Origin: Stagnihabitans tardus | GTDB taxonomy: Bacteria; Pseudomonadota; Alphaproteobacteria; Rhodobacterales; Rhodobacteraceae | DNA: 64,000 nt | Direction: 5' to 3' | NCBI RefSeq assembly: GCF_009925085.1 | Contig: NZ_JAABNR010000007.1 | Location: 1-64,000, forward strand | In this document: positions 1-64,000 of the stretch, piece after piece | Layout of the letters: each line of letters opens with the position of its first letter | Position numbering within the stretch: position 1 is the stretch's first letter | Position numbers and translations under genes: made by a program | Notes under the pieces: generated by a model | Databases searched by the model: none | Told to the model about the DNA's origin: nothing | The model's input: the letters and a program-made list of their open reading frames with translations, nothing else

Positions 1-1096
1 ATTTCGGCGGCATATTCGCCTTTGCGCCCGGGTCGATAGTGGAACACGACACCCGGCGGGGCGCTGCCGCTCCAGCCCCGGTCGTCCCGAAGAACCGCCC
101 AGAGATATCCGGTCTTCGTTTTGCCTTTCCCGGGGTCCAGCACCGGGGCGGTGGTCTCATCGACGTAAAGACGCGTGCTGTCGGCCATCAGCCGCTTGGC
201 CATGTGATCGACCACCGGGGCGATCATCGCGCCTGTGCGCCCCATCCAGTCGGCCAGAACCGACCGGTCATCAGGCCACACCATGCCGCGCCATGACCAC
301 GGCCTGCCGGTTCAGCGGCATGTGCGGGGACATGCTTGGAGACGGCGATCTGGGCGAGGAGCGCCTCGGTCGGCCAGCTGCCCTCCAGCAAATGCGCCGG
401 GGCTTTGGCTTGCACCACGCCGGTCCTGCCTTTGGGGCAAGCATACTTCGGGCGGATCGTGACGATGACCTGATAGCGCGCCTGGGTCGACGAGGATCAG
501 CGAACAGTCCGGGTGCGAGCAAAAGCAATTGATCCGGGGGATCAATTGACTTGCGAAGCGGTTCGCCCGAGGAGGATCGAGCCGTTCGCTCCGGTCTTCG
601 CCGATCCGGACCATGTCGCCACATCCGCAGGGGCAGGCAATGCTGGCAGGCAGGGTCACCCGTTCCACCCGCGGGCCAAGCTGTCCGGCAAGGCGCACGA
701 CTTGCGCGGAGCACGCGCAGGGGCCGCCTCGGGATCTGTCGCGCGCGCCGCGATCTTCGCCTCGACGGTGGCAATTTGTGCCTGGGTCTCGGCGATAGCC
801 GTTTCCAGGTCTTCCAGCCCCAGTTCCAGCTGCGCCGAGTCCCGCTTCTCGGACTTCGGCCCGAACTTCGTGCGCCGGTAGTCCTGGACCTGGCTCTCCA
901 GCTTCTCGATCAGGACCTTCAACTCGGTGATGAAGGCGTCTTTCTCGGCAACTACCGCCTGCTCGTGCCGTCGCGCTGCACGCTCGACCAAGGCCTCGGA
1001 CCGAGCAGCTTCCAAAGCAGCCTGCTGGTCAGCAAAGGCCTTCACCACCTCGGGCGGCGGGTCAGGGAACTGGCTCAGATCTAGGCGCTGCGACAT
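1..1096 (-). pseudogene. tnpC: IS66 transposase TnpC, frameshifted and cut by the left edge
   Basis: The ATG at 1096 opens a leucine-zipper-like N-terminal region (LDLSQFPDPPPEVVKAF, then FITELKVLIEKLESQVQ) followed by the YRRTKFGPKSEK motif typical of IS66 transposases. Near 690 the reading shifts frame into the zinc-finger segment (CPCGCGDMVRIGEDRSERLD). Further shifts lead to VQAKAPAHLLEGSWPTEALL and then, near 60-200, to LYVDETTAPVLDPGKGKTKT, the start of the DDE catalytic core with its first aspartate. At least two frameshifts make it non-functional. The rest of the catalytic core lies outside the window. Confidence 0.85.
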
Positions 1097-1159
1097 GCGT
1101 TTTCCTACCCGATACAGGCAGGAAAGCCCAGTAAAACAAAGACAAAATTAGCCTCCTGA

Positions 1160-1553
1160 TCATCCTGCCGAAGTCGGAGGCAACACCCTCTGGGCGATCA
1201 CCCGCCGCCAGTCCAGACCTTCGAACAGAGCCTCGAACTGTGCCCGCGACACCCGCATCACCCCGTCCTGAACCTTCGTGCCCGGGCAAAGTTGCCCTGT
1301 TCGAGGACCTTGTAGATCAGCACCATCCCGGTCTTGCGCCATGGCCGCTCGGACCAGTGGCGCGTCCATGGCTCACCCAGACCAGGATCTTCAGTCTGTC
1401 GCATCGCTTCGAGCGAAAGACCACCGTCACCCCGGAATGTGGATCGAGCTTCAGCTCGCTCTCCACCATCAGCGCCAAGGCCTGATGGCCGCATCGGAAG
1501 TCCACCGGCTTCGTCGCGATCAGGACGGGCAGCCGTTGTCCCGCGACGATCAT
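1160..1553 (-). pseudogene. tnpB: IS66 accessory protein TnpB (Orf2), frameshifted
   Basis: From the ATG at 1553 the reading gives LIATKPVDFRCGHQALALM and ELKLDPHSGVTVVFRSKRCD, the conserved body of IS66 Orf2. The expected continuation then appears in other frames: MVLIYKVLEQGNF around 1290-1330, and DGVMRVSRAQFEALFEGLDW around 1200-1260, ending at 1160. Two frameshifts therefore separate the parts. The start overlaps the end of tnpA by the ATGA usual in this family. Confidence 0.85.
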
Positions 1554-1997
1554 GCCGCCCTGCGCAAGGCGCGCACCAAAGCGGTCACCCTTTCCACGGG
1601 GACGTCGCTCGGAACGCGCAGCACCAGGTCGCCACCAAATTCCAAGGTCAGGGTGCCGGATCCCATGTTCTCCTCCGGCCCGCTCCTCGGCATCTCTGCC
1701 TCGGGTTCGACCGATAGAGGCACAAACCCGATCTCGGCCGGGGGGCATCGAGCTCGGCGACAGCCCGATCAACAATTCTGCCGGGAGGGCCAGAATGCCG
1801 TCGCGAGCCTGTCGCCGCCAATCCGAAAGCTGATGCGCAACGACACCATGCCGACGCGCAACATCCACGACCCGAACCCCGGGCGCAAAGCTCTCCGCGA
1901 TAATCCGCGCCTTCAAAGCTTCCGGCCACCGCCGATTGCCCCGGCGCGGCTCAACGACCTCACATCGCCCCGCAAACCCGTCCCCACCATCCGCCAT
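1550..1997 (-). pseudogene. tnpA: IS66 TnpA (Orf1, helix-turn-helix), frameshifted
   Basis: The N-terminal half reads RRWPEALKARIIAESFAPG and VVDVARRHGVVAHQLSDWRR, the helix-turn-helix of IS66 TnpA. The C-terminal half is in another frame (GTLTLEFGGDLVLRVPSDV, then ERVTALVRALRRAA) and ends at the TGA at 1550-1552. A frameshift lies between about 1680 and 1800. The ATG at 1997 is a plausible start but upstream in-frame starts exist. Confidence 0.8.
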
Positions 1998-2166
1998 CCG
2001 AAAACCTCCCGTCGATCCCAGCAATCAGATCGCAGAGCGGCAGACCTTCAGAAACCCGCGAAATCAATGGGGTGCAGGCGGCGGAGACGCCCCACCGGGC
2101 AACGGGTTGCGCGATCCGCCAAGGCGTGCCGCAACGAAAAGGGCGCAAGGTCTCCCCGGCGCCCTA

Positions 2167-2220
2167 TTTCATTGGTCCATAAACATCCCACGGGGGTCCG
2201 GGGGTGTGAAACCCCCGGGG
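2167..2220 (-). repeat. Dispersed intergenic element copy plus GC hairpin after lpdA
   Basis: The first half (TTCATTGGTCCATAAACATC..) is a diverged copy of the element whose best copy is at 21404-21434. The second half, 2198-2218, is a hairpin with 7-bp arms CCGGGGG/CCCCCGG around TGTGAAA. It is the exact reverse complement of two hairpins at 18644 and 18679. It starts five bases past the lpdA stop, so it may end that operon, although no U-tract follows. Confidence 0.6.
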
Positions 2221-2224
2221 CCTG

Positions 2225-3613
2225 TCACGCGTGAATCGCGCCGTCGCCGCAGGCCAAGGCCGCCTCGCGCACGGCTTCCGAATAGGTCGGATGGGCATGG
2301 CAGGTCAGGGCCAGGTCCTGGGCCGAGGCGCCGAATTCCATCGCCACGCAGACCTCGTGGATCAGGTCGCCCGCGCCCGGGCCGATGATGTGGCAGCCCA
2401 GGATCCGGTCGGTCGCGGCATCGGCCAGGATCTTGACGAAGCCTTCGGCCTGGAAGACCGCCTTGGCGCGCGCATTGCCCATGAAGGGGAACTTGCCGGC
2501 CTTGTAGGCGCGGCCCGCCTCTTTCAGCGCCTCCTCCGTGAGGCCCACCGAGGCCACTTCGGGCGTCGTATAGATCACGCCGGGGATGACGCCGTAATTC
2601 ACATGACCATGTTTGCCGGCCAGGACCTCGGCCACCGCCATGCCCTCATCCTCGGCCTTGTGCGCGAGCATCGGGCCCGCCACCGCGTCACCAATCGCAT
2701 AGACGCCCGGGATATTGGTCGCCCAATGGGCATCGGTCTTGATCGTGCCGCGCGGGCCCATCTCGACGCCCAAGGCCTCGAGCCCGAGGCCGGCGGTATA
2801 GGGCTTGCGGCCGGTGGCCACCAGCACGACCTCGGAATTCAGCGTGGCCAAGCTGTCGTCCTTGCGGAGCTTGTAGGTCGTGACCGCACCCTCGGGGCCG
2901 GTCTCGACGCCCTGGACTGCCGCGCCCATGATGAACTTCAGCCCCTGCTTGGTCAGGATGCGCTGGAAGGTCTTTTGCACCTCGGCATCCATGCCGGGGG
3001 TGATGACGTCCAGATATTCCACCACGGTGACCGCAGCGCCGAGGCGCGCATAGACCGAGCCGAGCTCCAGCCCGATGACGCCCGCGCCGATCACGGTGAC
3101 GGAGGCGGGGATACGGGCCAGCTCCAGGGCGCCGGTCGAGGTGACGACGGTCTTCTCATCCACCGTCACGCCCGGCAGCGACGCGGGCTCCGACCCCGTG
3201 GCGATGACGATCTTCTTGGCCGTGTGGGTCTCTTCGCCGACCTTGACCTGGCCCGGAGCCGTGATCTGGCCCCAGCCTTTCAGCCAGGTGACCTTGTTCT
3301 TCTTGAAGAGGAACTCGATCCCCTTGGTGTTGCCGTTCACGACATCCTGCTTGTAGGCCAGCATCTTGACCCAATCGACCGTGGGCGCGCCGCCCATCAG
3401 GCCCATCTTCTCGAAGTTCTCGTGAACCTCGTGCAGGTGGTGAGTGGCGTTCAACAGCGCCTTTGAGGGGATGCAGCCCACGTTCAGGCAGGTGCCGCCA
3501 AGCGTCTCACGCCCCTCGACCACGGCGGTCTTCAGCCCGAGTTGGGCGCAGCGGATGGCGCAGACATAGCCGCCGGGGCCAGCGCCGATGATGATGACGT
3601 CGAAGTCGGACAT
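2225..3613 (-). CDS. lpdA: Dihydrolipoyl dehydrogenase (E3 of 2-oxoglutarate dehydrogenase)
   Basis: A 462-aa flavoprotein that reoxidises the dihydrolipoyl groups of the E2 subunit and passes electrons to NAD+ in the cytoplasm. Visible motifs are the N-terminal FAD-binding GAGPGGY (about residues 11-17), the redox-active disulfide CLNVGC (C42, C47), the NAD-binding [10 protein letters not shown] (about 176-185), the FAD-contacting [17 protein letters not shown], and the C-terminal HPTYSE pair (H441, E446). Length and motif spacing are normal. AAAGGAG lies 7 bases before the ATG. It is the last gene of the minus-strand odhA-odhB unit, about 2.3 kb downstream of odhB, so it most likely serves that complex. 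Confidence 0.97.
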
Positions 3614-3691
3614 TGTGGTCTCCTTTGGTCAAGGCCGGGGGGCGCTGCCTCCCGCGTCACTTGTTGCTTGAACCAGTGGCGCAATCAAGCG

Positions 3692-3722
3692 ACGCACCCC
3701 GGGATGTTTTCGAACAGATGAA
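3692..3722. repeat. Copy of the dispersed intergenic element
   Basis: CACCCCGGGATGTTTTCGAA followed by CAGATGAAG is a diverged copy in the same orientation as that at 21404. It lies between the lpdA start and the end of the MAPEG gene, abutting the latter's stop codon. Confidence 0.5.
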
Positions 3723-3723
3723 G

Positions 3724-4119
3724 TCAGATGAGGGCTGCGATCAACATGGCATTCGTGGCGAAGAAGCCCGCCGACCAGATCAGCGAGCGGAGGGGCGCCC
3801 AGCCCAGGGCATAGGCCGGGACATAGGCCACGCGGGCGGCGAGGTAGGTCCAGGCGCAGGCAGCAGAGAAAGGGGTCGATTGGCCGCTTTGGACCGTGAC
3901 GAGGACGGCGATGGTGAAGAGGATCAGCCCCTCGAAATGGTTGTTCAGGGCGCGTTGCAGCCGGGCGGTGACCTTGGACAGGGCCCGGGGCGGCGGCGTG
4001 TCGCGCGGCGAGGTCGTGTAGGCCGGGGTCAGCTCCAGGTTCGCCGGCAAGGCGAAGAGCACGAACTGGATGGTTTGCCACAGCGCGGCAAGGGCCAGGG
4101 CGGTGAGTTCGGGTGTCAT
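3724..4119 (-). CDS. MAPEG-family membrane protein
   Basis: A 131-aa protein with four hydrophobic segments: LTALALAALWQTIQFVLFAL, the region after NNHFEGLILFTIAVLVTV, ACAWTYLAARVAYVPAYALG, and SLIWSAGFFATNAMLI. The NHFEGL and YLAARVAY..AY motifs are characteristic of the MAPEG family (membrane-associated eicosanoid and glutathione metabolism proteins). Bacterial members are usually uncharacterised inner-membrane proteins. I chose the ATG at 4119 because GGAAAG precedes it and because it overlaps the upstream stop as ATGA. Its substrate cannot be inferred. It is probably co-transcribed with the NTF2-like and sulfotransferase genes upstream. Confidence 0.85.
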   Translation of the reverse strand: MTPELTALALAALWQTIQFVLFALPANLELTPAYTTSPRDTPPPRALSKVTARLQRALNNHFEGLILFTIAVLVTVQSGQSTPFSAACAWTYLAARVAYVPAYALGWAPLRSLIWSAGFFATNAMLIAALI

Positions 4120-4478
4120 GGGCTTTCCTTCGCCATGGTGGGTGTGCCCTGGTGGAAACGCAGCTGCCAGCGTCCGGAGCTGCGGTCCCAAAGCGAGGCG
4201 CGGTTGGCCCATTCGAGTCCGTCTGGGCCGGTCAGCTCCGAGACATAGGTCACGAGGGCGATCGTGTCGGACATTTCCTTCACCTCAAGGTCGTGCAGTT
4301 GGGCGGTGAAGGGCCTGGCCGCGCTGGGGGCAAGGATCAGCTCCTCGCGCGTATAGCGCCGGCCCGAGCGTCCGAATTCGAAGAAATCGGCGGCCAGGGT
4401 CGCCTCCATCAGGGCGGGATCATGGCGGGTCTCGGCGCGCCAGAGCTGCCATTCCAGCAGGGGCAGGTCCCGGGTCAT
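4116..4478 (-). CDS. NTF2-like (SnoaL/DUF4440) fold protein
   Basis: A 120-aa cytoplasmic protein that looks like a DUF4440/NTF2-like single-domain protein: an N-terminal helix with LPLLEWQLWRAETRHDPALM, the LAADFFEFGRSGRRYTREEL segment, and a beta-rich C-terminal half ending WDRSSGRWQLRFHQGTPT. Proteins of this fold are small-molecule-binding or isomerase-like and their function cannot be read from sequence. Both ends overlap neighbours by ATGA (with the sulfotransferase at 4475-4478 and MAPEG at 4116-4119), so the three genes are translationally coupled. Confidence 0.75.
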   Translation of the reverse strand: MTRDLPLLEWQLWRAETRHDPALMEATLAADFFEFGRSGRRYTREELILAPSAARPFTAQLHDLEVKEMSDTIALVTYVSELTGPDGLEWANRASLWDRSSGRWQLRFHQGTPTMAKESP

Positions 4479-5311
4479 GGAGCCCCCAGGTCATGCGGAT
4501 CATATCCGAACCGCGCGTAGTCCTCGCCATAGACCTCGGCGATGCGGTTGCGCAATTCGCGGGAGGCGAGCAAATCGTCCTGCGCCCGACCTTGGGTGTT
4601 CTGATGGCCCATCGGGGGGATTTCGGAAAGGTTCAGCCTTTCGGCCACATCCCGGGCCAGGCGGTCAAGGTCTTCGACGCGGCCGATCACGCTGGGGGGC
4701 AGGATATCGGGGCGCAGGTTGCGGACCTGGGCGCGCCAATGGATGGCGGCGGGGGTCTGGTCCGCAGTCTCATGCAGGATCTCGACATAGTCGAGGAACT
4801 TCGCCAGGCCGCGTTCGGTGCCGGGGTCCCTGTCCCAGTCGAAGCCGGTTTCGGCATTGATCCGCAGGCGGACGGGCAGGAACTGCTCGCTCCCCGTGGC
4901 GCCCGATTTGCAGAGATAGCGAAAGCTGGACAGGGCGCGGGTCGCGGGGTGGCGGACGGTGACGATCCGGCAGGCCGTTTGCAGATGTGCAAGGCCCGAG
5001 CGCAGTTGCAGCGCGGGGCGGAAGATATCGGCCTGGACCGTGTGATGGGCGACCGAGTTCTCGTTCAGCATGGCCTCGCGCGAGAGGGGGGCGGTCAGGC
5101 GCGCGCCGAACTCGACCTCGAAGAGCCAGGAGAGGACCGAGGTCGTGCCGGTCTTGCCGTTGCGGCAAAAGCTCCAGCGCAGCGAGGGCGGCAGGATATG
5201 CCGCTGCAACAGGGCCTCTGCCTCACGCTCGGGCAGGCCGGACAGCCTTTGGGCCATCGCACGGGCTTCGTGCGGCGGCAGGGGGCTTTCGGTGAAGAGG
5301 CGCGAGGGCAT
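4475..5311 (-). CDS. Sulfotransferase family 2-like protein
   Basis: A 278-aa protein with sulfotransferase signatures: FCRNGKTGTTSVLSWLF (about residues 48-64), a 5'-phosphosulfate-binding loop of the KxGTT type, and IVTVRHPATRALSSFRYL, the 3'-phosphate-binding arginine/serine strand. The middle contains a probable substrate region with RHILPPSLRW and ENSVAHH. Members transfer sulfate from PAPS to carbohydrate acceptors, often surface polysaccharide. The acceptor here is unknown. It is the first of three sulfotransferase-type genes interleaved with TCA genes. Its stop overlaps the next start by ATGA. Confidence 0.75.
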   Translation of the reverse strand: MPSRLFTESPLPPHEARAMAQRLSGLPEREAEALLQRHILPPSLRWSFCRNGKTGTTSVLSWLFEVEFGARLTAPLSREAMLNENSVAHHTVQADIFRPALQLRSGLAHLQTACRIVTVRHPATRALSSFRYLCKSGATGSEQFLPVRLRINAETGFDWDRDPGTERGLAKFLDYVEILHETADQTPAAIHWRAQVRNLRPDILPPSVIGRVEDLDRLARDVAERLNLSEIPPMGHQNTQGRAQDDLLASRELRNRIAEVYGEDYARFGYDPHDLGAP

Positions 5312-5414
5312 GGGGGTCCTGGGGGTGGGAAGACGGAAGGGCGGCTTCAGCTTCGCAGGGCGGCTTTGGATGGAGGGACGGCGAGGGGGCTTCGGGGGGC
5401 GGTCGGTTCGGGGG

Positions 5415-5966
5415 TCATGACCTTATCTCGATTGGCGTGCCATCGGGCACGCGGGACCAGATATCCTGCATTTGTGCATTGGTAACCGCGATGCAGCCAT
5501 CGGTCCAATCCCAGATCAGGTGCAAGGCGCTCAATGCGCCCCAACCATTGGGAAGGCCATGGATCATGATATCTCCGCCCGGGTCGCGCCCCTCGACCTT
5601 GGCTTGCGCCAGGTCTTCGGGGCGGGGGTAGGAAATGTGCAAGCTCAGATGCGCGATCGACTCGGGGTTGCGCCAGTCGATGACATAATGGCCTTCGGGC
5701 GTGCGTTCGTCCCCCCGGGTGGTCTTGGGGCCCGCATCGCCACGGGCGCCAAGAGAAACCTCGTATTGCGCGAGGACCTGATCGCCGCGCATCAAGGTCA
5801 GAAGCCTGGACGATTTTTCGACGAGAACCCGGTCAGCCTGCGCCTCGGTCGGGGCCATCGGAGGGGGCGTGCCGTGCCAGAGCCGCGCCGCGACCTTGGT
5901 ATAGGCCAAGGTCGCGGCGGCCAGGCAAAGACCCGTTGCAGCCGCAATCGGAACGGCACGCCGCAT
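5415..5966 (-). CDS. L,D-transpeptidase-family (YkuD domain) exported protein
   Basis: A 183-aa protein with an uncleaved or signal-anchor hydrophobic N-terminus (AAATGLCLAAATLAY) followed by a YkuD domain. The catalytic signature is present as IMIHGLPNG (H136) and TDGCIAVTN (C158). The enzyme would act in the periplasm, cross-linking peptidoglycan or attaching proteins to it. Domain architecture is close to the YafK-like group rather than to the large LdtD type. It starts only 3 bases after the odhB stop, so it is probably read from the TCA operon even though the function is unrelated. Confidence 0.85.
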   Translation of the reverse strand: MRRAVPIAAATGLCLAAATLAYTKVAARLWHGTPPPMAPTEAQADRVLVEKSSRLLTLMRGDQVLAQYEVSLGARGDAGPKTTRGDERTPEGHYVIDWRNPESIAHLSLHISYPRPEDLAQAKVEGRDPGGDIMIHGLPNGWGALSALHLIWDWTDGCIAVTNAQMQDIWSRVPDGTPIEIRS

Positions 5967-5969
5967 CGG

Positions 5970-7157
5970 TCAGAGATCCATCAACAGCCGACGCGGATCC
6001 TCCAGCGCCTCTTTCACCCGGACCAGGAAGGTGACCGCGCCCTTGCCGTCGACGATGCGGTGATCGTAGCTCAGCGCCAGGTACATCATCGGGCGGATCA
6101 CGATCTGGCCGCCGACCACCACCGGGCGGTCCTGGATCTTGTGCATGCCAAGGATGCCCGACTGCGGGGGGTTCAGGATCGGCGAGGACATCAGCGAGCC
6201 GTAAACCCCGCCGTTCGAGATGGTGAAGCTGCCGCCCTGCATCTCGGCCATGGTCAGCTTGCCGTCGCGGGCGCGCAGGCCCAGTTCGGCGATCTTCTTC
6301 TCGATGGCGGCAAAGCCCATCTGGTCGGCATCGCGCAGCACCGGAACCACGAGGCCCGAGGGCGTGCCCACGGCAACCCCCATGTGGACGTAGTTCTTGT
6401 AGACCACGTCCTGGCCGTCGATCTCGGCATTGACCTCGGGGATTTCCTTCAGCGCATGGATGCAGGCCTTCACGAAGAAGGACATGAAGCCGAGCTTCAC
6501 GCCGTGCTTCTTCTCGAACTGGTCCTTGTAGGTGTTGCGCAGCTCCATGATGCCCGACATGTCGACCTCGTTATAGGTCGTGAGCATCGCGGCGGTGTTC
6601 TGGGCATCCTTCAGCCGCTTGGCGATGGTGGCGCGCAGGCGGGTCATCTTGACGCGCTCTTCGCGGGCGGCGTCGCTGGCGGGGATCGGCGCCCGCGGAA
6701 TGGCGGCGGGCGCGGGGGCAGGGGCCGAGACCACGGCGGCCGGCACGTCCTCCTTCATGATCCGCCCGTCGCGGCCCGAGCCCTGGACCTGGTCGCGGGT
6801 CAGACCCGCCTCGGCCATGGCCTTTTTCGCGGCCGGGGCGTCTTCGACATCCTTGGCCGCCACGGGGGCAGGGGCAGGGGCAGGGGCCGCCACGGGGGCG
6901 GCAACCGGGGCCGCAGCCGAAGCCCCCTCGGTCACGATGGCCAGCCGGGCATTGGCGGCCACGGTCGCGCCTTCGGGCGCCAGGATTTCCGCCAGCACGC
7001 CCGAGACCGGCGAGGGCACTTCGACCGAGACCTTGTCGGTCTCAAGCTCGCAGAGCATCTCGTCCTGTTTCACCACATCGCCCGGCTTCTTGAACCAGGT
7101 CGACACCGTCGCCTCGGTCACGCTTTCGCCAAGGGCGGGCACCATCACATCGGTCAT
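5970..7157 (-). CDS. odhB: 2-oxoglutarate dehydrogenase E2, dihydrolipoyl succinyltransferase
   Basis: A 395-aa E2 subunit that transfers the succinyl group to CoA. Domains in order: lipoyl domain with [11 protein letters not shown] (lipoyl-lysine K42); an Ala/Pro-rich hinge (about 78-103); a peripheral subunit-binding domain with [20 protein letters not shown] (about 117-136); a second Ala/Pro linker; and the acyltransferase core ending [12 protein letters not shown], with catalytic H366 and D370. One lipoyl domain and the length fit succinyltransferase rather than pyruvate E2. It follows odhA by 11 bases and the L,D-transpeptidase gene follows it by 3. Confidence 0.97.
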
Positions 7158-7168
7158 GTCTCTTCCTC

Positions 7169-10114
7169 TCAGGCCAGCGCGTCGTTCACGAGCGCGGTTT
7201 GTTGGGCTTTGTGCTTGGAGGCCAGGCCCGTGGCGGGCGAGGCGGATGCGACGCGTCCGGCGTATCGGGCGCGGCTGTTCTTGGCGCCGATCTTGGTCAG
7301 GATCGCCTCAAGCTCGGGCTCGATGAAGGACCAGGCGCCCTGGTTCTTGGGCTCTTCCTGGGCCCAGACCCATTCGGCGCCCTTGAAGCGCGAAAGCTCC
7401 GCCGTCAGCGATTTGGTCGGCACGGGGTAGAGCTGTTCGATGCGCAGAAGATAGGTGTCATCCTGGCCCCGCGCGTCGCGTTCGGCCAGAAGGTCGTAAT
7501 AGACCTTGCCCGAACACAGCACGACCTTGCGGATCTGGTCATCGGCCTTCAGCTTCAAGGCCGAATGGCCCTTTTGCGCATCGTCCCACAGCACGCGGTG
7601 GAAGGTCGAGCCGTCGATGAAATCGGCGGTGTCGCTGACGGCCATCGGGTGACGCAGCAGGCTTTTCGGCGTCATCAGGATCAGGGGCTTGCGGAAGTCG
7701 CGGTGAATCTGGCGGCGCAGGATGTGGAAATAGTTGGCGGGCGTCGAGCAATTCGCCACGATCCAGTTCTCTTCCGCCGAGAGTTGCAGGAAGCGTTCCA
7801 GACGGGCGGAGGAGTGCTCCGGCCCCTGACCCTCGAACCCGTGGGGCAGAAGGACCACAAGGCCCGACATCCGCAGCCATTTCGATTCGCCCGAGTTCAC
7901 GAACTGGTCGAACATGATCTGCGCGCCATTGGCGAAGTCGCCGAACTGCGCCTCCCACAGGGTCAACCCGTTGGGCTCGGCCAGGGAATAGCCGTATTCG
8001 AAGCCCAGGACCGCATATTCCGACAGCATCGAGTCGATGACCTCATACCGCGCCTGGCCCGGGCGGATGTGGTTCAAGGGATAGTGCCGCTCTTCCGTGG
8101 TCTGGTCGATCCAGCCGGAATGGCGCTGCGAGAAGGTGCCGCGCGTGCAGTCCTGACCGGCCAGACGCACCGGGAAGCCTTCGACTTGCAGCGTGCCGAA
8201 GGCCAGGGCCTCGGCGGTCGCCCAGTCGAAACCGGTGCCCTTGGCGAACATCTCTTTCTTTGCCTCAAGCTGGCGGGCGACCGTCTTGTGGAGGTCAAAA
8301 CCCTCGGGCACGCGGGTCAGGCCGGCACCCACCTCGGCGAAGGTTTCAGGCTTTACCCAGGTCTCGCCGCGCTGGTAATTCTCCAGGTCCTTCGGAGCCA
8401 TGTTCTTCCAGCGCCCATCCAGCCAGTCGGCCTTGTTGGGCTTGTAATTCTTGCCGGCCTCGAACTCTTCGTTCAGGCGGGCCTGGAAGGCGGCCTTCAT
8501 ATCCTCGATCTCGCCCTCGGGGATCAGGCCGTCTTTCACCAGGCGTTCCGCGTAAAGCTGCAAGGTAGTCTTCTGCTTGCGGATCTTGTTGTACATGGCC
8601 GGGTTGGTGAACATCGGCTCGTCGCCTTCGTTGTGACCGAAGCGGCGGTAGCAGAAGATGTCCAGGACCACGTCCTTGTGGAACTTCTGGCGGAATTCGG
8701 TGGCGACTTTCGCCGCGTGAACCACGGCCTCCGGGTCATCGCCGTTGACGTGGAAGATCGGCGCCTCGACCATCAGGGCGATATCGGTCGGATAGGGCGA
8801 GGTGCGCGAGAAATGCGGCGCGGTCGTGAAGCCGATCTGGTTGTTCACGATGATATGGATGCAGCCGCCCGAACGGTGCCCCTTGATGCCCGACAGCTGC
8901 AGACACTCCGCCACGACACCTTGACCGGCAAAGGCCGCATCGCCGTGCAGGAGGATCGGCAGGACCGAGATGCGGTCGGCGTCGTTCAGTTGATCCTGTT
9001 TCGCCCGTGCCTTGCCCAGGACCACCGGGTTCACCGCCTCGAGGTGGGAGGGGTTGGCGGTCAAGGAGAGGTGAACCGTATTGCCGTCGAAGCTGCGGTC
9101 CGAGGAGGCGCCGAGGTGGTATTTCACGTCGCCCGAGCCATCCACATCCTCGGGCTTGTAGCTGCCGCCCTGGAATTCGTGGAAGATCGCCTTGAAGGGC
9201 TTTTGCATCACGTTGGCCAGAACATTCAACCGGCCCCGGTGCGGCATGCCGATGACGATCTCCTTGACGCCCAGGTTGCCGCCGCGCTTGATGATCTGCT
9301 CCATCGCGGGGATCAGCGCCTCGCCGCCATCAAGGCCGAAGCGCTTGGTGCCCATGTACTTGACATGGAGGAACTTTTCATAGCCCTCGGCCTCGACGAG
9401 CTTGTTCAGGATCGCCTTGCGGCCCTCGCGGGTGAAGGCGATCTCCTTGCCGTAACCCTCGATCCGTTCCTTCAGCCAGCCCGCCTGTTCGGGGTCGGAG
9501 ATATGCATGTATTGCAGGGCAAAGGTGCCGCAATAGGTGCGTTTGACGATCTCGACGATCTGGCGCATCGAGGCCATTTCGAGGCCAAGCACCATGTCGA
9601 GGAAGATCGGCCGGTCCATGTCGGCCTCGGTGAAGCCATAGGAAACCGGGTCAAGCTCGGGGTGGTTGCCGCGGTCGGTCATGCCCAGGGGATCGAGGTC
9701 GGCAGCCAGGTGGCCCCGGATGCGATAGGCGCGGATCAGCATGATGGCGCGGACCGAGTCCAGCACGGCGCGGCGGATCTGCGCCTCGGTCAGGGCCACG
9801 CCCTTCTCGGCGGCCTTCTCAGTGATCTTCTTGCCCCCGGCCTTGACCTCGGCTGGCCATTCGCCGGTCATCGCGGCGGTCAGGTCATCGTTGGGCTGCG
9901 GCGGCCAGTCGGTGCGCGCCCAGGACGGCCCCGCCGCCTGACGCTTTTGTTCCAGCGAGTCATCGCCCAGAAGCCGGAAGAATTCTGCCCATTGCGCATC
10001 GACCGAGGTCGGGTCATTGGCATATTTCGCGGCCAGCGCGTCGACGTAATCGCCATTCGCCCCTTGCAGGAAGGACGAGGCGTGGAGGGCTTTGTTCGGG
10101 GTTTGGTCGGTCAT
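7169..10114 (-). CDS. odhA: 2-oxoglutarate dehydrogenase E1 component
   Basis: A 981-aa thiamine-diphosphate-dependent decarboxylase that converts 2-oxoglutarate to the succinyl-lipoyl intermediate on OdhB. Recognisable parts are the short N-terminal segment seen in 2-oxoglutarate but not pyruvate E1 ([20 protein letters not shown]), the central TPP region with [14 protein letters not shown] and [17 protein letters not shown], and [15 protein letters not shown], then the transketolase-like C-terminal half ([33 protein letters not shown]). Length is typical. A degenerate copy of its first codons is found at 12277-12465, which bears on how the operon was assembled. Confidence 0.97.
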
Positions 10115-10163
10115 GGCTCAAGCCTTCGGAGTGTGATGGCGGCGCTGGGGCCGCGAAGATGGG

Positions 10164-10709
10164 TCAGTTGACGCGCTTGTCATAGGCGACGAGATGGATT
10201 CCGCGCTGCCCAAGGATCGGCGCGGTGGGCTCGAAGATCACGAGGTAGCCGGATTTCTGGTCCAGCACCGCAGCCAGCCCATCCTCGGCCATGCCCTTGG
10301 TGCCAAACCGGTCGACAAAGGCCTTGACGACGGTGCTTTCGCTGGAATTCGTCCCGAAGACCATCGAGCAGCGCCGATCCTGGCCGCTGCCTTCGATCTG
10401 GAAGGACAGGTTCTCTTCCACGCTGTAAAGCGTCGCGGTCCCCATGGGCGAGGGCACCTTGACGTCGTTGGCCGCCATCACCGCCGTGGCCCCGGCAAAG
10501 CGGTTGGGCGCGGTGGCGATGCAGACGGCGTCGAAAAGCTGCAGGGCGCGGGCGAAGGGGACAGCCTTGGCCGTGCCGGTGAAGACGGCCGAGGTCGCCC
10601 CCGGCTCCAGGGTCGGGGGCGCCGAGGCTGGGCTGGTCGCCTCGACACAGCCCGACAAGAGGGCGAGAGAGGCGCAGAGGGCGATGCACTTCGGGAGCAA
10701 TTTGGTCAT
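10164..10709 (-). CDS. Probable lipoprotein of unknown function
   Basis: A 181-aa protein whose N-terminus is a lipoprotein signal peptide with a lipobox LLSGC followed by a Thr/Pro/Ala-rich linker (VEATSPASAPPTLEPG). I chose the ATG at 10709 since AGGAG lies 8 bases before it. The mature domain has two cysteines (DAVCIATAP and RRCSMVFG) that might pair. I do not recognise a family. It lies 49 bases upstream of odhA, in the same direction, at the end of a run of small membrane or secreted proteins between sucD and odhA. Confidence 0.7.
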   Translation of the reverse strand: MTKLLPKCIALCASLALLSGCVEATSPASAPPTLEPGATSAVFTGTAKAVPFARALQLFDAVCIATAPNRFAGATAVMAANDVKVPSPMGTATLYSVEENLSFQIEGSGQDRRCSMVFGTNSSESTVVKAFVDRFGTKGMAEDGLAAVLDQKSGYLVIFEPTAPILGQRGIHLVAYDKRVN

Positions 10710-10797
10710 TCGGGGTCTCCTGCCTTGCGGCGACAGCAATTTAGATCGTGAAAGCGTAAAGTGGGGTTAACCCCGACCGGCGGGCGAAGGGGGAGGA

Positions 10798-11520
10798 TCA
10801 TGGCGCGGAGCCCTCCCGCAGCAGGGGTTGAGAATAGATCGACACGGCCGCCGCCGCCTGGGGCGGCGCGCCCAGGCGCTGGGCGGCCTCTGGCGTCAGG
10901 ATCGCGACCAGTTGGGCAGAGACCTGGGTGACCCCCTCGTGGTTCTCCGTGGTCTCGAGGGAATACTGATGGACGAAGTTGTCGTTCATCTCGGTAAAGC
11001 GAGAGCGTTCCATCTGGGCCACGAAGCTTGCGATCTCGGTGGGCAGGGGGCCCGCGTAATAGCAATGGACCCGGCCTTCCAGAACCATGCCCTCGTCCAG
11101 GATCGCCAGCACGGCCACCGGGTTCCCGGTCGAGACCAGGACGGCATAGGTCAGGTCGGGTATGCCCGCCGCCGCGCGGTCGTCCGCCGACATGGCGAGG
11201 ATCCCGGACAACTGGTCCGCCATCGCACGGGTCTCGGCCCATTGATCGGGGCTGGCTTGCGCCTTGATCGAGGTGGCGATGAAGGCCTCCGTCAAGAGGG
11301 GGCGATAGCTCTCCCACATGCCGGGGTTCCGGCGGCTCCACCCGGCTGCGGTCAGGGCATCGACGCGCTCGGCAAAGCCGAGGCGCGTGTCGCCGCAGAT
11401 CGTGGGAAATCTGTCGATGAGCGCATCGGCCGAAGCCGGCCCGCAGAGAGCGAGGGTGCAGGCCACCAACAGCGCCGCGCCCAGCCGTCTTGGAGAAAGA
11501 GACAGGACCTGCCCGGTCAT
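10798..11520 (-). CDS. Secreted protein of unknown function
   Basis: A 240-aa protein with a Sec-type signal peptide (RLGAALLVACTLALCGPASA, cleavage likely after ASA). The mature region carries two cysteines (TICGD and VHCYY), a helical segment around the repeated MW and QWAETRAMADQLSG, and no catalytic motif I can name. The ATG at 11520 overlaps the stop of the DUF805-like gene as ATGA, which fixes the start and suggests the two proteins are made together. Sequence alone gives no function. Confidence 0.7.
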   Translation of the reverse strand: MTGQVLSLSPRRLGAALLVACTLALCGPASADALIDRFPTICGDTRLGFAERVDALTAAGWSRRNPGMWESYRPLLTEAFIATSIKAQASPDQWAETRAMADQLSGILAMSADDRAAAGIPDLTYAVLVSTGNPVAVLAILDEGMVLEGRVHCYYAGPLPTEIASFVAQMERSRFTEMNDNFVHQYSLETTENHEGVTQVSAQLVAILTPEAAQRLGAPPQAAAAVSIYSQPLLREGSAP

Positions 11521-12176
11521 TTGAAAGCCTCCGAAAGGACGAGATCGCTGCCAGCCACCGGGGCCGAGGCAAAGACATAGACCGCAAAGAGCGCGCTTGC
11601 CTCGCTGGCACGGGGGGCGATTTGGGTGAAGAAGGGTCCGATGACGCTTTCTGTCCAAAGGCTTGCCAGGGACTGCGCGCCCAGCAGCCCGCCCACAAGC
11701 ACCAGGCCGTTGCTGATCAGCAACAAGAGTTGCGGCCAGGTCCAGGCCAGAAGCACGGCAAAGGGCGGCCAGCCCGCATCCCGCGCGCGGCGCAGGGCAA
11801 GGCTGATCGTGGGCAGGGCAAGGGCGAGGAAAACCGGAAGGCCCAGCTGACCACTGGGCGAGGACAGGAAGGTCCAGTTCCCCATCCAGCTTCCCCGCAG
11901 GACACCGCTCTCGGGGAAATAGCCCAGCGGGACGGTCAGGAATTGCTGGACCGCGTTCGACGCTATCGAGAGGCCGTGCAGCCAGGCCAGGGTCGGGAGG
12001 GCCAGGTCGGCCTCGCGGATCCAGCCCGCGTTCCACAGCAGGAACTCGGCCTCGGACAGATAGCGCTGCACGACCAGGCAGAAGAGTGCAAAGGTCCAGA
12101 ACTCGAGACGGCTGGCCCGCCCCGTGCAATCGAAGGACTTGGCAAAGCCCGTCCTGATGACCTGCGCCGGTCCCAT
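11517..12176 (-). CDS. DUF805-like membrane protein (second paralogue)
   Basis: A 219-aa membrane protein beginning MGPAQVIRTGFAKSFDCTGR, nearly the same as the start of the gene at 12998 (MGPAEAIRTGFAKSFQYSGR), including the GRASR-EF/YW motif of DUF805. Several hydrophobic segments follow (near 27-42, 100-130, 140-170). The ATG at 12176, preceded by GCGAGG, is preferred over the GTG at 12182 because the paralogue starts at the same residue. It has diverged strongly after residue 35. Role unknown. Confidence 0.75.
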   Translation of the reverse strand: MGPAQVIRTGFAKSFDCTGRASRLEFWTFALFCLVVQRYLSEAEFLLWNAGWIREADLALPTLAWLHGLSIASNAVQQFLTVPLGYFPESGVLRGSWMGNWTFLSSPSGQLGLPVFLALALPTISLALRRARDAGWPPFAVLLAWTWPQLLLLISNGLVLVGGLLGAQSLASLWTESVIGPFFTQIAPRASEASALFAVYVFASAPVAGSDLVLSEAFK

Positions 12177-12178
12177 GG

Positions 12179-12280
12179 TCACCTCGCCACGGGTTTCAGC
12201 ATGTCGGGCGCAGGGCCCAGGTTCCCGAGGCGCGGCAGTCGCCGACGCTTGGGCAGAGGAGACAGGCTGTCTTTGGTCAT
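12179..12280 (-). CDS. Possible 33-aa basic small protein
   Basis: The ATG at 12280 opens a 33-codon frame beginning MTKDSLSPLPKRRRLPRLGN and ending at a TGA at 12179-12181, two bases before the ATG of the next gene. Its ATG overlaps the stop of the frame upstream as ATGA. The chain of overlaps is the only reason to consider it. There is no clear ribosome binding site and it may be only debris of the duplication described nearby. Confidence 0.3.
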   Translation of the reverse strand: MTKDSLSPLPKRRRLPRLGNLGPAPDMLKPVAR

Positions 12281-12465
12281 GTGCAGGCCTCGGGTGAGGA
12301 AAAGGCGGTGGCGGCGGTCATGGTCGGACCGCAATGACAAGAAGGGTGGAGCGTGGGGTGTCTGGATCGGGCAAGCCGATCTTGAAGGCGAAGAACTGGA
12401 TCGCCCTTGGCCCCTGTCACGAAGAACGAGGCGTGAAGGGCTTTGCTCGGGCTTTGGTCGGTCAT
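12277..12465 (-). pseudogene. Vestige of a second odhA 5' end
   Basis: The frame starting at 12465 reads MTDQSPSKALHASFFVTGAK, against [20 protein letters not shown] at the start of the intact odhA. The DNA match extends over about 75 bp (12390-12465 against 10040-10114) with only a few mismatches, then disappears. The frame goes on for a further 40 codons of unrelated sequence. The start overlaps the DUF805 stop as ATGA. It is best explained as the remnant of a tandem duplication or of an insertion that separated odhA from its original upstream neighbour. Confidence 0.75.
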
Positions 12466-12998
12466 TTGGGTGCCTCAGTGGGGCTGGGGCCGGAACGTGG
12501 GGGAGCCTGCCGGGAGGGTGCGGCCATTTGGCTGAACAGGGCAGACCCTGTGATCAGACCAACGAAAAATTGGTGAAAGAGGATGGGGAGCAGGAGGATA
12601 TTCCCCATCAGCCAGCAGATCATGACGCCAAAGCCGCCCGGACCATCGGCGCCCTGAGCCCAAAGGTCGAAGGCCCAGCGATTGAGGCTGACTTCGGCCC
12701 AAAGGGCCGCGCAGAAGATCACCAGCGCCATCAGCGGGGTCTCGAACCAGATCGGCGCTTCTCCGCTGTCCAAAAGGCGCCGCCGGGTCACGGCCATCAG
12801 GGGAGACAAGGCAAGGGCGCCAAGCCCGAAGAGCAGGGGAAAGGGCATGTCGGGGCGCAGCGTCAGGGCCGTCCCCAGAGCCGCAACTGGCAGGGCGGCG
12901 CCGACAGGCAAAAACCACCAGTATTCAGAGCGGCTGGCCCGCCCCGAATACTGGAAGGACTTGGCAAAGCCGGTCCTGATGGCCTCTGCCGGTCCCAT
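12462..12998 (-). CDS. DUF805-family membrane protein
   Basis: A 178-aa inner-membrane protein with the DUF805 signature SGRASRSEYWWF (residues 18-29) and four hydrophobic stretches (about 27-50, 54-70, 89-105, 122-150). The C-terminal tail is Pro/Ser-rich. It begins 2 bases after the sucD stop (TAA-AC-ATG), so it is part of the same transcript. Its N-terminus is shared with the paralogue at 11517-12176. DUF805 proteins have no established activity. Confidence 0.85.
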   Translation of the reverse strand: MGPAEAIRTGFAKSFQYSGRASRSEYWWFLPVGAALPVAALGTALTLRPDMPFPLLFGLGALALSPLMAVTRRRLLDSGEAPIWFETPLMALVIFCAALWAEVSLNRWAFDLWAQGADGPGGFGVMICWLMGNILLLPILFHQFFVGLITGSALFSQMAAPSRQAPPRSGPSPTEAPK

Positions 12999-13000
12999 GT

Positions 13001-13885
13001 TTACTTGCCCATGGCCTTGAGCACGGCCTCACCCAGCGTCGCCGGGCTGTCAGCCACGACGATGCCCGCAAGCTTCATCGCCTCGATCTTCGATTCCGCG
13101 TCGCCCTTGCCGCCGGCCACGATGGCGCCGGCATGGCCCATGCGGCGGCCTTTCGGTGCCGTGCGGCCCGCGATGAACCCGGCGCAGGGCTTGGAACGCC
13201 CACGCCGCGCCTCGTCGGCCAGGAACTGCGCGGCTTCCTCTTCGGCCGAGCCGCCGATTTCGCCGATCATGATCAGCGCTTCGGTCTCGGGGTCGGCCAG
13301 GAACATCTCGAGCACGTCAATATGTTCGGTCCCCTTGATCGGGTCGCCGCCGATGCCCACGGCGGTGGATTGGCCAAGGCCAAGGTCGGTCGTCTGCTTG
13401 ACCGCCTCATAGGTCAGGGTGCCGGAACGCGAGACCACGCCCACCTTGCCGCGACGGTGGATATGGCCCGGCATGATGCCGATCTTGCAGGCGCCGGGGG
13501 TGATGACGCCGGGGCAATTCGGCCCGATCAGCCGGGTCTTCGAATTGATCAGCGCGCGCTTGACCTTCATCATGTCCAGGACCGGGATGCCCTCGGTGAT
13601 GCAGACGACCAGTTCGATCTCGGCGTCGATGGCCTCGAGGATCGAATCCGCCGCGAAGGGCGGGGGCACATAGATCACGCTGGCATTGGCCCCGGTCCGG
13701 GCCACCGCGTCATGGACCGAGTCGAAGACCGGGAGCCCGAGATGCTCGGTCCCGCCTTTGCCGGGGGTGACCCCGCCGACCATCCGCGTGCCATAGGCGA
13801 TGGCCTGTTCGGAGTGGAACGTGCCCTGGCTGCCAGTGAAGCCCTGGCAGATCAGCTTGGTGTTTTCGTCGACGAGAATGGCCAT
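13001..13885 (-). CDS. sucD: Succinyl-CoA synthetase alpha subunit
   Basis: A 294-aa subunit that carries the phosphohistidine and the CoA-binding domain and, with SucC, makes ATP or GTP from succinyl-CoA. The N-terminal Rossmann CoA-binding domain starts [20 protein letters not shown]. The active-site histidine is in [10 protein letters not shown] (H251). The [11 protein letters not shown] segment is conserved. Length is standard. It lies downstream of sucC, separated from it by a sulfotransferase-like gene, and directly upstream of the DUF805 gene. Confidence 0.97.
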
Positions 13886-14102
13886 GGTAATCTTCCGTTC
13901 GGCTGGTTCTGGCGCGAGATTGGCCGCGCATGGGTTGGGTCAGGGCCTGGCTTTTGGCGGCAAAGCCCCGGGGTTCGGGTCAGGGATGGGCGGGTCTCAT
14001 GGGAAACCCGGGGTAAAGGGCACGCCTCCGGCTCGTCCCGGCCTGGGGCCGGGTCTGAAGGGGCAGGAAGAGAAGGGGCAGGGGCACGGGGTTGCGGTCC
14101 AT

Positions 14103-15299
14103 TCAGGGGTGAAGAAAGGGGGTCAGGTCAACCGGCGGGGCTTCGGGGGCAAGACGCGACTCCAGGGCGGCCAGCGACAGATGCGCGCCGGTGATGGGCA
14201 GGCCCGCGATGAATGTCTCCAGCGAGGCGGCCATCGTCGGCTTGTCGGCCTGGATCAGCTTGGGCAGGGCCGTGCCCAGGGCCTCGACGACCGGGGCGGC
14301 GGCGATGTCCGAAAGCGGCTGGGGCGCCACGACCGGCTCGTGCAGCCAGTCATCGGTTGCGGGGACCTGGAACCACTGGCGCGCAAAGGCGGCGCGCTCG
14401 GTCTCGAACCGGGCGTTCATCGCCTCCTGGATATAGATGGGCAGGCGAAAGCGGCTGCCACCGATCCGTGCCGCCTTGGCCGCGACCTCGGCCCAGATCA
14501 GCCGCATCGACTGCGCCATGGTCGAAAAGACATAGGGCGCCCCTTCGACTTCGGCCCGCTCGGCCTCGGAGGCGCCGGCGTAAAGCGCCATCGCACAGGC
14601 CCGCATCACGGCGGTCACCTCTGCCGTGGGCGAGGGATTGGCGCGGGTCTCAAGCGCAATGGCCCGGGCGCGCAGGTCCGCCGGCAGACCGGCCATGTCC
14701 CAGAAATCGGCGACGACAGAGCCATCGGCCAGGGCCTTGGGGTGATATTCGCGCAGGGTCATGCGATCCTTGCCGAAAACCTCGGCAAAGCGCGCCATCG
14801 CCGCCATGAACTGCACCGGAGGTTCGCTGAGCATGTCCAGATGCGCGCTGATCGGGCCACGCCGGTGCCCCATCTTCGCCGATTGCAGGTAAAGCGCGCC
14901 CAGCATGGCGACACTGGGCCGCAGATAGCACAGGAGCGAGACATCATGGCATCCGATCTCGGACAGGACGCGGGCCAGGGTCTGGGGCGGCACATGGATC
15001 AGCGGCTCTGCCGTGATGAGAAACCGCGACCCCGCCGGAGCGGCAGCGATCTCTTGGCGCATCAGGGTCAGGAAGGGCTGCTCCCCCCCGGCCTCGATGT
15101 CATGGCGGATGCCGTAATGCGCGGTGAGATTCTTGCCCAGGCCCGGCATGATCACCCCCCGGGCCGCAAGCTCGCTGCGCAGGCTGCGCAGGACCAGTTG
15201 CACCGCCGTGGAGCCGGTCTTGAGATTGCCGATATGAACCACGGCCGCAGCCGCGCCCTGGGGGCGCGCGGTCTGCAGCGATGGAGCTTGGCTGGTCAC
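14103..15299 (-). CDS. Sulfotransferase-like protein inserted between sucC and sucD
   Basis: A 398-aa protein. The N-terminal VVHIGNLKTGSTAVQLVL (about residues 20-37) resembles the PAPS-binding loop of sulfotransferase-like proteins (HxGxxKTGST). A second strand with LLCYLRPSVAMLGALYL could be the 3'-phosphate region. The remaining sequence is helical and I cannot place it in a named family. It starts 68 bases after the sucC stop and ends about 215 bases before the sucD start, so it splits a gene pair that is adjacent in most bacteria. Confidence 0.6.
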   Translation of the reverse strand: MTSQAPSLQTARPQGAAAAVVHIGNLKTGSTAVQLVLRSLRSELAARGVIMPGLGKNLTAHYGIRHDIEAGGEQPFLTLMRQEIAAAPAGSRFLITAEPLIHVPPQTLARVLSEIGCHDVSLLCYLRPSVAMLGALYLQSAKMGHRRGPISAHLDMLSEPPVQFMAAMARFAEVFGKDRMTLREYHPKALADGSVVADFWDMAGLPADLRARAIALETRANPSPTAEVTAVMRACAMALYAGASEAERAEVEGAPYVFSTMAQSMRLIWAEVAAKAARIGGSRFRLPIYIQEAMNARFETERAAFARQWFQVPATDDWLHEPVVAPQPLSDIAAAPVVEALGTALPKLIQADKPTMAASLETFIAGLPITGAHLSLAALESRLAPEAPPVDLTPFLHP

Positions 15300-15367
15300 G
15301 GGGCTTGTCCTGGTCTTGGGGGCGGGGCGGGAGGGGAGGCCCCCTCACCGCCGGAGTTTCCGGGCGC

Positions 15368-16561
<1,194 letters not shown>

Positions 16562-16655
16562 CCGAAAGGCTCCCGCATAGGATTTGCCGCGTTCTGGCAC
16601 AGATTTCTGCGCGGGCAAAATGCGAAATCCTTGGGCAAGCCGGAAAAGCGACATT

Positions 16656-16686
16656 TGTGATCACAGCCAAAATTTTTGTGATCACG
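16656..16686. promoter_or_regulatory. Paired TGTGATCAC palindromes upstream of sucC
   Basis: TGTGATCACA at 16656-16665 and TGTGATCACG at 16677-16686. The centres are exactly 21 bp apart, two helical turns, so two dimers would sit on one face of the DNA. The same pair with the same spacing occurs upstream of sdhC. The two half-sites abut with no spacer, unlike a CRP/FNR site. The regulator is not identifiable from the window. Confidence 0.7.
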
Positions 16687-16718
16687 CGTAAGGATTAGGC
16701 AAGGTTTGAACGGCAGGT

Positions 16719-17891
16719 TCAGTTGAAATAGAGCGCGAAAAGCATGGCGTTGCCCTGCAAGAGCGCGTCAAACCTGTCCAACGACTCTGCGGTCACAAGG
16801 GGTCCCTGCTTCAAATAGGGCAGGGCGGACCAGCCCTGGACCCAGCCCGGAATGTCCAGGGGCGCGGGCTTGTCGAGGAAGGCGCCAAGGTCGATGCCCG
16901 CGCCTTCGATGCGCCACCAGGGGATCAGCTTGCGGCCCTCGAGCAGGGCCTGGACGTCGTCCAGCACCCTCAGCCACTCGGCCCCCGCGCCTTGCGGAAC
17001 CGCGATGCCGAGCGCCGAGGTCTGGCGGTCGTTGGGGATCCACTCGGCCTGGTTGTCGGTCTCGGCATTGACCTTGGTCCAGAAGTCGCGGTTCAGGGCG
17101 ACCATTTGCAGAAGATGCGCCTTGGCCGAGGCGGTGCGGGCGGGGTCGGGCTCCCGGCGCAGGGTCTCGATCACGACGGCAAAGAGGTCGACGAAGTCGA
17201 GACCGCCGGGGTTCATGTCGCCGAAGATCGGGTCGGGGGTGAGGGGGCCAAGCTCGGCCAGCTTCGCCTTGGTCGCGGCGACCTTGGTCATGGCCTCGGT
17301 CGGGTCATAGGCCAGGATCAGGTCGCAGAGGCCAGACAGGAGATGCGCATAGGCGGCAAGCCAGGCGGCGTCGGCGGTGTCGAAGGTGACCTTGGGCAGG
17401 GGTCCCGGACTGGCTGCGGTGAAGGGGGCGATGAGGGTGGCGAAGCCCTCTTCGGGTTCGCGCAGGGCATTGGCGTTGATGTCGAACCACAAGTCGTCGA
17501 GGCCGATGGTCAGGGCGAAATCAGTGGTGAGGGGGGCGACCTGGTCGAGTTCCGCCTGGGCCGCGCGGAAGAGGTTCGACAGGAAGGCTGGGTCGAAGGG
17601 CGCGGGGGAGGGGCTCTCGGGCAGGGGCAGTTGCAGGAAGGGCAGCATGCCCGTCCGGTCGGTCACGCCTGCGGCGTATCGGGCCTGGAAGGTGACCTCG
17701 ACGGCGCGGAGGAAGTGCAGGCCATTGATCGCAAAGGCTTCCTCGGGGGAAGGCGAGGGCAGGGCCGAGAGGCGGGAGAGGGTGGGGGCGATGCCCTTGG
17801 CCGCGATCTCCTGGCTCAGGTCTTCGGCCTGGGCGGGCGGGGCTGCGAGGGAAAGGGCTGCAAGGGAAAGGGCGGGGATGAAATGGCGCAT
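16719..17891 (-). CDS. Secreted protein of unknown function
   Basis: A 390-aa protein with a Sec signal peptide (FIPALSLAALSLAAPPAQA, cleavage after AQA). GGAGG lies 3-4 bases before the ATG at 17891, which fixes the start. The mature protein is largely helical with several Trp/Asp-rich segments (LDDLWFDINANAL, GDMNPGGLDFVDLFAV, LIPWWRIEGAGIDLG). The last resembles a region found in other exported proteins of this group, but I do not recognise the family. It ends close to the sucC operators and is transcribed towards them. Confidence 0.7.
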   Translation of the reverse strand: MRHFIPALSLAALSLAAPPAQAEDLSQEIAAKGIAPTLSRLSALPSPSPEEAFAINGLHFLRAVEVTFQARYAAGVTDRTGMLPFLQLPLPESPSPAPFDPAFLSNLFRAAQAELDQVAPLTTDFALTIGLDDLWFDINANALREPEEGFATLIAPFTAASPGPLPKVTFDTADAAWLAAYAHLLSGLCDLILAYDPTEAMTKVAATKAKLAELGPLTPDPIFGDMNPGGLDFVDLFAVVIETLRREPDPARTASAKAHLLQMVALNRDFWTKVNAETDNQAEWIPNDRQTSALGIAVPQGAGAEWLRVLDDVQALLEGRKLIPWWRIEGAGIDLGAFLDKPAPLDIPGWVQGWSALPYLKQGPLVTAESLDRFDALLQGNAMLFALYFN

Positions 17892-17935
17892 GGGACCTCC
17901 GTTGGTCTCAGGCTGCGCCTTTCGCCCGGATTTGT

Positions 17936-18601
17936 CTAGCCGGGCAGGCAGAGGCAGAGCCTTTGACCCCGGGGCAGATAGGGGTCTGACAGCGTGGCCA
18001 CGAACCCCGCCGTGCTTGCGCAAGCGAGCACCTCTGCTTCGCGGTGGTGCCAGGGGAAGCGGTCCGGGTGCGTCACGACGCCATCGGGCTGGCGATGGGG
18101 TTTGTCATAGCCCTCATCCGGAGCGAGGAAGACGGTGAAGAGGAGCTTTTGCAGGCGGGGGAGTTTCTGGCGCAGTTTCGGCAGGGCCTCGGCCAGGTGC
18201 GAGAGCGGCAGATGGGTGAAGACGGCAAAGCAGATGGCGAAGTCGATGTCTTGCGGCACGCCGGGGAGGTCGAAACTCGCATCTTCGATCAGCTGGGTGG
18301 CGGGGAGGCGGGATTTGTCGGCGATCTCATCGCGGTAGCCGCGCTGAAGAAGCGCGCCGGAGAGGTCGGTCGCCCAATAATTGCCGGGGTTCAGATAAGG
18401 CACCGCGCGGCAGCCGAGGCGGAGGCTTCCCGCGCCGATGTCGAGGAGCTTGTGATGCGGGTCCAGCCCCTGGGCCAGCAGAAGCTGCATCTGGACGAGG
18501 CCCGTCTCCTCCCACCGCCCGCCCACGATGTCGCGGTGGCGACCCTTGGCCAGCGCCTCGTCGTAGAAGCCGGGGGCGTGATAGGGGGAGATCGGTTTCA
18601 T
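17936..18601 (-). CDS. Class I SAM-dependent methyltransferase
   Basis: A 221-aa protein with methyltransferase motif I KLLDIGAGSLRLGCRAV (about residues 51-67), an acidic end of strand 2 (NYWATDLSGALLQRGY) and motif IV-like DIDFAICFAVFTHLPLSHL. The substrate is unknown; small proteins of this type act on sugars, lipids or small molecules. It is followed downstream, 44 bases later, by the secreted protein and preceded by a repeat-rich gap that separates it from pepT. Confidence 0.75.
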   Translation of the reverse strand: MKPISPYHAPGFYDEALAKGRHRDIVGGRWEETGLVQMQLLLAQGLDPHHKLLDIGAGSLRLGCRAVPYLNPGNYWATDLSGALLQRGYRDEIADKSRLPATQLIEDASFDLPGVPQDIDFAICFAVFTHLPLSHLAEALPKLRQKLPRLQKLLFTVFLAPDEGYDKPHRQPDGVVTHPDRFPWHHREAEVLACASTAGFVATLSDPYLPRGQRLCLCLPG

Positions 18602-18643
18602 CTGGCTTTACAGGGCCTTGGGCGATGCTCTTGTGGGACACGC

Positions 18644-18735
18644 CCGGGGGTTTCACACCCCCGGACCCGTTGCTGAAGCCGGGGGTTTCACACCCCCGGA
18701 CCCCCGTGGGAGTATTTGAGCCAAGTTGAAAGAGC
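18644..18735. repeat. Two identical GC hairpins and a dispersed-element copy
   Basis: The 21-nt hairpin CCGGGGGTTTCACACCCCCGG occurs at 18644-18664 and again at 18679-18699. It is followed at 18701-18732 by CCCCCGTGGGAGTATTTGAG and CCAAGTTGAAAG, a copy of the dispersed element. The same hairpin in reverse complement lies after lpdA. The block sits between pepT and the methyltransferase gene and may act as a terminator or processing signal. Confidence 0.65.
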
Positions 18736-18751
18736 GGGGGGCTCTCTCGGG

Positions 18752-19966
18752 TCAGGGGGAGACGATCTTGAGCATGAGGTTGGTGGCGACCTCCATATCC
18801 TGGATCGAGACCCATTCCAAAGGCCCGTGGATTTCGGCCATGCCGGTGAAGAGATTGGGGCAGGGGAGCCCCATCTCGGTCAGGCGCGAGCCGTCGGTGC
18901 CGCCGCGAATGGGCGTGGTCGAGGGGGTGAGGCCGAGGGCGCGCGCGGCGTCCAATGCGCGGGTCACCGGGGTCATGTCCTTTTCCAGCCAATAGCGCAT
19001 GTTGCGGTATTGCGGCTTGATTTCGCAGGAGATTTTCGCGCGGGGTTCCTCGGCCTGGAGCCTGGCGCAGGCGTCTTGCAAGAGGGCGCCCTTGGCGGCA
19101 AGTCCCTCGCGCTCGAAGTCGCGCAGGATCAGGCGGATGGTGACCTCGGAGGAACCGCCCGCCATGTCGGTGACATGGATGAAGCCCTCGCGGTCTTGGG
19201 TGTTCTCGGGCGTCCGGCTTTGCGGCAGGGCCATAAGGAGCTTCGCGGCCAGAGTCGTGGCATTGACCATTTTGCCCGTGGCATAGCCGGGATGGGCGGA
19301 AACGCCGGTGATCGTCACCGTGGCACCATCGGCGGAGAAGCTCTCGAACTCGATCTCGCCGACCTTGCCGCCGTCGAATGTATAGGCGAAATCGGCGGCC
19401 AGATCGCGGGGCAGCTGCGGATTGACGCCGCGGCCGATCTCCTCGTCGGGGGTGAAGGCGATGCGGATCTTGCCATGGGGGACGGGGTTGGCCAGCAGCT
19501 GGCGCGCGGCCGCCATGATGATCGCCACGCCCGCCTTGTCATCGGCGCCCAGAAGCGTGTCGCCGCTGGCGGTCACGATCGTATGGCCGATCTTCTTGGC
19601 CAGCTCGGGCGAGGTCTCGGGGGAGAGCACCAGATCGGGGTTGAGCGGATAAGTGATCGCCCCGCCGTTGTAGCCGCGATGGACGCGGGGCTTGACGCCC
19701 GTCGCCTTGTACTGCGGGGCGGTGTCGACATGGGCGAGGAAGGCGATGGTGGGCCCCTGCGCCGTGGCCGGGATCGTCGCCAGCACGGCGCCGTAATCGG
19801 TCAGGGTCACATCCTCGGCGCCGATCTCGCGCAGCTCGGCCACCAGAAGCCGCAGCATGCCGAATTGCACCTCGGTCGAGGGCGAAGTGGCAGAGCCCGC
19901 ATCGCTTTGGCTGTCGATGGCGCAATAGCGGGTGAGGCGGGATTCGAGCTCGGCGGCGAAGGACAT
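18752..19966 (-). CDS. pepT: Peptidase T (tripeptide aminopeptidase)
   Basis: A 404-aa M20B zinc metallopeptidase that removes the N-terminal residue of tripeptides in the cytoplasm. Zinc-binding and catalytic motifs are seen in order: FLAHVDTAP (His and Asp), GADDKAGVAII (bridging Asp), and FTPDEEIGRGV (catalytic and zinc Glu). A dimerisation insert lies between, and the C-terminus has IRGGTDGSRLTEMGLPC. Length matches PepT. It starts 4 bases after the stop of the small gene upstream, so the two form an operon. Confidence 0.93.
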   Translation of the reverse strand: MSFAAELESRLTRYCAIDSQSDAGSATSPSTEVQFGMLRLLVAELREIGAEDVTLTDYGAVLATIPATAQGPTIAFLAHVDTAPQYKATGVKPRVHRGYNGGAITYPLNPDLVLSPETSPELAKKIGHTIVTASGDTLLGADDKAGVAIIMAAARQLLANPVPHGKIRIAFTPDEEIGRGVNPQLPRDLAADFAYTFDGGKVGEIEFESFSADGATVTITGVSAHPGYATGKMVNATTLAAKLLMALPQSRTPENTQDREGFIHVTDMAGGSSEVTIRLILRDFEREGLAAKGALLQDACARLQAEEPRAKISCEIKPQYRNMRYWLEKDMTPVTRALDAARALGLTPSTTPIRGGTDGSRLTEMGLPCPNLFTGMAEIHGPLEWVSIQDMEVATNLMLKIVSP

Positions 19967-19970
19967 GGGA

Positions 19971-20147
19971 TCAGCCGTTCTTGGACTCGGCGGCCTTCTT
20001 CTCGGCGGCGGCTTTCATGCGGGCCAGGAGCTCTTCCTTGGAAGGGTGCTGGCCATGCGGCTGCTTGGGCGCGCCGAAGCGGTTCTGGCCGTCGAAGGCG
20101 GGGCGGCCCTTTGCGCCCTTGGCGCTGCCGGATTTCGAATAGTCCAT
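19971..20147 (-). CDS. 58-aa basic Lys/Ala/Gly-rich protein upstream of pepT
   Basis: The ATG at 20147, with AAAGGAG 7 bases ahead, opens a 58-codon frame that starts MDYSKSGSAKGAKGRP and ends in a helical KEELLARMKAAAEKKAAESK tail. A good ribosome binding site, the 4-base gap to pepT and the biased composition support a real gene. The start resembles short hypothetical proteins I recall from Rhodobacterales, but I cannot give a function. It may be a nucleic-acid-binding or intrinsically disordered protein. Confidence 0.7.
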   Translation of the reverse strand: MDYSKSGSAKGAKGRPAFDGQNRFGAPKQPHGQHPSKEELLARMKAAAEKKAAESKNG

Positions 20148-20228
20148 GTGGGGGCTCCTTTGCGAGATGGGGGTCTTTGCCCGAAGAACGCATCCGGCGC
20201 AAGGTTAGGGCCAGGCCAGGCTGCGGAA

Positions 20229-20262
20229 AAGCAAAAAGCGCGCCACGGGGGCGCGCTTTCCG
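20229..20262 (-). terminator. Rho-independent terminator of mdh
   Basis: Read on the minus strand, AAAGCGCGCC and GGCGCGCTTT form a perfect 10-bp stem (20235-20259) around CCCGT, followed by TTGCTTTT. It starts 14 bases past the mdh stop, so mdh is probably transcribed alone. Confidence 0.85.
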
Positions 20263-20276
20263 CAAGGGTCAGATGG

Positions 20277-21347
<1,071 letters not shown>

Positions 21348-21403
21348 TCAGATTGCGCTAACGGAGCTCGGGCGGGGGCTCTGTCCCCAGGGCCTGCGGC
21401 CTT

Positions 21404-21434
21404 TCCCCCGGGATATTTGGGCCAAATTGAAAGC
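21404..21434. repeat. Best copy of the dispersed intergenic element
   Basis: CCCCCGGGATATTTGGGCCA continuing AATTGAAAGCA. This is the least degenerate copy and is used here as the reference. It ends seven bases before the ATG of the TauE gene, where its GAAAG may double as a weak ribosome binding site. Confidence 0.7.
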
Positions 21435-21440
21435 AAAAAG

Positions 21441-22217
21441 ATGGACACTTGGCAGTTCTGGCTCGTGGCGATGATCGGTGCGGTCCTGACCGGGGCGGGC
21501 AAGGGGGGCTTGCCCATCGTGGGCGCCCTGACGGTGCCGGTCATGTCGCTGGCCATGTCTCCGGCGCTGGCGGCGGGGCTGATGCTGCCGGTCTATGTCG
21601 TCTCGGACATGTTCGGGCTTTACGCCTATCGCAAGGAGTTCGACCGGCGCGTCTTGTGGATCGCCTGCCTGGGGATGAGCTTTGGCGTGGCTCTGGGTTG
21701 GCTGACCGACAAGCAGATCCCCGAGAACTGGGTGACGGTGCTGGTCGGTGTCATTGCCGTGGCTTTCAGCCTGAACCAGCTCTTGCGGCGGGCTGTCGTG
21801 GCAGCGGCGAAGCGGGCGGAGGTCGCGCCGGGGGTCTTCTGGTGCACCATCGCGGGCTTCACGAGCTATGTCAGCCACACGGGCGGGCCGCCCTACCAGG
21901 TCTTTACCCTGCCGCTGGGGATGAAGAAGGCGGTCTTTGCCGGAACCTCGACCATCGCCTTCGCCTATATCAACGCCTTGAAGCTGATCCCCTATTGGTT
22001 CGTCGGCCGCATCACGCTGCAAAGCCTGGAGACCGCGCTTTACCTGATGCCGGTGGCGGCGGTCTCGGTCTTTGCCGGGGTCTGGGCGGTCAAGCGCCTG
22101 CCGGAGAAGGCGTTTTTCACCTTCGTCACCTGGTCTTTGCTGGTGATCGGGATCGACCTGGTGATCAAGGGCCTGACCGGGGTCGAGCCGCTGATCACGC
22201 TCTTCTCATTGCTTTAG
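21441..22217 (+). CDS. TauE/SafE-family (sulfite exporter-like) permease
   Basis: A 258-aa inner-membrane protein with about eight hydrophobic segments and the family motif ending GAGKGGLPIVGALTVP near residues 16-31 and its second-half counterpart TSYVSHTGGPPYQVFTLPLG. TauE/SafE proteins export or import sulfite, sulfoacetate or other small anions; the substrate here is not determined. The start at 21441 follows directly on a dispersed-element copy. Its stop overlaps the end of the convergent small gene by 3 bases. Confidence 0.85.
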   Translation: MDTWQFWLVAMIGAVLTGAGKGGLPIVGALTVPVMSLAMSPALAAGLMLPVYVVSDMFGLYAYRKEFDRRVLWIACLGMSFGVALGWLTDKQIPENWVTVLVGVIAVAFSLNQLLRRAVVAAAKRAEVAPGVFWCTIAGFTSYVSHTGGPPYQVFTLPLGMKKAVFAGTSTIAFAYINALKLIPYWFVGRITLQSLETALYLMPVAAVSVFAGVWAVKRLPEKAFFTFVTWSLLVIGIDLVIKGLTGVEPLITLFSLL

Positions 22218-22510
22218 GTCGGGTCGCCCTTGACCTGGGTCGGCGCGATGGATTCGAAATTCTTGCCCGTGGCCACCAGGCAGGTGACGCCGTTGGGCAT
22301 GGTGACGGTCAGCGTCCAGGTTCCGGTCGTGGGGGCGGCGTAAAGCTCCATCACCGTGGAATCCTCGGCCAGGCCCATGGCATGGGCGCTTTCGCCATAT
22401 TGGTCCATCAGGGCCCTGGCGATGGTGTCATGGGCCGCGCAGGGGCGCGGGTCGGCCTGGGCGGGCAGGGCAAGGCCCAGGAGGCAGAGCGCGAAGAAGG
22501 TCCTTTCCAT
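22214..22510 (-). CDS. Small secreted protein of unknown function
   Basis: A 98-aa protein with a signal peptide (TFFALCLLGLALPAQA, cleavage after AQA). The mature part has two cysteines (PRPCAAH and VTCLVATG), which could form a disulfide, and the strand pattern TWTLTVTMPNGVTCLVATG. I took the ATG at 22510 because only it gives a clean signal peptide. Proteins of this shape are common in Rhodobacterales genomes but unnamed. It is convergent with the TauE gene, overlapping its end. Confidence 0.7.
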   Translation of the reverse strand: MERTFFALCLLGLALPAQADPRPCAAHDTIARALMDQYGESAHAMGLAEDSTVMELYAAPTTGTWTLTVTMPNGVTCLVATGKNFESIAPTQVKGDPT

Positions 22511-22707
22511 GGGTCGAACCCCGGGGCGGAAGCGGCCGCCCTGACCGTTTGCCGTTCTGGCCGGATCAGGCTGCGCCCGGGGTGCTGATATTCGGTTAAC
22601 GCGGGGTGCGCCTTTGGGAGACGGTTTTTCTGCGGCGCGGCAAAATGGCGCTTGCGGAAAGTGGCGGCATCGTGCCATCTGACGCAAGATTGTTGCGCGG
22701 AGGAATC

Positions 22708-23538
22708 ATGGCTTTGATGCGGTCGGTCCTGTACATCCCGGGGTCCAAGGCGCGGGCCTTGGACAAGGCGGCGAGCCTGCCCTGCGACGCCATCATCTTC
22801 GACCTCGAGGATGCCGTGGCGCCCGGAGAGAAGGTGGCCGCGCGCGATCTTCTGGCGCAGATGCTGTCAGAGGTGGATTACGGACCGCGCCTGCGGCTGG
22901 TGCGGGTGAATGGCGCGGGCACCGAATGGGGCGCGGCGGATGTTGCGGCCTTTGCGGACCATCCCGGGGTGGACGGGATCTTGCTGCCCAAGGTGAATGG
23001 GCCTGCCGACCTGGACCTGCCGGGCGAGAAGCCGCTTTGGGCCATGATGGAGACGCCCCTGGCCATGCTGAACGCGGGGGCCATTGCCGCCCATCCGCGC
23101 CTGGCGGGACTGGTCATGGGGACCAACGACCTCTTGAAGGACCTCGGCGCGCGGTTCCGGCCGGACCGGGCGGGGCTTGCGACCGGGCTTGGCCTTTGCC
23201 TTCTGGCCGCCCGCGCCCATGGCAAGCTGGCGGTTGACGGGGTCTATAACGCCTTCAAGGACCTTGCCGGGCTGGAGGCCGAGTGCATCCAGGGCCGCGA
23301 CCTGGGCTTTGACGGCAAGACGTTGATCCATCCCGACCAGCTGGAGGTCGCCAACCGCATCTTCGCGCCCTCCGAGGCCGAGGTCGACCTCGCCCGTCGC
23401 CAGATCGCGGCCTTCGAGGAGGCGGCGACACGGGGCGAGGGCGTTGCGGTTCTGGATGGCAAGATCGTCGAAAACCTGCATATCGTCACGGCACGGGCCA
23501 CGCTGGACAAGGCCCGAGCCATTGCGGGAATGACATGA
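22708..23538 (+). CDS. mcl2: (3S)-malyl-CoA thioesterase, CitE family
   Basis: A 276-aa CitE-like TIM-barrel protein. It starts ALMRSVLYIPGSKARALDKA and has IIFDLEDAVAPGEK (metal-binding aspartate region), VNGAGTEWGAAD and a WAMMETPLAMLNA segment. In Rhodobacter sphaeroides the protein of this size beside mdh and mch is the malyl-CoA thioesterase that hydrolyses (3S)-malyl-CoA to malate after the lyase Mcl1 condenses glyoxylate with acetyl-CoA. I infer the same role from family and position. GGAGG precedes the ATG at 22708. Its stop overlaps the nnrU start by ATGA. A CitE-type lyase is the alternative. Confidence 0.8.
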   Translation: MALMRSVLYIPGSKARALDKAASLPCDAIIFDLEDAVAPGEKVAARDLLAQMLSEVDYGPRLRLVRVNGAGTEWGAADVAAFADHPGVDGILLPKVNGPADLDLPGEKPLWAMMETPLAMLNAGAIAAHPRLAGLVMGTNDLLKDLGARFRPDRAGLATGLGLCLLAARAHGKLAVDGVYNAFKDLAGLEAECIQGRDLGFDGKTLIHPDQLEVANRIFAPSEAEVDLARRQIAAFEEAATRGEGVAVLDGKIVENLHIVTARATLDKARAIAGMT

Positions 23539-24086
23539 CACTTCTGATCCTTGGGGTTCTTCTCTGGGCCGCCGCCCATCTTCTGAAACGCCTGGCGCCC
23601 GGGCTTCGGGCGCGGCTGGGGGAGGGGCCGGGCAAGGGCCTCGTGACCCTGGCGCTTCTGGTCTCGCTTTACCTGATGGTCACGGGCTATCGCGCGGCCG
23701 ATTTCGTGCACCTTTGGGAGCCGCCGCTTTTCCTGCGCCATGTCAATAACTTGCTCATGGTCTTTGCGGTGATCCTGGTGACGATGCAGGCCAACCGGGG
23801 CCGCATGCAGAGCCTCATGCGTCACCCGATGCTGACCGGGGTCAAGACCTGGGCGCTGGCGCATCTTCTGGTGAACGGCGACCTCGCCTCGGTGGTGCTG
23901 TTTGGTGGCATGCTGGCCTGGGCCGTGGTCGAGGTCATCGTGATCAACCGCGCGAACCGCTCCTGGACCCGGCCCGCTCCGGGGCCCTTGGTGGCCGATA
24001 TCGCCCATGTCGCGGGCGCCCTGGTGCTGATGGGCGGGATCATCTGGCTGCATGGCTGGCTGGGCTATCCGGCGGTGGGGGGCTGA
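23535..24086 (+). CDS. NnrU-family membrane protein
   Basis: A 183-aa protein with five hydrophobic segments and the NnrU family features: a short N-terminal LLILGVLLWAAAHLLKRLAP, the HVNNLLMVFAVILVTMQANRG region and RHPMLTGVKTWALAHLLVNG. NnrU-type proteins are associated with denitrification in some Rhodobacter, and in others are of unknown function; related NnrU/ZISO proteins bind heme. It is coupled to mcl2 by ATGA and is followed one base later by the DUF1737 gene, so it is part of the mcl2-mch region without an obvious link to C2 metabolism. Confidence 0.88.
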   Translation: MTLLILGVLLWAAAHLLKRLAPGLRARLGEGPGKGLVTLALLVSLYLMVTGYRAADFVHLWEPPLFLRHVNNLLMVFAVILVTMQANRGRMQSLMRHPMLTGVKTWALAHLLVNGDLASVVLFGGMLAWAVVEVIVINRANRSWTRPAPGPLVADIAHVAGALVLMGGIIWLHGWLGYPAVGG

Positions 24087-24087
24087 G

Positions 24088-24291
24088 ATGCGGCTCTATC
24101 GCTTTTTGTCCGACGACGACACTTCGGCCTTTTGCCACAAGGTGACGGCCGCGCTGAACAAGGGCTGGGAGCTGCATGGCGCCCCCACCTATGCCTTCGA
24201 CGCCGCCCGCGGCGTGATGCGCTGCGGCCAGGCGGTCACCAAGGAGGCGCCGGGGACCTATACGCCCGAGGTGAAGCTGGGCGAGCAATGA
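24088..24291 (+). CDS. DUF1737 small protein
   Basis: A 67-aa protein starting MRLYRFLSDDDTSAFCHKVT with ALNKGWELHGAPTYAFDA, the signature of DUF1737. The ATG at 24088 lies a base after the nnrU stop. It is cytoplasmic and unstructured predictions aside contains a conserved W and several charged residues. No function is known for the family. It is followed by a perfect 22-bp inverted repeat, then mch. Confidence 0.85.
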   Translation: MRLYRFLSDDDTSAFCHKVTAALNKGWELHGAPTYAFDAARGVMRCGQAVTKEAPGTYTPEVKLGEQ

Positions 24292-24297
24292 GGGCGC

Positions 24298-24349
24298 GGT
24301 GGGTTGGCACCCACCCTACCCGCAAACGTAGGGTGGGTGCCAACCCACC
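24298..24349. repeat. Perfect 22-bp inverted repeat (REP-like hairpin)
   Basis: Arms at 24298-24319 and 24328-24349, without a mismatch, around the 8-nt loop CCGCAAAC. The right arm begins GTAGGGTGGGTGCCAACC. It ends 12 bases before the mch ATG. It could end or process the mcl2-nnrU-DUF1737 message or slow translation of mch. A shorter relative ending CACCCTACG lies at 40723. Confidence 0.85.
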
Positions 24350-24361
24350 ATTAGGGAAGAC

Positions 24362-25384
24362 ATGAAAACCAATCCGGGCCGTTTCTTCGAGGATTACCGC
24401 ATGGGCGAGGTCATCGCCCATGCCGTCCCCCGCACAATCTCGGGCGGAGAGCGGGCGATCTATCACGCGCTTTACCCGGCGCGGGGGGCGCTCCATTCCT
24501 CGGACGCCTTCGCCCAGGCCTGCGGGCTGAAGGCCAGCCCGATGGACGACCTGATCACCTTCCATACCGTCTTCGGCAAGACCGTCCCGGACATTTCCCT
24601 GAACGCCGTGGCCAACCTCGGTTATGCCGAGGGGCGCTGGCTGGAGCCGGTCTGGCCGGGGGATACGCTCACGGCAACCTCCGAAGTCATCGGGTTGAAA
24701 GAGAACTCCAGCGGGACGACCGGCGTGGTCTGGGTCCGCACCACGGGGCGCAACCAGCACGGCGTCCCGGTCCTGACCTATGTCCGCTGGGTCATGGTGA
24801 AGAAGCGCGGCACGGCGCCCACCGGGGCGGCCACCGCGCCGGTTCTCTCCCCCGTCGTCGCCCCGCTAGACCTGGTGGTCCCGCCGGGCCTGGACTTCAC
24901 CCGCCATGACTTCACCCTTTCGGGCGAACCGCACCGCTGGGGCGACCATGCCCCCGGCGAGGTCATCGACCATGTCGACGGTGTCACCATCGAAGAGGCC
25001 GAGCACATGCTGGCCACGCGGCTCTGGCAGAACACCGCCAAGGTGCATTTCGACACGACCCAGCGCCCGGATGGCAAAAGGCTGATCTATGGCGGCCATG
25101 TCATCAGCCTGGCCCGGGCGCTCTCCTTCAACGGCCTGGCCAATGCGCATCTGATCGTGGCCCTGAACGGCGGCGCCCATGTGAACCCCTGTTTCGCCGG
25201 CGACACCGTCCGCGCCTGGTCCGAGGTGCTGGAGCGCGCCGAGACCTCCTCCCCCGGGGTGGGCGCCCTGCGGCTGCGGCTCGTGGCCACGCGCGGCGCC
25301 CCCGGTGTCCTGCGCGACGCTTCGGGAAAATACGAGGCATCGGTGCTGCTCGATCTGGATTACTGGGCGTTGATCCCGCTTTGA
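24362..25384 (+). CDS. mch: Mesaconyl-CoA hydratase
   Basis: A 340-aa double-hotdog (MaoC-like) hydratase that converts mesaconyl-CoA to beta-methylmalyl-CoA in the ethylmalonyl-CoA pathway for acetyl-CoA assimilation. It begins NPGRFFEDYRMGEVIAHAVP, contains the first hotdog with ASPMDDLITFHTVFGKTV, and a second domain with VNPCFAGDTVRAWSEVLE. The size and the position between mcl2 and sdhC agree with the Rhodobacter sphaeroides gene order. The specific substrate is inferred from this and not from residues. It also could serve as a generic MaoC hydratase. Confidence 0.88.
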   Translation: MKTNPGRFFEDYRMGEVIAHAVPRTISGGERAIYHALYPARGALHSSDAFAQACGLKASPMDDLITFHTVFGKTVPDISLNAVANLGYAEGRWLEPVWPGDTLTATSEVIGLKENSSGTTGVVWVRTTGRNQHGVPVLTYVRWVMVKKRGTAPTGAATAPVLSPVVAPLDLVVPPGLDFTRHDFTLSGEPHRWGDHAPGEVIDHVDGVTIEEAEHMLATRLWQNTAKVHFDTTQRPDGKRLIYGGHVISLARALSFNGLANAHLIVALNGGAHVNPCFAGDTVRAWSEVLERAETSSPGVGALRLRLVATRGAPGVLRDASGKYEASVLLDLDYWALIPL

Positions 25385-25418
25385 GCCTGTGGCAGCCTTC
25401 CCGAAAGCGGAGGTTGCC

Positions 25419-26171
25419 ATGTTCAAGCGGTGCGTTGCGGTTCTGTGTCTTGTGGCGGGTCCGGCGCTTTCGGCGCCCTTCGTCTTTCCCGACGACCCCG
25501 ACGAGGCCGATTTCATCGCGGGCGAGGTCATCGCCACCTTCTACCACGAGCTCGGCCATGCGCTGATCGACGTGCTGCAAGTGCCGGTTCTGGGCAAGGA
25601 AGAGGATGCGGCCGATACGCTTTCCGTCATCCTCATGCATGACGGCTGGCAGGAAGAGGCTGCGACCGCGATCCTGACCGCCGACGCCACCAGCTACGCC
25701 CTGCGCGCCAGCGACCCCAACCTCGAGCCCGACGAAAGCTCCTTCGCCGATGTCCATTCGCTGGACATCCAGCGCTATTACGCGGTGGTCTGCCTGTTCT
25801 ACGGCGCCAATCCCGAAGAGCGGCGGCAAATGGCCCTGGACCTGGAACTGCCCGAAGAGAAACTGGAAAGCTGCCCCTATGAATATGACCAGGCCCGCGC
25901 CGCCTGGGGCACGGTTCTGGACCAGGCCGTCCCGGGGCCCGAGATGGCGGGCCTCGTCATGGCGCCGGGGCAGGAGGGGCAGGATCTCGCCGACCTCCTG
26001 GCCGAAGAGGTCGCGGCCTTGAACGAGGTCATCGGCCTGCCGGTCGAGGTCACTGTCGTGGTGGCCGATTGCGGCGAGGCCAATGCCTTTTACTCGCCCG
26101 ACGACAAGACCATCACCATGTGCAACGAATATGCCGAGGACCTGCAAGCCCTGTGGCGCGCCAATCCCTGA
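25419..26171 (+). CDS. DUF4344-type exported metallopeptidase
   Basis: A 250-aa protein with a signal peptide (KRCVAVLCLVAGPALSA). The zinc motif FYHELGHALIDVLQVP (HExxH) is followed by a conserved acidic stretch GKEEDAADTLSVIL. Several cysteines (VCLFYG, ESCPY, ADCGE, MCNEY) suggest disulfides. This matches DUF4344 putative metallopeptidases. GGAGG before the ATG at 25419 fixes the start. Substrate unknown, acting in the periplasm or outside. Confidence 0.85.
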   Translation: MFKRCVAVLCLVAGPALSAPFVFPDDPDEADFIAGEVIATFYHELGHALIDVLQVPVLGKEEDAADTLSVILMHDGWQEEAATAILTADATSYALRASDPNLEPDESSFADVHSLDIQRYYAVVCLFYGANPEERRQMALDLELPEEKLESCPYEYDQARAAWGTVLDQAVPGPEMAGLVMAPGQEGQDLADLLAEEVAALNEVIGLPVEVTVVVADCGEANAFYSPDDKTITMCNEYAEDLQALWRANP

Positions 26172-26179
26172 GCGGGCTT

Positions 26180-26189
26180 TGTGATCACA
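26180..26189. promoter_or_regulatory. Single TGTGATCACA palindrome upstream of the porin-like gene
   Basis: TTTGTGATCACAAA, a perfect 14-bp palindrome (26179-26191 region), 66 bases before the start at 26256. It has the same core as the pairs near sucC and sdhC, but alone. Confidence 0.55.
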
Positions 26190-26255
26190 AAGGCTTCCTT
26201 GCCTCTGCCCTCAGGCCTGATACGGTTGGTCCATCCAATCGAAAGGCCTGCCGCC

Positions 26256-26879
26256 ATGCGACTTTCCCTCGCGCTTCTGCTTGCGCTTGCTTCACCCGCC
26301 CTGGCCGAAGGCCCCGTCGTGACCGGCGGCCTCTCGCTGAGCCTGACCACCGAGGACGACCCCGGCGCGCGCCAAAGCGCCGGCGCCTATGTCGAGGCCG
26401 AGTTCAGCGGGCTTTACGCCGGCCTGTCCTATGACATCTACAAGGACAACCTGCTGAACGAGGCCGATCTTTATGTCGGCTACCGCAACACTTTCGGCAC
26501 GCTGGATGTGGATGCGGCCTATACCCGCTACATTTATCCCAGGGATGGCGGGGATTGCTGCGGCTCCCTCGACCTGACCCTGGGCCTGCCGCTGGCCGGT
26601 TTCGACACCGCGCTCGAGGTCAGCCATGACCCTGACCTGAAGCTGACGACGCAGGAGGCGACGCTGTCGCGCGACTTCACCCTGGCCGACCGCGTGACCC
26701 TGACGCCCAGCTTCACCGTGAACCATGCCCCCGGCGACTATTCGACCGAATGGGAGCTTCAGGCGGATTATGCCATCGGCACGGCTTCGACGCTGAGCGG
26801 CTATGTGGCCGATGGCAGCGATTACGCGCCCTATCTTGGGGTAGACCTGACCTGGGATGTGACCCTGCTCGGGGGTTGA
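26256..26879 (+). CDS. TorF-type outer-membrane beta-barrel protein
   Basis: A 207-aa protein with a signal peptide (LSLALLLALASPALA) and an alternating hydrophobic pattern of beta-strands such as AYVEAEFSGLYAGLSYDIY and ADLYVGYRNTFGTLDVDAAY. It ends in a strand YLGVDLTWDVTLLG. This pattern and the motif YVGYRNT resemble the Gcw_chp/TorF putative porin family. It may let a nutrient through the outer membrane. The upstream palindrome hints at co-regulation with the TCA genes. Confidence 0.7.
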   Translation: MRLSLALLLALASPALAEGPVVTGGLSLSLTTEDDPGARQSAGAYVEAEFSGLYAGLSYDIYKDNLLNEADLYVGYRNTFGTLDVDAAYTRYIYPRDGGDCCGSLDLTLGLPLAGFDTALEVSHDPDLKLTTQEATLSRDFTLADRVTLTPSFTVNHAPGDYSTEWELQADYAIGTASTLSGYVADGSDYAPYLGVDLTWDVTLLGG

Positions 26880-26883
26880 TTTT

Positions 26884-26914
26884 TGTGATCACGGTTTTTC
26901 TAGCCGTGATCACA
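26884..26914. promoter_or_regulatory. Paired TGTGATCAC palindromes upstream of sdhC
   Basis: TGTGATCACG at 26884-26893 and CGTGATCACA at 26905-26914. The centres are 21 bp apart, as at sucC. They lie about 145 bases before the sdhC ATG and just after the porin-like gene stop, within an intergenic dyad around TTTTTCTAG. Confidence 0.7.
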
Positions 26915-26958
26915 AATGCAAGATTCTCCGCGACATTTCCGCCTCGCCCGGTTTTTGG

Positions 26959-26964
26959 TATGAT
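26959..26964 (+). promoter_or_regulatory. Likely -10 box of the sdhC promoter
   Basis: TATGAT at 26959-26964 is one base from the sigma-70 consensus, in the only AT-rich part of the gap. The -35 region is weak (TTTCCG at 26936). A start near 26971 would put the palindrome pair at about -57 to -87, upstream of RNA polymerase, where activation would be as likely as repression. Confidence 0.35.
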
Positions 26965-27058
26965 ATCGCGCGTGACAGATTAAATTTTGACGCTAAGAAA
27001 ACCTTAGCTTCTGCGGCGCAGCATGTGGGCCGCAGGCGGACCAAGCGAGAGGGCAGCC

Positions 27059-27460
27059 ATGTCCAGCAAGACCACTCCGGCGAAACGGGTCGAACGGCCC
27101 CTGTCGCCTTTCATGATCGGGCCCTACTACCGGCCGCAGATCACTTCGATTTCGTCGATCCTGATCCGGATCACCGGGCTTGGCCTCATGGCCGGGGTGA
27201 TCCTGGCGGTCTGGTGGCTGATGGCCGCGGCCATCTCGGACAGCTATTTCGCCTTTGCCAACGCGGTCGTGACCTCGTGGTTCGGCAAGCTGGTCTTCAC
27301 CGGCTCGCTCTGGGCGGTCTGGTATCACTACCTGGGCGGGCTTCGTCACCTCTACTACGACGCGGGCCATGGGCTCGAGATCAAGACGGCCGAGAAGCTC
27401 GGCTGGGCCATGGTGATCGGATCGGTCGTCCTGACCGTCCTGACGCTGCTGATCCTGTGA
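27059..27460 (+). CDS. sdhC: Succinate dehydrogenase cytochrome b556 subunit
   Basis: A 133-aa membrane anchor with three transmembrane helices (about 35-60, 70-90, 108-130). It has PLSPFMIGPYYRPQITSISSI, where the SxxxR-type residues line the quinone site, and the heme-ligating histidine in GGLRHLYYDAGHG. It is the first gene of sdhC-sdhD-sdhA-sdhB and, with SdhD, binds ubiquinone and heme b. The ATG at 27059 follows GAGAGGG. Confidence 0.95.
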   Translation: MSSKTTPAKRVERPLSPFMIGPYYRPQITSISSILIRITGLGLMAGVILAVWWLMAAAISDSYFAFANAVVTSWFGKLVFTGSLWAVWYHYLGGLRHLYYDAGHGLEIKTAEKLGWAMVIGSVVLTVLTLLIL

Positions 27461-27464
27461 GGGC

Positions 27465-27845
27465 ATGATGCGCTATCTGACCGACCGCAAACGCGCCGTG
27501 GGCAAGGGCTCGGCCCATTCCGGGACCGAGCATCACTGGTCGATGACCGTGACCGCCGTGATCCTGGCCTTCCTGGTGCCGACCTGGCTTTACATCTTCG
27601 GCAGCGCCCTGGGTGGCACGCGGGCAGAGGTCCTGGCCACCTTCGCCCGGCCCTTCCCGGCGATCCTGACCGCCCTGGTCCTGGTGGTCGCCATGCGCCA
27701 CTTCGCCAAGGGCGCGACCAGCGCGATCGAGGATTACCTGCGCGGCTCTGCCCGCAAAGCCACCCTGATCGCCGTCTATTCCCTTGCCGCATTGATTGCC
27801 GCCGTGGGCTTCTGGGCCCTGCTGCGCATCATGATGATCTCCTGA
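27465..27845 (+). CDS. sdhD: Succinate dehydrogenase membrane anchor subunit
   Basis: A 126-aa protein with three hydrophobic segments and the N-terminal [17 protein letters not shown] motif of alphaproteobacterial SdhD. The histidine in [19 protein letters not shown] is in the place of the second heme ligand. It begins four bases after the sdhC stop. Two consecutive ATG codons (27465, 27468) are possible starts. Confidence 0.93.
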
Positions 27846-27852
27846 GGACGAC

Positions 27853-29655
27853 ATGACCGCTTATCCTTACGAAGTGCATGACTATGACGTGGTCGTCGTG
27901 GGTGCGGGCGGCGCGGGCCTCCGGGCGACGCTCGGCATGGCCGAACAGGGCCTGCGCACGGCCTGCGTGACCAAGGTCTTCCCGACGCGCTCCCACACGG
28001 TCGCCGCGCAGGGCGGCATCGCGGCCTCCTTGGGCAACATGGGGCCGGATTCCTGGCAGTGGCACATGTATGACACCGTCAAGGGCTCGGACTGGCTGGG
28101 CGACACCGACGCCATGGAATACCTGGCGCGCGAGGCCCCCAAGGCGGTCTACGAGCTGGAACATTACGGCGTGCCTTTCAGCCGCACCGAAGAGGGCAAG
28201 ATCTACCAGCGCCCCTTTGGCGGCCATACGACCGAATTCGGTGAGGGCCCGCCGGTGCAGCGCACCTGCGCCGCGGCTGACCGCACCGGCCACGCGATCC
28301 TGCACACGCTCTATGGGCAGTCCCTGAAGAACAACGCCGAGTTCTTCATCGAGTATTTCGCCATTGACCTGATCATCACCGATGGCCGCTGCACCGGCGT
28401 CGTCGCCTGGAAGCTCGATGACGGCACGATCCATGTCTTCAATGCCAAGATGACGGTCCTGGCCACCGGCGGCTATGGCCGCGCCTATTTCTCCGCGACC
28501 TCGGCCCATACCTGCACCGGCGACGGCGGCGGCATGGTGGCCCGCGCAGGCCTGCCGCTTCAGGACATGGAGTTCGTGCAGTTCCACCCGACCGGCATCT
28601 ATGGCTCGGGCTGCCTGATCACCGAAGGCGCACGCGGCGAGGGCGGCTACCTGACGAACTCCAACGGCGAACGCTTCATGGAGCGCTATGCGCCCCACTA
28701 CAAGGACCTCGCGCCGCGCGACTATGTCTCCCGCTGCATGACGCTGGAGATCCGCGAGGGCAGGGGCGTGGGCGAACATGGCGACCACATCCACCTGAAC
28801 CTCTCGCACCTGCCGAAAGAGACGCTTGACCTGCGCCTGCCCGGCATCAGCGAGAGCGCCCGCATCTTCGCCGGCGTCGACCTGACCAAGGAGCCGATCC
28901 CCGTCCTGCCCACCGTCCATTACAACATGGGCGGCGTGCCGACGAACTATTGGGGCGAGGTCCTGAACCCCACCCATGACAATCCCGACGCCGTCTTCCC
29001 GGGCCTGATGGCCGTGGGCGAGGCGGGCTGCGCATCGGTCCACGGCGCCAACCGCCTGGGCTCGAACTCGCTCATCGACCTCGTGGTCTTTGGCCGGGCG
29101 GCGGCGATCCGCGCGGGCCAGGTGGTGAACCCGAAAGAGGCCGCCCCCGCCCTGAACAAGCCCGAGATCGACAAGGCCCTCGCCCGCTTCGACGGTCTGC
29201 GCCATGCAAACGGCGCCATCCCCACGGCAGAGCTGCGCCTTGACATGCAGCGCACCATGCAAAGCGACGCCGCCGTCTTCCGCGCCGAGGCCACCCTCGC
29301 CCAGGGCGAAAAGAAGATGACCGAGATCGCCGCCCGCATGTCCGACATCAAGGTCACCGACCGCTCGCTGGTCTGGAACTCCGACCTGATGGAGACGCTC
29401 GAGCTCACGAACCTCATGCCCAACGCCTTGGCCACGGTCTACGGCGCCCATGCCCGCACCGAAAGCCGCGGCGCCCATGCGCATGAGGATCACCCGCACC
29501 GCAACGACGCCGAGTGGCGCAAGCACTCACTGGCCTGGGTCGATGGCGCAAAGGTGAAACTCGACTACCGCGCCGTCCACACCGCCCCGCTGACGACCGA
29601 GGCCGAGGGCGGCATCTCCCTCAAAAAGATCGCCCCGGCGGAGCGCAAGTTCTGA
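27853..29655 (+). CDS. sdhA: Succinate dehydrogenase flavoprotein subunit
   Basis: A 600-aa subunit with the FAD-binding [18 protein letters not shown], the covalent flavin histidine in [11 protein letters not shown] (H48), the substrate-binding [20 protein letters not shown] and [20 protein letters not shown]. It oxidises succinate to fumarate on the cytoplasmic face of the membrane. Length is standard. The gene is followed by a dispersed-element copy and two small genes before sdhB. Confidence 0.98.
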
Positions 29656-29658
29656 TGG

Positions 29659-29690
29659 CTTTCAATTTGGCCCAAATATCTCTCGGGGGT
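29659..29690. repeat. Copy of the dispersed intergenic element after sdhA
   Basis: GGCTTTCAATTTGGCCCAAA continuing TATCTCTCGGGGGT, inverted relative to the copy at 21404. It starts 4 bases after the sdhA stop, inside the sdh operon. Confidence 0.65.
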
Positions 29691-29722
29691 CGGGGGGCAG
29701 ACAGCCCCCCGGCGGTCCGCCC

Positions 29723-30172
29723 ATGACCACCGCAGGCTATTCCGGCACGCCCCTCGCGAAGAAGCTCGGCCTGAAAGACGGCCAGGCCGTGGCCTTCGTG
29801 CGCCTGCCGGACAGCCTGCAAAGCCTGAAAGACGCAGCCCTTTTTCGCCGGCTGGAGCTTGCGCCGGACTGGCGCGCGCTCCCGGAAGGGGCCCGCGACG
29901 TCATCCACCTTTTCTCCACCGAAAAGTCCGATCTCGCGGCCCTGCCGGTCCTGCGCGACCTGATCGCTTCTGACGGGATGATCTGGGTCTCCTGGCCGAA
30001 AAAGGCCTCCAAGGTCCCGACCTCCCTCACCGAGGACCTGATCCGCGACGCGGCGCTTGCCGACGTCCTGGTCGACGTCAAGGTCTGCGCCGTCGATGCC
30101 ACCTGGTCGGGGCTGAAGCTGGTGATCCGCAAGGAGCACCGTGCCACCCATATCCATGCGGGGCTGCAATGA
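29723..30172 (+). CDS. DUF3052-family protein between sdhA and sdhB
   Basis: A 149-aa cytoplasmic protein with the DUF3052 pattern: GYSGTPLAKKLGLKDGQAVA at the start, DVIHLFSTEKSDLAALP, IWVSWPKKASKVPTSLTED and the C-terminal DVKVCAVDATWSGLKLVIRK. No activity is known for the family. It lies 67 bases after sdhA and overlaps the next gene by ATGA. Its position inside the sdh operon suggests co-expression and not necessarily a role in the complex. Confidence 0.8.
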   Translation: MTTAGYSGTPLAKKLGLKDGQAVAFVRLPDSLQSLKDAALFRRLELAPDWRALPEGARDVIHLFSTEKSDLAALPVLRDLIASDGMIWVSWPKKASKVPTSLTEDLIRDAALADVLVDVKVCAVDATWSGLKLVIRKEHRATHIHAGLQ

Positions 30173-30453
30173 AACGCCTCTCGCTCCTCTTGCTTCTTGC
30201 CGCCTGTGGCCCGATCCCCCTCGCCGATGCCGAGCGGCAATGCCTGGACGAGGCCCGCCTGGCCCAGCAACCGCGCGGCCAGATCGCATTTGGTGCGGGC
30301 TCGGGCGGCCTTGGCGGCGCTTTCGACGTCACGATCTCTTCCGACTACCTCCTTGGGCGCGATCCCGATGCGGTCTATGCCTCTTGCGTGCAAAGCCGCG
30401 CAGGGCAGGGCCCCTCGCGCCCCTTCTCCTCCTTGCCGCAATCCCGGATGTAA
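30169..30453 (+). CDS. Small lipoprotein between sdhA and sdhB
   Basis: A 94-aa protein with a lipoprotein signal (LSLLLLLAACGP, lipobox LAAC). The mature part contains AERQCLDEARLAQQPRGQ, a Gly-rich GAGSGGLGGAFDVTI strand and YASCVQSRAG. Comparable short lipoproteins with two cysteines are found near sdhB in other Rhodobacterales as I recall. The ATG overlaps the DUF3052 stop. It ends 9 bases before the sdhB ATG. Confidence 0.75.
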   Translation: MKRLSLLLLLAACGPIPLADAERQCLDEARLAQQPRGQIAFGAGSGGLGGAFDVTISSDYLLGRDPDAVYASCVQSRAGQGPSRPFSSLPQSRM

Positions 30454-30462
30454 GGCTGACAG

Positions 30463-31239
30463 ATGGTCCAGTTTTCGCTCCCCAAGAACTCCAAGATCCG
30501 CACCGGAAAGACCTGGCCCAAGCCGGATGGCAAGAACATCCGCAAGTTCCAGATCTACCGCTGGTCGCCCGATGATGGCGAGAACCCCCGGGTGGACACC
30601 TATTTCATCGACCTCGACAAATGCGGGCCGATGGTCCTGGACGCGCTGATCAAGATCAAGAACGAGATCGACCCGACCCTGACCTTCCGCCGCTCCTGCC
30701 GCGAAGGCATCTGCGGCTCCTGCGCCATGAACATCGACGGGATCAACACGCTCGCCTGTATCTATGGCCTGGATGAGGTCAAGGGCGATGTCCGCATCTA
30801 TCCCTTGCCCCATATGCCGGTCATCAAGGACCTGATCCCCGACCTGACGCATTTCTACGCGCAACACGCCTCGATCATGCCCTGGCTGGAAACCAAGACC
30901 AACCGCCCGGCGAAAGAGTGGCGCCAGTCGATCGAGGACCGCTCCAAGCTCGACGGGCTTTACGAATGCGTCATGTGCGCGTCCTGCTCGACCTCTTGCC
31001 CGTCTTACTGGTGGAACTCCGACAAATACCTCGGGCCGGCGGCCCTGCTCCATGCCTATCGCTGGATCATCGACAGCCGCGACGAGGCCACCGGAGAGCG
31101 GCTGGATGACCTGGAAGACCCGTTCAAGCTCTATCGCTGCCACACGATCATGAACTGCGCCAAGACCTGCCCCAAGGGGCTGAACCCGGCCAAGGCGATT
31201 GCCGAGATCAAGAAGATGATGGTCGAACGCCTGGTATGA
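30463..31239 (+). CDS. sdhB: Succinate dehydrogenase iron-sulfur subunit
   Basis: A 258-aa subunit carrying three clusters: [2Fe-2S] in [13 protein letters not shown] (C79, C84, C87, C99), [4Fe-4S] in [11 protein letters not shown] (C169-C179) with a C-P pair, and [3Fe-4S] in [11 protein letters not shown] (C226, C232, C236). It passes electrons from SdhA to the quinone site. It is standard in length. The stop overlaps the following sulfotransferase start as ATGA, coupling an unrelated gene to the operon. Confidence 0.98.
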
Positions 31240-32000
31240 GTGCCGCGCCCGAGCCTCTGGCCCATGTGCCCCTGATCACGCTGGATGATCTGCGGGCCAT
31301 GCTGGCGCTCTATTCGGGCTCTGCACGGCATCTCTTCATCCATATCCCGAAGAATGCCGGGGTCTCGATGCGGATGGCGCCGCAGTTGCGCTGGAAGATG
31401 GTGGGGGTCCACAAGACCTTCCTGAAGGACCGCGCCTACCTGATGGACCTGCGCCGCGCCATGGGGGCGGCGGGCCAGCATCACGGCATCGCCCATGCCC
31501 GGCTTTGCGATGTCAGCCCGCGCATCCTGTCGCGGGTCCAGCCCCTGGCCGTGATCCGCAACCCCTTCGCCCGCGTCGTCTCGCGCTTTCGCTTCGCCCA
31601 GCTGATCGCGGAGCAGGGGTCGAAATTCGCCTCGGTGCCGACGACCAGTTTCGAGGCCTTTCTCGACACCCGCCATGAGGACGGCAACCGGCCCTTCTTC
31701 TGGCATCGCGCGGTCAGGGGCTGGTATCCGCAGGTCGATTACGTCACCGATGCGTCGGGGCGGATCGGCGCCGATCTCTTGCGGCAGGAACATCTGACCG
31801 AAGAGAGCGCGGCCTATTTCCGCCTCTCTTCTCCGATCCAGCCGCGCAACGTGACCCGCAAGGGCAGCGCGCCGGACTGGAAGAGCTTTTACACCCCGCA
31901 GACCATCCAGATCGTCGCCGACTGGTATGCCAAGGATATCGAGACCTTTGGTTTCGACTTCGACACGCCCGCCACCCGCAACACCTGGGCGCAGCGCTAG
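31236..32000 (+). CDS. Sulfotransferase family 2-like protein after sdhB
   Basis: A 254-aa protein with [12 protein letters not shown] (PAPS-binding loop of the HIPKxAG type, about residues 32-43) and [20 protein letters not shown] (3'-phosphate strand), the two marks of sulfotransferase family 2. The acceptor is unknown and might be a cell-surface polysaccharide. It begins inside the sdhB stop (ATGA) and converges with the solo LuxR-fold gene, whose stop it overlaps by 3 to 4 bases. It is the third such gene in this cluster and the best-conserved. Confidence 0.8.
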
Positions 32001-32473
32001 AGCCTGCGCGCCCGGTCCTGTTCGGCCGCGGGCCAGGTCTTGAAATCGGCGGTCATCTCGTGGATCTCGGTCATGATGGCCGTCATCCGGTCGATTTCCT
32101 CTGCCGTATGGGCGCGGTCCGACCGGGTAAAGCCCGCGATCGTCTTGTCCATCCTGTCGCCCAGGGCCAGGGTCCAGCCATGGTGCAGGCCAAAGTTGCG
32201 GGCGGCCGTCAAGACGCCTTCGGGGTCCTTGTCCGCCAGGCTGTCCCAGATCACCCGGCCGGTGTTTTCCAGGCCCCAGTGCACGACCGGATCGCTGAGC
32301 ATGTAGCCATGCTCCGAGTAATGGTCGCTCCAGGCCGGGTCATAGGTCTGGAACAAGAGCGTGGGCCTGGTCAGGCGGATGTGGATGGCCAGGGCGAAGC
32401 CCGAATCACAGGTCTCGCGCAGTGTGCTCAAAAGAGTTGCGAGCTTGTCGCATCGGTCCGTGGCCGTGGTCAA
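31997..32473 (-). CDS. LuxR-fold autoinducer-binding protein without DNA-binding domain
   Basis: A 158-aa protein that consists only of the autoinducer-binding domain. Five of the acyl-homoserine-lactone pocket residues of LuxR/TraR proteins are present with the exact spacing: W48, Y52, D61, P62 and W76, then FGLHHGW. The frame stops soon after residue 150 with no GerE helix-turn-helix, and none follows in another frame, since the sulfotransferase ends there. The start is a TTG at 32473 preceded by GAGGTG. It is divergent from luxR and could bind the signal as a decoy or form inactive mixed dimers with LuxR, as short LuxR homologues do elsewhere. That is inference. Confidence 0.8.
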   Translation of the reverse strand: MTTATDRCDKLATLLSTLRETCDSGFALAIHIRLTRPTLLFQTYDPAWSDHYSEHGYMLSDPVVHWGLENTGRVIWDSLADKDPEGVLTAARNFGLHHGWTLALGDRMDKTIAGFTRSDRAHTAEEIDRMTAIMTEIHEMTADFKTWPAAEQDRARRL

Positions 32474-32582
32474 AACTTCACCTCAAGGATGCTAATTGTT
32501 GCGTCGCACAGCTAAAACGGGCAAGTGTTAACGCCAAGAGGCTATGAGCAGTTCTGGCCACCGACAACCTGTTTTAAAGTAG

Positions 32583-33194
32583 ATGGCAACGTTACAGGGG
32601 ATGAAGGACCGAATCGACAAGATCGCGGATGCGGGCTTTTACCTGGCCCTCCGCGTCGGTTTTTCCTTTCCCGAAGAGGAACTGAACGCCCTGCCGGCCA
32701 ATTGGGTCGAGTTCTACACCGCCAATGGCCTGGTCGTGCATGATCCGGCGTTGAAATGGGTCTATGGCAATACCGGCGCCACGCGTCTCTCCGACATCGC
32801 TTTGCCCGATCCGCAGCAGATCATGGGGCGGGCGCGGGTCTTTGGCCTGCAACATGGGGCTGCGGTTTCGGTCGTGACCCCGGCGGACCGGGGGCGGCGC
32901 AGTTACGGGCTGTTCTATCGCAATGCGGACGCCTTCAGCGATGGCGACCTCTTGGCCCTGCACGGCATGCTGCGCGAGTTGCACAACGGCAATGCCGCCG
33001 AGCCCGGCCTGACCGCCGCCGAGGTCGAGGCCCTGCAGATGCAGGCCTCGGGCTTGCGGCTGAAGCAGATCGCCGGAGACCTTGGCATTTCGGAAAGCGC
33101 GGTCAAGGCGCGGCTGAACAATGCCAAGCGCAAACTGGGGGCCCGGACGCTGAGTCAGGCCGCCTCGATCGCCGTCGGGCGTCGGATCATCTGA
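32583..33194 (+). CDS. LuxR-family transcriptional regulator
   Basis: A 203-aa protein with an N-terminal autoinducer-binding domain (about 10-135) and a C-terminal GerE-type helix-turn-helix (TAAEVEALQMQASGLRLKQI, then ISESAVKARLNNAKRKLG). In the pocket W41, Y45, D54 and P55 are present, but the residue aligned with the second tryptophan of TraR (W85) is L69. Ligand binding may thus be altered. It lies 123 bases upstream of luxI, so it is the likely regulator. Weak ribosome binding site, so the start could be slightly downstream (32601). Confidence 0.88.
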   Translation: MATLQGMKDRIDKIADAGFYLALRVGFSFPEEELNALPANWVEFYTANGLVVHDPALKWVYGNTGATRLSDIALPDPQQIMGRARVFGLQHGAAVSVVTPADRGRRSYGLFYRNADAFSDGDLLALHGMLRELHNGNAAEPGLTAAEVEALQMQASGLRLKQIAGDLGISESAVKARLNNAKRKLGARTLSQAASIAVGRRII

Positions 33195-33317
33195 ATCACT
33201 CGCCGAAAAGTTGAAATGGCGTGGCGTCGCGCCACCATGGGCGTCGTTTTGACCTTAGCATACAACCCAGAGCAGTTTAGAATCCATTTACTGCAACTTA
33301 TTGTCTTGGGGACTCAC

Positions 33318-33977
33318 ATGGAAAACATCCGCTTCGACTTCTCTGGCCTGCACCTGCATGGCCGCGCCTTCTACGAATTCCTCGGCCTGCGCAAACAGGT
33401 CTTCGTGGACGAGCTCGGCTGGGACGTGCCGCACAATGCCCATGTCGAAATGGACCAATACGACACGCCATTGGCGCAGTATTCGCTGGTTCTGAAGAAT
33501 GGCCGCGTGGTCGGTGGGGCGCGGGCCATGGCCACGACCGTGGCCTGGGGCGATCACACCTACATGCTGCGGGATGCCTATACGGGCAAGCTGCGCCATA
33601 TCCCGGGCCATATCATGACCACCGACATTGCCGCGCCCGATGTCTGGGAATGCACCCGGCTCGTGGTCTCGGACGCGCTGACGACCCAGGCCGAACGGTC
33701 GGAATGCCTGCGCCTGATCGTCGACGGCCTGGTCGAGACGGCGCGGGCCCAGGGCGCCGTGCAAATGATCTGCCTCTCGTCGATGCTCTTGATGCGGGCG
33801 CTGCGCCAACTGGGCTACGGGGTCGAGAAGGCGGGTCCGACCTATGTCAACGACGAGGACGGGCGGGTCTACGGCGTCTTGCGGATGCCTGCGGATTATT
33901 CGACCGCCCGCCGCGCGGCCCCGGCCCGGGTCATCCGCCTGGATCTTGGCAAACCCGCCCTGGCCGAGGCCGTCTGA
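33318..33977 (+). CDS. Acyl-homoserine-lactone synthase (LuxI family)
   Basis: A 219-aa synthase with all residues conserved in LuxI proteins: R25 and F29 in LRKQVFVDELGW, W35, D46 and D49 in MDQYD, R69 in GGARAM, and E111 and R114 in WECTRLVV. It makes an acyl-homoserine-lactone from S-adenosylmethionine and an acyl carrier; the chain cannot be told from sequence. I chose the ATG at 33318, with GGGGA ahead. The gap before it has a GTGGCG-TCG-CGCCAC hairpin (33221-33235). I give no symbol as local names vary. Confidence 0.93.
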   Translation: MENIRFDFSGLHLHGRAFYEFLGLRKQVFVDELGWDVPHNAHVEMDQYDTPLAQYSLVLKNGRVVGGARAMATTVAWGDHTYMLRDAYTGKLRHIPGHIMTTDIAAPDVWECTRLVVSDALTTQAERSECLRLIVDGLVETARAQGAVQMICLSSMLLMRALRQLGYGVEKAGPTYVNDEDGRVYGVLRMPADYSTARRAAPARVIRLDLGKPALAEAV

Positions 33978-34027
33978 CCCCTTGTCTCTGCCAGGCCTTC
34001 GGGTCAGCTTGACGGCAGGAGGACGTC

Positions 34028-34888
34028 ATGAAACCCGAGACACCACAGCACCGCGCGCCCCTGGACGCCTCCGCCCGCAAGGCGGTGGCGCCCGTGATCT
34101 GCTATCCGGTCGAAAGCCTGACCCGTCCCGACCTCGCCCCCTTTCACGCGGCTCGCGAGGGGTGGCGCCTGGTCTCCTCCACCCTGGTCCCCGCCCGCGA
34201 GGCGCGGTGTTTCGATGTGCCCCAGGGCCATTTCTTCCGGATTTCAAGCGTCGAGGGACCCCAGGTCGGCGACCTGAACCTCTGGAACGCCCATGACCTT
34301 GGCGAGCGCTTCTTCTCGGGCAAGACCCGCGCGCTGCATGGCACGCATCTGAGCAGCGGCGACCGGATGTGGTCGAACCTGCCCCACCTGCGCCCCCTGG
34401 CGCTGATCACCGAGGATACGCTGGACTGGTATGGCTTCGACGCCTTTGGCGGCTCGGTCCATGACGTGATCGGCACGCGCTGCGACCCCTATACGCATAA
34501 CCTGCTGAGCGGGGGCCAATACCACCATTGTTGCCATTCGAACCTGACCCGGGCCCTGGCCGCGCGGACGGGCCTGCCCCTGCACCAGGCCGAAGCCCAT
34601 ATCCATGACGTGCTGAATGTCTTCATGTGCACCGGCTTCACCCGCGACACGGGGCAGTATTTCATGAAGGCGAGCCCGGTGCGCCCCGGGGATTACCTGG
34701 AATTCTTCGCCGAAACCGACCTGATCGGCGCGCTCTCGGCCTGTCCGGGCGGGGATTGTTCGGCGGAGCATTCCTCCGACCAGGCCGCCTGCCACCCGCT
34801 TCTGGTCGAGGTCTTTCAACCGCAAGAGGCCCCGGAAGGCTGGACGCCCCCGGGACCCAATGCTTACGACCGCAGCCACGGTCTTTGA
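34028..34888 (+). CDS. DUF1989 (urea carboxylase-associated) family protein
   Basis: A 286-aa cytoplasmic protein with the DUF1989 signatures: VGDLNLWNAHDLGERF, SGDRMWSNLPHLRPLALI, HDVIGTRCDPYTHNLLSGG, and FAETDLIGALSACPGGD. Conserved Cys and His residues are consistent with a metal site. Members occur as two copies near urea carboxylase and as single genes elsewhere; the present one is single. It starts 50 bases after luxI, same direction, so may be under quorum control. Exact reaction is not known. Confidence 0.85.
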   Translation: MKPETPQHRAPLDASARKAVAPVICYPVESLTRPDLAPFHAAREGWRLVSSTLVPAREARCFDVPQGHFFRISSVEGPQVGDLNLWNAHDLGERFFSGKTRALHGTHLSSGDRMWSNLPHLRPLALITEDTLDWYGFDAFGGSVHDVIGTRCDPYTHNLLSGGQYHHCCHSNLTRALAARTGLPLHQAEAHIHDVLNVFMCTGFTRDTGQYFMKASPVRPGDYLEFFAETDLIGALSACPGGDCSAEHSSDQAACHPLLVEVFQPQEAPEGWTPPGPNAYDRSHGL

Positions 34889-34920
34889 TTTCATCTTTTC
34901 CCAAATATCCCGGGGGGTGA
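34887..34920. repeat. Copy of the dispersed intergenic element
   Basis: GATTTCATCTTTTCCCAAAT continuing ATCCCGGGGGG, in inverted orientation, overlapping the DUF1989 stop codon by two bases and followed by a GGGGGGCTGGCCCCCC hairpin (34921-34936). It lies between the ends of two convergent genes, a place where a bidirectional terminator would be useful. Confidence 0.6.
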
Positions 34921-34939
34921 GGGGGGCTGGCCCCCCTCC

Positions 34940-35770
34940 TTACGCCAGCGCCGCAGCGACGACTTCGGCCATGGGCGTGGTGGGCCGCCCGATCAGGCCC
35001 GACAGGGTCTTGCTCTCATCGAACAGCGCCCCGCGCGAGGAATGGTCGTCCGAATCCGCCAGGATCGCGGCAAAGCCCGCAGGCAGGCCAAAGCCCTCCA
35101 GCGCCTTGGCGTAATCGGCCGGCGGCATCGAGACATAGGCCACCGGCTTGCCAGCCTTGGCCGAGACCACCGCAGCCATCTCGGCCATTGTAAAGGCCAC
35201 ATCGCCCGCCAGCTCGTAGACCTGTCCCTGCTTGCTCGCATCCAGTGCCACGGCGGCAATCGCCTCGGCATAATCGGCACGGGCGGCGCCCGAGATCCGG
35301 CCCTTTCCGGCCGAACCGATCATCGCGCCGTGCTGGATCGCAGCCCCCAGCGCGCCCGTGTAGTTCTCGATATACCAGCCGTTGCGCAAGAGGGTGAAGC
35401 CCAGGCCCGAGGCTTTCAGCGCGGCCTCCGTCCCGATGTGATCCTGCGCCAGGATCATCGGCGAGGCATCGCCCTTCAGGATCGAGGTATAGATCACGTG
35501 ACCCACGCCATGGGCCTTGGCGGCCGCGATCACCGCCTTGTGCTGGCCGACGCGGTCGTTGAAATCATTGGACGAAATCAGCACCAGCACATCGACGCCC
35601 TTCAGCGCGCCAAAGGTCTCGGGCTTGGTATAGTCGAAGGCGCGAGCCTCGCCCGAAACTTTCGACGGGTCGCGGGCAAGCGCGATGGCCTGGCCGCCGC
35701 GGGCCTTGATGGCGGCAAGGGCGAGCTGGCCGAGTTGGCCGGTGGAGCCGGTGATGGCGATGGTGGTCAT
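34940..35770 (-). CDS. NAD(P)H:quinone oxidoreductase-like (NmrA/QorB type) protein
   Basis: A 276-aa extended-SDR-like protein with the dinucleotide motif AITGSTGQLGQLAL (residues 5-18), ALARDPSKVSGEAR, and LISSNDFNDRVGQHKAVI, similar to QorB (YtfG) of E. coli. It should reduce quinones or quinone-like compounds with NADPH. GGAGG precedes the ATG at 35770. The divergent HxlR gene is the typical neighbour and regulator of such oxidoreductases. No symbol is assigned as the substrate is not shown. Confidence 0.85.
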   Translation of the reverse strand: MTTIAITGSTGQLGQLALAAIKARGGQAIALARDPSKVSGEARAFDYTKPETFGALKGVDVLVLISSNDFNDRVGQHKAVIAAAKAHGVGHVIYTSILKGDASPMILAQDHIGTEAALKASGLGFTLLRNGWYIENYTGALGAAIQHGAMIGSAGKGRISGAARADYAEAIAAVALDASKQGQVYELAGDVAFTMAEMAAVVSAKAGKPVAYVSMPPADYAKALEGFGLPAGFAAILADSDDHSSRGALFDESKTLSGLIGRPTTPMAEVVAAALA

Positions 35771-35806
35771 GGGAGCCTCCTGTGCTTGACGTCCCCTACC
35801 TAAACC

Positions 35807-35847
35807 CATACTTACGAAAAGGAAGAACCCACATTTCTGTAAGTATG
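35807..35847. promoter_or_regulatory. Inverted repeat between the oxidoreductase and hxlR-type genes, likely operator
   Basis: CATACTTAC at 35807-35815 and GTAAGTATG at 35839-35847 are a perfect 9-bp inverted repeat around 23 bases, in the 85-bp gap between the divergent genes. The right arm ends eight bases before the regulator ATG. It suits binding by the HxlR protein to control both genes. Confidence 0.7.
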
Positions 35848-35855
35848 CCGCACCC

Positions 35856-36227
35856 ATGCACAAGTCCCTGAACGAAATCGCACAGCACTTGCCCGCCAAT
35901 GTCCTGGCCGAGGATTGCCCCTCGCGGGCCATCCTTCAGCATGTCACCTCGCGCTGGGGCACGCTGATCCTGATCGCCCTGGCCCCCGGCACCCTGCGTT
36001 TTGCCGAGCTGCGGCGCCGGGTCCAGGGCATCTCGGAACGGATGCTGGCGCAAACCTTGCAGGTGCTGGAAAGCGACCACCTGGTGATCCGCACGGCGCA
36101 TGAGGTCGTGCCGCCCCATGTCGATTATGCGCTGACCCCGCTTGGGGCAGAGCTGGCCGTGCGGGTCCTGTCGCTGGCGCATTGGATCGAAGAGAACTTG
36201 CCCGCCTTGCAAGAGGCGCAGACCTAG
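35856..36227 (+). CDS. HxlR-family transcriptional regulator
   Basis: A 123-aa winged-helix protein with the HxlR features: an N-terminal cysteine in AEDCPSR (C20), the helix HVTSRWGTLILIALAPGTLRF, the recognition region RVQGISERMLAQTLQVLE, and a wing HVDYALTPLGAEL. Cysteine-based redox sensing is known for relatives (QorR, YodB) and is possible here. It is transcribed away from the oxidoreductase. Its 3' end overlaps the phosphatase-like gene's end by 4 bases. Confidence 0.9.
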   Translation: MHKSLNEIAQHLPANVLAEDCPSRAILQHVTSRWGTLILIALAPGTLRFAELRRRVQGISERMLAQTLQVLESDHLVIRTAHEVVPPHVDYALTPLGAELAVRVLSLAHWIEENLPALQEAQT

Positions 36228-36682
36228 TCCTGTGTGATCGGCGGGCCAAAGCGGTTGAAGATCCGGTCGCGGATCTGGTCGCGGGCCTGGGCATAGGCGG
36301 ACAGCTTGGCCTCGCGCGTTTCTCCCAGCCCCGTGGGATCGAGGATCGGCCAATATTCGACCTCGACATGATGGGTCCGCGTCAGCTCCAAGGCCATGCG
36401 CTGGCTGGCCGGAGACAGGGCCACGATCAGGTCATATTGCCCCAGGTCGTCGCCCCATTGCTGCATCTCTTCGAAGGACCGCGAGCGGTGGCGCGACAGC
36501 TCGACCCCCAGCTCTGCACAGACCGCGATCGAAAAGCCGTCGATCTCCATGTCGTTCTTGACCCCGGCGGACTGGACATAGACCTCCTGGCCATAGAACT
36601 TCTTCATCATCCCCTCGGCCATCGGAGACCTGACGGCGTTGTGGTCGCAGCAAAACAGCACGGCCGAGGGAAGTTTGCCCAT
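36224..36682 (-). CDS. Low-molecular-weight protein-tyrosine-phosphatase family protein
   Basis: A 152-aa protein with the phosphatase P-loop CCDHNAVRSPMAEGMM, a CX5R motif with C12 and R18. The region EYWPILDPTG is the place of the general-acid aspartate loop. It may be a tyrosine phosphatase or an arsenate-reductase-like protein. It begins one base after the UPF0262 stop; the order hisD-UPF0262-phosphatase is a recurrent one in Rhodobacterales. Confidence 0.85.
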   Translation of the reverse strand: MGKLPSAVLFCCDHNAVRSPMAEGMMKKFYGQEVYVQSAGVKNDMEIDGFSIAVCAELGVELSRHRSRSFEEMQQWGDDLGQYDLIVALSPASQRMALELTRTHHVEVEYWPILDPTGLGETREAKLSAYAQARDQIRDRIFNRFGPPITQD

Positions 36683-36683
36683 G

Positions 36684-37151
36684 TCAGCCCCAGTGCATGA
36701 CGCAAATCAGGGTGAAGAGGCGCCGCGCCGTGGCGGTGTCGACCACGGCCTTGCCCTCGAGCCGCTCTTGCAGCACCCGCGCGCCCTCGTTGTGGATGCC
36801 GCGGCGTGCCATGTCGATGGCCTCGATCTGGCTGGGGGGCAGGCGCTTGACCGCCTCGAAATAGCTTTCGCAGATCTGGAAATAGTCCTTCACCACCTGG
36901 CGGAAGGGGCCCATCGACAGGTGGAATTCGGCCACCTGCGCCCCGTCTTCGGTCGAGATGCCAAAGACCAGCCGCCCCTCGCGGACCGCCAGGCCCAGGC
37001 GGTAGGGCCCGGGGAATTCCGCCGCGCGGGGGATGGAGAAAGCGTTGTCCTCCAGGAGGTCAAAGACCGCGACCTTGCGTTCCTGGTCCACTTCCGGCGA
37101 GGGGGCAGGCAGCGCCCGGTCGTCGATGTCGATGGCGATGAGGCGGCTCAT
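36684..37151 (-). CDS. UPF0262 family protein
   Basis: A 155-aa cytoplasmic protein starting SRLIAIDIDDRALPAPSPEV with VEFHLSMGPFRQVVKDYFQI-like central motif (AEFHLSMGPFRQVVKDYF) and EAIDMARRGIHNEGARVLQE near its C-terminus, the marks of UPF0262. It overlaps the hisD stop by ATGA. Function is unknown; the constant neighbourhood of hisD does not prove a role in histidine synthesis. Confidence 0.9.
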   Translation of the reverse strand: MSRLIAIDIDDRALPAPSPEVDQERKVAVFDLLEDNAFSIPRAAEFPGPYRLGLAVREGRLVFGISTEDGAQVAEFHLSMGPFRQVVKDYFQICESYFEAVKRLPPSQIEAIDMARRGIHNEGARVLQERLEGKAVVDTATARRLFTLICVMHWG

Positions 37152-38458
37152 CTCTCCCCCCCGTTCAGAACGTCCAACCTGGCGCGCACCGAAAGCCCAT
37201 GGGCCTGCAGGCTTTCCGAGATGGCCAGGCGTTCGGCATTCGGCCCGATGGCGGAAAGCGCCCCGGGTGTCATCTTGGCCAAGGTCGTGCGTTTGACGAA
37301 ATCCATCACCGAAAGCCCCGAAGAGAACCGCGCCGAGCGTGCCGTGGGCAGCACATGGTTCGGCCCTCCGATGTAATCACCGATCGCCTCGGGCGTATAG
37401 GCCCCAAGGAAGATCGCGCCCGCATGGGTGATCTCGGCCGAAAGCGCCTCCGGGTCGGCGACGCAAAGCTCCAGGTGCTCGGGCGCCACGCGGTTCGAGA
37501 GGGCCGCCGCCTCGGAGAGGCTCCGCACGACGATGACCGCGCCATTCGTGGCCCAGGAGGCGCCCGCGATGGCGCGCCGCTCCAGCGTTTCCAGGCGCTT
37601 GGCCACCGCATCGGCCACCGCCCGGCCAAAGGTCTCGGAGGTCGTCACCAGGATCGACTGCGCGCTTTCGTCATGTTCGGCCTGGGACAGGAGGTCCAAG
37701 GCGATCCAGTCCGGGTCGTTGTCGGCATCCGCAATCACCAGGATCTCCGACGGGCCCGCGATCATGTCGATGCCCACGCGCCCAAAGACCCGCCGCTTGG
37801 CCGCCGCCACATAGGCATTGCCCGGCCCGGTGATCTTGTCGACCGGCGCGATGGTCTTGGTCCCATAGGCCAGGGCCGCAATCGCCTGTGCCCCGCCGAT
37901 CCGGTAGATCTCGTCCACCCCGGCGATCTGGGCCGCCAGCAGAACCAGGGGGTTCACCACTCCGCCCGGGGTCGGACAGACCACTGCCAGCCGCGAGACA
38001 CCCGCCACCTTGGCCGGGATCGCATTCATCAGGACCGAAGAGGGATAAGAGGCCAGCCCCCCCGGCACATAAAGCCCCGCCGCCGTCACGGGAGTCCAGC
38101 GCCAGCCAAGCGTCGCGCCGATCTCATCGGTCCAGAGCGCATCCTGCGGCATCTGCCGCGCGTGATAGGCCCGGATGCGCTCGGCCGCCATCTCCAGCGC
38201 GGCGCGGTCCTCGGTCGAGACCCTGGCCACCTCGGCCGCAATCTCGCCGGGCGAAAAGGCCAGGGTTTCGGGCGTCAGCTCCAGCCGGTCGAAGCGTGCC
38301 GTCAGCTCCAGCACAGCCCGGTCGCCCCGCGCCCGGACATCGGCGATGATGGCCGCCACCGCCTGATCCACATCCTCCGCCTCTTCGCGCTTCATCCCCA
38401 AAAGGGCCGCGAATTGCGTTTCGAAATCGGCATCGATCGTGGAAAGGAACAGGGGCAT
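37148..38458 (-). CDS. hisD: Histidinol dehydrogenase
   Basis: A 436-aa zinc enzyme that oxidises L-histidinol to L-histidine in two NAD-dependent steps. Motifs: YVPGGLASYPSSVLMNAIPA, ACCESS-like IGGAQAIAALAYGT, VDKITGPGNAYVAAAKR, DMIAGPSEILV, the zinc/catalytic SQAEHDESAQSIL, and C-terminal NRVAPEHLELC. I chose the ATG at 38458 for the standard length; GGAG lies a bit far upstream (8-10 bases). First gene of hisD-UPF0262-phosphatase. Confidence 0.95.
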   Translation of the reverse strand: MPLFLSTIDADFETQFAALLGMKREEAEDVDQAVAAIIADVRARGDRAVLELTARFDRLELTPETLAFSPGEIAAEVARVSTEDRAALEMAAERIRAYHARQMPQDALWTDEIGATLGWRWTPVTAAGLYVPGGLASYPSSVLMNAIPAKVAGVSRLAVVCPTPGGVVNPLVLLAAQIAGVDEIYRIGGAQAIAALAYGTKTIAPVDKITGPGNAYVAAAKRRVFGRVGIDMIAGPSEILVIADADNDPDWIALDLLSQAEHDESAQSILVTTSETFGRAVADAVAKRLETLERRAIAGASWATNGAVIVVRSLSEAAALSNRVAPEHLELCVADPEALSAEITHAGAIFLGAYTPEAIGDYIGGPNHVLPTARSARFSSGLSVMDFVKRTTLAKMTPGALSAIGPNAERLAISESLQAHGLSVRARLDVLNGGER

Positions 38459-38530
38459 GGGGGAAACTCCGCTTTGCCCTTCCATAACGCTGCACCTGCG
38501 GCATCGCAAGCAGGGGGGCGCTGCCCCCCA

Positions 38531-38610
38531 AACCCCCCGGGATATTTATGAAAAGATGAATGGGAAGAGGGGCCTTCTATTTCATCTTTTCCCAAATATC
38601 CCCGCCGGAG
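38531..38610. repeat. Inverted pair of dispersed elements between hisD and the GlxA-type gene
   Basis: One copy at 38531-38560 (CCCCCCGGGATATTTATGAA) and a second in opposite orientation at 38578-38606 (TATTTCATCTTTTCCCAAAT), separated by about 17 bases. Together they form a large dyad that could fold into a long stem. It lies upstream of hisD and upstream-adjacent to the next minus-strand gene's 3' end. Confidence 0.65.
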
Positions 38611-38676
38611 GCTCCCTCGAGCCGAAGGGCGCAAGCCCGCAGGCGAGGCAAAAGGCTTGCGCCGCAAGGCGCTCCG

Positions 38677-39699
38677 TCAGGTCGTGGGGTCAGCGCCGCC
38701 GAAGTGGGAAAAGCGATAGGGGGAGAGCCCGTATTTCTTGCGGAAGCTCTTCGAGAAATGCGAGGCCGAGGCGAAACCGCAGGCCACGGCGACCTCGGTC
38801 ACCTTCATGTCGGTCTCCGACAGCAAAGCCCGCCCCCGCGCCAGCCGCAGGTCGTTCATATAGCGCACCGGGGTCACGTCGAGATGCGTGGCAAAGAGCC
38901 GCTCGATCTGGCGGCGCGAGAGGTTCAGATGGGCGGCACAGGCGTCGAGGTCGAAGGGCTCCTCGATCCGCGCTTCCAGGAAGGCCGCGGCCTGCAAAAG
39001 CTTTTCATGCCGCGTGCCAAGCCGCGCGGCCAAGGAGGTCGTCTGCTGATCGGCCTCATCGCGTCTTTGGGTCAGAAGGCACATGTTCATCACGCCCTGC
39101 GCCAGCTCCGCGCCATAGCGGTCGGCGATCAGCTTCAGCATCAGATCCGCCGCAGCCACGCCCCCGGCACAGCTCATCACCCGGTCGTCGATGCAAAACA
39201 CCTGCCGCGCCGGGGGCAGGTCGGGATGGAGCTCGGCAAAGGCCGGGATATTGTCCCAATGCAGCGTGAACCGCCGCCCCTTCAGGATCCCGGCCGTGGC
39301 CAAAGCATAGGCCCCGGTGCAAAGCCCCCCCACGATCCGTCCCCGCCGCCAGAGGCCGCGCAGCCAATCCCCCAGGGCGCCACTGGCCTTGCCCTCGGGC
39401 TCCACCCCCGAGATCACCAGGACGATCCCCTCGGGCTGCGCCTCGGCCCAGGGACCGTCCACCATGATCGGCACGCCGTTCGAACAGGCCACCGGAGCGC
39501 CGTCGTCCGAAAGCACCTGCCACTTGAACAGCACCTGTCCGGTCAGCTGGTTGGCCATCCGCAAGGGCTCGATGGCCGAGGAAAAGGCCAGCATGGTGAA
39601 CTTGGGCAAAAGCACGAAGCTGACGGGCAGGGCCCGGCCCTGGGTGGCCAGGGTCACATGGGCAGCGCCCTTGGAGACGAATTTTGCGACCTCGTTCAT
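38677..39699 (-). CDS. GlxA-family AraC-type transcriptional regulator
   Basis: A 340-aa protein with an N-terminal class I glutamine-amidotransferase-like domain (FVLLPKFTMLAFSSAIEPLR, GGLCTGAYALATAGIL, with the cysteine in the nucleophile-like position) and a C-terminal AraC/XylS domain with two helix-turn-helix units (AAHLNLSRRQIERLFATHL, EVAVACGFASASHFSKSFR). GlxA-type regulators control choline or glycine-betaine catabolism (GbdR) or arginine use; the ligand here is unknown. The 216-bp gap to the next gene at 39916 contains no gene. Confidence 0.9.
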   Translation of the reverse strand: MNEVAKFVSKGAAHVTLATQGRALPVSFVLLPKFTMLAFSSAIEPLRMANQLTGQVLFKWQVLSDDGAPVACSNGVPIMVDGPWAEAQPEGIVLVISGVEPEGKASGALGDWLRGLWRRGRIVGGLCTGAYALATAGILKGRRFTLHWDNIPAFAELHPDLPPARQVFCIDDRVMSCAGGVAAADLMLKLIADRYGAELAQGVMNMCLLTQRRDEADQQTTSLAARLGTRHEKLLQAAAFLEARIEEPFDLDACAAHLNLSRRQIERLFATHLDVTPVRYMNDLRLARGRALLSETDMKVTEVAVACGFASASHFSKSFRKKYGLSPYRFSHFGGADPTT

Positions 39700-39915
39700 G
39701 GCGCGATCTTAGCAGCTTGTGCCGCGGGTTTCACCCCCAGATCGCCGCAGTCGCGGCCTTATGCGTCATTTCCTCGTGAGTGCGTCGTTTTTGGGCGGGT
39801 TGGGGCGGCGATCTTCATCATAATCTCACCTTCATCAGTCGAGATTTGTTTTTTTCATTGACAGGAAAGCCCGGCCTGCGCCACCTCATCGCCGAAGCAA
39901 AAGGATTCCCCCCAG

Positions 39916-40707
39916 ATGCAGTTCGGCGACATCAACCTTCTCTTTTCTCTCTCCGGCCTGGTGGTCGGCGTGATCGTCGGCCTGACCGGCGTGGGCGGCG
40001 GCTCGCTGATGACGCCGCTTCTGATCGCGCTTTTCGCGGTGGAGCCTTCCAAGGCCGTGGGCTCGGATCTCTTGTATGCCGCCCTGACCAAGTCGGTCGG
40101 CACGGCGGTCCATGGCAAGAACGGAGCGGTGGATTGGCAGATCGTGCGGCGGCTGGCCCTGGGCTCGGTCCCGGCGACGCTGCTGACCTTCCTGGTGATG
40201 ATCCATTACGACCTGGCCGGGACGAAGAGCGGAGTTCTGGTGACAGCGCTGGCCTGTGTGCTGGTGGTGACGGCCTTCACCATGCTCTTGCGCGGACGGA
40301 TCGTGGCCTATCTCGCCCGCGCGGTCGAGGGGGTGAGCGAGTTCTCCATCGCCGCGATGACCGTGGTGACGGGGGTCGTGCTGGGCGTCCTGGTGACGCT
40401 GACCTCGGTGGGGGCAGGGGCCATCGGGGTGACGGCGCTGTTGGTGCTCTATCCCCGCATGGCGACGGTGCGGATCGTGGGGTCAGACATTGCCCATGCC
40501 GTGCCCCTGACCCTGGTGGCGGGGCTCGGGCATTGGTATTTCCTGGGCGATGTCGATTGGGCGATGCTGGCGTCCTTGCTGATCGGCTCGGTGCCGGGGA
40601 TCTATATCGGCGCCCATCTCGCCCCCCGCCTGCCCGAGGCCGCGCTGCGGACCATGCTGGCGGTGGTGCTCTTCCTGGTCGCGCTGAAGCTCTTTGGGGT
40701 CTATTGA
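39916..40707 (+). CDS. TauE/SafE-family permease
   Basis: A 263-aa membrane protein with eight predicted hydrophobic segments and the family motif LTGVGGGSLMTPLLI (about residues 23-37), with its counterpart TLTSVGAGAIGVTALLVLYP. It differs from the TauE gene at 21441 in motif detail, being closer to the general sulfite exporter group. Substrate unknown; sulfite or organosulfonates are likely. It starts 216 bases from the divergent GlxA regulator, which might control it. Confidence 0.87.
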   Translation: MQFGDINLLFSLSGLVVGVIVGLTGVGGGSLMTPLLIALFAVEPSKAVGSDLLYAALTKSVGTAVHGKNGAVDWQIVRRLALGSVPATLLTFLVMIHYDLAGTKSGVLVTALACVLVVTAFTMLLRGRIVAYLARAVEGVSEFSIAAMTVVTGVVLGVLVTLTSVGAGAIGVTALLVLYPRMATVRIVGSDIAHAVPLTLVAGLGHWYFLGDVDWAMLASLLIGSVPGIYIGAHLAPRLPEAALRTMLAVVLFLVALKLFGVY

Positions 40708-40722
40708 GGCAAGGTGCGGAGC

Positions 40723-40745
40723 GGTGCGCTGAAGCGCACCCTACG
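40723..40745 (+). terminator. REP-like hairpin after the TauE permease gene
   Basis: GGTGCGC and GCGCACC form a 7-bp stem around TGAA (40723-40740), followed by CTACG. It begins 16 bases after the permease stop. It is the same type as the inverted repeat at 24298 (ending CACCCTAC). It lacks a U-tract. Confidence 0.5.
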
Positions 40746-40780
40746 CGCGGGGAAAGGGGCCGTCCTTCGGGGCGGCCTTG

Positions 40781-41704
40781 TCATTCGCGGACCTGGTCGG
40801 GCGGAGGGTAATCCGGCGTCGTCAGGCAGGTCTGGAACCAGTCGGTGAGCGGCGGCGCAAAGCCTCCGGGCAGGCCGTCCGGTCCCAGCATGGCCATGGC
40901 CACCACATCGGTTTCGCCCGGGTCCATCGGGTCCAGGTCGGGCCGCGCAACGAGGGGATCGGAAAAATCGTCCGGCGCCGTGGTCCAGCCGACCTGGGGC
41001 GCGTCGATGCTCATTTCCGGGCAGAAGGGCTCGCTCCCCCAGCCGCCCTGGTCCAGGATCGAACAGCGGCCTTTCAGAACCGGCTGTCCCGCGACGATCT
41101 GATCGACCCGCAGGTCGGTCATATAGTGGCCCGAGGCCCAGGTGACCTCAGCCGTGCAGACCCGGTCATGGTGCTGGATGCGGAAAGTCCCGGCACAATG
41201 CAGGTCTTCGTAGGGGCGCTCCAGCACCCAGGGCTCCAGCAGGCCGCAGTTGGCGTCGTCATGGCCGAAAGGCCCGCCGGTAAACTTGCGGCGGAACCGC
41301 ATCTCCTCGCGCAAGAGGGCGAGGTTGGACGGATCGGCGGCAAAGCTGGACAGGCGCTCCAGCCGTTCGGCCAGCCAGTCCTTGGTGAACCAGGTCTCCG
41401 CACAAGAACTCGGTTCGTCGTCACAGGCCCCGGAGTCCTCTGGCTGGGCCTTGGCGTAATCCCAGGCGTTGCCATAGGCGTCCAGCTGATGCCGGATCGA
41501 ACGACGCAGGCCGAGCGCGACCCATGGGTTGCGGTTCTGCGCGAGCGTTTCGGTGGCGGTGGTCCAGATCGCTTCGGCCTTGGCACGGAGCCCCGGGTCA
41601 GCGCAGATCGTGGCCTGGAAGTCGCCTTCTGGCGCGGCGCAGTCAGCATGGGCCGCCTGCGCCAGGAAGATCAGTCCCGCTTGCCAGCAAAGCGCGTTTG
41701 CCAA
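40781..41704 (-). CDS. Secreted Cys-rich protein of unknown function
   Basis: A 307-aa protein. I place the start at the TTG at 41704 since it has AGGAG 8 bases before it and yields a signal peptide ([19 protein letters not shown]) cut before DCAAPEG. Ten or so cysteines, for example [30 protein letters not shown] and LHCAGTF, suggest disulfides. The N-terminal [19 protein letters not shown] resembles proteins of the LprI/DUF1311 type but the match is short. The beginning overlaps metG by 34 bases. Confidence 0.65.
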
Positions 41705-43389
41705 TCGCTGCGCTCCTCGTCGGTGATCTTGCGGAAAAGGTTCTCGGGCACCTGGAAGCCATGGCCCGCCTCCAGCACCCGCATGGCATGGGCGATATCC
41801 TCGGGCCAGGACCAGTCCGCGCAACCCAGCGCGGTCATCATGGTCTGGGCCGCGTCCGGGATGAAGGGCGAGGAGAGGACCGCGTAAAGCCGGATCAGGT
41901 TGAAGGAGAGCCGGATCATCGCCTGCGCGCGCTCGGGGTCGGTCTTGACCACGGTCCAGGGGGCCGCCGATTGCAGGTATTCGTTGCCCACGACCCAGAT
42001 GGCGCGGAGCTCGGCTGCGGCCTTGCGGACCTCCATTTGCGCCATCAGCGTCTCATACTCGCGGACACGGGCGCCGAGGTCGGCGATGAGGGCGGCCTCT
42101 TGGGGCCCGAACTCGCCGCCTTCGGGGATCGCATCGCCAAATTTCGACTTGGCGAATTTGGTGACGCGGGAGACGAGGTTGCCCAGCACATCGGCCAGGT
42201 CCTTGTTGACCGAGGCCTGGAAATTCTCCCAGGTGAATTCGGCGTCCGAGGTTTCGGGCGCGTGCGAAAGCAACCACCAGCGCCAGTAATCGGCGGGCAG
42301 GATGGACAAAGCCTGGTCCATGAAAACCCCGCGCCCGCGCGAGGTCGAGAACTGGCCGCCGTCGTAATTCAGGTAGTTGAAGCTTTTCAGGTAATCGACC
42401 AGCTTCCAGGGCTCACCCGAGCCCAGGATCGTGGCGGGGAAGGACAGGGTATGGAAGGGGACGTTGTCCTTGCCCATGAACTGGTAATAGGTCACGTCGC
42501 TCGCGCCCTTGTCGGTGCGCCACCAGCGTTGCCAAGCCTCATCCCCAAGCCCGTTCGCATCGGCCCATTCGGCGGTGCCTGCGATATACTCGATGGGCGC
42601 GTCGAACCAGACGTAGAAGACCTTGCCCTCCATCCCCGGCCAGGGCTGATCGCCCTTCTTCACCGGGATGCCCCAATGCAGGTCGCGCGTGATCCCCCGG
42701 TCCTGCAAGCCGTCACCATCGTTCAGCCATTTCTTGGCAATCGAGGTCGTCAGGATCGGCCAGTCACTCTTGCTGTCGATCCAGGCCTCGAGCTTGTCCT
42801 TCAAGGCGCGCTGCATGAGGTAAAGGTGCTTGGTCTCGCGCAGCTCCAGGTTCGTGGACCCCGAAACGGTCGAGCGCGGGTTGATCAGATCGGTCGGATC
42901 CAGCTGCTTGGTGCAGTTGTCGCATTGATCGCCCCGGGCGCTGTCGAAACCGCAGTTCGGGCAGGTGCCCTCGATATAGCGGTCGGGCAGGAAGCGGTTG
43001 TCGTCCACCGAAAAGATCATCTTCTCGGTCACTTCGCGGATCAGGCCCTGTTCGGCCAGAACGCCCGCGAAATGCTGGGTCAGGTGGTGGTTGCGGGCCG
43101 AGGACGACCGCCCGAAATGGTCGAAGCTCAGCCGGAAGCCCCTGGCGATCTCGGCCTGAACCTCGTGCATCTCGGCGCAATACTCGGCCACCGGCTTGCC
43201 CGCCTTGGCGGCCGCAAGCTCGGCCGGTGTCCCATGTTCATCCGTCGCGCAGATGAACATGACCTCATGCCCCCGCGCCCGGTTGTAGCGGGCGAAAAGA
43301 TCGGCCGGCAGCTGGCTGCCCACCAGGTTGCCCAGATGCTTGATCCCGTTGATGTAAGGGATGGCAGAGGTGATGAGAATTCGCGCCAT
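41671..43389 (-). CDS. metG: Methionyl-tRNA synthetase
   Basis: A 572-aa class I aminoacyl-tRNA synthetase. Motifs: [19 protein letters not shown] (HIGH region), the zinc-binding [17 protein letters not shown] knuckle, WFDAPIEYI, and the KMSKS-region [13 protein letters not shown], where both lysines are replaced (Q and T), a variant I believe is lineage typical. No C-terminal tRNA-binding EMAP domain, hence the short length. It starts at the ATG at 43389, preceded by AAGGGG. Confidence 0.95.
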
Positions 43390-43553
43390 GACACGCCCCT
43401 TTTCGATGCTTGCCCCCAGATACCGCAAGCCCGGGCCAAGGGCCAGACGCTTGCGCGATTTCGCCGGCTGCAAGATCGCCTTCCCGACTTCGCTTGCCCG
43501 ACTCGAGGGGCCGGGCTAGCCTGACCCCATTGCATCAAATCCTTGAGGGTCCC

Positions 43554-44150
43554 ATGGCCAGCCTCGACGCCCCCGTGCTGAAAGAGATTTCCGAGGCCGT
43601 GCAGGACATGTCGGTCCTTTCCAAGCTCTTGAAGCCCTTGGTCACCCCCCATGGCGCCGAGATGGACGCGGCCAAGCTGAAGACCGCCGCGCTGAAGGTG
43701 CGCAAGTTCCTGACCCGCTATGCGCCCTTGATGAAGCTCGCGGGCTCCTCCCATGCCGACAAGCTGGGGGAGAAGACCAAGGCGGGGCTTCTCTGGCTCG
43801 ATGAGACCATGGGCGAGATGCTGAAGCTCGACAGCGCCTTGGCCGATGCGATCAAGGTGGCGAGCCTCGATCCGGCCAAGAACCATGCCAAGATCGTCAA
43901 GGCGATGAAATCGGCCAATGCGGATGCGGGCAAGCCCTCCTGGGCCACGGCCAAGATCTCCAGCATCGAGAAGGAACTCAAGACCTTCACCGCGCAGCGT
44001 GAAAAGCTGGACACTTTGGGCGATTTCCTCGACACCGCCAAGGATTTCGGCGGGGTCGAGGGGAAGTATCTCTCCTCCTTCGGCCTGGTCATCCTGTTGT
44101 TCTATATCTGGAAATACTTCCAGACCCGGCTGACCAAGCTGCCGAAGTGA
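43554..44150 (+). CDS. Protein of unknown function with C-terminal membrane anchor
   Basis: A 198-aa Lys- and Ala-rich, largely helical protein, with no signal peptide. A long helix around DAAKLKTAALKVRKFLTRYA and one around SSIEKELKTFTAQREKLDTL suggest a coiled coil. The C-terminus SSFGLVILLFYIWKYFQTRL looks like one transmembrane segment with the bulk in the cytoplasm. GAGGG precedes the ATG at 43554. It is convergent with the SDR gene (adjacent stops). Confidence 0.7.
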   Translation: MASLDAPVLKEISEAVQDMSVLSKLLKPLVTPHGAEMDAAKLKTAALKVRKFLTRYAPLMKLAGSSHADKLGEKTKAGLLWLDETMGEMLKLDSALADAIKVASLDPAKNHAKIVKAMKSANADAGKPSWATAKISSIEKELKTFTAQREKLDTLGDFLDTAKDFGGVEGKYLSSFGLVILLFYIWKYFQTRLTKLPK

Positions 44151-44897
44151 TCACTGCGCCGTATAGCCGCCATCGACCAGGTGATAGCTGCCGGTGATGA
44201 AGGAGGCGCGGTCCGACAGAAGGAACAGCGTCAGGGCAGAGACCTCCTCAGGCGTGCCGAGCCGTCCGATGGGGTGGACGGCAACCAGCCCCGCCTTGGC
44301 GTCGGGCGGCAGGGCCGAAAGCAAGGGCGTCTCGATGAAGGCCGGGCCCACGGCATTCACGCGGATCCCCTTGGCCGCATATTCGATGGCCGCGACCTTG
44401 GTCAGGCCCAGAAGCGCATGTTTGGCCGCCACATAGGCCGAAGCCCCGGCAAAGCCGACCGAGCCCAGGATCGAGGCCATGTTGACGATGGCGCCGCCCT
44501 CTTTCATCGCGGGAATGGCAAAGCGCATGCCATAGAAGACGCCGTTGAGGTTGACGTCGATCACCTTCTTCCAGCCGTCCAGCGGGTATTCGCCCACCGG
44601 GGCCAAGGGGCCGCCGATGCCCGCATTGTTCACCAGAAGATGCAGCCCATCGCCCCAGCCCACGGCGTTGCGCACCAGGGCCGCCACCTTGTCGGGGTCC
44701 GAGACATCGCCATTGGCCGCAGTCGCCTTGCCACCCTTGGCCTCGATCTCGGCCACCACTTCCTTGGCCTTGTCCAAGTCCAGGTCCTGCACCACCACCT
44801 TGGCGCCCGAAGCCGCCAGGTCGCGCGCAATCGCCGCCCCGATCCCCGAGCCCGCGCCCGTCACGATCGCCACTTTGCCGTCGAATCTCAGGTCCAT
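44151..44897 (-). CDS. Short-chain dehydrogenase/reductase
   Basis: A 248-aa classical SDR with TGAGSGIGAAIARDLAASGA (cofactor glycine motif, residues 14-33), D in VVVQDLDLDKAKE suggesting NAD preference, NNAGIGGPLAP, the catalytic S in SILGSVGF and YVAAKHALL (Y, K), and GTPEEVSALTLFLLSDRASF near the end. FabG- or hydroxybutyrate-dehydrogenase-like; the substrate is unknown. AAGGAGG precedes the ATG at 44897. Confidence 0.9.
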   Translation of the reverse strand: MDLRFDGKVAIVTGAGSGIGAAIARDLAASGAKVVVQDLDLDKAKEVVAEIEAKGGKATAANGDVSDPDKVAALVRNAVGWGDGLHLLVNNAGIGGPLAPVGEYPLDGWKKVIDVNLNGVFYGMRFAIPAMKEGGAIVNMASILGSVGFAGASAYVAAKHALLGLTKVAAIEYAAKGIRVNAVGPAFIETPLLSALPPDAKAGLVAVHPIGRLGTPEEVSALTLFLLSDRASFITGSYHLVDGGYTAQ

Positions 44898-44978
44898 GCT
44901 CGCCTCCTTGGGTTGCATGTCCCTTGTGGGGCAAAGCCGGACCGGGCGCCTTGATCCACGGCAAGTGGGCGGTTTGAT

Positions 44979-45614
44979 CTAGGGCAAGCGGGCCTCATGC
45001 AGCGCCAACCGCCCCTCCTGTCCCGTCACCCGCCATTCGGCCACCGGCGCCATCCGCGCCCGAAGCCGCCGCAAGCCCCAGGCCTCGCGCCGTTCGTACA
45101 GCGTCGAGCCCGAGGGGGCGGGCCAGAATTGCCAGCGCGTCTCGACCCCCTGTGCGCCGCCCTCGCCCGGGGTCATCAGCACGCCGAGGGGGGCGAGGCG
45201 GTCGGCATGACGCGCGGCCTCCGCCCCGGTTTCGGCCGCCAGGTGCAGGCGGCGGACCGGGGTCAGGCCGGGCGGGGCCAGGACCTCGCCGATCACCAGG
45301 GGCACGGCGCCGGAGCGGAGCGCCTCCTCCATCGTCCAGAGGATATCCTCCGGCCGGCGGGCGCGGGCAAAGATGATCCGGCCAGGGTCGGCGAATTCGG
45401 TCAGGCCTGCGGGATAGATCCGTTCGGCCTGCCAGCCGGGCAGGACCCAGACGACCGGACCCTGGGAGTGGCGCATCAGGATCGCCCCCAGCGTCACCCG
45501 CGCCGCCCCGCAGAATTCATGCAACCGCCCCCGCGCCAGGCTCAGCGGCCCGATCAATTGCTGATCGGGCCAGCCCTTGCGGGCATCGGGCAGGTGAAGA
45601 ATCGGTGATACCAT
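44979..45614 (-). CDS. ImuA-like SOS protein (RecA-related), solitary
   Basis: A 211-aa protein with ImuA family features: LSLARGRLHEFCGAARVTLG at the start, VVWVLPGWQAERIYPAGLTE, the PEDILWTMEEALRSGAVPLV segment and LTPVRRLHLAAETGAEAARH. Canonical Walker motifs are lacking as in other ImuA proteins. In other bacteria imuA is followed by imuB and dnaE2 for error-prone lesion bypass; here the next gene is an SDR. A perfect SOS box lies 15 bases upstream of the start at 45614, supporting the call. GGTGATACC precedes the ATG. Confidence 0.75.
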   Translation of the reverse strand: MVSPILHLPDARKGWPDQQLIGPLSLARGRLHEFCGAARVTLGAILMRHSQGPVVWVLPGWQAERIYPAGLTEFADPGRIIFARARRPEDILWTMEEALRSGAVPLVIGEVLAPPGLTPVRRLHLAAETGAEAARHADRLAPLGVLMTPGEGGAQGVETRWQFWPAPSGSTLYERREAWGLRRLRARMAPVAEWRVTGQEGRLALHEARLP

Positions 45615-45629
45615 GGGGACAGTGTAAAT

Positions 45630-45644
45630 GTTCCTCAAATGTTC
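45630..45644. promoter_or_regulatory. LexA-binding SOS box
   Basis: GTTCCTCAAATGTTC fits the alphaproteobacterial LexA site GTTC-N7-GTTC exactly. It lies 15 bases upstream of the ImuA-like start and 66 bases upstream of the divergent aldo/keto reductase, so it could act on either. Confidence 0.8.
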
Positions 45645-45710
45645 TCAACCCCGCCCGCTTCCCTTTGGGCCGCAAACCCCCTAGCCTGCGGCCAAAATCA
45701 GGAGAGCGCG

Positions 45711-46745
45711 ATGAAGCAGGTTCAGCTTGGCCGGACGGGGATGCAGGTCTCGGAGATTTGCCTCGGGACAATGACCTGGGGGTCGCAGAATTCCGAGGCC
45801 GAGGGCCATGCGCAGATGGATATGGCGCTGGCCGCCGGGGTGAATTTCTGGGACACGGCCGAGATGTATCCCGTGCCGCCGGATGCGAAATATGCGGGCC
45901 GGACGGAAGAGATCATCGGGACCTGGTTTGCCTCCCGGGGCGGGCGGGAGAGGGTGGTCCTGGCCACCAAGCTCGCGGGCGGCGGTCAGCCTGCGGTGAG
46001 GGCGGGGGCCTGGCCTGACGCGGCCTCGATGCGGGCGGCGGTGGAGGGGAGCCTGAAGCGGCTCCAGACCGATTACATCGACCTTTACCAGCTGCACTGG
46101 CCCTCGCGCGGGCATTACCACTTCCGGCAGTCCTGGAGCTTTGATCCGCGCAAGGCCGATCCGGTCGCGGTGCGGGCCAAGATGCTGGAATTGTTGCAAG
46201 AGGCCGGGCGGTTGGTGGCGGAAGGCAAGATCCGCGCCTTTGGCCTGTCGAATGAAAGCACCTGGGGCACGATGGAATGGCTGCGGATTGCCCGCGAGCA
46301 TGGGTTGCCGCAGGTCGTGACGGTGCAGAACGAATATTCGCTGATGTGCCGCCAGTTCGACACCGACTGGGCCGAGCTCGCGCAGATGGAGAACCTGCCC
46401 CTGCTGGCCTTCTCCCCCCTGGCGACGGGGCTTTTGTCGGGGAAATACCAGGGTGATGTGATCCCGGAGGGCACGCGGCGGGTCTTGAACCCGGCGCTTG
46501 GCGGGCGGATGGGGCCGCGCACCCTGCCCACGGTGCAGGTCTATCTCGACATCGCCGCAAAGCATGGGCTGAACCCCTGCCAGATGGCGATTGCCTTCAC
46601 CCTCTCGCGGCCCTTCCCGGTGATCCCGATCATCGGCGCCTCCTCCACGGCGCAGCTGGAGGTGAACCTCGGGCAGGTGACCCTCTCGGCCGAGGTCCTG
46701 CGCGACATCGAAGCGGCGCACCGCGCCCATCCGATGCCCTATTGA
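45711..46745 (+). CDS. Aldo/keto reductase (Tas-like)
   Basis: A 344-aa NADPH-dependent oxidoreductase. It starts KQVQLGRTGMQVSEICLGTM and has the catalytic tetrad residues in WDTAEMYP (D, Y), ATKLAGGGQ (K) and LYQLHWPSRG (H). The insert after the catalytic His and the SWSFDPRKAD loop resemble Tas of E. coli. The C-terminus has PIIGASSTAQLEVNL. GGAGAG precedes the ATG at 45711. Its stop overlaps the following ATG by one base (TGATG). Confidence 0.9.
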   Translation: MKQVQLGRTGMQVSEICLGTMTWGSQNSEAEGHAQMDMALAAGVNFWDTAEMYPVPPDAKYAGRTEEIIGTWFASRGGRERVVLATKLAGGGQPAVRAGAWPDAASMRAAVEGSLKRLQTDYIDLYQLHWPSRGHYHFRQSWSFDPRKADPVAVRAKMLELLQEAGRLVAEGKIRAFGLSNESTWGTMEWLRIAREHGLPQVVTVQNEYSLMCRQFDTDWAELAQMENLPLLAFSPLATGLLSGKYQGDVIPEGTRRVLNPALGGRMGPRTLPTVQVYLDIAAKHGLNPCQMAIAFTLSRPFPVIPIIGASSTAQLEVNLGQVTLSAEVLRDIEAAHRAHPMPY

Positions 46746-47314
46746 TGCGGCGGCTGGCGCTGGTTCTCTTGCTCGCGGCCTGCCAGATGCAGGCGCCCGG
46801 GGGCGGTCCTGCGGGGGTGAGCGGGATTGCCGATGAGGCGATCGAGGTGACGACCCTGGAGGCGGCCCTGCCGACTGATGCGGCAGTTGCCTCGCCCGCC
46901 GTGACTCCGCCGACTGCGGGGGCGGCTCCGCCGACTGAGGGGGCGGGTGTGACGCCCGCCGTGGCCCCGCCGACTGCGGGGACGGCCCTGCCGACTGATG
47001 GCACGGGTGTGACGCCCGCCGTGGCCCCGCCGACTGAAGAAGCGGCTCCGCCCGTGGAAGAAGCCCTGCCGCCGCCGATCTCGCCGGAACAGGCGAAATG
47101 CGAGCGCGGGGGCGGGACCTGGGCCAAGGTCGGTGCCTTGGGCCGCATTTGCGTGAAACCGACCGGGCAGGGCGGCAAGAGCTGCCGGGTCAAGTCGGAT
47201 TGCAAGGGAGAATGCCTCGCGCAATCAGGCACTTGCGCGCCGATTGCGCCGCTCATGGGCTGCAACGAAGTCATGGACAACCAAGGCCGAAGGATGACGC
47301 AATGCCTGGAATGA
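46745..47314 (+). CDS. Lipoprotein with 20-residue Pro/Thr repeats and a Cys-rich domain
   Basis: A 189-aa protein. Residues 1-16 are a lipoprotein signal (VLLLAAC). From about 39 to 110 a 20-residue unit (PPTEGAGVTPAVAPPTAGTA-like) is repeated three and a half times, encoded by 60-bp tandem DNA repeats. The C-terminal 75 residues carry eight cysteines in C-x-RGGGTW, RICVKP, KSCRVKSDCKGECL, GTCAP, GCNE and QCLE. This terminal domain looks like one common in this bacterial order. The linker length could vary between strains. The start overlaps the AKR stop. Confidence 0.75.
   Translation: MRRLALVLLLAACQMQAPGGGPAGVSGIADEAIEVTTLEAALPTDAAVASPAVTPPTAGAAPPTEGAGVTPAVAPPTAGTALPTDGTGVTPAVAPPTEEAAPPVEEALPPPISPEQAKCERGGGTWAKVGALGRICVKPTGQGGKSCRVKSDCKGECLAQSGTCAPIAPLMGCNEVMDNQGRRMTQCLE
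46861..47050 (+). repeat. 60-bp coding tandem repeat, about 3.2 copies
   Basis: The 60-bp unit beginning GGCGGCCCTGCCGACTGATG recurs at 46861, 46921 and 46981 and partly at 47041, in frame. Each unit holds two copies of CCGACTG. The 14-mer GGCCCTGCCGACTG is at 46864 and 46984 and recurs in the intergenic array at 53 kb. Confidence 0.9.
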
Positions 47315-47769
47315 GACGCCTTGGACTTTTGGTCTTGCTGGCCGCCTGCACGGCGCGGCCCGAGCCCGTGGCCGTGACGCGCGACCTCTCGCGGCCGGTC
47401 TATTCCATCGCCGGGTTCGATGCCGCCCGGCTTTCGGGCGACTGGGTGCAGGTCGCGGGCTTTGGCGACTGCGCGGGCGGGCGGTTGCAGGTCGGCGCCC
47501 GCGTCGCCTATGACCTCTGCCTCGCCTCGGGTCGGGCGGCGGGGGAGGCACAGGCGACCGGGGTTCCGGGGCGGTTCGAGACGCAGGACGGCGGGCTTTG
47601 GGTGCTTTGGGCCGATGCCGACAACCGGACCCTGGTGATCGGTGCGCCGGATGGGCGGATCGGGGCGGTGCTCAACCGGGGGGCGGATATCTCGCCCGAC
47701 CGGCTGACGGCGGCGCGCGATATCCTGTCGTTCAACGGCTATGACGTGGAGCGGCTCCGGGCCTACTGA
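47311..47769 (+). CDS. Lipocalin-like lipoprotein
   Basis: A 152-aa protein with a lipoprotein signal (RLGLLVLLAACTA, lipobox LAAC) and a small beta-barrel-like body: IAGFDAARLSGDWVQVAGFG, where the G-x-W motif marks the first strand of lipocalins, VAYDLCLASG, GGLWVLWADADNRTLVIGAP and SPDRLTAARDILSFNGYDV. It would be attached to a membrane facing the periplasm. Ligand unknown. The ATG at 47311 overlaps the stop of the previous lipoprotein (ATGA). An earlier ATG at 47302 is possible. Confidence 0.8.
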   Translation: MRRLGLLVLLAACTARPEPVAVTRDLSRPVYSIAGFDAARLSGDWVQVAGFGDCAGGRLQVGARVAYDLCLASGRAAGEAQATGVPGRFETQDGGLWVLWADADNRTLVIGAPDGRIGAVLNRGADISPDRLTAARDILSFNGYDVERLRAY

Positions 47770-47803
47770 CGCCTGTCCGGCAAAGTGGGAACCGGTCTTG
47801 CCG

Positions 47804-48643
47804 CTAAACCGCCAGCCCCCGGATCAGCCCGGGCGTATCGCGGGCGGAGTGGCCGGCCTCGCGGACCAGGTGGTCGAAATGCTGCGCGGCCTCGGCCACG
47901 CGGGCCTGGTCGGTCAGGACCAGGTATTGCTGGCCGAGATAGACCACGGCGCGGTCCGACCCAAAGACCGTGACGGGGGCGGAAAACACCCGGTGGGCGT
48001 CGAAAAGATAAAGCCGCAGCGCGGGATAGCGGGTCTCCAGCACTTCCGCGAAATGGTCCAGTTGGGCGCGGCGGAGCTCGGGCGCGAGGCCCGACCAATA
48101 GCCCGTGCCGCTGGCGAAACTGACGAGTTCATGGCGCGGCAGGGCGATCTCGAAATCGGGCAGGCTGGCGTCCAGGCCCTCGCGCTGGGCCTGAAAGGCC
48201 GAGAGCGCGGGGCCGGGGTCGGGCAGGATGGCCGCATATTCAAAGGCCAGGACCTCGGGCGTCTTCAACAGGTCGGGCAGGGTTGCGGGCACATGGCGGA
48301 TCTTGGCGCCCTTGGCCGCGCGGTGCCAGGCCAGGATCGTGTCGTCGAAGAGCGCGCGGGCCGCAGGAACCAGGGTCACCGCGCGTGCGGCCAGGACATC
48401 GGGCGGGTCGCGCCTGTCGGTCAGGCCCAGAAGCCAGTCGCAGGAGACCCCCAGCACAGAGGCGCAGTCGGCCGCCGCCTGGGCATTGGGCAGCCGCGTC
48501 CCCGGGGCCAAGAGCGCCGAGATGGTGGAGCGGTCGAGCCCCGTCTCCCGCGCGAGCCAGGATTGCGAGCGCCCCTCCAGCGCCTGAAGCAGCCTTGTGC
48601 GGAACAGTGTGGCGCGGTCGCGTCTGTCGATCATTTCCGGCAT
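47804..48643 (-). CDS. XRE-family transcriptional regulator with a C-terminal sensor domain
   Basis: A 279-aa protein with an N-terminal helix-turn-helix (SQSWLARETGLDRSTISALL, about residues 27-46) and a long C-terminal region including VFSAPVTVFGSDRAVVYLGQ and HFDHLVREAGHSARDT. Similar regulators sense acyl compounds and control lipid or propionate metabolism, which would fit the divergent desaturase gene. I cannot assign a ligand. The start (48643) may instead be the second ATG (48634). Confidence 0.85.
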   Translation of the reverse strand: MPEMIDRRDRATLFRTRLLQALEGRSQSWLARETGLDRSTISALLAPGTRLPNAQAAADCASVLGVSCDWLLGLTDRRDPPDVLAARAVTLVPAARALFDDTILAWHRAAKGAKIRHVPATLPDLLKTPEVLAFEYAAILPDPGPALSAFQAQREGLDASLPDFEIALPRHELVSFASGTGYWSGLAPELRRAQLDHFAEVLETRYPALRLYLFDAHRVFSAPVTVFGSDRAVVYLGQQYLVLTDQARVAEAAQHFDHLVREAGHSARDTPGLIRGLAV

Positions 48644-48653
48644 CTGGTGACTT

Positions 48654-48683
48654 TACGCAACATTGGTGAGGAAAGCTTGCGTA
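48654..48683. promoter_or_regulatory. Inverted repeat between XRE regulator and desaturase, likely operator
   Basis: TACGCAA at 48654-48660 and TTGCGTA at 48677-48683 form a perfect 7-bp inverted repeat (slightly extended by flanking T and A) with 16 bases between. It lies 11 bases before the regulator start and 66 before the desaturase start. Confidence 0.6.
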
Positions 48684-48748
48684 TTCTCGGAATTTTCAAG
48701 GTCTTCGGCAAGTGCTATCGCTAAGGCGCAAAAAAGGGACAAGCCGTT

Positions 48749-49639
48749 GTGACGGAAAAAGAAATCGAATGGCCGACGCTGGCCTTACTGGTCGCCACCT
48801 ATCTGACCTGGGGGCTTGGAACCGCGCTTTGGGCCCAAGCGCCTTGGGTCTCGGTGATCCTGACCGGGGTGGCCATCGCGCAATTCTCCTCGCTGCAACA
48901 CGAGGCGCTGCATGGCCACCCCTTCCGCAGCGCGGCCTTGAACGAGGCGCTGGTCTTTCCGGCCTTCGCGCTCTTCATCCCCTATCGCCGCTTCGTCACG
49001 ACCCATCTGCAGCACCACTACGACCCGGCCCTGACCGACCCGCATGACGACCCGGAATCGAATTTCCTGGAGCCCGCCACCTGGGCAAGCCTTTCAAAAC
49101 CCGTGCAAATCCTGTTCCGGCTGAACAACACGCTTCTGGGCCGCATCCTGATCGGGCCGATCCTGGGCACCGGGCTTTGGCTCTGGAACGACCTGAAGCT
49201 GATCGCCAAGGGCGATGCCAAGATCGCCCGCGACTGGGGGATGAACCTCCTGGGCCTGGTCCCGGTCCTCTGGTGGCTGCACGACCGCATGCCCCTCACC
49301 GCCTATCTGGGCGCGGTCTATCTGGGCTTCGGGCTCTTGAAGATCCGCACCTTCCTCGAACACCGCGCCCATGAGGCCCACCGCGCCCGCACTGTCGTCA
49401 TCGAGGATCGCGGGCCGCTTTCCCTGTTGTTTCTGAACAACAATTTCCACGTCGTCCACCACATGCACCCGCAAGTGCCCTGGTACAAGCTCCCCGCGCA
49501 TTACGCCGCGCGGAAGGATCACTTCCAAAAGCGCAACGACCATTACCTTTACCGCAGCTATGGGGAGGTCTTCCGGCGCTATTTCCTGCGCGCCAAGGAC
49601 CCGGTCGCCCATCCGCATTGGCCCGTCCGCCGCGACTAG
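48749..49639 (+). CDS. Fatty acid desaturase
   Basis: A 296-aa membrane di-iron enzyme with the three histidine boxes HEALHGHP (about residues 51-58), HLQHH (about 87-91) and NFHVVHHMHP (about 227-236), plus four hydrophobic segments. It introduces a double bond in a lipid acyl chain or acts on a related substrate such as a carotenoid or ornithine lipid. A GTG start at 48749 with AAGGGA upstream. Divergent XRE regulator probably adjusts it to membrane state. Confidence 0.88.
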   Translation: MTEKEIEWPTLALLVATYLTWGLGTALWAQAPWVSVILTGVAIAQFSSLQHEALHGHPFRSAALNEALVFPAFALFIPYRRFVTTHLQHHYDPALTDPHDDPESNFLEPATWASLSKPVQILFRLNNTLLGRILIGPILGTGLWLWNDLKLIAKGDAKIARDWGMNLLGLVPVLWWLHDRMPLTAYLGAVYLGFGLLKIRTFLEHRAHEAHRARTVVIEDRGPLSLLFLNNNFHVVHHMHPQVPWYKLPAHYAARKDHFQKRNDHYLYRSYGEVFRRYFLRAKDPVAHPHWPVRRD

Positions 49640-49682
49640 GGTCTGCCCGACCGAACCGGTTGCCACTTTGGCCGGAGAGGAT

Positions 49683-50276
49683 TCACAGCCGCCGGAAGGT
49701 CGGCACCGGGCCGGAATTGTCGAAGAAGGGCACGCCGGGCTGATCGAGGCCGCGGGCCAGGGCGCCGACCTCGGAGAGGACGACCTCGGTGATGAAGGGC
49801 AGGTCCAGGCCCCGCGCCTGGTCGAGGCCGATCCAGCCCAGGTGCGACAGCTCCGCCTCGGCCTGCGAGAAATCCAGCGGGTCGCCCAGCACATCCCCCA
49901 CATCGGCGAGGAAGAACCGCGCGTCGAAGCGGCGCGGGCTGCCTGCGGGCGTGATGGCGCGGAAGATGAAGCGCAAAGGCGCGGCCTCGCGCAGCCGCAA
50001 GCCGGTCTCCTCCTGCAACTCGCGCCGGGCGCAGGCGGCGAGTGCCCCGGCAGAAGGGCTGCCGGGCAGGGGGTGGCGCGCCAGCCGCTCAGCGCAGGTC
50101 TCTGAAATCCCAAGGCCCCCGGCATCTTCCGAATCCACCCGCCCCCCCGGAAAGACCACCTTGGAGGGCATGAAGACCGCCTCCGCCCCGCGCTGCCCCA
50201 TCAGGACGGCGCCCCGCTGGGGCCAGAGCAGCACGACGGCCGCAGCCGCCAGGATCGGCGTCTCAGGCGTCGCCAT
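49683..50276 (-). CDS. NUDIX hydrolase
   Basis: A 197-aa protein. The Nudix box is seen as GGRVD-(insert)-ACARRELQEETGLRLR with the RELxEETG core; an insert of about 30 residues separates the first glycines from the rest. The N-terminus AAAAVVLLWPQRGAVLMGQR is the usual first strand. Likely hydrolyses a nucleoside diphosphate derivative or CoA. I chose the ATG at 50276, which overlaps the DUF983 gene end by 14 bases. Confidence 0.87.
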   Translation of the reverse strand: MATPETPILAAAAVVLLWPQRGAVLMGQRGAEAVFMPSKVVFPGGRVDSEDAGGLGISETCAERLARHPLPGSPSAGALAACARRELQEETGLRLREAAPLRFIFRAITPAGSPRRFDARFFLADVGDVLGDPLDFSQAEAELSHLGWIGLDQARGLDLPFITEVVLSEVGALARGLDQPGVPFFDNSGPVPTFRRL

Positions 50277-50697
50277 GGGCGGGGTCGACGGCCTTGGCAA
50301 AGCCATGCATCCGCTTGGCCCATTGCAGGGCCACCAGCGCCCCCTTCATCCGGGGCAGAAGGAAAAGCGCCAAAGACCCGGTCGCCAGGCAAAAGGTCGT
50401 GGCCATGACCAGGGGCTCGGGCCGGAACTCGACATAGAACCAGTAGATCACCGGCGCCAGGATATGGCCCACGATCAGGATGGTCAGATAGGCCGGGCCG
50501 TCATCGGCGCGGTGATGCAGCAGGGCCTCGCCGCAGACCGGGCAATGGTCGCGCACCTTGAGATAGGCCTTCAGCATCGGCCCCGCCCCGCAGGCGGGAC
50601 AGCGGCACATCAACCCGCGCCGCACGGCGGGCCAAAGCGGGCGCTCCCCGGTTTCGGGGTCTTCGGCCAGGTTCGGCGTCATGGAAATATCGGTCAT
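50263..50697 (-). CDS. DUF983 membrane protein
   Basis: A 144-aa protein with a zinc-ribbon (CRCPACGAGPMLKAYLKV, then DHCPVCGEALLHH) and two transmembrane segments (YLTILIVGHILAPVIYWFYV, VMATTFCLATGSLALFLL), the DUF983 pattern. Some relatives lie near cytochrome oxidase genes; here the neighbour is a NUDIX hydrolase. Function unknown. Confidence 0.9.
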   Translation of the reverse strand: MTDISMTPNLAEDPETGERPLWPAVRRGLMCRCPACGAGPMLKAYLKVRDHCPVCGEALLHHRADDGPAYLTILIVGHILAPVIYWFYVEFRPEPLVMATTFCLATGSLALFLLPRMKGALVALQWAKRMHGFAKAVDPAHGDA

Positions 50698-50878
50698 CGC
50701 GGGTTCCTTTATGCGTCCAACCTAGCGCCATGGGGCGGGCTGGGAAACCCCCCGCCGCCCGCGCCCTAGTGTCGCGGGGGAGGGGTGACGATTTCGTGAA
50801 GGGAACTGCGACGGAAAGCCCGGGCCGGGGCGTATCTCTGGCATCGGATCGGGCAAGACGCCCGGACAGGAGAACAAG

Positions 50879-51379
50879 ATGAAGATGACGCACAAGACCC
50901 TTGGCCTTTCGGTGATCGCCCTGGCCGCAGCCCTCTTTGCCACCGCCTCGGTGGCGGACAACATGGGAGCCGGCATGATGGGGGCCGATGCCGACAAGGA
51001 TGGCAAGGTGACCCAGGCCGAGTTCGAGGCTTGGCGCACGTCCCGGCTGGTCTCGGTCGATGCCGACAAGGACGGAAAGCTCTCGGTCGATGAACTGGTG
51101 GCCGCGCGGATGAAGGAGGCCGAGACCCGGGCCAAGGCGATGGCCGAGCGGATGATCGCGCGGCAGGACACCGACAAGGACGGCAAGCTTTCGGCCGAAG
51201 AGCTGGTTGCGGCGCCGATGCCGGGCTTCGAGATGCTGGATGCCAACAAGGACGGCGCCATCGACCAGGCCGAGATGCAGGCCATGCGCGGCGACCATGG
51301 GCCGCGCGGCGGCAAGGGCCGCCACGGCCACCACAAGGGCGGCATGATGGGCGACGAGATGCCCGAGGGGGGCAACTGA
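50879..51379 (+). CDS. Exported EF-hand calcium-binding protein
   Basis: A 166-aa protein with a signal peptide (VIALAAALFATASVA) and four EF-hand loops: DADKDGKVTQAE, DADKDGKLSVDE, DTDKDGKLSAEE and DANKDGAIDQAE. The C-terminal tail GPRGGKGRHGHHKGGMMGDE is rich in Gly, His and Met and could bind copper or nickel. Located in the periplasm. It precedes an ECF sigma gene and a Spy/CnrX-like protein gene, so it may be part of a metal-response unit. A strong hairpin follows. Confidence 0.88.
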   Translation: MKMTHKTLGLSVIALAAALFATASVADNMGAGMMGADADKDGKVTQAEFEAWRTSRLVSVDADKDGKLSVDELVAARMKEAETRAKAMAERMIARQDTDKDGKLSAEELVAAPMPGFEMLDANKDGAIDQAEMQAMRGDHGPRGGKGRHGHHKGGMMGDEMPEGGN

Positions 51380-51395
51380 GCCACCCAAAGGGCCC

Positions 51396-51430
51396 GCGCG
51401 CTGCCCCGCTCCGTCCCCGGGGCAGCGCGC
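51396..51430 (+). terminator. Strong GC hairpin after the EF-hand gene
   Basis: GCGCGCTGCCCC (51396-51407) and GGGGCAGCGCGC (51419-51430), a perfect 12-bp stem with an 11-base loop. There is no U-tract after it, so it might be a processing or attenuating structure before the sigma factor gene instead of a terminator. Confidence 0.55.
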
Positions 51431-51472
51431 GACCCGCTTGCCGCAGCAGCCCTTCAGGGCTAATCCCGACGG

Positions 51473-52081
51473 ATGCAGATGCCACGCGACACTTTGGACC
51501 AGGTTTCGGACGAGAGCCTTCTGGTGCTCTATGCCAATGGCGACCCGGATGCGGCGCGTCTTCTGACCGCCCGCCTGGCGCCAAGGGCCCTGGGCTATGC
51601 GGCAAGGCTCCTGTCCGACCGGGCCGAGGCCGAGGATGTGACGCAAGAGGCCATGCTGCGGCTGTGGAAGATCGCGCCCGACTGGCGGCGCGGCGAGGCC
51701 CAGGTCTCGACCTGGCTTTACCGCGTGGTGACGAACCTTTGCACCGACCTGCGTCGGGCGCGGGTGCGGCGTGGCGCCGTGGCGCTGGAGGACGCGCCCG
51801 AGGTGGCATCGGGCGGGCGTTCGGCCGAAGCGGGGCTGATCGAGGCCGACCGGGTGACGGCCCTGGAAGAGGCCCTGGGCCAGTTGCCCGACCGGCAGCG
51901 CCAGGCCGTGATCCTGCGCCATATCGAGGGGCTCTCGAACCCCGAGATTGGCGCCGTGATGGAGCTTGGCGTCGAGGCGGTCGAGAGCCTGACCGCGCGG
52001 GGCAAGCGAGCCCTGGGCGCGATCCTTGCGGGGCGCAAGGCGGAATTGGGCTATGAAGGCGAAGAAGAGGAAGAGGCGTGA
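51473..52081 (+). CDS. ECF-type RNA polymerase sigma factor
   Basis: A 202-aa sigma-70 family protein with regions 2 (AARLLSDRAEAEDVTQEAML, then RLWKIAPDW and STWLYRVVTNLCTDLRRA) and 4 (LEEALGQLPDRQRQAVILRH, NPEIGAVMELGVEAVESLTA), and an acidic tail EGEEEEEA. It should redirect RNA polymerase to a small regulon. The likely antagonist is the membrane protein encoded immediately downstream (overlap TGATG). A start two codons later (51479) is possible. Confidence 0.92.
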   Translation: MQMPRDTLDQVSDESLLVLYANGDPDAARLLTARLAPRALGYAARLLSDRAEAEDVTQEAMLRLWKIAPDWRRGEAQVSTWLYRVVTNLCTDLRRARVRRGAVALEDAPEVASGGRSAEAGLIEADRVTALEEALGQLPDRQRQAVILRHIEGLSNPEIGAVMELGVEAVESLTARGKRALGAILAGRKAELGYEGEEEEEA

Positions 52082-52443
52082 TGCAAGACGATCTGGACCT
52101 TGACGGGCTTTTCGCAAAGGCTGCGGAGCGCGGTCCCCTGCCCTCGGCGGCGCTTCTGGCGCGGATCGAGGCGGATGCGCGGCGCGAGCAGCCGCGCCCC
52201 ATGGCGGTGGCTGCGCCTCCGCGTCCCGCCCGGGGCTGGGGGATGATCCTGGCCGACGTGCTGGGCGGCGGTTTGGGGGGGGGCAGGGGCCTTGCGGGCC
52301 TGAGCCTGGCTGCGGCCTCGGGCCTCTGGATCGGGGTGGCCCAGCCCACGGCCCTGTCGCCGGTGACCGAATACCTGACGGGCACGAGCACGGCTTCGCT
52401 GGAGCTCTTGCCCTCTGACCTGAGCCTTCTGGCGGGAGAGTGA
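52081..52443 (+). CDS. Small membrane protein downstream of the sigma factor, possible anti-sigma
   Basis: A 120-aa protein with an N-terminal helical part (DDLDLDGLFAKAAERGPLPS, ALLARIEADARREQ), an Ala/Pro/Arg linker, a Gly-rich segment and one hydrophobic segment (LAGLSLAAASGLWIGVA) followed by a short periplasmic tail. The gene order resembles anti-sigma factors but there is no zinc motif. The start ATG overlaps the sigma factor stop. Function as anti-sigma is inference from position and topology. Confidence 0.65.
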   Translation: MQDDLDLDGLFAKAAERGPLPSAALLARIEADARREQPRPMAVAAPPRPARGWGMILADVLGGGLGGGRGLAGLSLAAASGLWIGVAQPTALSPVTEYLTGTSTASLELLPSDLSLLAGE

Positions 52444-52444
52444 G

Positions 52445-52951
52445 ATGACCGAGACGACCCATCCCCAGGCGCCGGAGACCCCTGGTGTGCCGCCGAAACC
52501 CAAGGCGCGGGCGCGGAACTGGCTGCTTTACGGCTCGCTGGCGCTGAACCTTCTGGTGGCGGGGCTGGCGGTGGGGGCCTGGGTCAAGGGGCCTCCGGGG
52601 ATGCGCGACGGGCGCGACCTGGGCTTTGGCATGTTCGACGAGGCCTTCCGGCCTGAGGATCGCATGGCGCTGCGCGATGCGGTGCGGGCGCGGGCCGGGG
52701 ATCTGAGGGCGGCGCGCGGGCAGATGGCGGGGGATCTCGCGGCGGTGGCAGCGGCCTTGCGGGCCGAGCCCTTCGACGCGACCGCGCTGAAGGCCGCGCT
52801 TGCGACGCAGCAAGAGCACCTGACGGCGCGGCTGCGCATCGGCTCGGAGGTGATCGGCGACTACCTCGCAGGCCTGAGCCCCAAGGACCGCGCCGCCTTT
52901 GCCGAAAGGCTTGAGGCGCGGGCCAAGCGCGGGGGCCAGGGGAAGGACTGA
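52445..52951 (+). CDS. Periplasmic heavy-metal sensor-like protein (Spy/CnrX type)
   Basis: A 168-aa protein with a basic N-terminus, a transmembrane segment (WLLYGSLALNLLVAGLAVGAW) and a helical periplasmic domain with FRPEDRMALRDAVRARAGDL, RAARGQMAGDLAAVAAALR and KAALATQQEHLTARLRIGSE. Such a helical hairpin is seen in CnrX/ZraP/Spy-type proteins called periplasmic heavy metal sensor. It follows the small membrane protein by one base, so the four genes from the EF-hand form a plausible signalling unit. Confidence 0.8.
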   Translation: MTETTHPQAPETPGVPPKPKARARNWLLYGSLALNLLVAGLAVGAWVKGPPGMRDGRDLGFGMFDEAFRPEDRMALRDAVRARAGDLRAARGQMAGDLAAVAAALRAEPFDATALKAALATQQEHLTARLRIGSEVIGDYLAGLSPKDRAAFAERLEARAKRGGQGKD

Positions 52952-52976
52952 GGCGGCGGGGCCCTGCGGGCTGGTC

Positions 52977-53255
52977 CTGCCGACTGGCAGGGCGGTGGCT
53001 TTGGGCCGGGGTTGGGCCCTGCCGACTGGGCGCGTGGTGCTTTTGGGCCGGGCCTGGGCCCTGCCAACCGTGGGGTAGGCACCGCCGACTGGCAGGGCGG
53101 TGCTTTTGGGTCGGGCCTGGGCCCTGCCGACTGTGGGGCTCGCTCTCCCGACTGGCAGGGCGGTGATCTTGGGCCGGACCTGGGCTCTGCCAACTGTGGG
53201 GCTGGCTCTACCGACTGACGTGAGGTATCCTTGGACCTGGCCTCAGCCCTGCCGA
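52977..53255 (+). repeat. Intergenic tandem array with CTGCCGACTG core
   Basis: Imperfect units start with CTGCC(G/A)AC at 52977, 53019, 53061, 53124, 53187 and 53249, giving lengths of 42, 42, 63, 63 and 62 bp. The long units are the 42-bp unit with an extra 21-bp segment after the first CTGCC.AC.G. Typical content: GGCAGGGCGGTGCTTTTGGG and CCGGGCCTGGGCC. No convincing reading frame covers it. Confidence 0.85.
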
Positions 53256-53604
53256 CCGCAGGGATGCCTCCCCGTATTGTATCCTTGGAACATGCGGCTT
53301 GGCCCAGCCGGGCGCGCGCAAGGCCTTGGCGACTGACCGCAATGCGCCTGCGCGCCTGCCGGGGGATCCGCCTTTGGCAGGAGCTCCCGGCCCCCGGCCC
53401 CCGCCTCGTCTCGAACTGCCCCCGGGGTCTCTCCTCGGGCCAAGGTTTGCCTCGCCTTGACCCGCCCGCGCAGCACCCCGACCCCGGGGGCAGACGCATC
53501 CAGACCGGGCCCGCTTCGATGCCGTCTTGCCTTCCCCGTCGGGTCCGAGCGCCATCCGCGACTTCGCTCCCCCTCGGGGAGACCTTGCCGCCCAACCCGT
53601 CTCC
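53256..53604. other. Stretch without a recognisable gene between repeat arrays
   Basis: About 350 bases with GC-rich sequence and open frames only of low complexity. Frames on both strands (for example minus 52861-53697) read Pro/Arg/Gly-rich sequence without any family motif and run into the repeats. I see no gene, RNA or promoter here. Confidence 0.5.
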
Positions 53605-53766
53605 CAGTCGGCAGGGCCCATCCCCGGGGCCCTGATTCCCTCCCTCCAGTCGGCAGAGCCCCGGGTCCACGGCGCGGCGCAGGCCGCCCCGCGCCATGAC
53701 ACCGACCCCGCAGTCGGCGGGGCCCGGGCCCTCGCCCCGGCGCAGCGTGGCAGTCGGCAGGGCCCT
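53605..53766 (-). repeat. Inverted copies of the CAGTCGGCAG repeat at the end of the array
   Basis: CAGTCGGCAGGGCCC or a near match occurs at 53605, 53647, 53711 and 53751, all opposite to the array at 52977. The last one ends at the stop codon of the diguanylate cyclase gene. This creates potential for long hairpins or for inversion of the segment between. Confidence 0.8.
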
Positions 53767-55133
53767 CAGGCGGCAGAGCGGACGATGGTCACCTGGTTGC
53801 GGCCATGGGTCTTGGAATGCATCAGCGCGCGGTCGGCCTGGTCGACCAGCTCCGCCACCGAGGCCGGATCGGAGGGCCCCGCCCCCCCCGTCGTCATCCC
53901 GATCGAGATCGTCACATGGATCCGCCCCCCATCCGGCAGACGGATCGGCTCGCTCTCGATGGCGCGGCAGAGCCGCTCGGCCACGCCCTGGGCGGTGGCA
54001 AGCTCGGTCCCGGGCAGGACGGCCAGGAACTCCTCGCCCCCGATCCGCGCCAGGATATCGGAGCCGCGCAGATTGGCCGAGAGCCGGGCCGCGACCTCGA
54101 CCAGCACCGCATCGCCCGCCGCATGGCCGTAACGGTCGTTCACCGACTTGAAGCGGTCGATGTCCAGCACCATGACCGCGAATTCCTCGCGCTCGGCCCT
54201 GGCCCTTTCGGCCACCGCATTCAGGTGGATCGTCGCGTAACGCCGGTTGTGGATCCCGGTCAGCGGGTCGAACATCGCCAAACGCAGTCCGTTGTTCACC
54301 GTGGCCCGCATCCGGTCGCGCTCGCGCTTCCTTTGCACCAGCTTGTTCAGCCGCAGGGCGACCTCGTCCAGGTCCATCCCCGCCTCGACCACGTCATTGG
54401 CGCCAAGGTCGAAGGCGCTGGCCGCCTCAAGCGGGTTGGGGCCATCGAGCCAGATGCAGAAATTCGCCATCCGGCTGTCGCTGCGCGACAGAAGGTCGGA
54501 CATCATCCGCAGGCCCGAGCCGGGGCCGTAAAGATCGGAATGGATCAGGAAGACATCCGGCGCCTTGGGACCCATCAGCCCATAGACCTGTTCCGGCGTC
54601 ACCAGCTGGAAACGGTCCTCGCCCCTCACCTGCAACTCGCGCCGCAGATGCAGCGCCTGTTCGTTGCGCGGCATGATCAGGCCCACCAGTCCCGGCGTCA
54701 CGAAGCCCGCGCTGGGTTCGGCCAGGCCAAGCGCCTGAAGCTCTCCGCCGCCCGACAGCGCATCATTGGACCGCAAGATCCCCCGCAGCCGCGCCAAGAG
54801 CCGCTGGTCGTCGATGGGCCGCGCCATGAAATCCTCGGCCCCCTGGCGCAAAGCCTCGATCCGCAGGGCAGAATCGGCATCGGAAGAGACCATGACCACC
54901 GGAATCCGCGCCGTCACCGGCCCCGCCTTCAGCGCCTGAAGCACATCGATCCCGGTCATGTCCTGCAAGAAGAGGTCGAGGAGGATGATATCCGGCCGCT
55001 CGACCCGGGCGAGGCGCAAAGCCTCGACCCCGCTGGAGGCCATCACCGCCTGATAGCCCGCCGCCGCGAGCTTGACCTTGAAGACGATGCGATTCGTCGC
55101 GACATCGTCTACGATGAGGATCTTGCCGAGCAT
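53766..55133 (-). CDS. pleD: PleD-type diguanylate cyclase response regulator
   Basis: A 455-aa protein with receiver domain REC1 (ILIVDDVATNRIVFK, acceptor aspartate in IILLDLFLQDMTG), a second degenerate receiver REC2 (about 140-280) and a C-terminal GGDEF domain. The active site is ARIGGEEFLAVLPG, and RGSD five residues before it is the RxxD inhibitory site. Domain order and length equal PleD of Caulobacter, which makes cyclic di-GMP upon phosphorylation. It converges upon the repeat array and is divergent from the DUF3572 gene. Confidence 0.92.
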   Translation of the reverse strand: MLGKILIVDDVATNRIVFKVKLAAAGYQAVMASSGVEALRLARVERPDIILLDLFLQDMTGIDVLQALKAGPVTARIPVVMVSSDADSALRIEALRQGAEDFMARPIDDQRLLARLRGILRSNDALSGGGELQALGLAEPSAGFVTPGLVGLIMPRNEQALHLRRELQVRGEDRFQLVTPEQVYGLMGPKAPDVFLIHSDLYGPGSGLRMMSDLLSRSDSRMANFCIWLDGPNPLEAASAFDLGANDVVEAGMDLDEVALRLNKLVQRKRERDRMRATVNNGLRLAMFDPLTGIHNRRYATIHLNAVAERARAEREEFAVMVLDIDRFKSVNDRYGHAAGDAVLVEVAARLSANLRGSDILARIGGEEFLAVLPGTELATAQGVAERLCRAIESEPIRLPDGGRIHVTISIGMTTGGAGPSDPASVAELVDQADRALMHSKTHGRNQVTIVRSAA

Positions 55134-55240
55134 TCTGCCAAACGGTCCATTGATGAACAGCGATGGAACAAGATGGTATCCAAGTCGTTAACAAATCCTT
55201 TCCGAACGGCTAAAGAAATCGTGAAATCTTGAGGTGTCTG

Positions 55241-55546
55241 ATGAAAAACCCCGGAAAACCCCCGGTTTATGGGCGGGAAGCCGCCGAAACCCTGGGCGCG
55301 CAGGCGTTGGAGTGGCTGGCGGGGGATCCCGAAAGGTTAACGGGCTTCCTGGGCGCCAGCGGTCTCTCCCCGCGCGAGCTGATGACGCGGGCCTCGGACC
55401 CCGCGATCCTGGGTGCCATTCTCGACCACCTGATGACCTCGGATGACTTGGTCATGGCCTTTTGCGATGCGATGGGGTTGAGTTACCTCGCCCCGCAAGC
55501 GGCGCGGGCGGTCTTGCCGGGAGGGGAAACATGGCACTGGACGTGA
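55241..55546 (+). CDS. DUF3572 family protein
   Basis: A 101-aa helical protein with REAAETLGAQALEWLAGDPE, LTGFLGASGLSPRELMTRAS and VMAFCDAMGLSYLAPQAA, matching DUF3572. The gene is beside pleD in other alphaproteobacteria too. Function unknown. GAGGTG precedes the ATG at 55241. It overlaps the next gene by 16 bases. Confidence 0.87.
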   Translation: MKNPGKPPVYGREAAETLGAQALEWLAGDPERLTGFLGASGLSPRELMTRASDPAILGAILDHLMTSDDLVMAFCDAMGLSYLAPQAARAVLPGGETWHWT

Positions 55547-56220
55547 TCAGGGCGGTTCTCTTCGACAAGGACGGCACGCTGTTTGACTTCCGCCAAAGCT
55601 GGGGCGGCTGGACGAAATCGATGCTCGACCGGCTGGCGCCCGTGACCACGGGCCCCCTGGCCCAGGCCCTGGGCTTCGACCCGCAAGCCATGGATTTCGA
55701 ACCGGATTCGGTCGTCATCGCCTCGACCATGGAAGAGATCGCCACGGTGATCGCCGCCCATGTGACGCTGCCCTATCCCCAGGTCGTGGCGCTGATGGAG
55801 GAGGTGGGCAAGGCCGCGCCCATGGTGCCGGCGGTCGATCTGCCCTTGGTCCTGGGCGAGCTGCGCGCGCGCGGCCTGCGGCTGGGGCTCGCCACCAACG
55901 ACACCGAGGCGCCGGCCCGGGCGCATCTGGCGGGGGCGGGGGTGCTCGACCTCTTCGACCTCGTCCTCGGCTGCGATTCGGGCCATGGCGGCAAGCCCGC
56001 GCCGGGTCAGCTCCTGGCCTTTGCCGAGGCCATGGGCCTGCCCCCCGGCCAGATCGCCATGGTGGGCGACAGTCTGCATGACCTCGAGGCCGCGCGGCGG
56101 GCGGGCATGGTCCCCGTGGGCGTCCTGACCGGCCCCGCCCCGCGCGAAAAGCTCTCCCCCCATGCCGAAGTGGTGCTGGACACCATCGCGGGCCTTGGCG
56201 CCTGGCTGGACGCCAGATGA
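55531..56220 (+). CDS. HAD-family hydrolase (phosphoglycolate phosphatase-like)
   Basis: A 229-aa haloacid-dehalogenase phosphatase with motif I LFDKDGTLFDF (D12, D14), motif II in LRLGLATNDTEA, the lysine in HGGKPAPGQLL and motif IV in MVGDSLHDLEAARRAG. The alpha-helical cap between 20 and 95 is of the C1 type, as in phosphoglycolate phosphatase. Substrate undetermined. The ATG at 55531 follows GGGAGGGG. It is coupled to the next gene by ATGA. Confidence 0.9.
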   Translation: MALDVIRAVLFDKDGTLFDFRQSWGGWTKSMLDRLAPVTTGPLAQALGFDPQAMDFEPDSVVIASTMEEIATVIAAHVTLPYPQVVALMEEVGKAAPMVPAVDLPLVLGELRARGLRLGLATNDTEAPARAHLAGAGVLDLFDLVLGCDSGHGGKPAPGQLLAFAEAMGLPPGQIAMVGDSLHDLEAARRAGMVPVGVLTGPAPREKLSPHAEVVLDTIAGLGAWLDAR

Positions 56221-57053
56221 GCGACCTGGCCGCCCTGATCCCCTTTGAGACCCAGGTCGCACAGAACCTGCATTTCGAGACCTCGGACCATTTCTTCGAG
56301 CTGCATCACTTCGGCTTCGACCGCCTGGTCGTGACCTTCGAGGATGCCCGCCTGCCGAAAGAGCGCCCGCAGCGCTATCGCCAGGGCTGGGGCGTGGCGC
56401 CTTTTCTCAAGCGCGGGGCCTCGATCCTGGCGGTCAAGCCCAAGCAGTGCCACTGGTATTCCAAGCCCGATCTTGCGGCGGCCTTCGCCGCCCTGCGTCC
56501 CTTCCTGGCACAATACGGCGAAGTCGTCACCTATGGCATGTCGATGGGCGGCTTTGCGGCCCTGACCTATGCCGATCTCCTGGGCGCGGCCCGGGTCGTC
56601 GCCCTGGCCCCGCAGGCCACCTATCGCTTCGTGGGCCCCCGGCGCGAGACCCGCTTTCCGGCGAGCTTCGACTGGGACCACTCGGGGCCCCATGGCGACG
56701 CGGTGACGGGCTGCAAGGGGGCCGAGGTCTTCATCCTCTATGACCGGATGGAGCGGACCGACAAATGGCATGCGGGCCGTTTCCAGGGGGGCAATATCCA
56801 CCGCATCGCCTTGCCCTATTTCTCGCATGGCGTGCCGCGGATGCTCTTGAACATCGGCGCCCTGGGCATGGTCGTCGACCTGGTCCTGACCGGAGAGCTG
56901 GACGAGCTTGCCCTCTATCGCCTGGCCCGACAACGCCGCGATTTCGCGCAATACCTGACCTTTCTCAAGGCCAAGGCGCGCCAGCATCCCGCCCATACCG
57001 CCCGGGTCTATGGGCTTCTGGGCGAGGTTTTCGACCCCTCCGCCCGGGCCTAG
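56217..57053 (+). CDS. Alpha/beta-hydrolase-like protein of unknown function
   Basis: A 278-aa protein. The nucleophile elbow GMSMGGFAAL (S109) is typical of alpha/beta hydrolases; a possible histidine is in FSHGVPRMLL. Strands LVVTFEDARL and VVTYGMSMGG fit the fold. The C-terminal part (KAKARQHPAHTARVYGLLGE) appears helical like a small TPR-like end. In Rhodobacterales similar proteins occur near polysaccharide genes, but no substrate can be named. It begins inside the HAD gene stop. Confidence 0.7.
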   Translation: MSDLAALIPFETQVAQNLHFETSDHFFELHHFGFDRLVVTFEDARLPKERPQRYRQGWGVAPFLKRGASILAVKPKQCHWYSKPDLAAAFAALRPFLAQYGEVVTYGMSMGGFAALTYADLLGAARVVALAPQATYRFVGPRRETRFPASFDWDHSGPHGDAVTGCKGAEVFILYDRMERTDKWHAGRFQGGNIHRIALPYFSHGVPRMLLNIGALGMVVDLVLTGELDELALYRLARQRRDFAQYLTFLKAKARQHPAHTARVYGLLGEVFDPSARA

Positions 57054-57168
57054 GGCCGGGCGCATCGCAAAAACGACGATTCCTTGTCGGTAACGGAGTA
57101 AGCGCGGCGCGCGCCTTTGGGTCATCTTGCCCCAACGCCGGATTGGCGGAGTGAACGGAGGGTTGGGC

Positions 57169-58725
57169 ATGACCGAAGAGGCCACCAAGCGGCGTCGCGC
57201 CGGGGGCAGGGCGGGCAACAAAGAGCGCGCGGGTTCTGCGGCCATCGACCAGATGCCCTGGCGTCTGCCCGTGAACCCCGACCGCCCGACAGAGCCCCTG
57301 GACGAGGACGGCGTCCAGGCCGTCCACCGCGCCACGATGCGCATCCTGCGCGACATCGGCATCGAATTCCTCAACCCCGAGGCGCTGGAGATCATGCGCC
57401 AGGCCGGCTGCAAGATCACGGGAACCAATGTCCGCATGGACGAGGATTTCGTCATGGAGATGCTGGCGCGTGCGCCCGAGACCTTCACCATGACGCCGCG
57501 CAACCCCGAGCGCGAGCTGATCATGGGCGGCAAGTACATGCTCTTCGGGAACGTGTCCTCTCCGCCCAATTCCTGGGACCTGGAGCGCGGCAAGCGCCCC
57601 GGCACGATGGAATCCTTCCGCGAATTCATCAAGTTGACGCAGTATTTCAATTGCATCCACTTTGCCGGCGGCTATCCGGTGGAGCCCATCGACATCCACC
57701 CCTCGGTCCGTCACCTCGATTGCCTCTATGAGAAGCTGACCCTGACGGACAAGGTCGTCCATGCCTACAGCTTGGGTGCCGAGCGGGTGGAAGACGTGAT
57801 GGAGATGGTCAAGATCGCGGGGGGCCTCTCGGAAGAGGAATTCCAGGCGCGGCCCCGGATGTATACCAACATCAACTCGGTCTCGCCCCTGAAGCATGAC
57901 TTCCCGATGCTGGACGGCGCCATGCGGCTCGCCCGGCGCGGGCAGCCCGTGGTGGTGACGCCCTTCACCCTGGCCGGCGCCATGGCCCCGGTCACGCTCT
58001 CGGGCGCCGTCGCCCTGTCTCTGGCCGAGGCGCTGGCCGCGATTGCGCTGTTGCAATACATCGCCCCGGGCTGCCCGGTGGCGATCGGCACCTTCACCTC
58101 CAATGTCGACATGAAGTCCGGCGCCCCCGCCTTCGGCACGCCGGAATACATGCGCGCCACCCAGATGACCGGCCAGCTGGTCCGCCATTACAAGCTGCCC
58201 ATGCGCTCCTCCGGCGTCTGCGCGGCCAATGTGCCGGACGGCCAGGCCATGTGGGAGACCTCGAACTCCCTCTGGGCCGCCGTCCAAAGCCGCACGAACA
58301 TGGTCTATCACGCGGCCGGCTGGCTCGAGGGCGGGCTCATCGCAAGCCCTGAGAAATTCGTCATGGACTGCGAGGTCCTGCAGATGATCCAGCGCTATTT
58401 CGAAGAGGCGACCTTCGCCACGACGGAAGAGGACCTGGCTTTCGATGCCATCAAGGAGGTCGGCCCCTCGGGTCACTATTTCGGCGTGGCCCATACCCAG
58501 GCGCGCTACCAGACCGCCTTTTACGCCCCCATCGTGTCGGATTGGCGTAATTACGAGGCCTGGAACCTGGACGGCGCGCAATGGACGGCCGAGCGGGCCC
58601 ACAAGATCTACAAGGCGATCATCGCCGAATTCGAGGCCCCGGCGATGAACGGCGACCACCAGGAAGAGCTGAAACGCTTCGTGGCCAAGCGCAAGCAAGA
58701 GGGCGGGGCGCCGACCGACTTCTGA
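57169..58725 (+). CDS. Trimethylamine methyltransferase (MttB) superfamily protein, non-pyrrolysine
   Basis: A 518-aa TIM-barrel protein. It starts TEEATKRRRAGGRAGNKERA and has the MttB family stretches RILRDIGIEFLNPEALEIMR, GGKYMLFGNVSSPPNSWDL, MAPVTLSGAVALSLAEALA, and YHAAGWLEGGLIASPEKF. The frame has no in-frame TAG read-through, so it is of the non-pyrrolysine type, some of which demethylate glycine betaine or other quaternary amines to a corrinoid protein. No corrinoid protein or activating gene is adjacent. GGAGG precedes the ATG at 57169. Confidence 0.87.
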   Translation: MTEEATKRRRAGGRAGNKERAGSAAIDQMPWRLPVNPDRPTEPLDEDGVQAVHRATMRILRDIGIEFLNPEALEIMRQAGCKITGTNVRMDEDFVMEMLARAPETFTMTPRNPERELIMGGKYMLFGNVSSPPNSWDLERGKRPGTMESFREFIKLTQYFNCIHFAGGYPVEPIDIHPSVRHLDCLYEKLTLTDKVVHAYSLGAERVEDVMEMVKIAGGLSEEEFQARPRMYTNINSVSPLKHDFPMLDGAMRLARRGQPVVVTPFTLAGAMAPVTLSGAVALSLAEALAAIALLQYIAPGCPVAIGTFTSNVDMKSGAPAFGTPEYMRATQMTGQLVRHYKLPMRSSGVCAANVPDGQAMWETSNSLWAAVQSRTNMVYHAAGWLEGGLIASPEKFVMDCEVLQMIQRYFEEATFATTEEDLAFDAIKEVGPSGHYFGVAHTQARYQTAFYAPIVSDWRNYEAWNLDGAQWTAERAHKIYKAIIAEFEAPAMNGDHQEELKRFVAKRKQEGGAPTDF

Positions 58726-59291
58726 CGACCGACTTCTGAAGAGGGTTTGCGCCGCCTGACGGCGTCGCCCGAAGCGGGGGGCTGCCGCCCCCCGAGCCCC
58801 CTGCCCAAAGGGGAGCACGCTCCCCTTTGGAAACCCCGTGGATGTTTGAGTCAGTGTGAAAGGGGCCAAGGGGGGCTGCGCCTTGGGGGGCAGGGCTCTT
58901 GGAGCGTGTTTTGCCTCAGCCTTGGCGCGGCAAGTGGCTTTGCCCCGCATCCATGTCCCAAGGGGAGCCATCATGCCGGTTTTCTGAACCAGCCACGAAA
59001 CCACCCGGCAACGCCTTTGCAGACCCGCCTTGGGTATTTGGACCAAGTTGAAAGGGGCAAAGGGGCATTTTCGGGACGGGGTGGTGGATTTCGCTTCGGG
59101 TCATGACGCGCTTCGGAGGCCATTGGCGCGAAAGGGATTGAAGAACTTGTTTTCAGAAGGGGGTTTCACAAGGGGGCCAAGGCCCCCTTGTGCGAGGGGG
59201 GCTCGGGGGGGCGAGCAGCCCCCCCGATCTTCCCCCCCCGATCTTCCCAAAGCCAGCATCCTCGCCTAGGCTGCTCCCAAAGGAGCCCCCG
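58726..59291. other. Intergenic region with hairpin and two dispersed-element copies
   Basis: This 566-bp gap has no gene I can support. It holds a perfect 11-bp hairpin CCAAAGGGGAG/CTCCCCTTTGG at 58805-58830 with a CACG loop, then dispersed-element copies at 58831-58864 (CCCCGTGGATGTTTGAGTCA) and 59027-59055 (CCTTGGGTATTTGGACCAAG). G-runs follow at 59165-59240. Confidence 0.7.
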
Positions 59292-60938
59292 ATGCCGCAG
59301 CGCAGCCTCATGACCCTGATCGGCGCCAGCCTTGGCCTGTGCCTTTACGCCCTTGCCGAATGGACCGCGACCGAGGCCCTGCCGCCCCGCCTGGCCTTCG
59401 CGGCCTTGACCTTCACCCTGGGCCTCTCGCTGGGCCTCATGGTCCTGACCGGGCCCCTGGGCCTGCGCCGTGCCAGCCTGCGCGCGGGGGGCCTGGCGCT
59501 CATCCTGTCCGGGCTCCTCTCCCTCGCCGCCCTGCGCTTTGCCGCGCCCGAGGAGCTGTTTTCCTCCGCCCTGCCCACCGCCGCGCTGATCCTTTTGGTC
59601 ACCTTGCCCTGGCCCTTCCTGATCACCGCAACCTCGCCCGAGGGCTGGCGCGACTACCCCGGGCTTTTCCGCGAAAGCTGGTCGATCGTCGCCCGCGCGC
59701 TCCTGGCGTTTCTCTTCACCGGGCTTTTGTGGCTGACGCTTTACCTGTCGGACGAGATCCTGCATCTGGCCAAGTTCGAGGGCCTGCACTGGCTCCTCCA
59801 AAGCGACCCCGCGCCCTTTGTCATCACCGGAGCCGCGCTCGGCCTTGCCACCTCGGTGGTGGACGAGATCGCCCCCGCCCTCTCGCCCCGCCTCTTTCTG
59901 CGGCTTCTCAGGCTCTTGCTCCCCCTGGTCCTGGCGGTCATGGCGCTTTTCCTGGCCATCCTGCCCTTCCGCGGCCTGACCGGGCTTTTCGGCAATCTCT
60001 CGGCCGGGACGACGCTGATGCTCCTGGCGGGCTTGGCCGTGACGCTGGTCACCTCGGCGCTGGACGAAGAGGATGCCGAGGCCGCCCCCATGCGCGGGGC
60101 GACGCGGGCCTTGGCGGGGCTGGCCGTCGTGCCTGCGGGGCTCGCGGCCTGGGCCCTGGGGCAGAGGGTCGCCGATTACGGCTGGACGCCCGACCGGCTG
60201 ATGGCCGCCACGGTGACCGCCGTGCTTCTGGCCTATGGCCTTGCCTATCTCGCCGTCCTCGCGCGGCGCGACTGGATGGCGCGCATCCGCCAGGTCAACC
60301 TGGTCCTGGCCCTGGGACAGGTGGCCGTCGCCATCCTCTGGCTGACCCTCCTGAACCCCGAGGCCATCGCCTCGGCCTCGCAGTCCGCGCGGATCGAGGC
60401 GGGGCAGGGCGCGCCGGAAGACCTCGAGCGGCTTTCCGACTGGGGCCTGGCGGGGAAGGCGGCCCGCACCGCGCTCGAGGCCCGGGGCCTCGCGCCCCAG
60501 CCCGAGCCCGACCCGCGCCCGAAGCTGGCCGAGGTTCTGCCGCTGCGCCCCGACACGCCAGAGACAAGGGCGCTGCGCGACCGCATGCTGCCGTTCCTGT
60601 CCGATGACCAGGCACAGACGCTTCAGCGCCACTGCGCGCCGCCGAAAGGGGCCTGTGTCCTGGCCTTTGCCGATCTGCTGCCCGCCCTGCCGGGACCGGA
60701 GGCGATGCTTCTCACCGATGGCGACGGCTATGGCTCCCCCCTGGGGTTTTCCTTCGATTCTGGCACGGTCCAGGATCGCTATTTCACCCAGGACGGCACG
60801 CTTTACGATCCTGAGGCCAATGCGGCCCTGATCGCCGCGCTCCTGGCCCTGCCGCCCTCCGAAGGTCCGCCCATCGAGCCCATCGCCCGCAACCAACTGG
60901 CCCTGCCGGAAGCGAAGGGCCTGACGCTGAACCCCTGA
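59292..60938 (+). CDS. DUF4153 multi-pass membrane protein
   Basis: A 548-aa protein with about eleven hydrophobic segments in its first 400 residues (for example SLMTLIGASLGLCLYALAEW, LLAFLFTGLLWLTLYLSDEI) and a cytoplasmic or periplasmic C-terminal domain of 150 residues (QARIEAGQGAPEDLERLSDW and later GDGYGSPLGFSFDSGTVQDR). This matches DUF4153. Role unknown. AAAGGAG precedes the ATG at 59292. Confidence 0.85.
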   Translation: MPQRSLMTLIGASLGLCLYALAEWTATEALPPRLAFAALTFTLGLSLGLMVLTGPLGLRRASLRAGGLALILSGLLSLAALRFAAPEELFSSALPTAALILLVTLPWPFLITATSPEGWRDYPGLFRESWSIVARALLAFLFTGLLWLTLYLSDEILHLAKFEGLHWLLQSDPAPFVITGAALGLATSVVDEIAPALSPRLFLRLLRLLLPLVLAVMALFLAILPFRGLTGLFGNLSAGTTLMLLAGLAVTLVTSALDEEDAEAAPMRGATRALAGLAVVPAGLAAWALGQRVADYGWTPDRLMAATVTAVLLAYGLAYLAVLARRDWMARIRQVNLVLALGQVAVAILWLTLLNPEAIASASQSARIEAGQGAPEDLERLSDWGLAGKAARTALEARGLAPQPEPDPRPKLAEVLPLRPDTPETRALRDRMLPFLSDDQAQTLQRHCAPPKGACVLAFADLLPALPGPEAMLLTDGDGYGSPLGFSFDSGTVQDRYFTQDGTLYDPEANAALIAALLALPPSEGPPIEPIARNQLALPEAKGLTLNP

Positions 60939-61040
60939 CCCCGCCAACCGTAGCGTGAACCCTGCGCCAATCCGCACCGCCCCCGCTCCCCGGCGCGGTC
61001 GGGCCCCTTCGGCCCTGTCGCAACCACAGGTTGCACCCTT

Positions 61041-61061
61041 GCGGGATTGATAAAATCCCGC
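61041..61061. repeat. Short perfect hairpin upstream of the H-NOX-like gene
   Basis: GCGGGATT and AATCCCGC form an 8-bp stem around GATAA. It sits in the 200-bp gap after the DUF4153 gene, about 78 bases before the H-NOX-like start. Confidence 0.5.
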
Positions 61062-61138
61062 GCAGCTGCCTGGATCCGGTCAGAGGTTTTCAGCGGTCCT
61101 TAACCTCCTGCCCCTAGTCTGCCTCAAACGAGGGCGCG

Positions 61139-61723
61139 ATGCTGGGCTTGATCAACCGATCTTTCCAATTCTTCCTGATCGACACCTGGGGGGTCGAGGC
61201 CTGGGAAACCGTGGCCGCCGAACTGGCTTTGCCCTTCGCCGGGTTTGAAGCCATGCTGACCTATGACGATGCGGCGCTCGACAAGCTGGTCGATGCCTCT
61301 TCGGCCCATCTGCACCGCCCGCGCGATTCACTGATGGAGGATCTGGGGACCTATCTCGTCGCCCATGAACGCCAGGCCACGGTCCGGCGGCTCTTGCGCT
61401 TTTCGGGGGCGAATTTCTGCGACTTCCTCGCCTCGATCGAAGAGATGCCCGATCGCGGCAGGCTCGTCCTGCCCGAGCTCGACCTGCCCTTCCTGGTCCT
61501 GACCGATCTCGGCGCCGGGGCCTTCCGGCTGACCTGCCACTCGCCGATCCGGGGGGCGGGCCATGTCATCATGGGGCTTTTGCGGGCGATGGCCGATGAC
61601 TACGGCGCGCTGGTCCTGCTGGACCATCTGGGGCAAGAGGGGGGCGCCGATGTCATCTCGATCCAGATCGCCGACCTCGAACACTATGCCGCGCGGCCCT
61701 TCAGCTTTGGGTTGACCGCATGA
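61139..61723 (+). CDS. H-NOX (HNOB)-like protein lacking the heme-ligand histidine
   Basis: A 194-aa protein that starts MLGLINRSFQFFLIDTWGVE, the typical H-NOX opening, and aligns throughout with heme nitric-oxide/oxygen-binding domains: LLRFSGANFCDFLASIEEMP, RLVLPELDLPFL and GHVIMGLLRAMADDY. But the proximal heme histidine is replaced (aligned residue P104, in EEMPDR where others have NLHAR), and the YxSxR heme-propionate motif reads C133-x-S135-x-I137. It probably cannot bind heme in the usual way. It is coupled by ATGA to an HNOBA-GGDEF cyclase, so it likely acts as partner or altered sensor. Confidence 0.82.
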   Translation: MLGLINRSFQFFLIDTWGVEAWETVAAELALPFAGFEAMLTYDDAALDKLVDASSAHLHRPRDSLMEDLGTYLVAHERQATVRRLLRFSGANFCDFLASIEEMPDRGRLVLPELDLPFLVLTDLGAGAFRLTCHSPIRGAGHVIMGLLRAMADDYGALVLLDHLGQEGGADVISIQIADLEHYAARPFSFGLTA

Positions 61724-62778
61724 ACAAGCCCCTGTCGCGCGCGATCCTGCCCCTGACGACCGAGGCCCTGGATCACCTCATGCCCTTGAACCTGCGGCTG
61801 GATTCGGGCGGGCGCATCATGGCGCTGGGCCCGACCCTGGCGCGTCTCTTGCCGCAACCCGTCGTGGGGCGTTCTTTCTTCACGCTTTTCGACCTGCGCC
61901 GCTCCTCCGCCCTGACCGGGGTCGAGGATCTCATGTCCCATTCCGGCCTGCGCCTGCGCCTGACGCTGCGGCCCGAATTCCGCAGCCCCGGCCTGCGCCC
62001 CATTCCCTTCCGCGGCATGGCCATTCCCCTGGCCGACCGCTCGGGCCTGGTGGTCAATCTCTCCTTCGGCCTGGGTGTGGTCGATGCCATCCGGCAATAT
62101 GGCCTGACCGACAATGATTTCGCCCCCACCGACCTGGCGCTGGAAATGATGTACCTGGTCGAGGCGAACACCGCCGCGATGGATGCCCTGCGCGGTTCGG
62201 CCATGCGGCTGCAGGGCGACAAGCAGATGGCCGAGGCGCAGGCCATGACCGATACGCTGACCGGCCTGCGCAACCGCCGCGCCCTCGCCCAGGCGCTGGA
62301 GCGGCTCTCGCGCGGGACGGCGCCCTTTGGCCTGATGCATATCGACCTCGACTTCTTCAAAGAGGTCAACGACACGATGGGCCATGCGGCGGGGGACCAT
62401 GTGCTGCGCCGCGTGGCCGAGCTTTTGATGCAAGAGACCCGGGCCGAGGATACGGTGGCCCGCGTCGGTGGCGACGAATTCGTTGCGGTCTTTCCTGATC
62501 TGGTCGATCCGGGCCGCCTGGATGCGATCGCCCGCCGGGTCATCGAAGTCCTCTCCCGCCCCATCCCTTTCGAGGGCAAGACCTGCCGCATCTCCGCCTC
62601 TATCGGCATCACGACCTCCACGGCCTATCATGTGACCGACATCACCCAGATGGAGCAGGACGCCGACGAGGCGCTTTACGCCTCCAAGCGCGCAGGCCGG
62701 GGCAGAGCGACCTTCCATCCCGGTGCAGCCCAGGCGGCTCAGCCCAGCGCGCCCGAACGGCGCAGTCCGCAGGGTTAA
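61720..62778 (+). CDS. Diguanylate cyclase with N-terminal HNOBA-like domain
   Basis: A 352-aa protein. Residues 20-150 resemble the heme-NO-binding-associated (HNOBA) domain (MPLNLRLDSGGRIMALGPTL, VVGRSFFTLFDLRRSSALTG, LSFGLGVVDAIRQYGLTDND); about 155-185 a coiled coil linker; then a GGDEF domain with LTGLRNRRALAQALERL, MHIDLDFFKEVNDTMGHAAG, and VARVGGDEFVAVFPD with the RAED inhibitory site. It is complete and should make cyclic di-GMP. The start is in the H-NOX-like stop (ATGA). Some H-NOX/cyclase pairs respond to NO and regulate biofilm. Confidence 0.88.
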   Translation: MNKPLSRAILPLTTEALDHLMPLNLRLDSGGRIMALGPTLARLLPQPVVGRSFFTLFDLRRSSALTGVEDLMSHSGLRLRLTLRPEFRSPGLRPIPFRGMAIPLADRSGLVVNLSFGLGVVDAIRQYGLTDNDFAPTDLALEMMYLVEANTAAMDALRGSAMRLQGDKQMAEAQAMTDTLTGLRNRRALAQALERLSRGTAPFGLMHIDLDFFKEVNDTMGHAAGDHVLRRVAELLMQETRAEDTVARVGGDEFVAVFPDLVDPGRLDAIARRVIEVLSRPIPFEGKTCRISASIGITTSTAYHVTDITQMEQDADEALYASKRAGRGRATFHPGAAQAAQPSAPERRSPQG

Positions 62779-63693
62779 GGCGCCCGCGCAAGAGGCCAGA
62801 CGCCAAGGCCGAAGGCCCCGGGGCGCGCGCGACACGCGACAAGACCATCAACTGACGGCCGCGCCCCCGTGAAATCCGTGTCAATCGCGTGTTCAGATCC
62901 CCCGGGCGCGCTCCCGGCCCCCCCTCGGAGGACTGGCCCGCGGATGAGCCGCCCGAATGCATCCAAGTCAGAGTGGCGACACCCACCTGCCAAAGGCCCA
63001 GACCCTCATCGCCCACAAGGCCCCCCAAGCCCTGTGGCGCGCGGTCTCCCGCCTGCCTTCACATTCGACCAATTACTCTCGGGGGGGGCGCCCCCCTGAG
63101 GCCAGGCTGTGACCGGCCATCGCGCTCCAGACGTCGCCCTGCGCCGATCCAGAGCGACGCTATCGGCCCGGGGGGCAACGCAGTCGGCGCAAACCCTCCC
63201 CTGGCCTTGCCCACCGCCGCGGCGAGCCTCGCCGCATGAGCCTCCTGCCGCGCCGGGCCCGCCTCGTCGGGCGCTCTTTCCTTCTGACCCTGCGCCTGCG
63301 CCCGCCGCGACCCGGCTCGGGCCGATGCAGGCCGCCATCCTCCTCGCGTCGTGGGCGCGCTTGCCCCGAACCTCGCGAGCACGGTTTGGCTTGCCGCCCT
63401 GGCACATGACGCCGGCCAATGCGCTCATCGGCTAGGGCCCGGGGCCTGCGCTTACCCCCCCCAAGAGGTCAAAGCGGCCATGACGGTCTTTCCCCGCGCC
63501 TGGCCGCGATCCTCGCCTGCGGCCTGGCGGTGCTGGCGCGGCCCGGCGGCATCGACCTTCCGAACGCCTGTATCGCCGCCCCGCCGATTCCCTGACCATC
63601 ATCGCCAGGCAGGTCCGGGTCGACGGTCAGGGCCATGCAGATGACCCGCTTCCTCGTCGGCCTTCTCGCCGGACCTCGCCTCGCGCGGCTCTG
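62779..63693. other. Gene-poor GC-rich stretch
   Basis: More than 900 bases without a frame I can call a gene. All open frames on both strands are Arg/Pro/Gly-rich and lack motifs. A weak dispersed-element copy is at about 63057-63090 (CATTCGACCAATTACTCTCG, then G-run and C-run). A frame with LAAILACGLAVLARPGGIDLPN near 63500-63575 looks like a signal peptide with no gene following, perhaps a decayed gene. Confidence 0.5.
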
Positions 63694-64000
63694 TCACGAC
63701 AGCGCGGCTGAGACCGCCGCCTCGATCTCGCCGCCCAAGGGCTCGGCGCCAGAGCCCCAGGTGCCGATGACCCTCCCCTCCCCGTCGAAGAGCACCTTGT
63801 TGAAGTTCCAGCGCGGCACGAAGCCCAGCTCTTGAGCGAGCCACGGATAGGGCCCGGCAGCCTCGGGCCCCGTCACATGCGAGATCTCGGCCATGGGCAG
63901 GCTCAGGCCGAAGGTCAGCTCGCAAAACTCCTTTACGGCGCCATTGCTGTCCTTTTCCTGGTTGAAGTCATCCGAGGGCACGGCCAGGACGACCAGCCCC
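63694..64000 (-). CDS. Glutathione peroxidase, C-terminal part (cut by right edge)
   Basis: The visible 102 residues read VLAVPSDDFNQEKDSNGAVK, FCELTFGLSLPMAEISHVTG, LAQELGFVPRWNFNKVLFDG and VIGTWGSGAEPLGGEIEAAV. The WNFNKVLFDGEGRVIGTWGS pattern and P-DDFNQE region are conserved in glutathione peroxidases of the BtuE/GPx type, which reduce hydroperoxides. The N-terminal part with the catalytic Cys lies beyond the window. It is preceded (3') by the gene-poor stretch. Confidence 0.9.
   Translation of the reverse strand, partial: GLVVLAVPSDDFNQEKDSNGAVKEFCELTFGLSLPMAEISHVTGPEAAGPYPWLAQELGFVPRWNFNKVLFDGEGRVIGTWGSGAEPLGGEIEAAVSAALS

What the first reader, a model, noticed from the sequence alone, without database searches (positions are those of the whole stretch)
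61139..62778. H-NOX-like protein without heme ligand coupled to an HNOBA diguanylate cyclase
The whole H-NOX fold seems present, but the histidine that binds heme is Pro104 and the YxSxR motif is degenerate, while the partner cyclase has a full active site and inhibitory site. The pair may be a c-di-GMP switch that senses something else than NO by an H-NOX fold, or a constitutive inhibitor. ATGA coupling argues for a stable complex.
Basis: partly seen in the sequence, partly recalled or inferred. Interest (0 to 1): 0.75.

Follow-up and report, generated by a model that had tools for sequence, protein, structure and literature searches.

The report
Heme-less H-NOX paired with diguanylate cyclase
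A bacterial relative of the nitric-oxide sensor domain has lost the histidine that holds heme but is still coupled to a c-di-GMP-making enzyme; it belongs to a large, already described group whose real signal is still unknown.

Summary
The 194-residue protein at 61139-61723 has the H-NOX fold (TM 0.81 to Nostoc H-NOX), but Pro104 stands where the heme histidine should be and YxSxR reads CHSPI. It overlaps by ATGA a diguanylate cyclase with intact GGDEF and RxxD.

It is not a one-off: of 197 distinct class members 133 have Pro and 25 His, none keeps YxSxR, and 209 of 210 relatives have the cyclase next door, the miss being at a contig end. This is the published 'Group 5' H-NOX cluster (PMC8738867). 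Mutants of a Pro104 member in Paracoccus suggest that it inhibits its cyclase (PMC5588039).

Added here: several early branches and Dinoroseobacter shibae, whose H-NOX is reported to act when NO-bound, keep His; the ligand column drifts through 14 residues while a class-specific set (D68, R83, R84, R87, R149, D154, Y155, a C-terminal tail) is near-invariant.

Best reading (0.45): a heme-free, probably inhibitory subunit that no longer senses NO itself. No biochemistry was possible. New member of a known kind.

The parts
61139..61723 (+). H-NOX-like protein without heme ligand (194 aa)
   Evidence: HNOB E=2.5e-20; model pLDDT 88.6, TM 0.81 to 2o09_A
61448..61450 (+). codon of Pro104, at the place of the heme-ligating histidine
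   Evidence: alignments; column counts
61535..61549 (+). C133-H-S-P-I137, at the place of YxSxR
   Evidence: 0 of 197 class rows keep YxSxR
61694..61708 (+). class-specific C-terminal tail R186-P-F188-S-F190
   Evidence: Phe at 188 in 195 of 197 rows, Leu at 190 in 193 of 197 (Phe in the window), gap in 6 of 6 sGC-like outgroup rows; mean pLDDT 49 (residues 181-190) and 47 (191-194)
61720..61723 (+). ATGA start/stop overlap
   Evidence: 149 of 209 relatives have a 4-base overlap
61720..62778 (+). partner diguanylate cyclase: PAS/HNOBA-like domain, helix, GGDEF
   Evidence: GGDEF E=1.2e-39; model pLDDT 93.8
61750..61965 (+). HNOBA-like region of the cyclase (residues 11-82)
   Evidence: E=0.011, 15.7 bits, under the cut-off; 50 of 61 aligned cyclases at E<=0.01
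62440..62451 (+). RxxD inhibitory site (RAED)
   Evidence: RxxD in 203 of 207 relatives with GGDEF
62467..62481 (+). GGDEF active site
   Evidence: GGDEF in 207 of 209 relatives, the two misses being frames cut by contig ends
61089..61103 (+). CtrA-like site TTCA-N7-TTAA upstream of the pair
   Evidence: one mismatch to TTAA-N7-TTAA (consensus recalled); 46 of 208 relatives have a site with at most 1 mismatch (6.2 in shuffles), but an exact site only 1 of 208 (0.4 in shuffles)

Best explanation
The protein is a Group 5 H-NOX: an H-NOX fold that no longer carries ligated heme and acts as a dedicated regulatory subunit of the diguanylate cyclase encoded with it, most likely an inhibitor. Shown: predicted fold, loss of the ligand and of YxSxR, an almost universal gene pair, purifying selection, a near-invariant class-specific residue set. 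Inferred: it contacts the PAS/HNOBA domain and the coiled coil through helix alphaF and the class-specific residues, as the sGC beta H-NOX does. In heme-binding H-NOX proteins NO is thought to work by breaking the iron-histidine bond that tethers alphaF. With no tether the fold may stay in the released, NO-bound-like, partner-inhibiting state, so that output would depend on the amount of protein (CtrA-linked transcription) or on an unknown ligand instead of NO.
For: Fold and alignment. Ligand column in 197 distinct rows: P 133, H 25, twelve other residues 39. YxSxR in 0 of 197 against 8 of 8 outgroup rows; position 73, Trp in 6 of 6 sGC-like outgroup rows, is Leu in 192 of 197. Cyclase downstream in 209 of 210 rows: 28 of 28 with His, 181 of 182 without. 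The sGC beta-Asp102 equivalent is acidic in 25 of 25 His rows and 165 of 172 others (role in sGC from PMC8196705). dN/dS 0.13-0.26 for the H-NOX gene against 0.17-0.20 for the cyclase, three sequences. P. [quoted passage not shown] its protein has Pro104. [quoted passage not shown]
Against: No direct test of heme, complex or enzyme activity. The sign of regulation rests on one relative at 42% identity over residues 1-161, whose c-di-GMP could not be measured (PMC12582929) and whose authors propose that NO stimulates the inhibition. The one member with biochemical assays, D. shibae, is NO-responsive, but it keeps His. A released or heme-free H-NOX is not always inhibitory: the NO form of Caulobacter H-NOX does not inhibit its kinase (PMC12329717, abstract), and heme-free V. 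cholerae H-NOX inhibits when oxidised (PMC7108781, passages). The beta-Asp106 equivalent is acidic less often without His (129 of 172 against 23 of 25).
Confidence: 0.45

Rival explanations
1. It senses some other small molecule in the emptied pocket (another tetrapyrrole, a hydrophobic metabolite), and this ligand switches the cyclase.
For: The pocket is not blocked by an N-terminal extension as in sGC alpha: the first helix begins at residue 3. The fold is conserved. The authors of Group 5 ask what it senses (PMC8738867).
Against: No candidate ligand. Position 104 takes 14 residues. No cofactor gene was recognised among eight hand-picked ORFs at 45-57 kb, five of which had no Pfam match at all.
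Confidence: 0.22
2. It still binds heme through another residue, or without a protein ligand, and senses NO as the D. shibae protein does.
For: D. shibae H-NOX is listed with heme and NO inhibition of Dgc1 (PMC8846402), and the window protein is in the same class with the same kind of partner.
Against: D. shibae keeps His104, so it does not speak for Pro104 members. Of 16 His, Cys, Met, Tyr or Lys column states common in His-less rows, only Met39 (p=0.026), Tyr72 (p=0.018) and Cys133 (p=0.049) are enriched there, all uncorrected. YxSxR is lost in 197 of 197 rows. The window genome has no NirK or Cytochrom_D1 match, which speaks only to NO made by these enzymes.
Confidence: 0.2
3. Redox sensing by a cysteine-zinc site, as in Vibrio cholerae or Caulobacter H-NOX.
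For: H-NOX proteins with such a site are known (PMC7108781, PMC12329717).
Against: Only two cysteines, C94 and C133. Group 5 lacks conserved Cys (PMC8738867).
Confidence: 0.03
4. A vestigial protein with no role, carried along with the cyclase gene.
For: The ligand column drifts; 5 of 16 genomes of the genus have no match, one of them 86% complete.
Against: dN/dS 0.13-0.26, like the cyclase; 11 invariant columns in 78 sequences; a mutant phenotype in P. denitrificans.
Confidence: 0.05

Closest known systems
Group 5 H-NOX cluster (Lee-Lopez and Yukl 2022, PMC8738867; section 10 and passages seen, figures not held)
   Same: Pro in place of the proximal His, no conserved Cys, Gly hinges kept (G70 and G146 in 197 of 197; that these are the hinges is my reading of the alignment), GGDEF neighbour. 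MTTB, HAD and metal-resistance genes are named in the neighbourhood legend, and all three occur in this window
   Different: Nothing that was tested; the window is one more member. Which group each neighbour belongs to cannot be told from the legend
Paracoccus denitrificans hnoX/dgcA (Pden_3719/3720; PMC5588039)
   Same: Overlapping genes, Pro104, GGDEF partner
   Different: 42% identity over residues 1-161; it is a denitrifier with nirS, while the window genome has no NirK or Cytochrom_D1 match
Dinoroseobacter shibae H-NOX/Dgc1 (Bedrunka 2018, not held; seen through passages of PMC8846402 and PMC7232146)
   Same: Same class, same kind of cyclase partner
   Different: Keeps His104 and is reported as heme/NO-responsive
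sGC alpha subunit 'pseudo-H-NOX' (PMC8196705, passages)
   Same: H-NOX fold without heme; the human alpha lacks the His, the moth alpha lacks YxSxR
   Different: There an N-terminal extension fills the pocket and the domain is fused to a guanylate cyclase subunit; here a separate protein without extension

Membership tests
H-NOX / HNOB domain (Pfam PF07700) | Profile match above cut-off | tested here: met
   73.4 bits, cut-off 25.5
H-NOX / HNOB domain (Pfam PF07700) | H-NOX fold | tested here: met
   predicted model, pLDDT 88.6, TM 0.81/0.86 to 2o09_A
Heme-binding NO-sensing H-NOX | Proximal His | tested here: not met
   P104
Heme-binding NO-sensing H-NOX | YxSxR | tested here: not met
   CHSPI; 0 of 197 in the class
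Heme-binding NO-sensing H-NOX | Bound heme, NO response | not testable with these tools
   needs protein
Group 5 H-NOX (PMC8738867) | Mostly Pro at the ligand site, few His | tested here: met
   window P; class P 133, H 25 of 197. His is 13% here against under 10% in the paper; my sampling favours His (full report, paragraph 3)
Group 5 H-NOX (PMC8738867) | No conserved Cys, Gly hinges kept | tested here: met
   window has C94 and C133 only; Cys at 133 in 117 of 197; G70 and G146 in 197 of 197
Group 5 H-NOX (PMC8738867) | Position in the authors' similarity network | not tested
   network not held; the P. denitrificans protein falls in the same class as the window's
HNOBA (Pfam PF07701) in the cyclase | Profile match above cut-off | tested here: inconclusive
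   own match 15.7 bits against 23.4; 50 of 61 aligned cyclases at E<=0.01; the model's matches include PAS-GGDEF-EAL PA0861 (rank 1, TM 0.42) and sGC beta 8hbe_B (rank 47, TM 0.34), with large rmsd over whole chains
Active diguanylate cyclase with product inhibition | GGDEF and RxxD | tested here: met
   GGDEF 250-254, RAED 241-244; activity itself not testable
sGC alpha-type pseudo-H-NOX | N-terminal extension in the heme pocket | tested here: not met
   first helix begins at residue 3

The most novel reading that the evidence does not exclude
A gas sensor turned into a fixed subunit: in most of one bacterial family the NO sensor lost its ligand many times and became a permanently 'NO-bound-like' inhibitor of its cyclase, docked by a class-specific surface and a conserved C-terminal F-x-L tail and tuned by CtrA-linked dosage or an unknown ligand, while a few lineages such as D. 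shibae kept the gas-sensing form.
Probability: 0.25. Interest if true: 0.65.

Novelty: new member of a known kind. Interest (0 to 1): 0.35.

Why it matters
Published work on Group 5 asks how H-NOX proteins without the heme histidine sense anything (PMC8738867). The results here make that testable: the same gene pair exists with His (D. shibae) and without (most relatives), so swaps at one residue can show whether the loss locks an inhibitory state. They also warn against reading NO sensing into every 'heme NO-binding protein' annotation in this family: 182 of 210 rows of the class, duplicates included, lack the histidine.

Tried and rejected
Replacement ligand: no His, Cys, Met, Tyr or Lys column clearly replaces His104. 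Of 16 column/residue pairs present in at least 30% of His-less rows, enriched there at uncorrected p<0.05 were Met39 (0.026), Tyr72 (0.018) and Cys133 (0.049); Cys11 goes the other way (0.016). Trp135 goes with His104 (14 of 25 against 19 of 172) but this could not be shown to be independent of the tree (2 usable pairs). H76 and H134 as ligands: no support.

Zinc/cysteine redox site: rejected, only C94 and C133. Link of His104 to denitrification: NirK over cut-off, or a Cytochrom_D1 match below 1e-60, in 9 of 14 His genomes and 25 of 66 others (sorted by hand), p=0.08, not controlled for kinship, 80 of 130 genomes searched: not claimed. Corrinoid idea from the MTTB neighbour: no corrinoid-binding family among eight hand-picked ORFs, five of them without any match; dropped. 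Gain or loss of His: Fitch 16 changes (200 shuffles: mean 24.9, lowest 21), 44 losses if it is never regained; quick tree, modest supports, so His as ancestral is likely, not proven. Pocket volume and complex: not computed; no coordinate file was in the box and the tool folds single chains.

Rows dropped before the class counts: L001, L002 (the window itself), L012, L013 (two pieces in one genome, at contig ends), L047 (frame with an internal stop, pieces kept apart). Identical cores were dropped before the tree (211 to 197 rows).

Full report
1. What is there. Two genes overlap by ATGA: 61139-61723 (194 aa) and 61720-62778 (352 aa), both on the + strand. The first is an H-NOX-like protein (HNOB 73.4 bits, cut-off 25.5). 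In alignments with human sGC beta1 and Nostoc Alr2278 the heme histidine falls on Pro104, and YxSxR on C133-H-S-P-I137. The second is a diguanylate cyclase with GGDEF (residues 250-254) and RxxD (241-244). Its own HNOBA match is below the cut-off (15.7 against 23.4 bits), but 50 of 61 aligned partner cyclases match HNOBA at E<=0.01.

2. Fold. The AlphaFold2 model of the H-NOX-like protein (78 sequences, mean pLDDT 88.6) matches Nostoc H-NOX 2o09_A best (E 1.5e-12, TM 0.81 by query length). Mean pLDDT is 49 for residues 181-190 and 47 for 191-194. The cyclase model (pLDDT 93.8, pTM 0.77) matches PAS-GGDEF-EAL protein PA0861 first and, at rank 47, sGC beta (8hbe_B, E 1.4e-13); TM over whole chains is low (0.42 and 0.34) with large rmsd, so this speaks for the kinds of domain and not for their arrangement. 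The second aligner was not available.

3. Not a one-off. PF07700 was sought in 295 genomes of the family: 221 match. The list of that call ended near E 1.9e-20; weaker matches were not shown and not fetched (the window's own is 4.7e-20). Beside the loci it gave, 119 further regions were fetched. Three classes appear: canonical proteins (27 rows, His in all but L041, which has Gln), two sGC-like rows with His (L014, L015; L015 is also one of the 27), and the window's class. The class then has 211 rows: P 141, H 28, S 9, R 6, A 6, N 4, Q 4, E 3, K 3, T 2, G 2, D, Y and V 1 each; without duplicates 197 rows, P 133 and H 25. Both the cut list and the His-bearing query favour His rows, so 13% His is probably too high. 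In 385 genomes of the class Alphaproteobacteria 18 have HNOB, five of them of the window's family; in 12 of the 13 proteins from other families the ligand region was printed, and by eye I see His in each of the 12.

4. Gene pair. Of 210 rows (duplicates included) 209 have the cyclase downstream on the same strand; the miss, L050, has 139 bases of contig left. A 4-base start/stop overlap is present in 149 of 209 (ATGA 123, GTGA 22, TTGA 4); GGDEF in 207 of 209, the two misses being frames cut by contig ends; RxxD in 203 of 207.

5. What changed and what did not. YxSxR is kept in 0 of 197 class rows and 8 of 8 outgroup rows. Position 73 is Trp in 6 of 6 sGC-like outgroup rows and Leu in 192 of 197 class rows; that this Trp lines the distal heme pocket is recalled. 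Kept in at least 95% of class rows and in at most 1 of 6 sGC-like outgroup rows: F12, E37, D68, L73, R83, R84, R87, R149, A152, D154, Y155, L158, F188, L190 (Phe in the window). The acidic residue at the sGC beta-Asp102 equivalent is kept (25 of 25 with His, 165 of 172 without), that at beta-Asp106 less so (23 of 25, 129 of 172); in sGC these contact the PAS domain (PMC8196705, section 14). Among the window and its two nearest relatives dN/dS is 0.13-0.26 for the H-NOX gene and 0.17-0.20 for the cyclase. So the ligand column is free while something else is held fixed.

6. History. On a quick tree (197 class rows, 8 outgroup rows; column 104 left out) His rows are gathered (16 changes; 200 shuffles: mean 24.9, lowest 21), and several of the earliest branches hold them: L168/L169, then L052 beside a row with Asn, then L040/L093/L109 among eight rows with other residues, then L042/L174 beside rows with Lys and Pro; node supports on that path are 67-92. 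His is probably ancestral and lost many times; regain cannot be excluded.

7. The characterised relatives. G050 is D. shibae: 3000 of 3000 bases of a pDSHI01 piece match at 100%. Its protein, L120, has His104, while a MAG labelled Dinoroseobacter sp., L164, has Arg. D. shibae H-NOX is listed as a heme/NO sensor that inhibits Dgc1 (PMC8846402, passages; PMC7232146, passages; the original, Bedrunka 2018, is not held). P. denitrificans H-NOX, L163, has Pro104. Kumar and Spiro (PMC5588039, sections 9 and 10 and passages) say that it lacks the axial His like that of R. [quoted passage not shown] c-di-GMP could not be measured there (PMC12582929, passages).

8. Already in print. Lee-Lopez and Yukl (PMC8738867, section 10 and passages) describe a very large Group 5 seeded by the P. 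denitrificans protein: fewer than 10% have the proximal His, most have Pro, no conserved Cys, Gly hinges kept, and they ask how such proteins sense anything. The window protein fits. In the listings of the ten paper searches that ran (one search found nothing) and the passages that I opened I saw no report of the YxSxR loss across the group, the His-keeping early branches, the D. shibae contrast or the tail; several key papers are not held, so this is no proof of absence.

9. Mechanism. [quoted passage not shown] in sGC the alphaF helix then shifts (PMC8196705). A protein with no tether may sit in the released state. Together with the P. denitrificans phenotypes this makes a constitutive inhibitory subunit the likeliest reading (0.45), with an unknown ligand (0.22) and residual heme (0.2) as rivals. 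Against a simple rule 'released means inhibitory': the NO form of Caulobacter H-NOX does not inhibit its kinase, and heme-free V. cholerae H-NOX inhibits when oxidised (PMC7108781, passages); both partners are kinases, not cyclases. The window genome has no NirK or Cytochrom_D1 match, which removes one source of NO but says nothing about NO from outside. Whether the two proteins bind each other is inferred, not shown.

10. Surroundings. Upstream lie an MTTB-family methyltransferase and a DUF4153 protein on the same strand. Among the 80 named loci one or both are found in 60 (MTTB 46, DUF4153 28), and 73 of 74 such frames lie upstream on the same strand. A CtrA-like TTCA-N7-TTAA lies at 61089-61103; 46 of 208 relatives have a site with at most one mismatch upstream, against 6.2 in shuffles that keep base composition only, but an exact site occurs in 1 of 208 (0.4 in shuffles). 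In P. inhibens and D. shibae one dgc gene with the associated hnox is reported as down in CtrA phosphorelay mutants (PMC11974857, passages).

Noticed in passing
window 57127-58725 and 59190-60938: MTTB-family methyltransferase and DUF4153 protein upstream on the same strand; one or both lie near the pair in 60 of 80 named loci. The reason for the linkage is unknown.
   Followed up: partly
window 61089-61103: CtrA-like TTCA-N7-TTAA upstream of the pair; sites with at most one mismatch in 46 of 208 relatives against 6.2 shuffled, exact sites in 1 of 208.
   Followed up: partly
window 61694-61708: Conserved C-terminal F-x-L tail, low model confidence, absent from outgroup rows: a possible docking tail or pocket plug.
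   Followed up: partly
window 52445-52951 and 55531-56220: Metal_resist and HAD-hydrolase genes nearby; such families are named in the published H-NOX neighbourhood legend.
   Followed up: no
L016-L039: A minority of family genomes also carry a canonical H-NOX with His and YxSxR, so both kinds can coexist.
   Followed up: no
L041: A canonical-class H-NOX with Gln at the ligand place but Y-H-S-D-R kept: a separate ligand loss.
   Followed up: no
L164:3001-3582: A MAG labelled Dinoroseobacter sp. has Arg at position 104 while D. shibae (L120) has His.
   Followed up: no
L047: One relative has an internal TAA in the H-NOX frame; described only.
   Followed up: no
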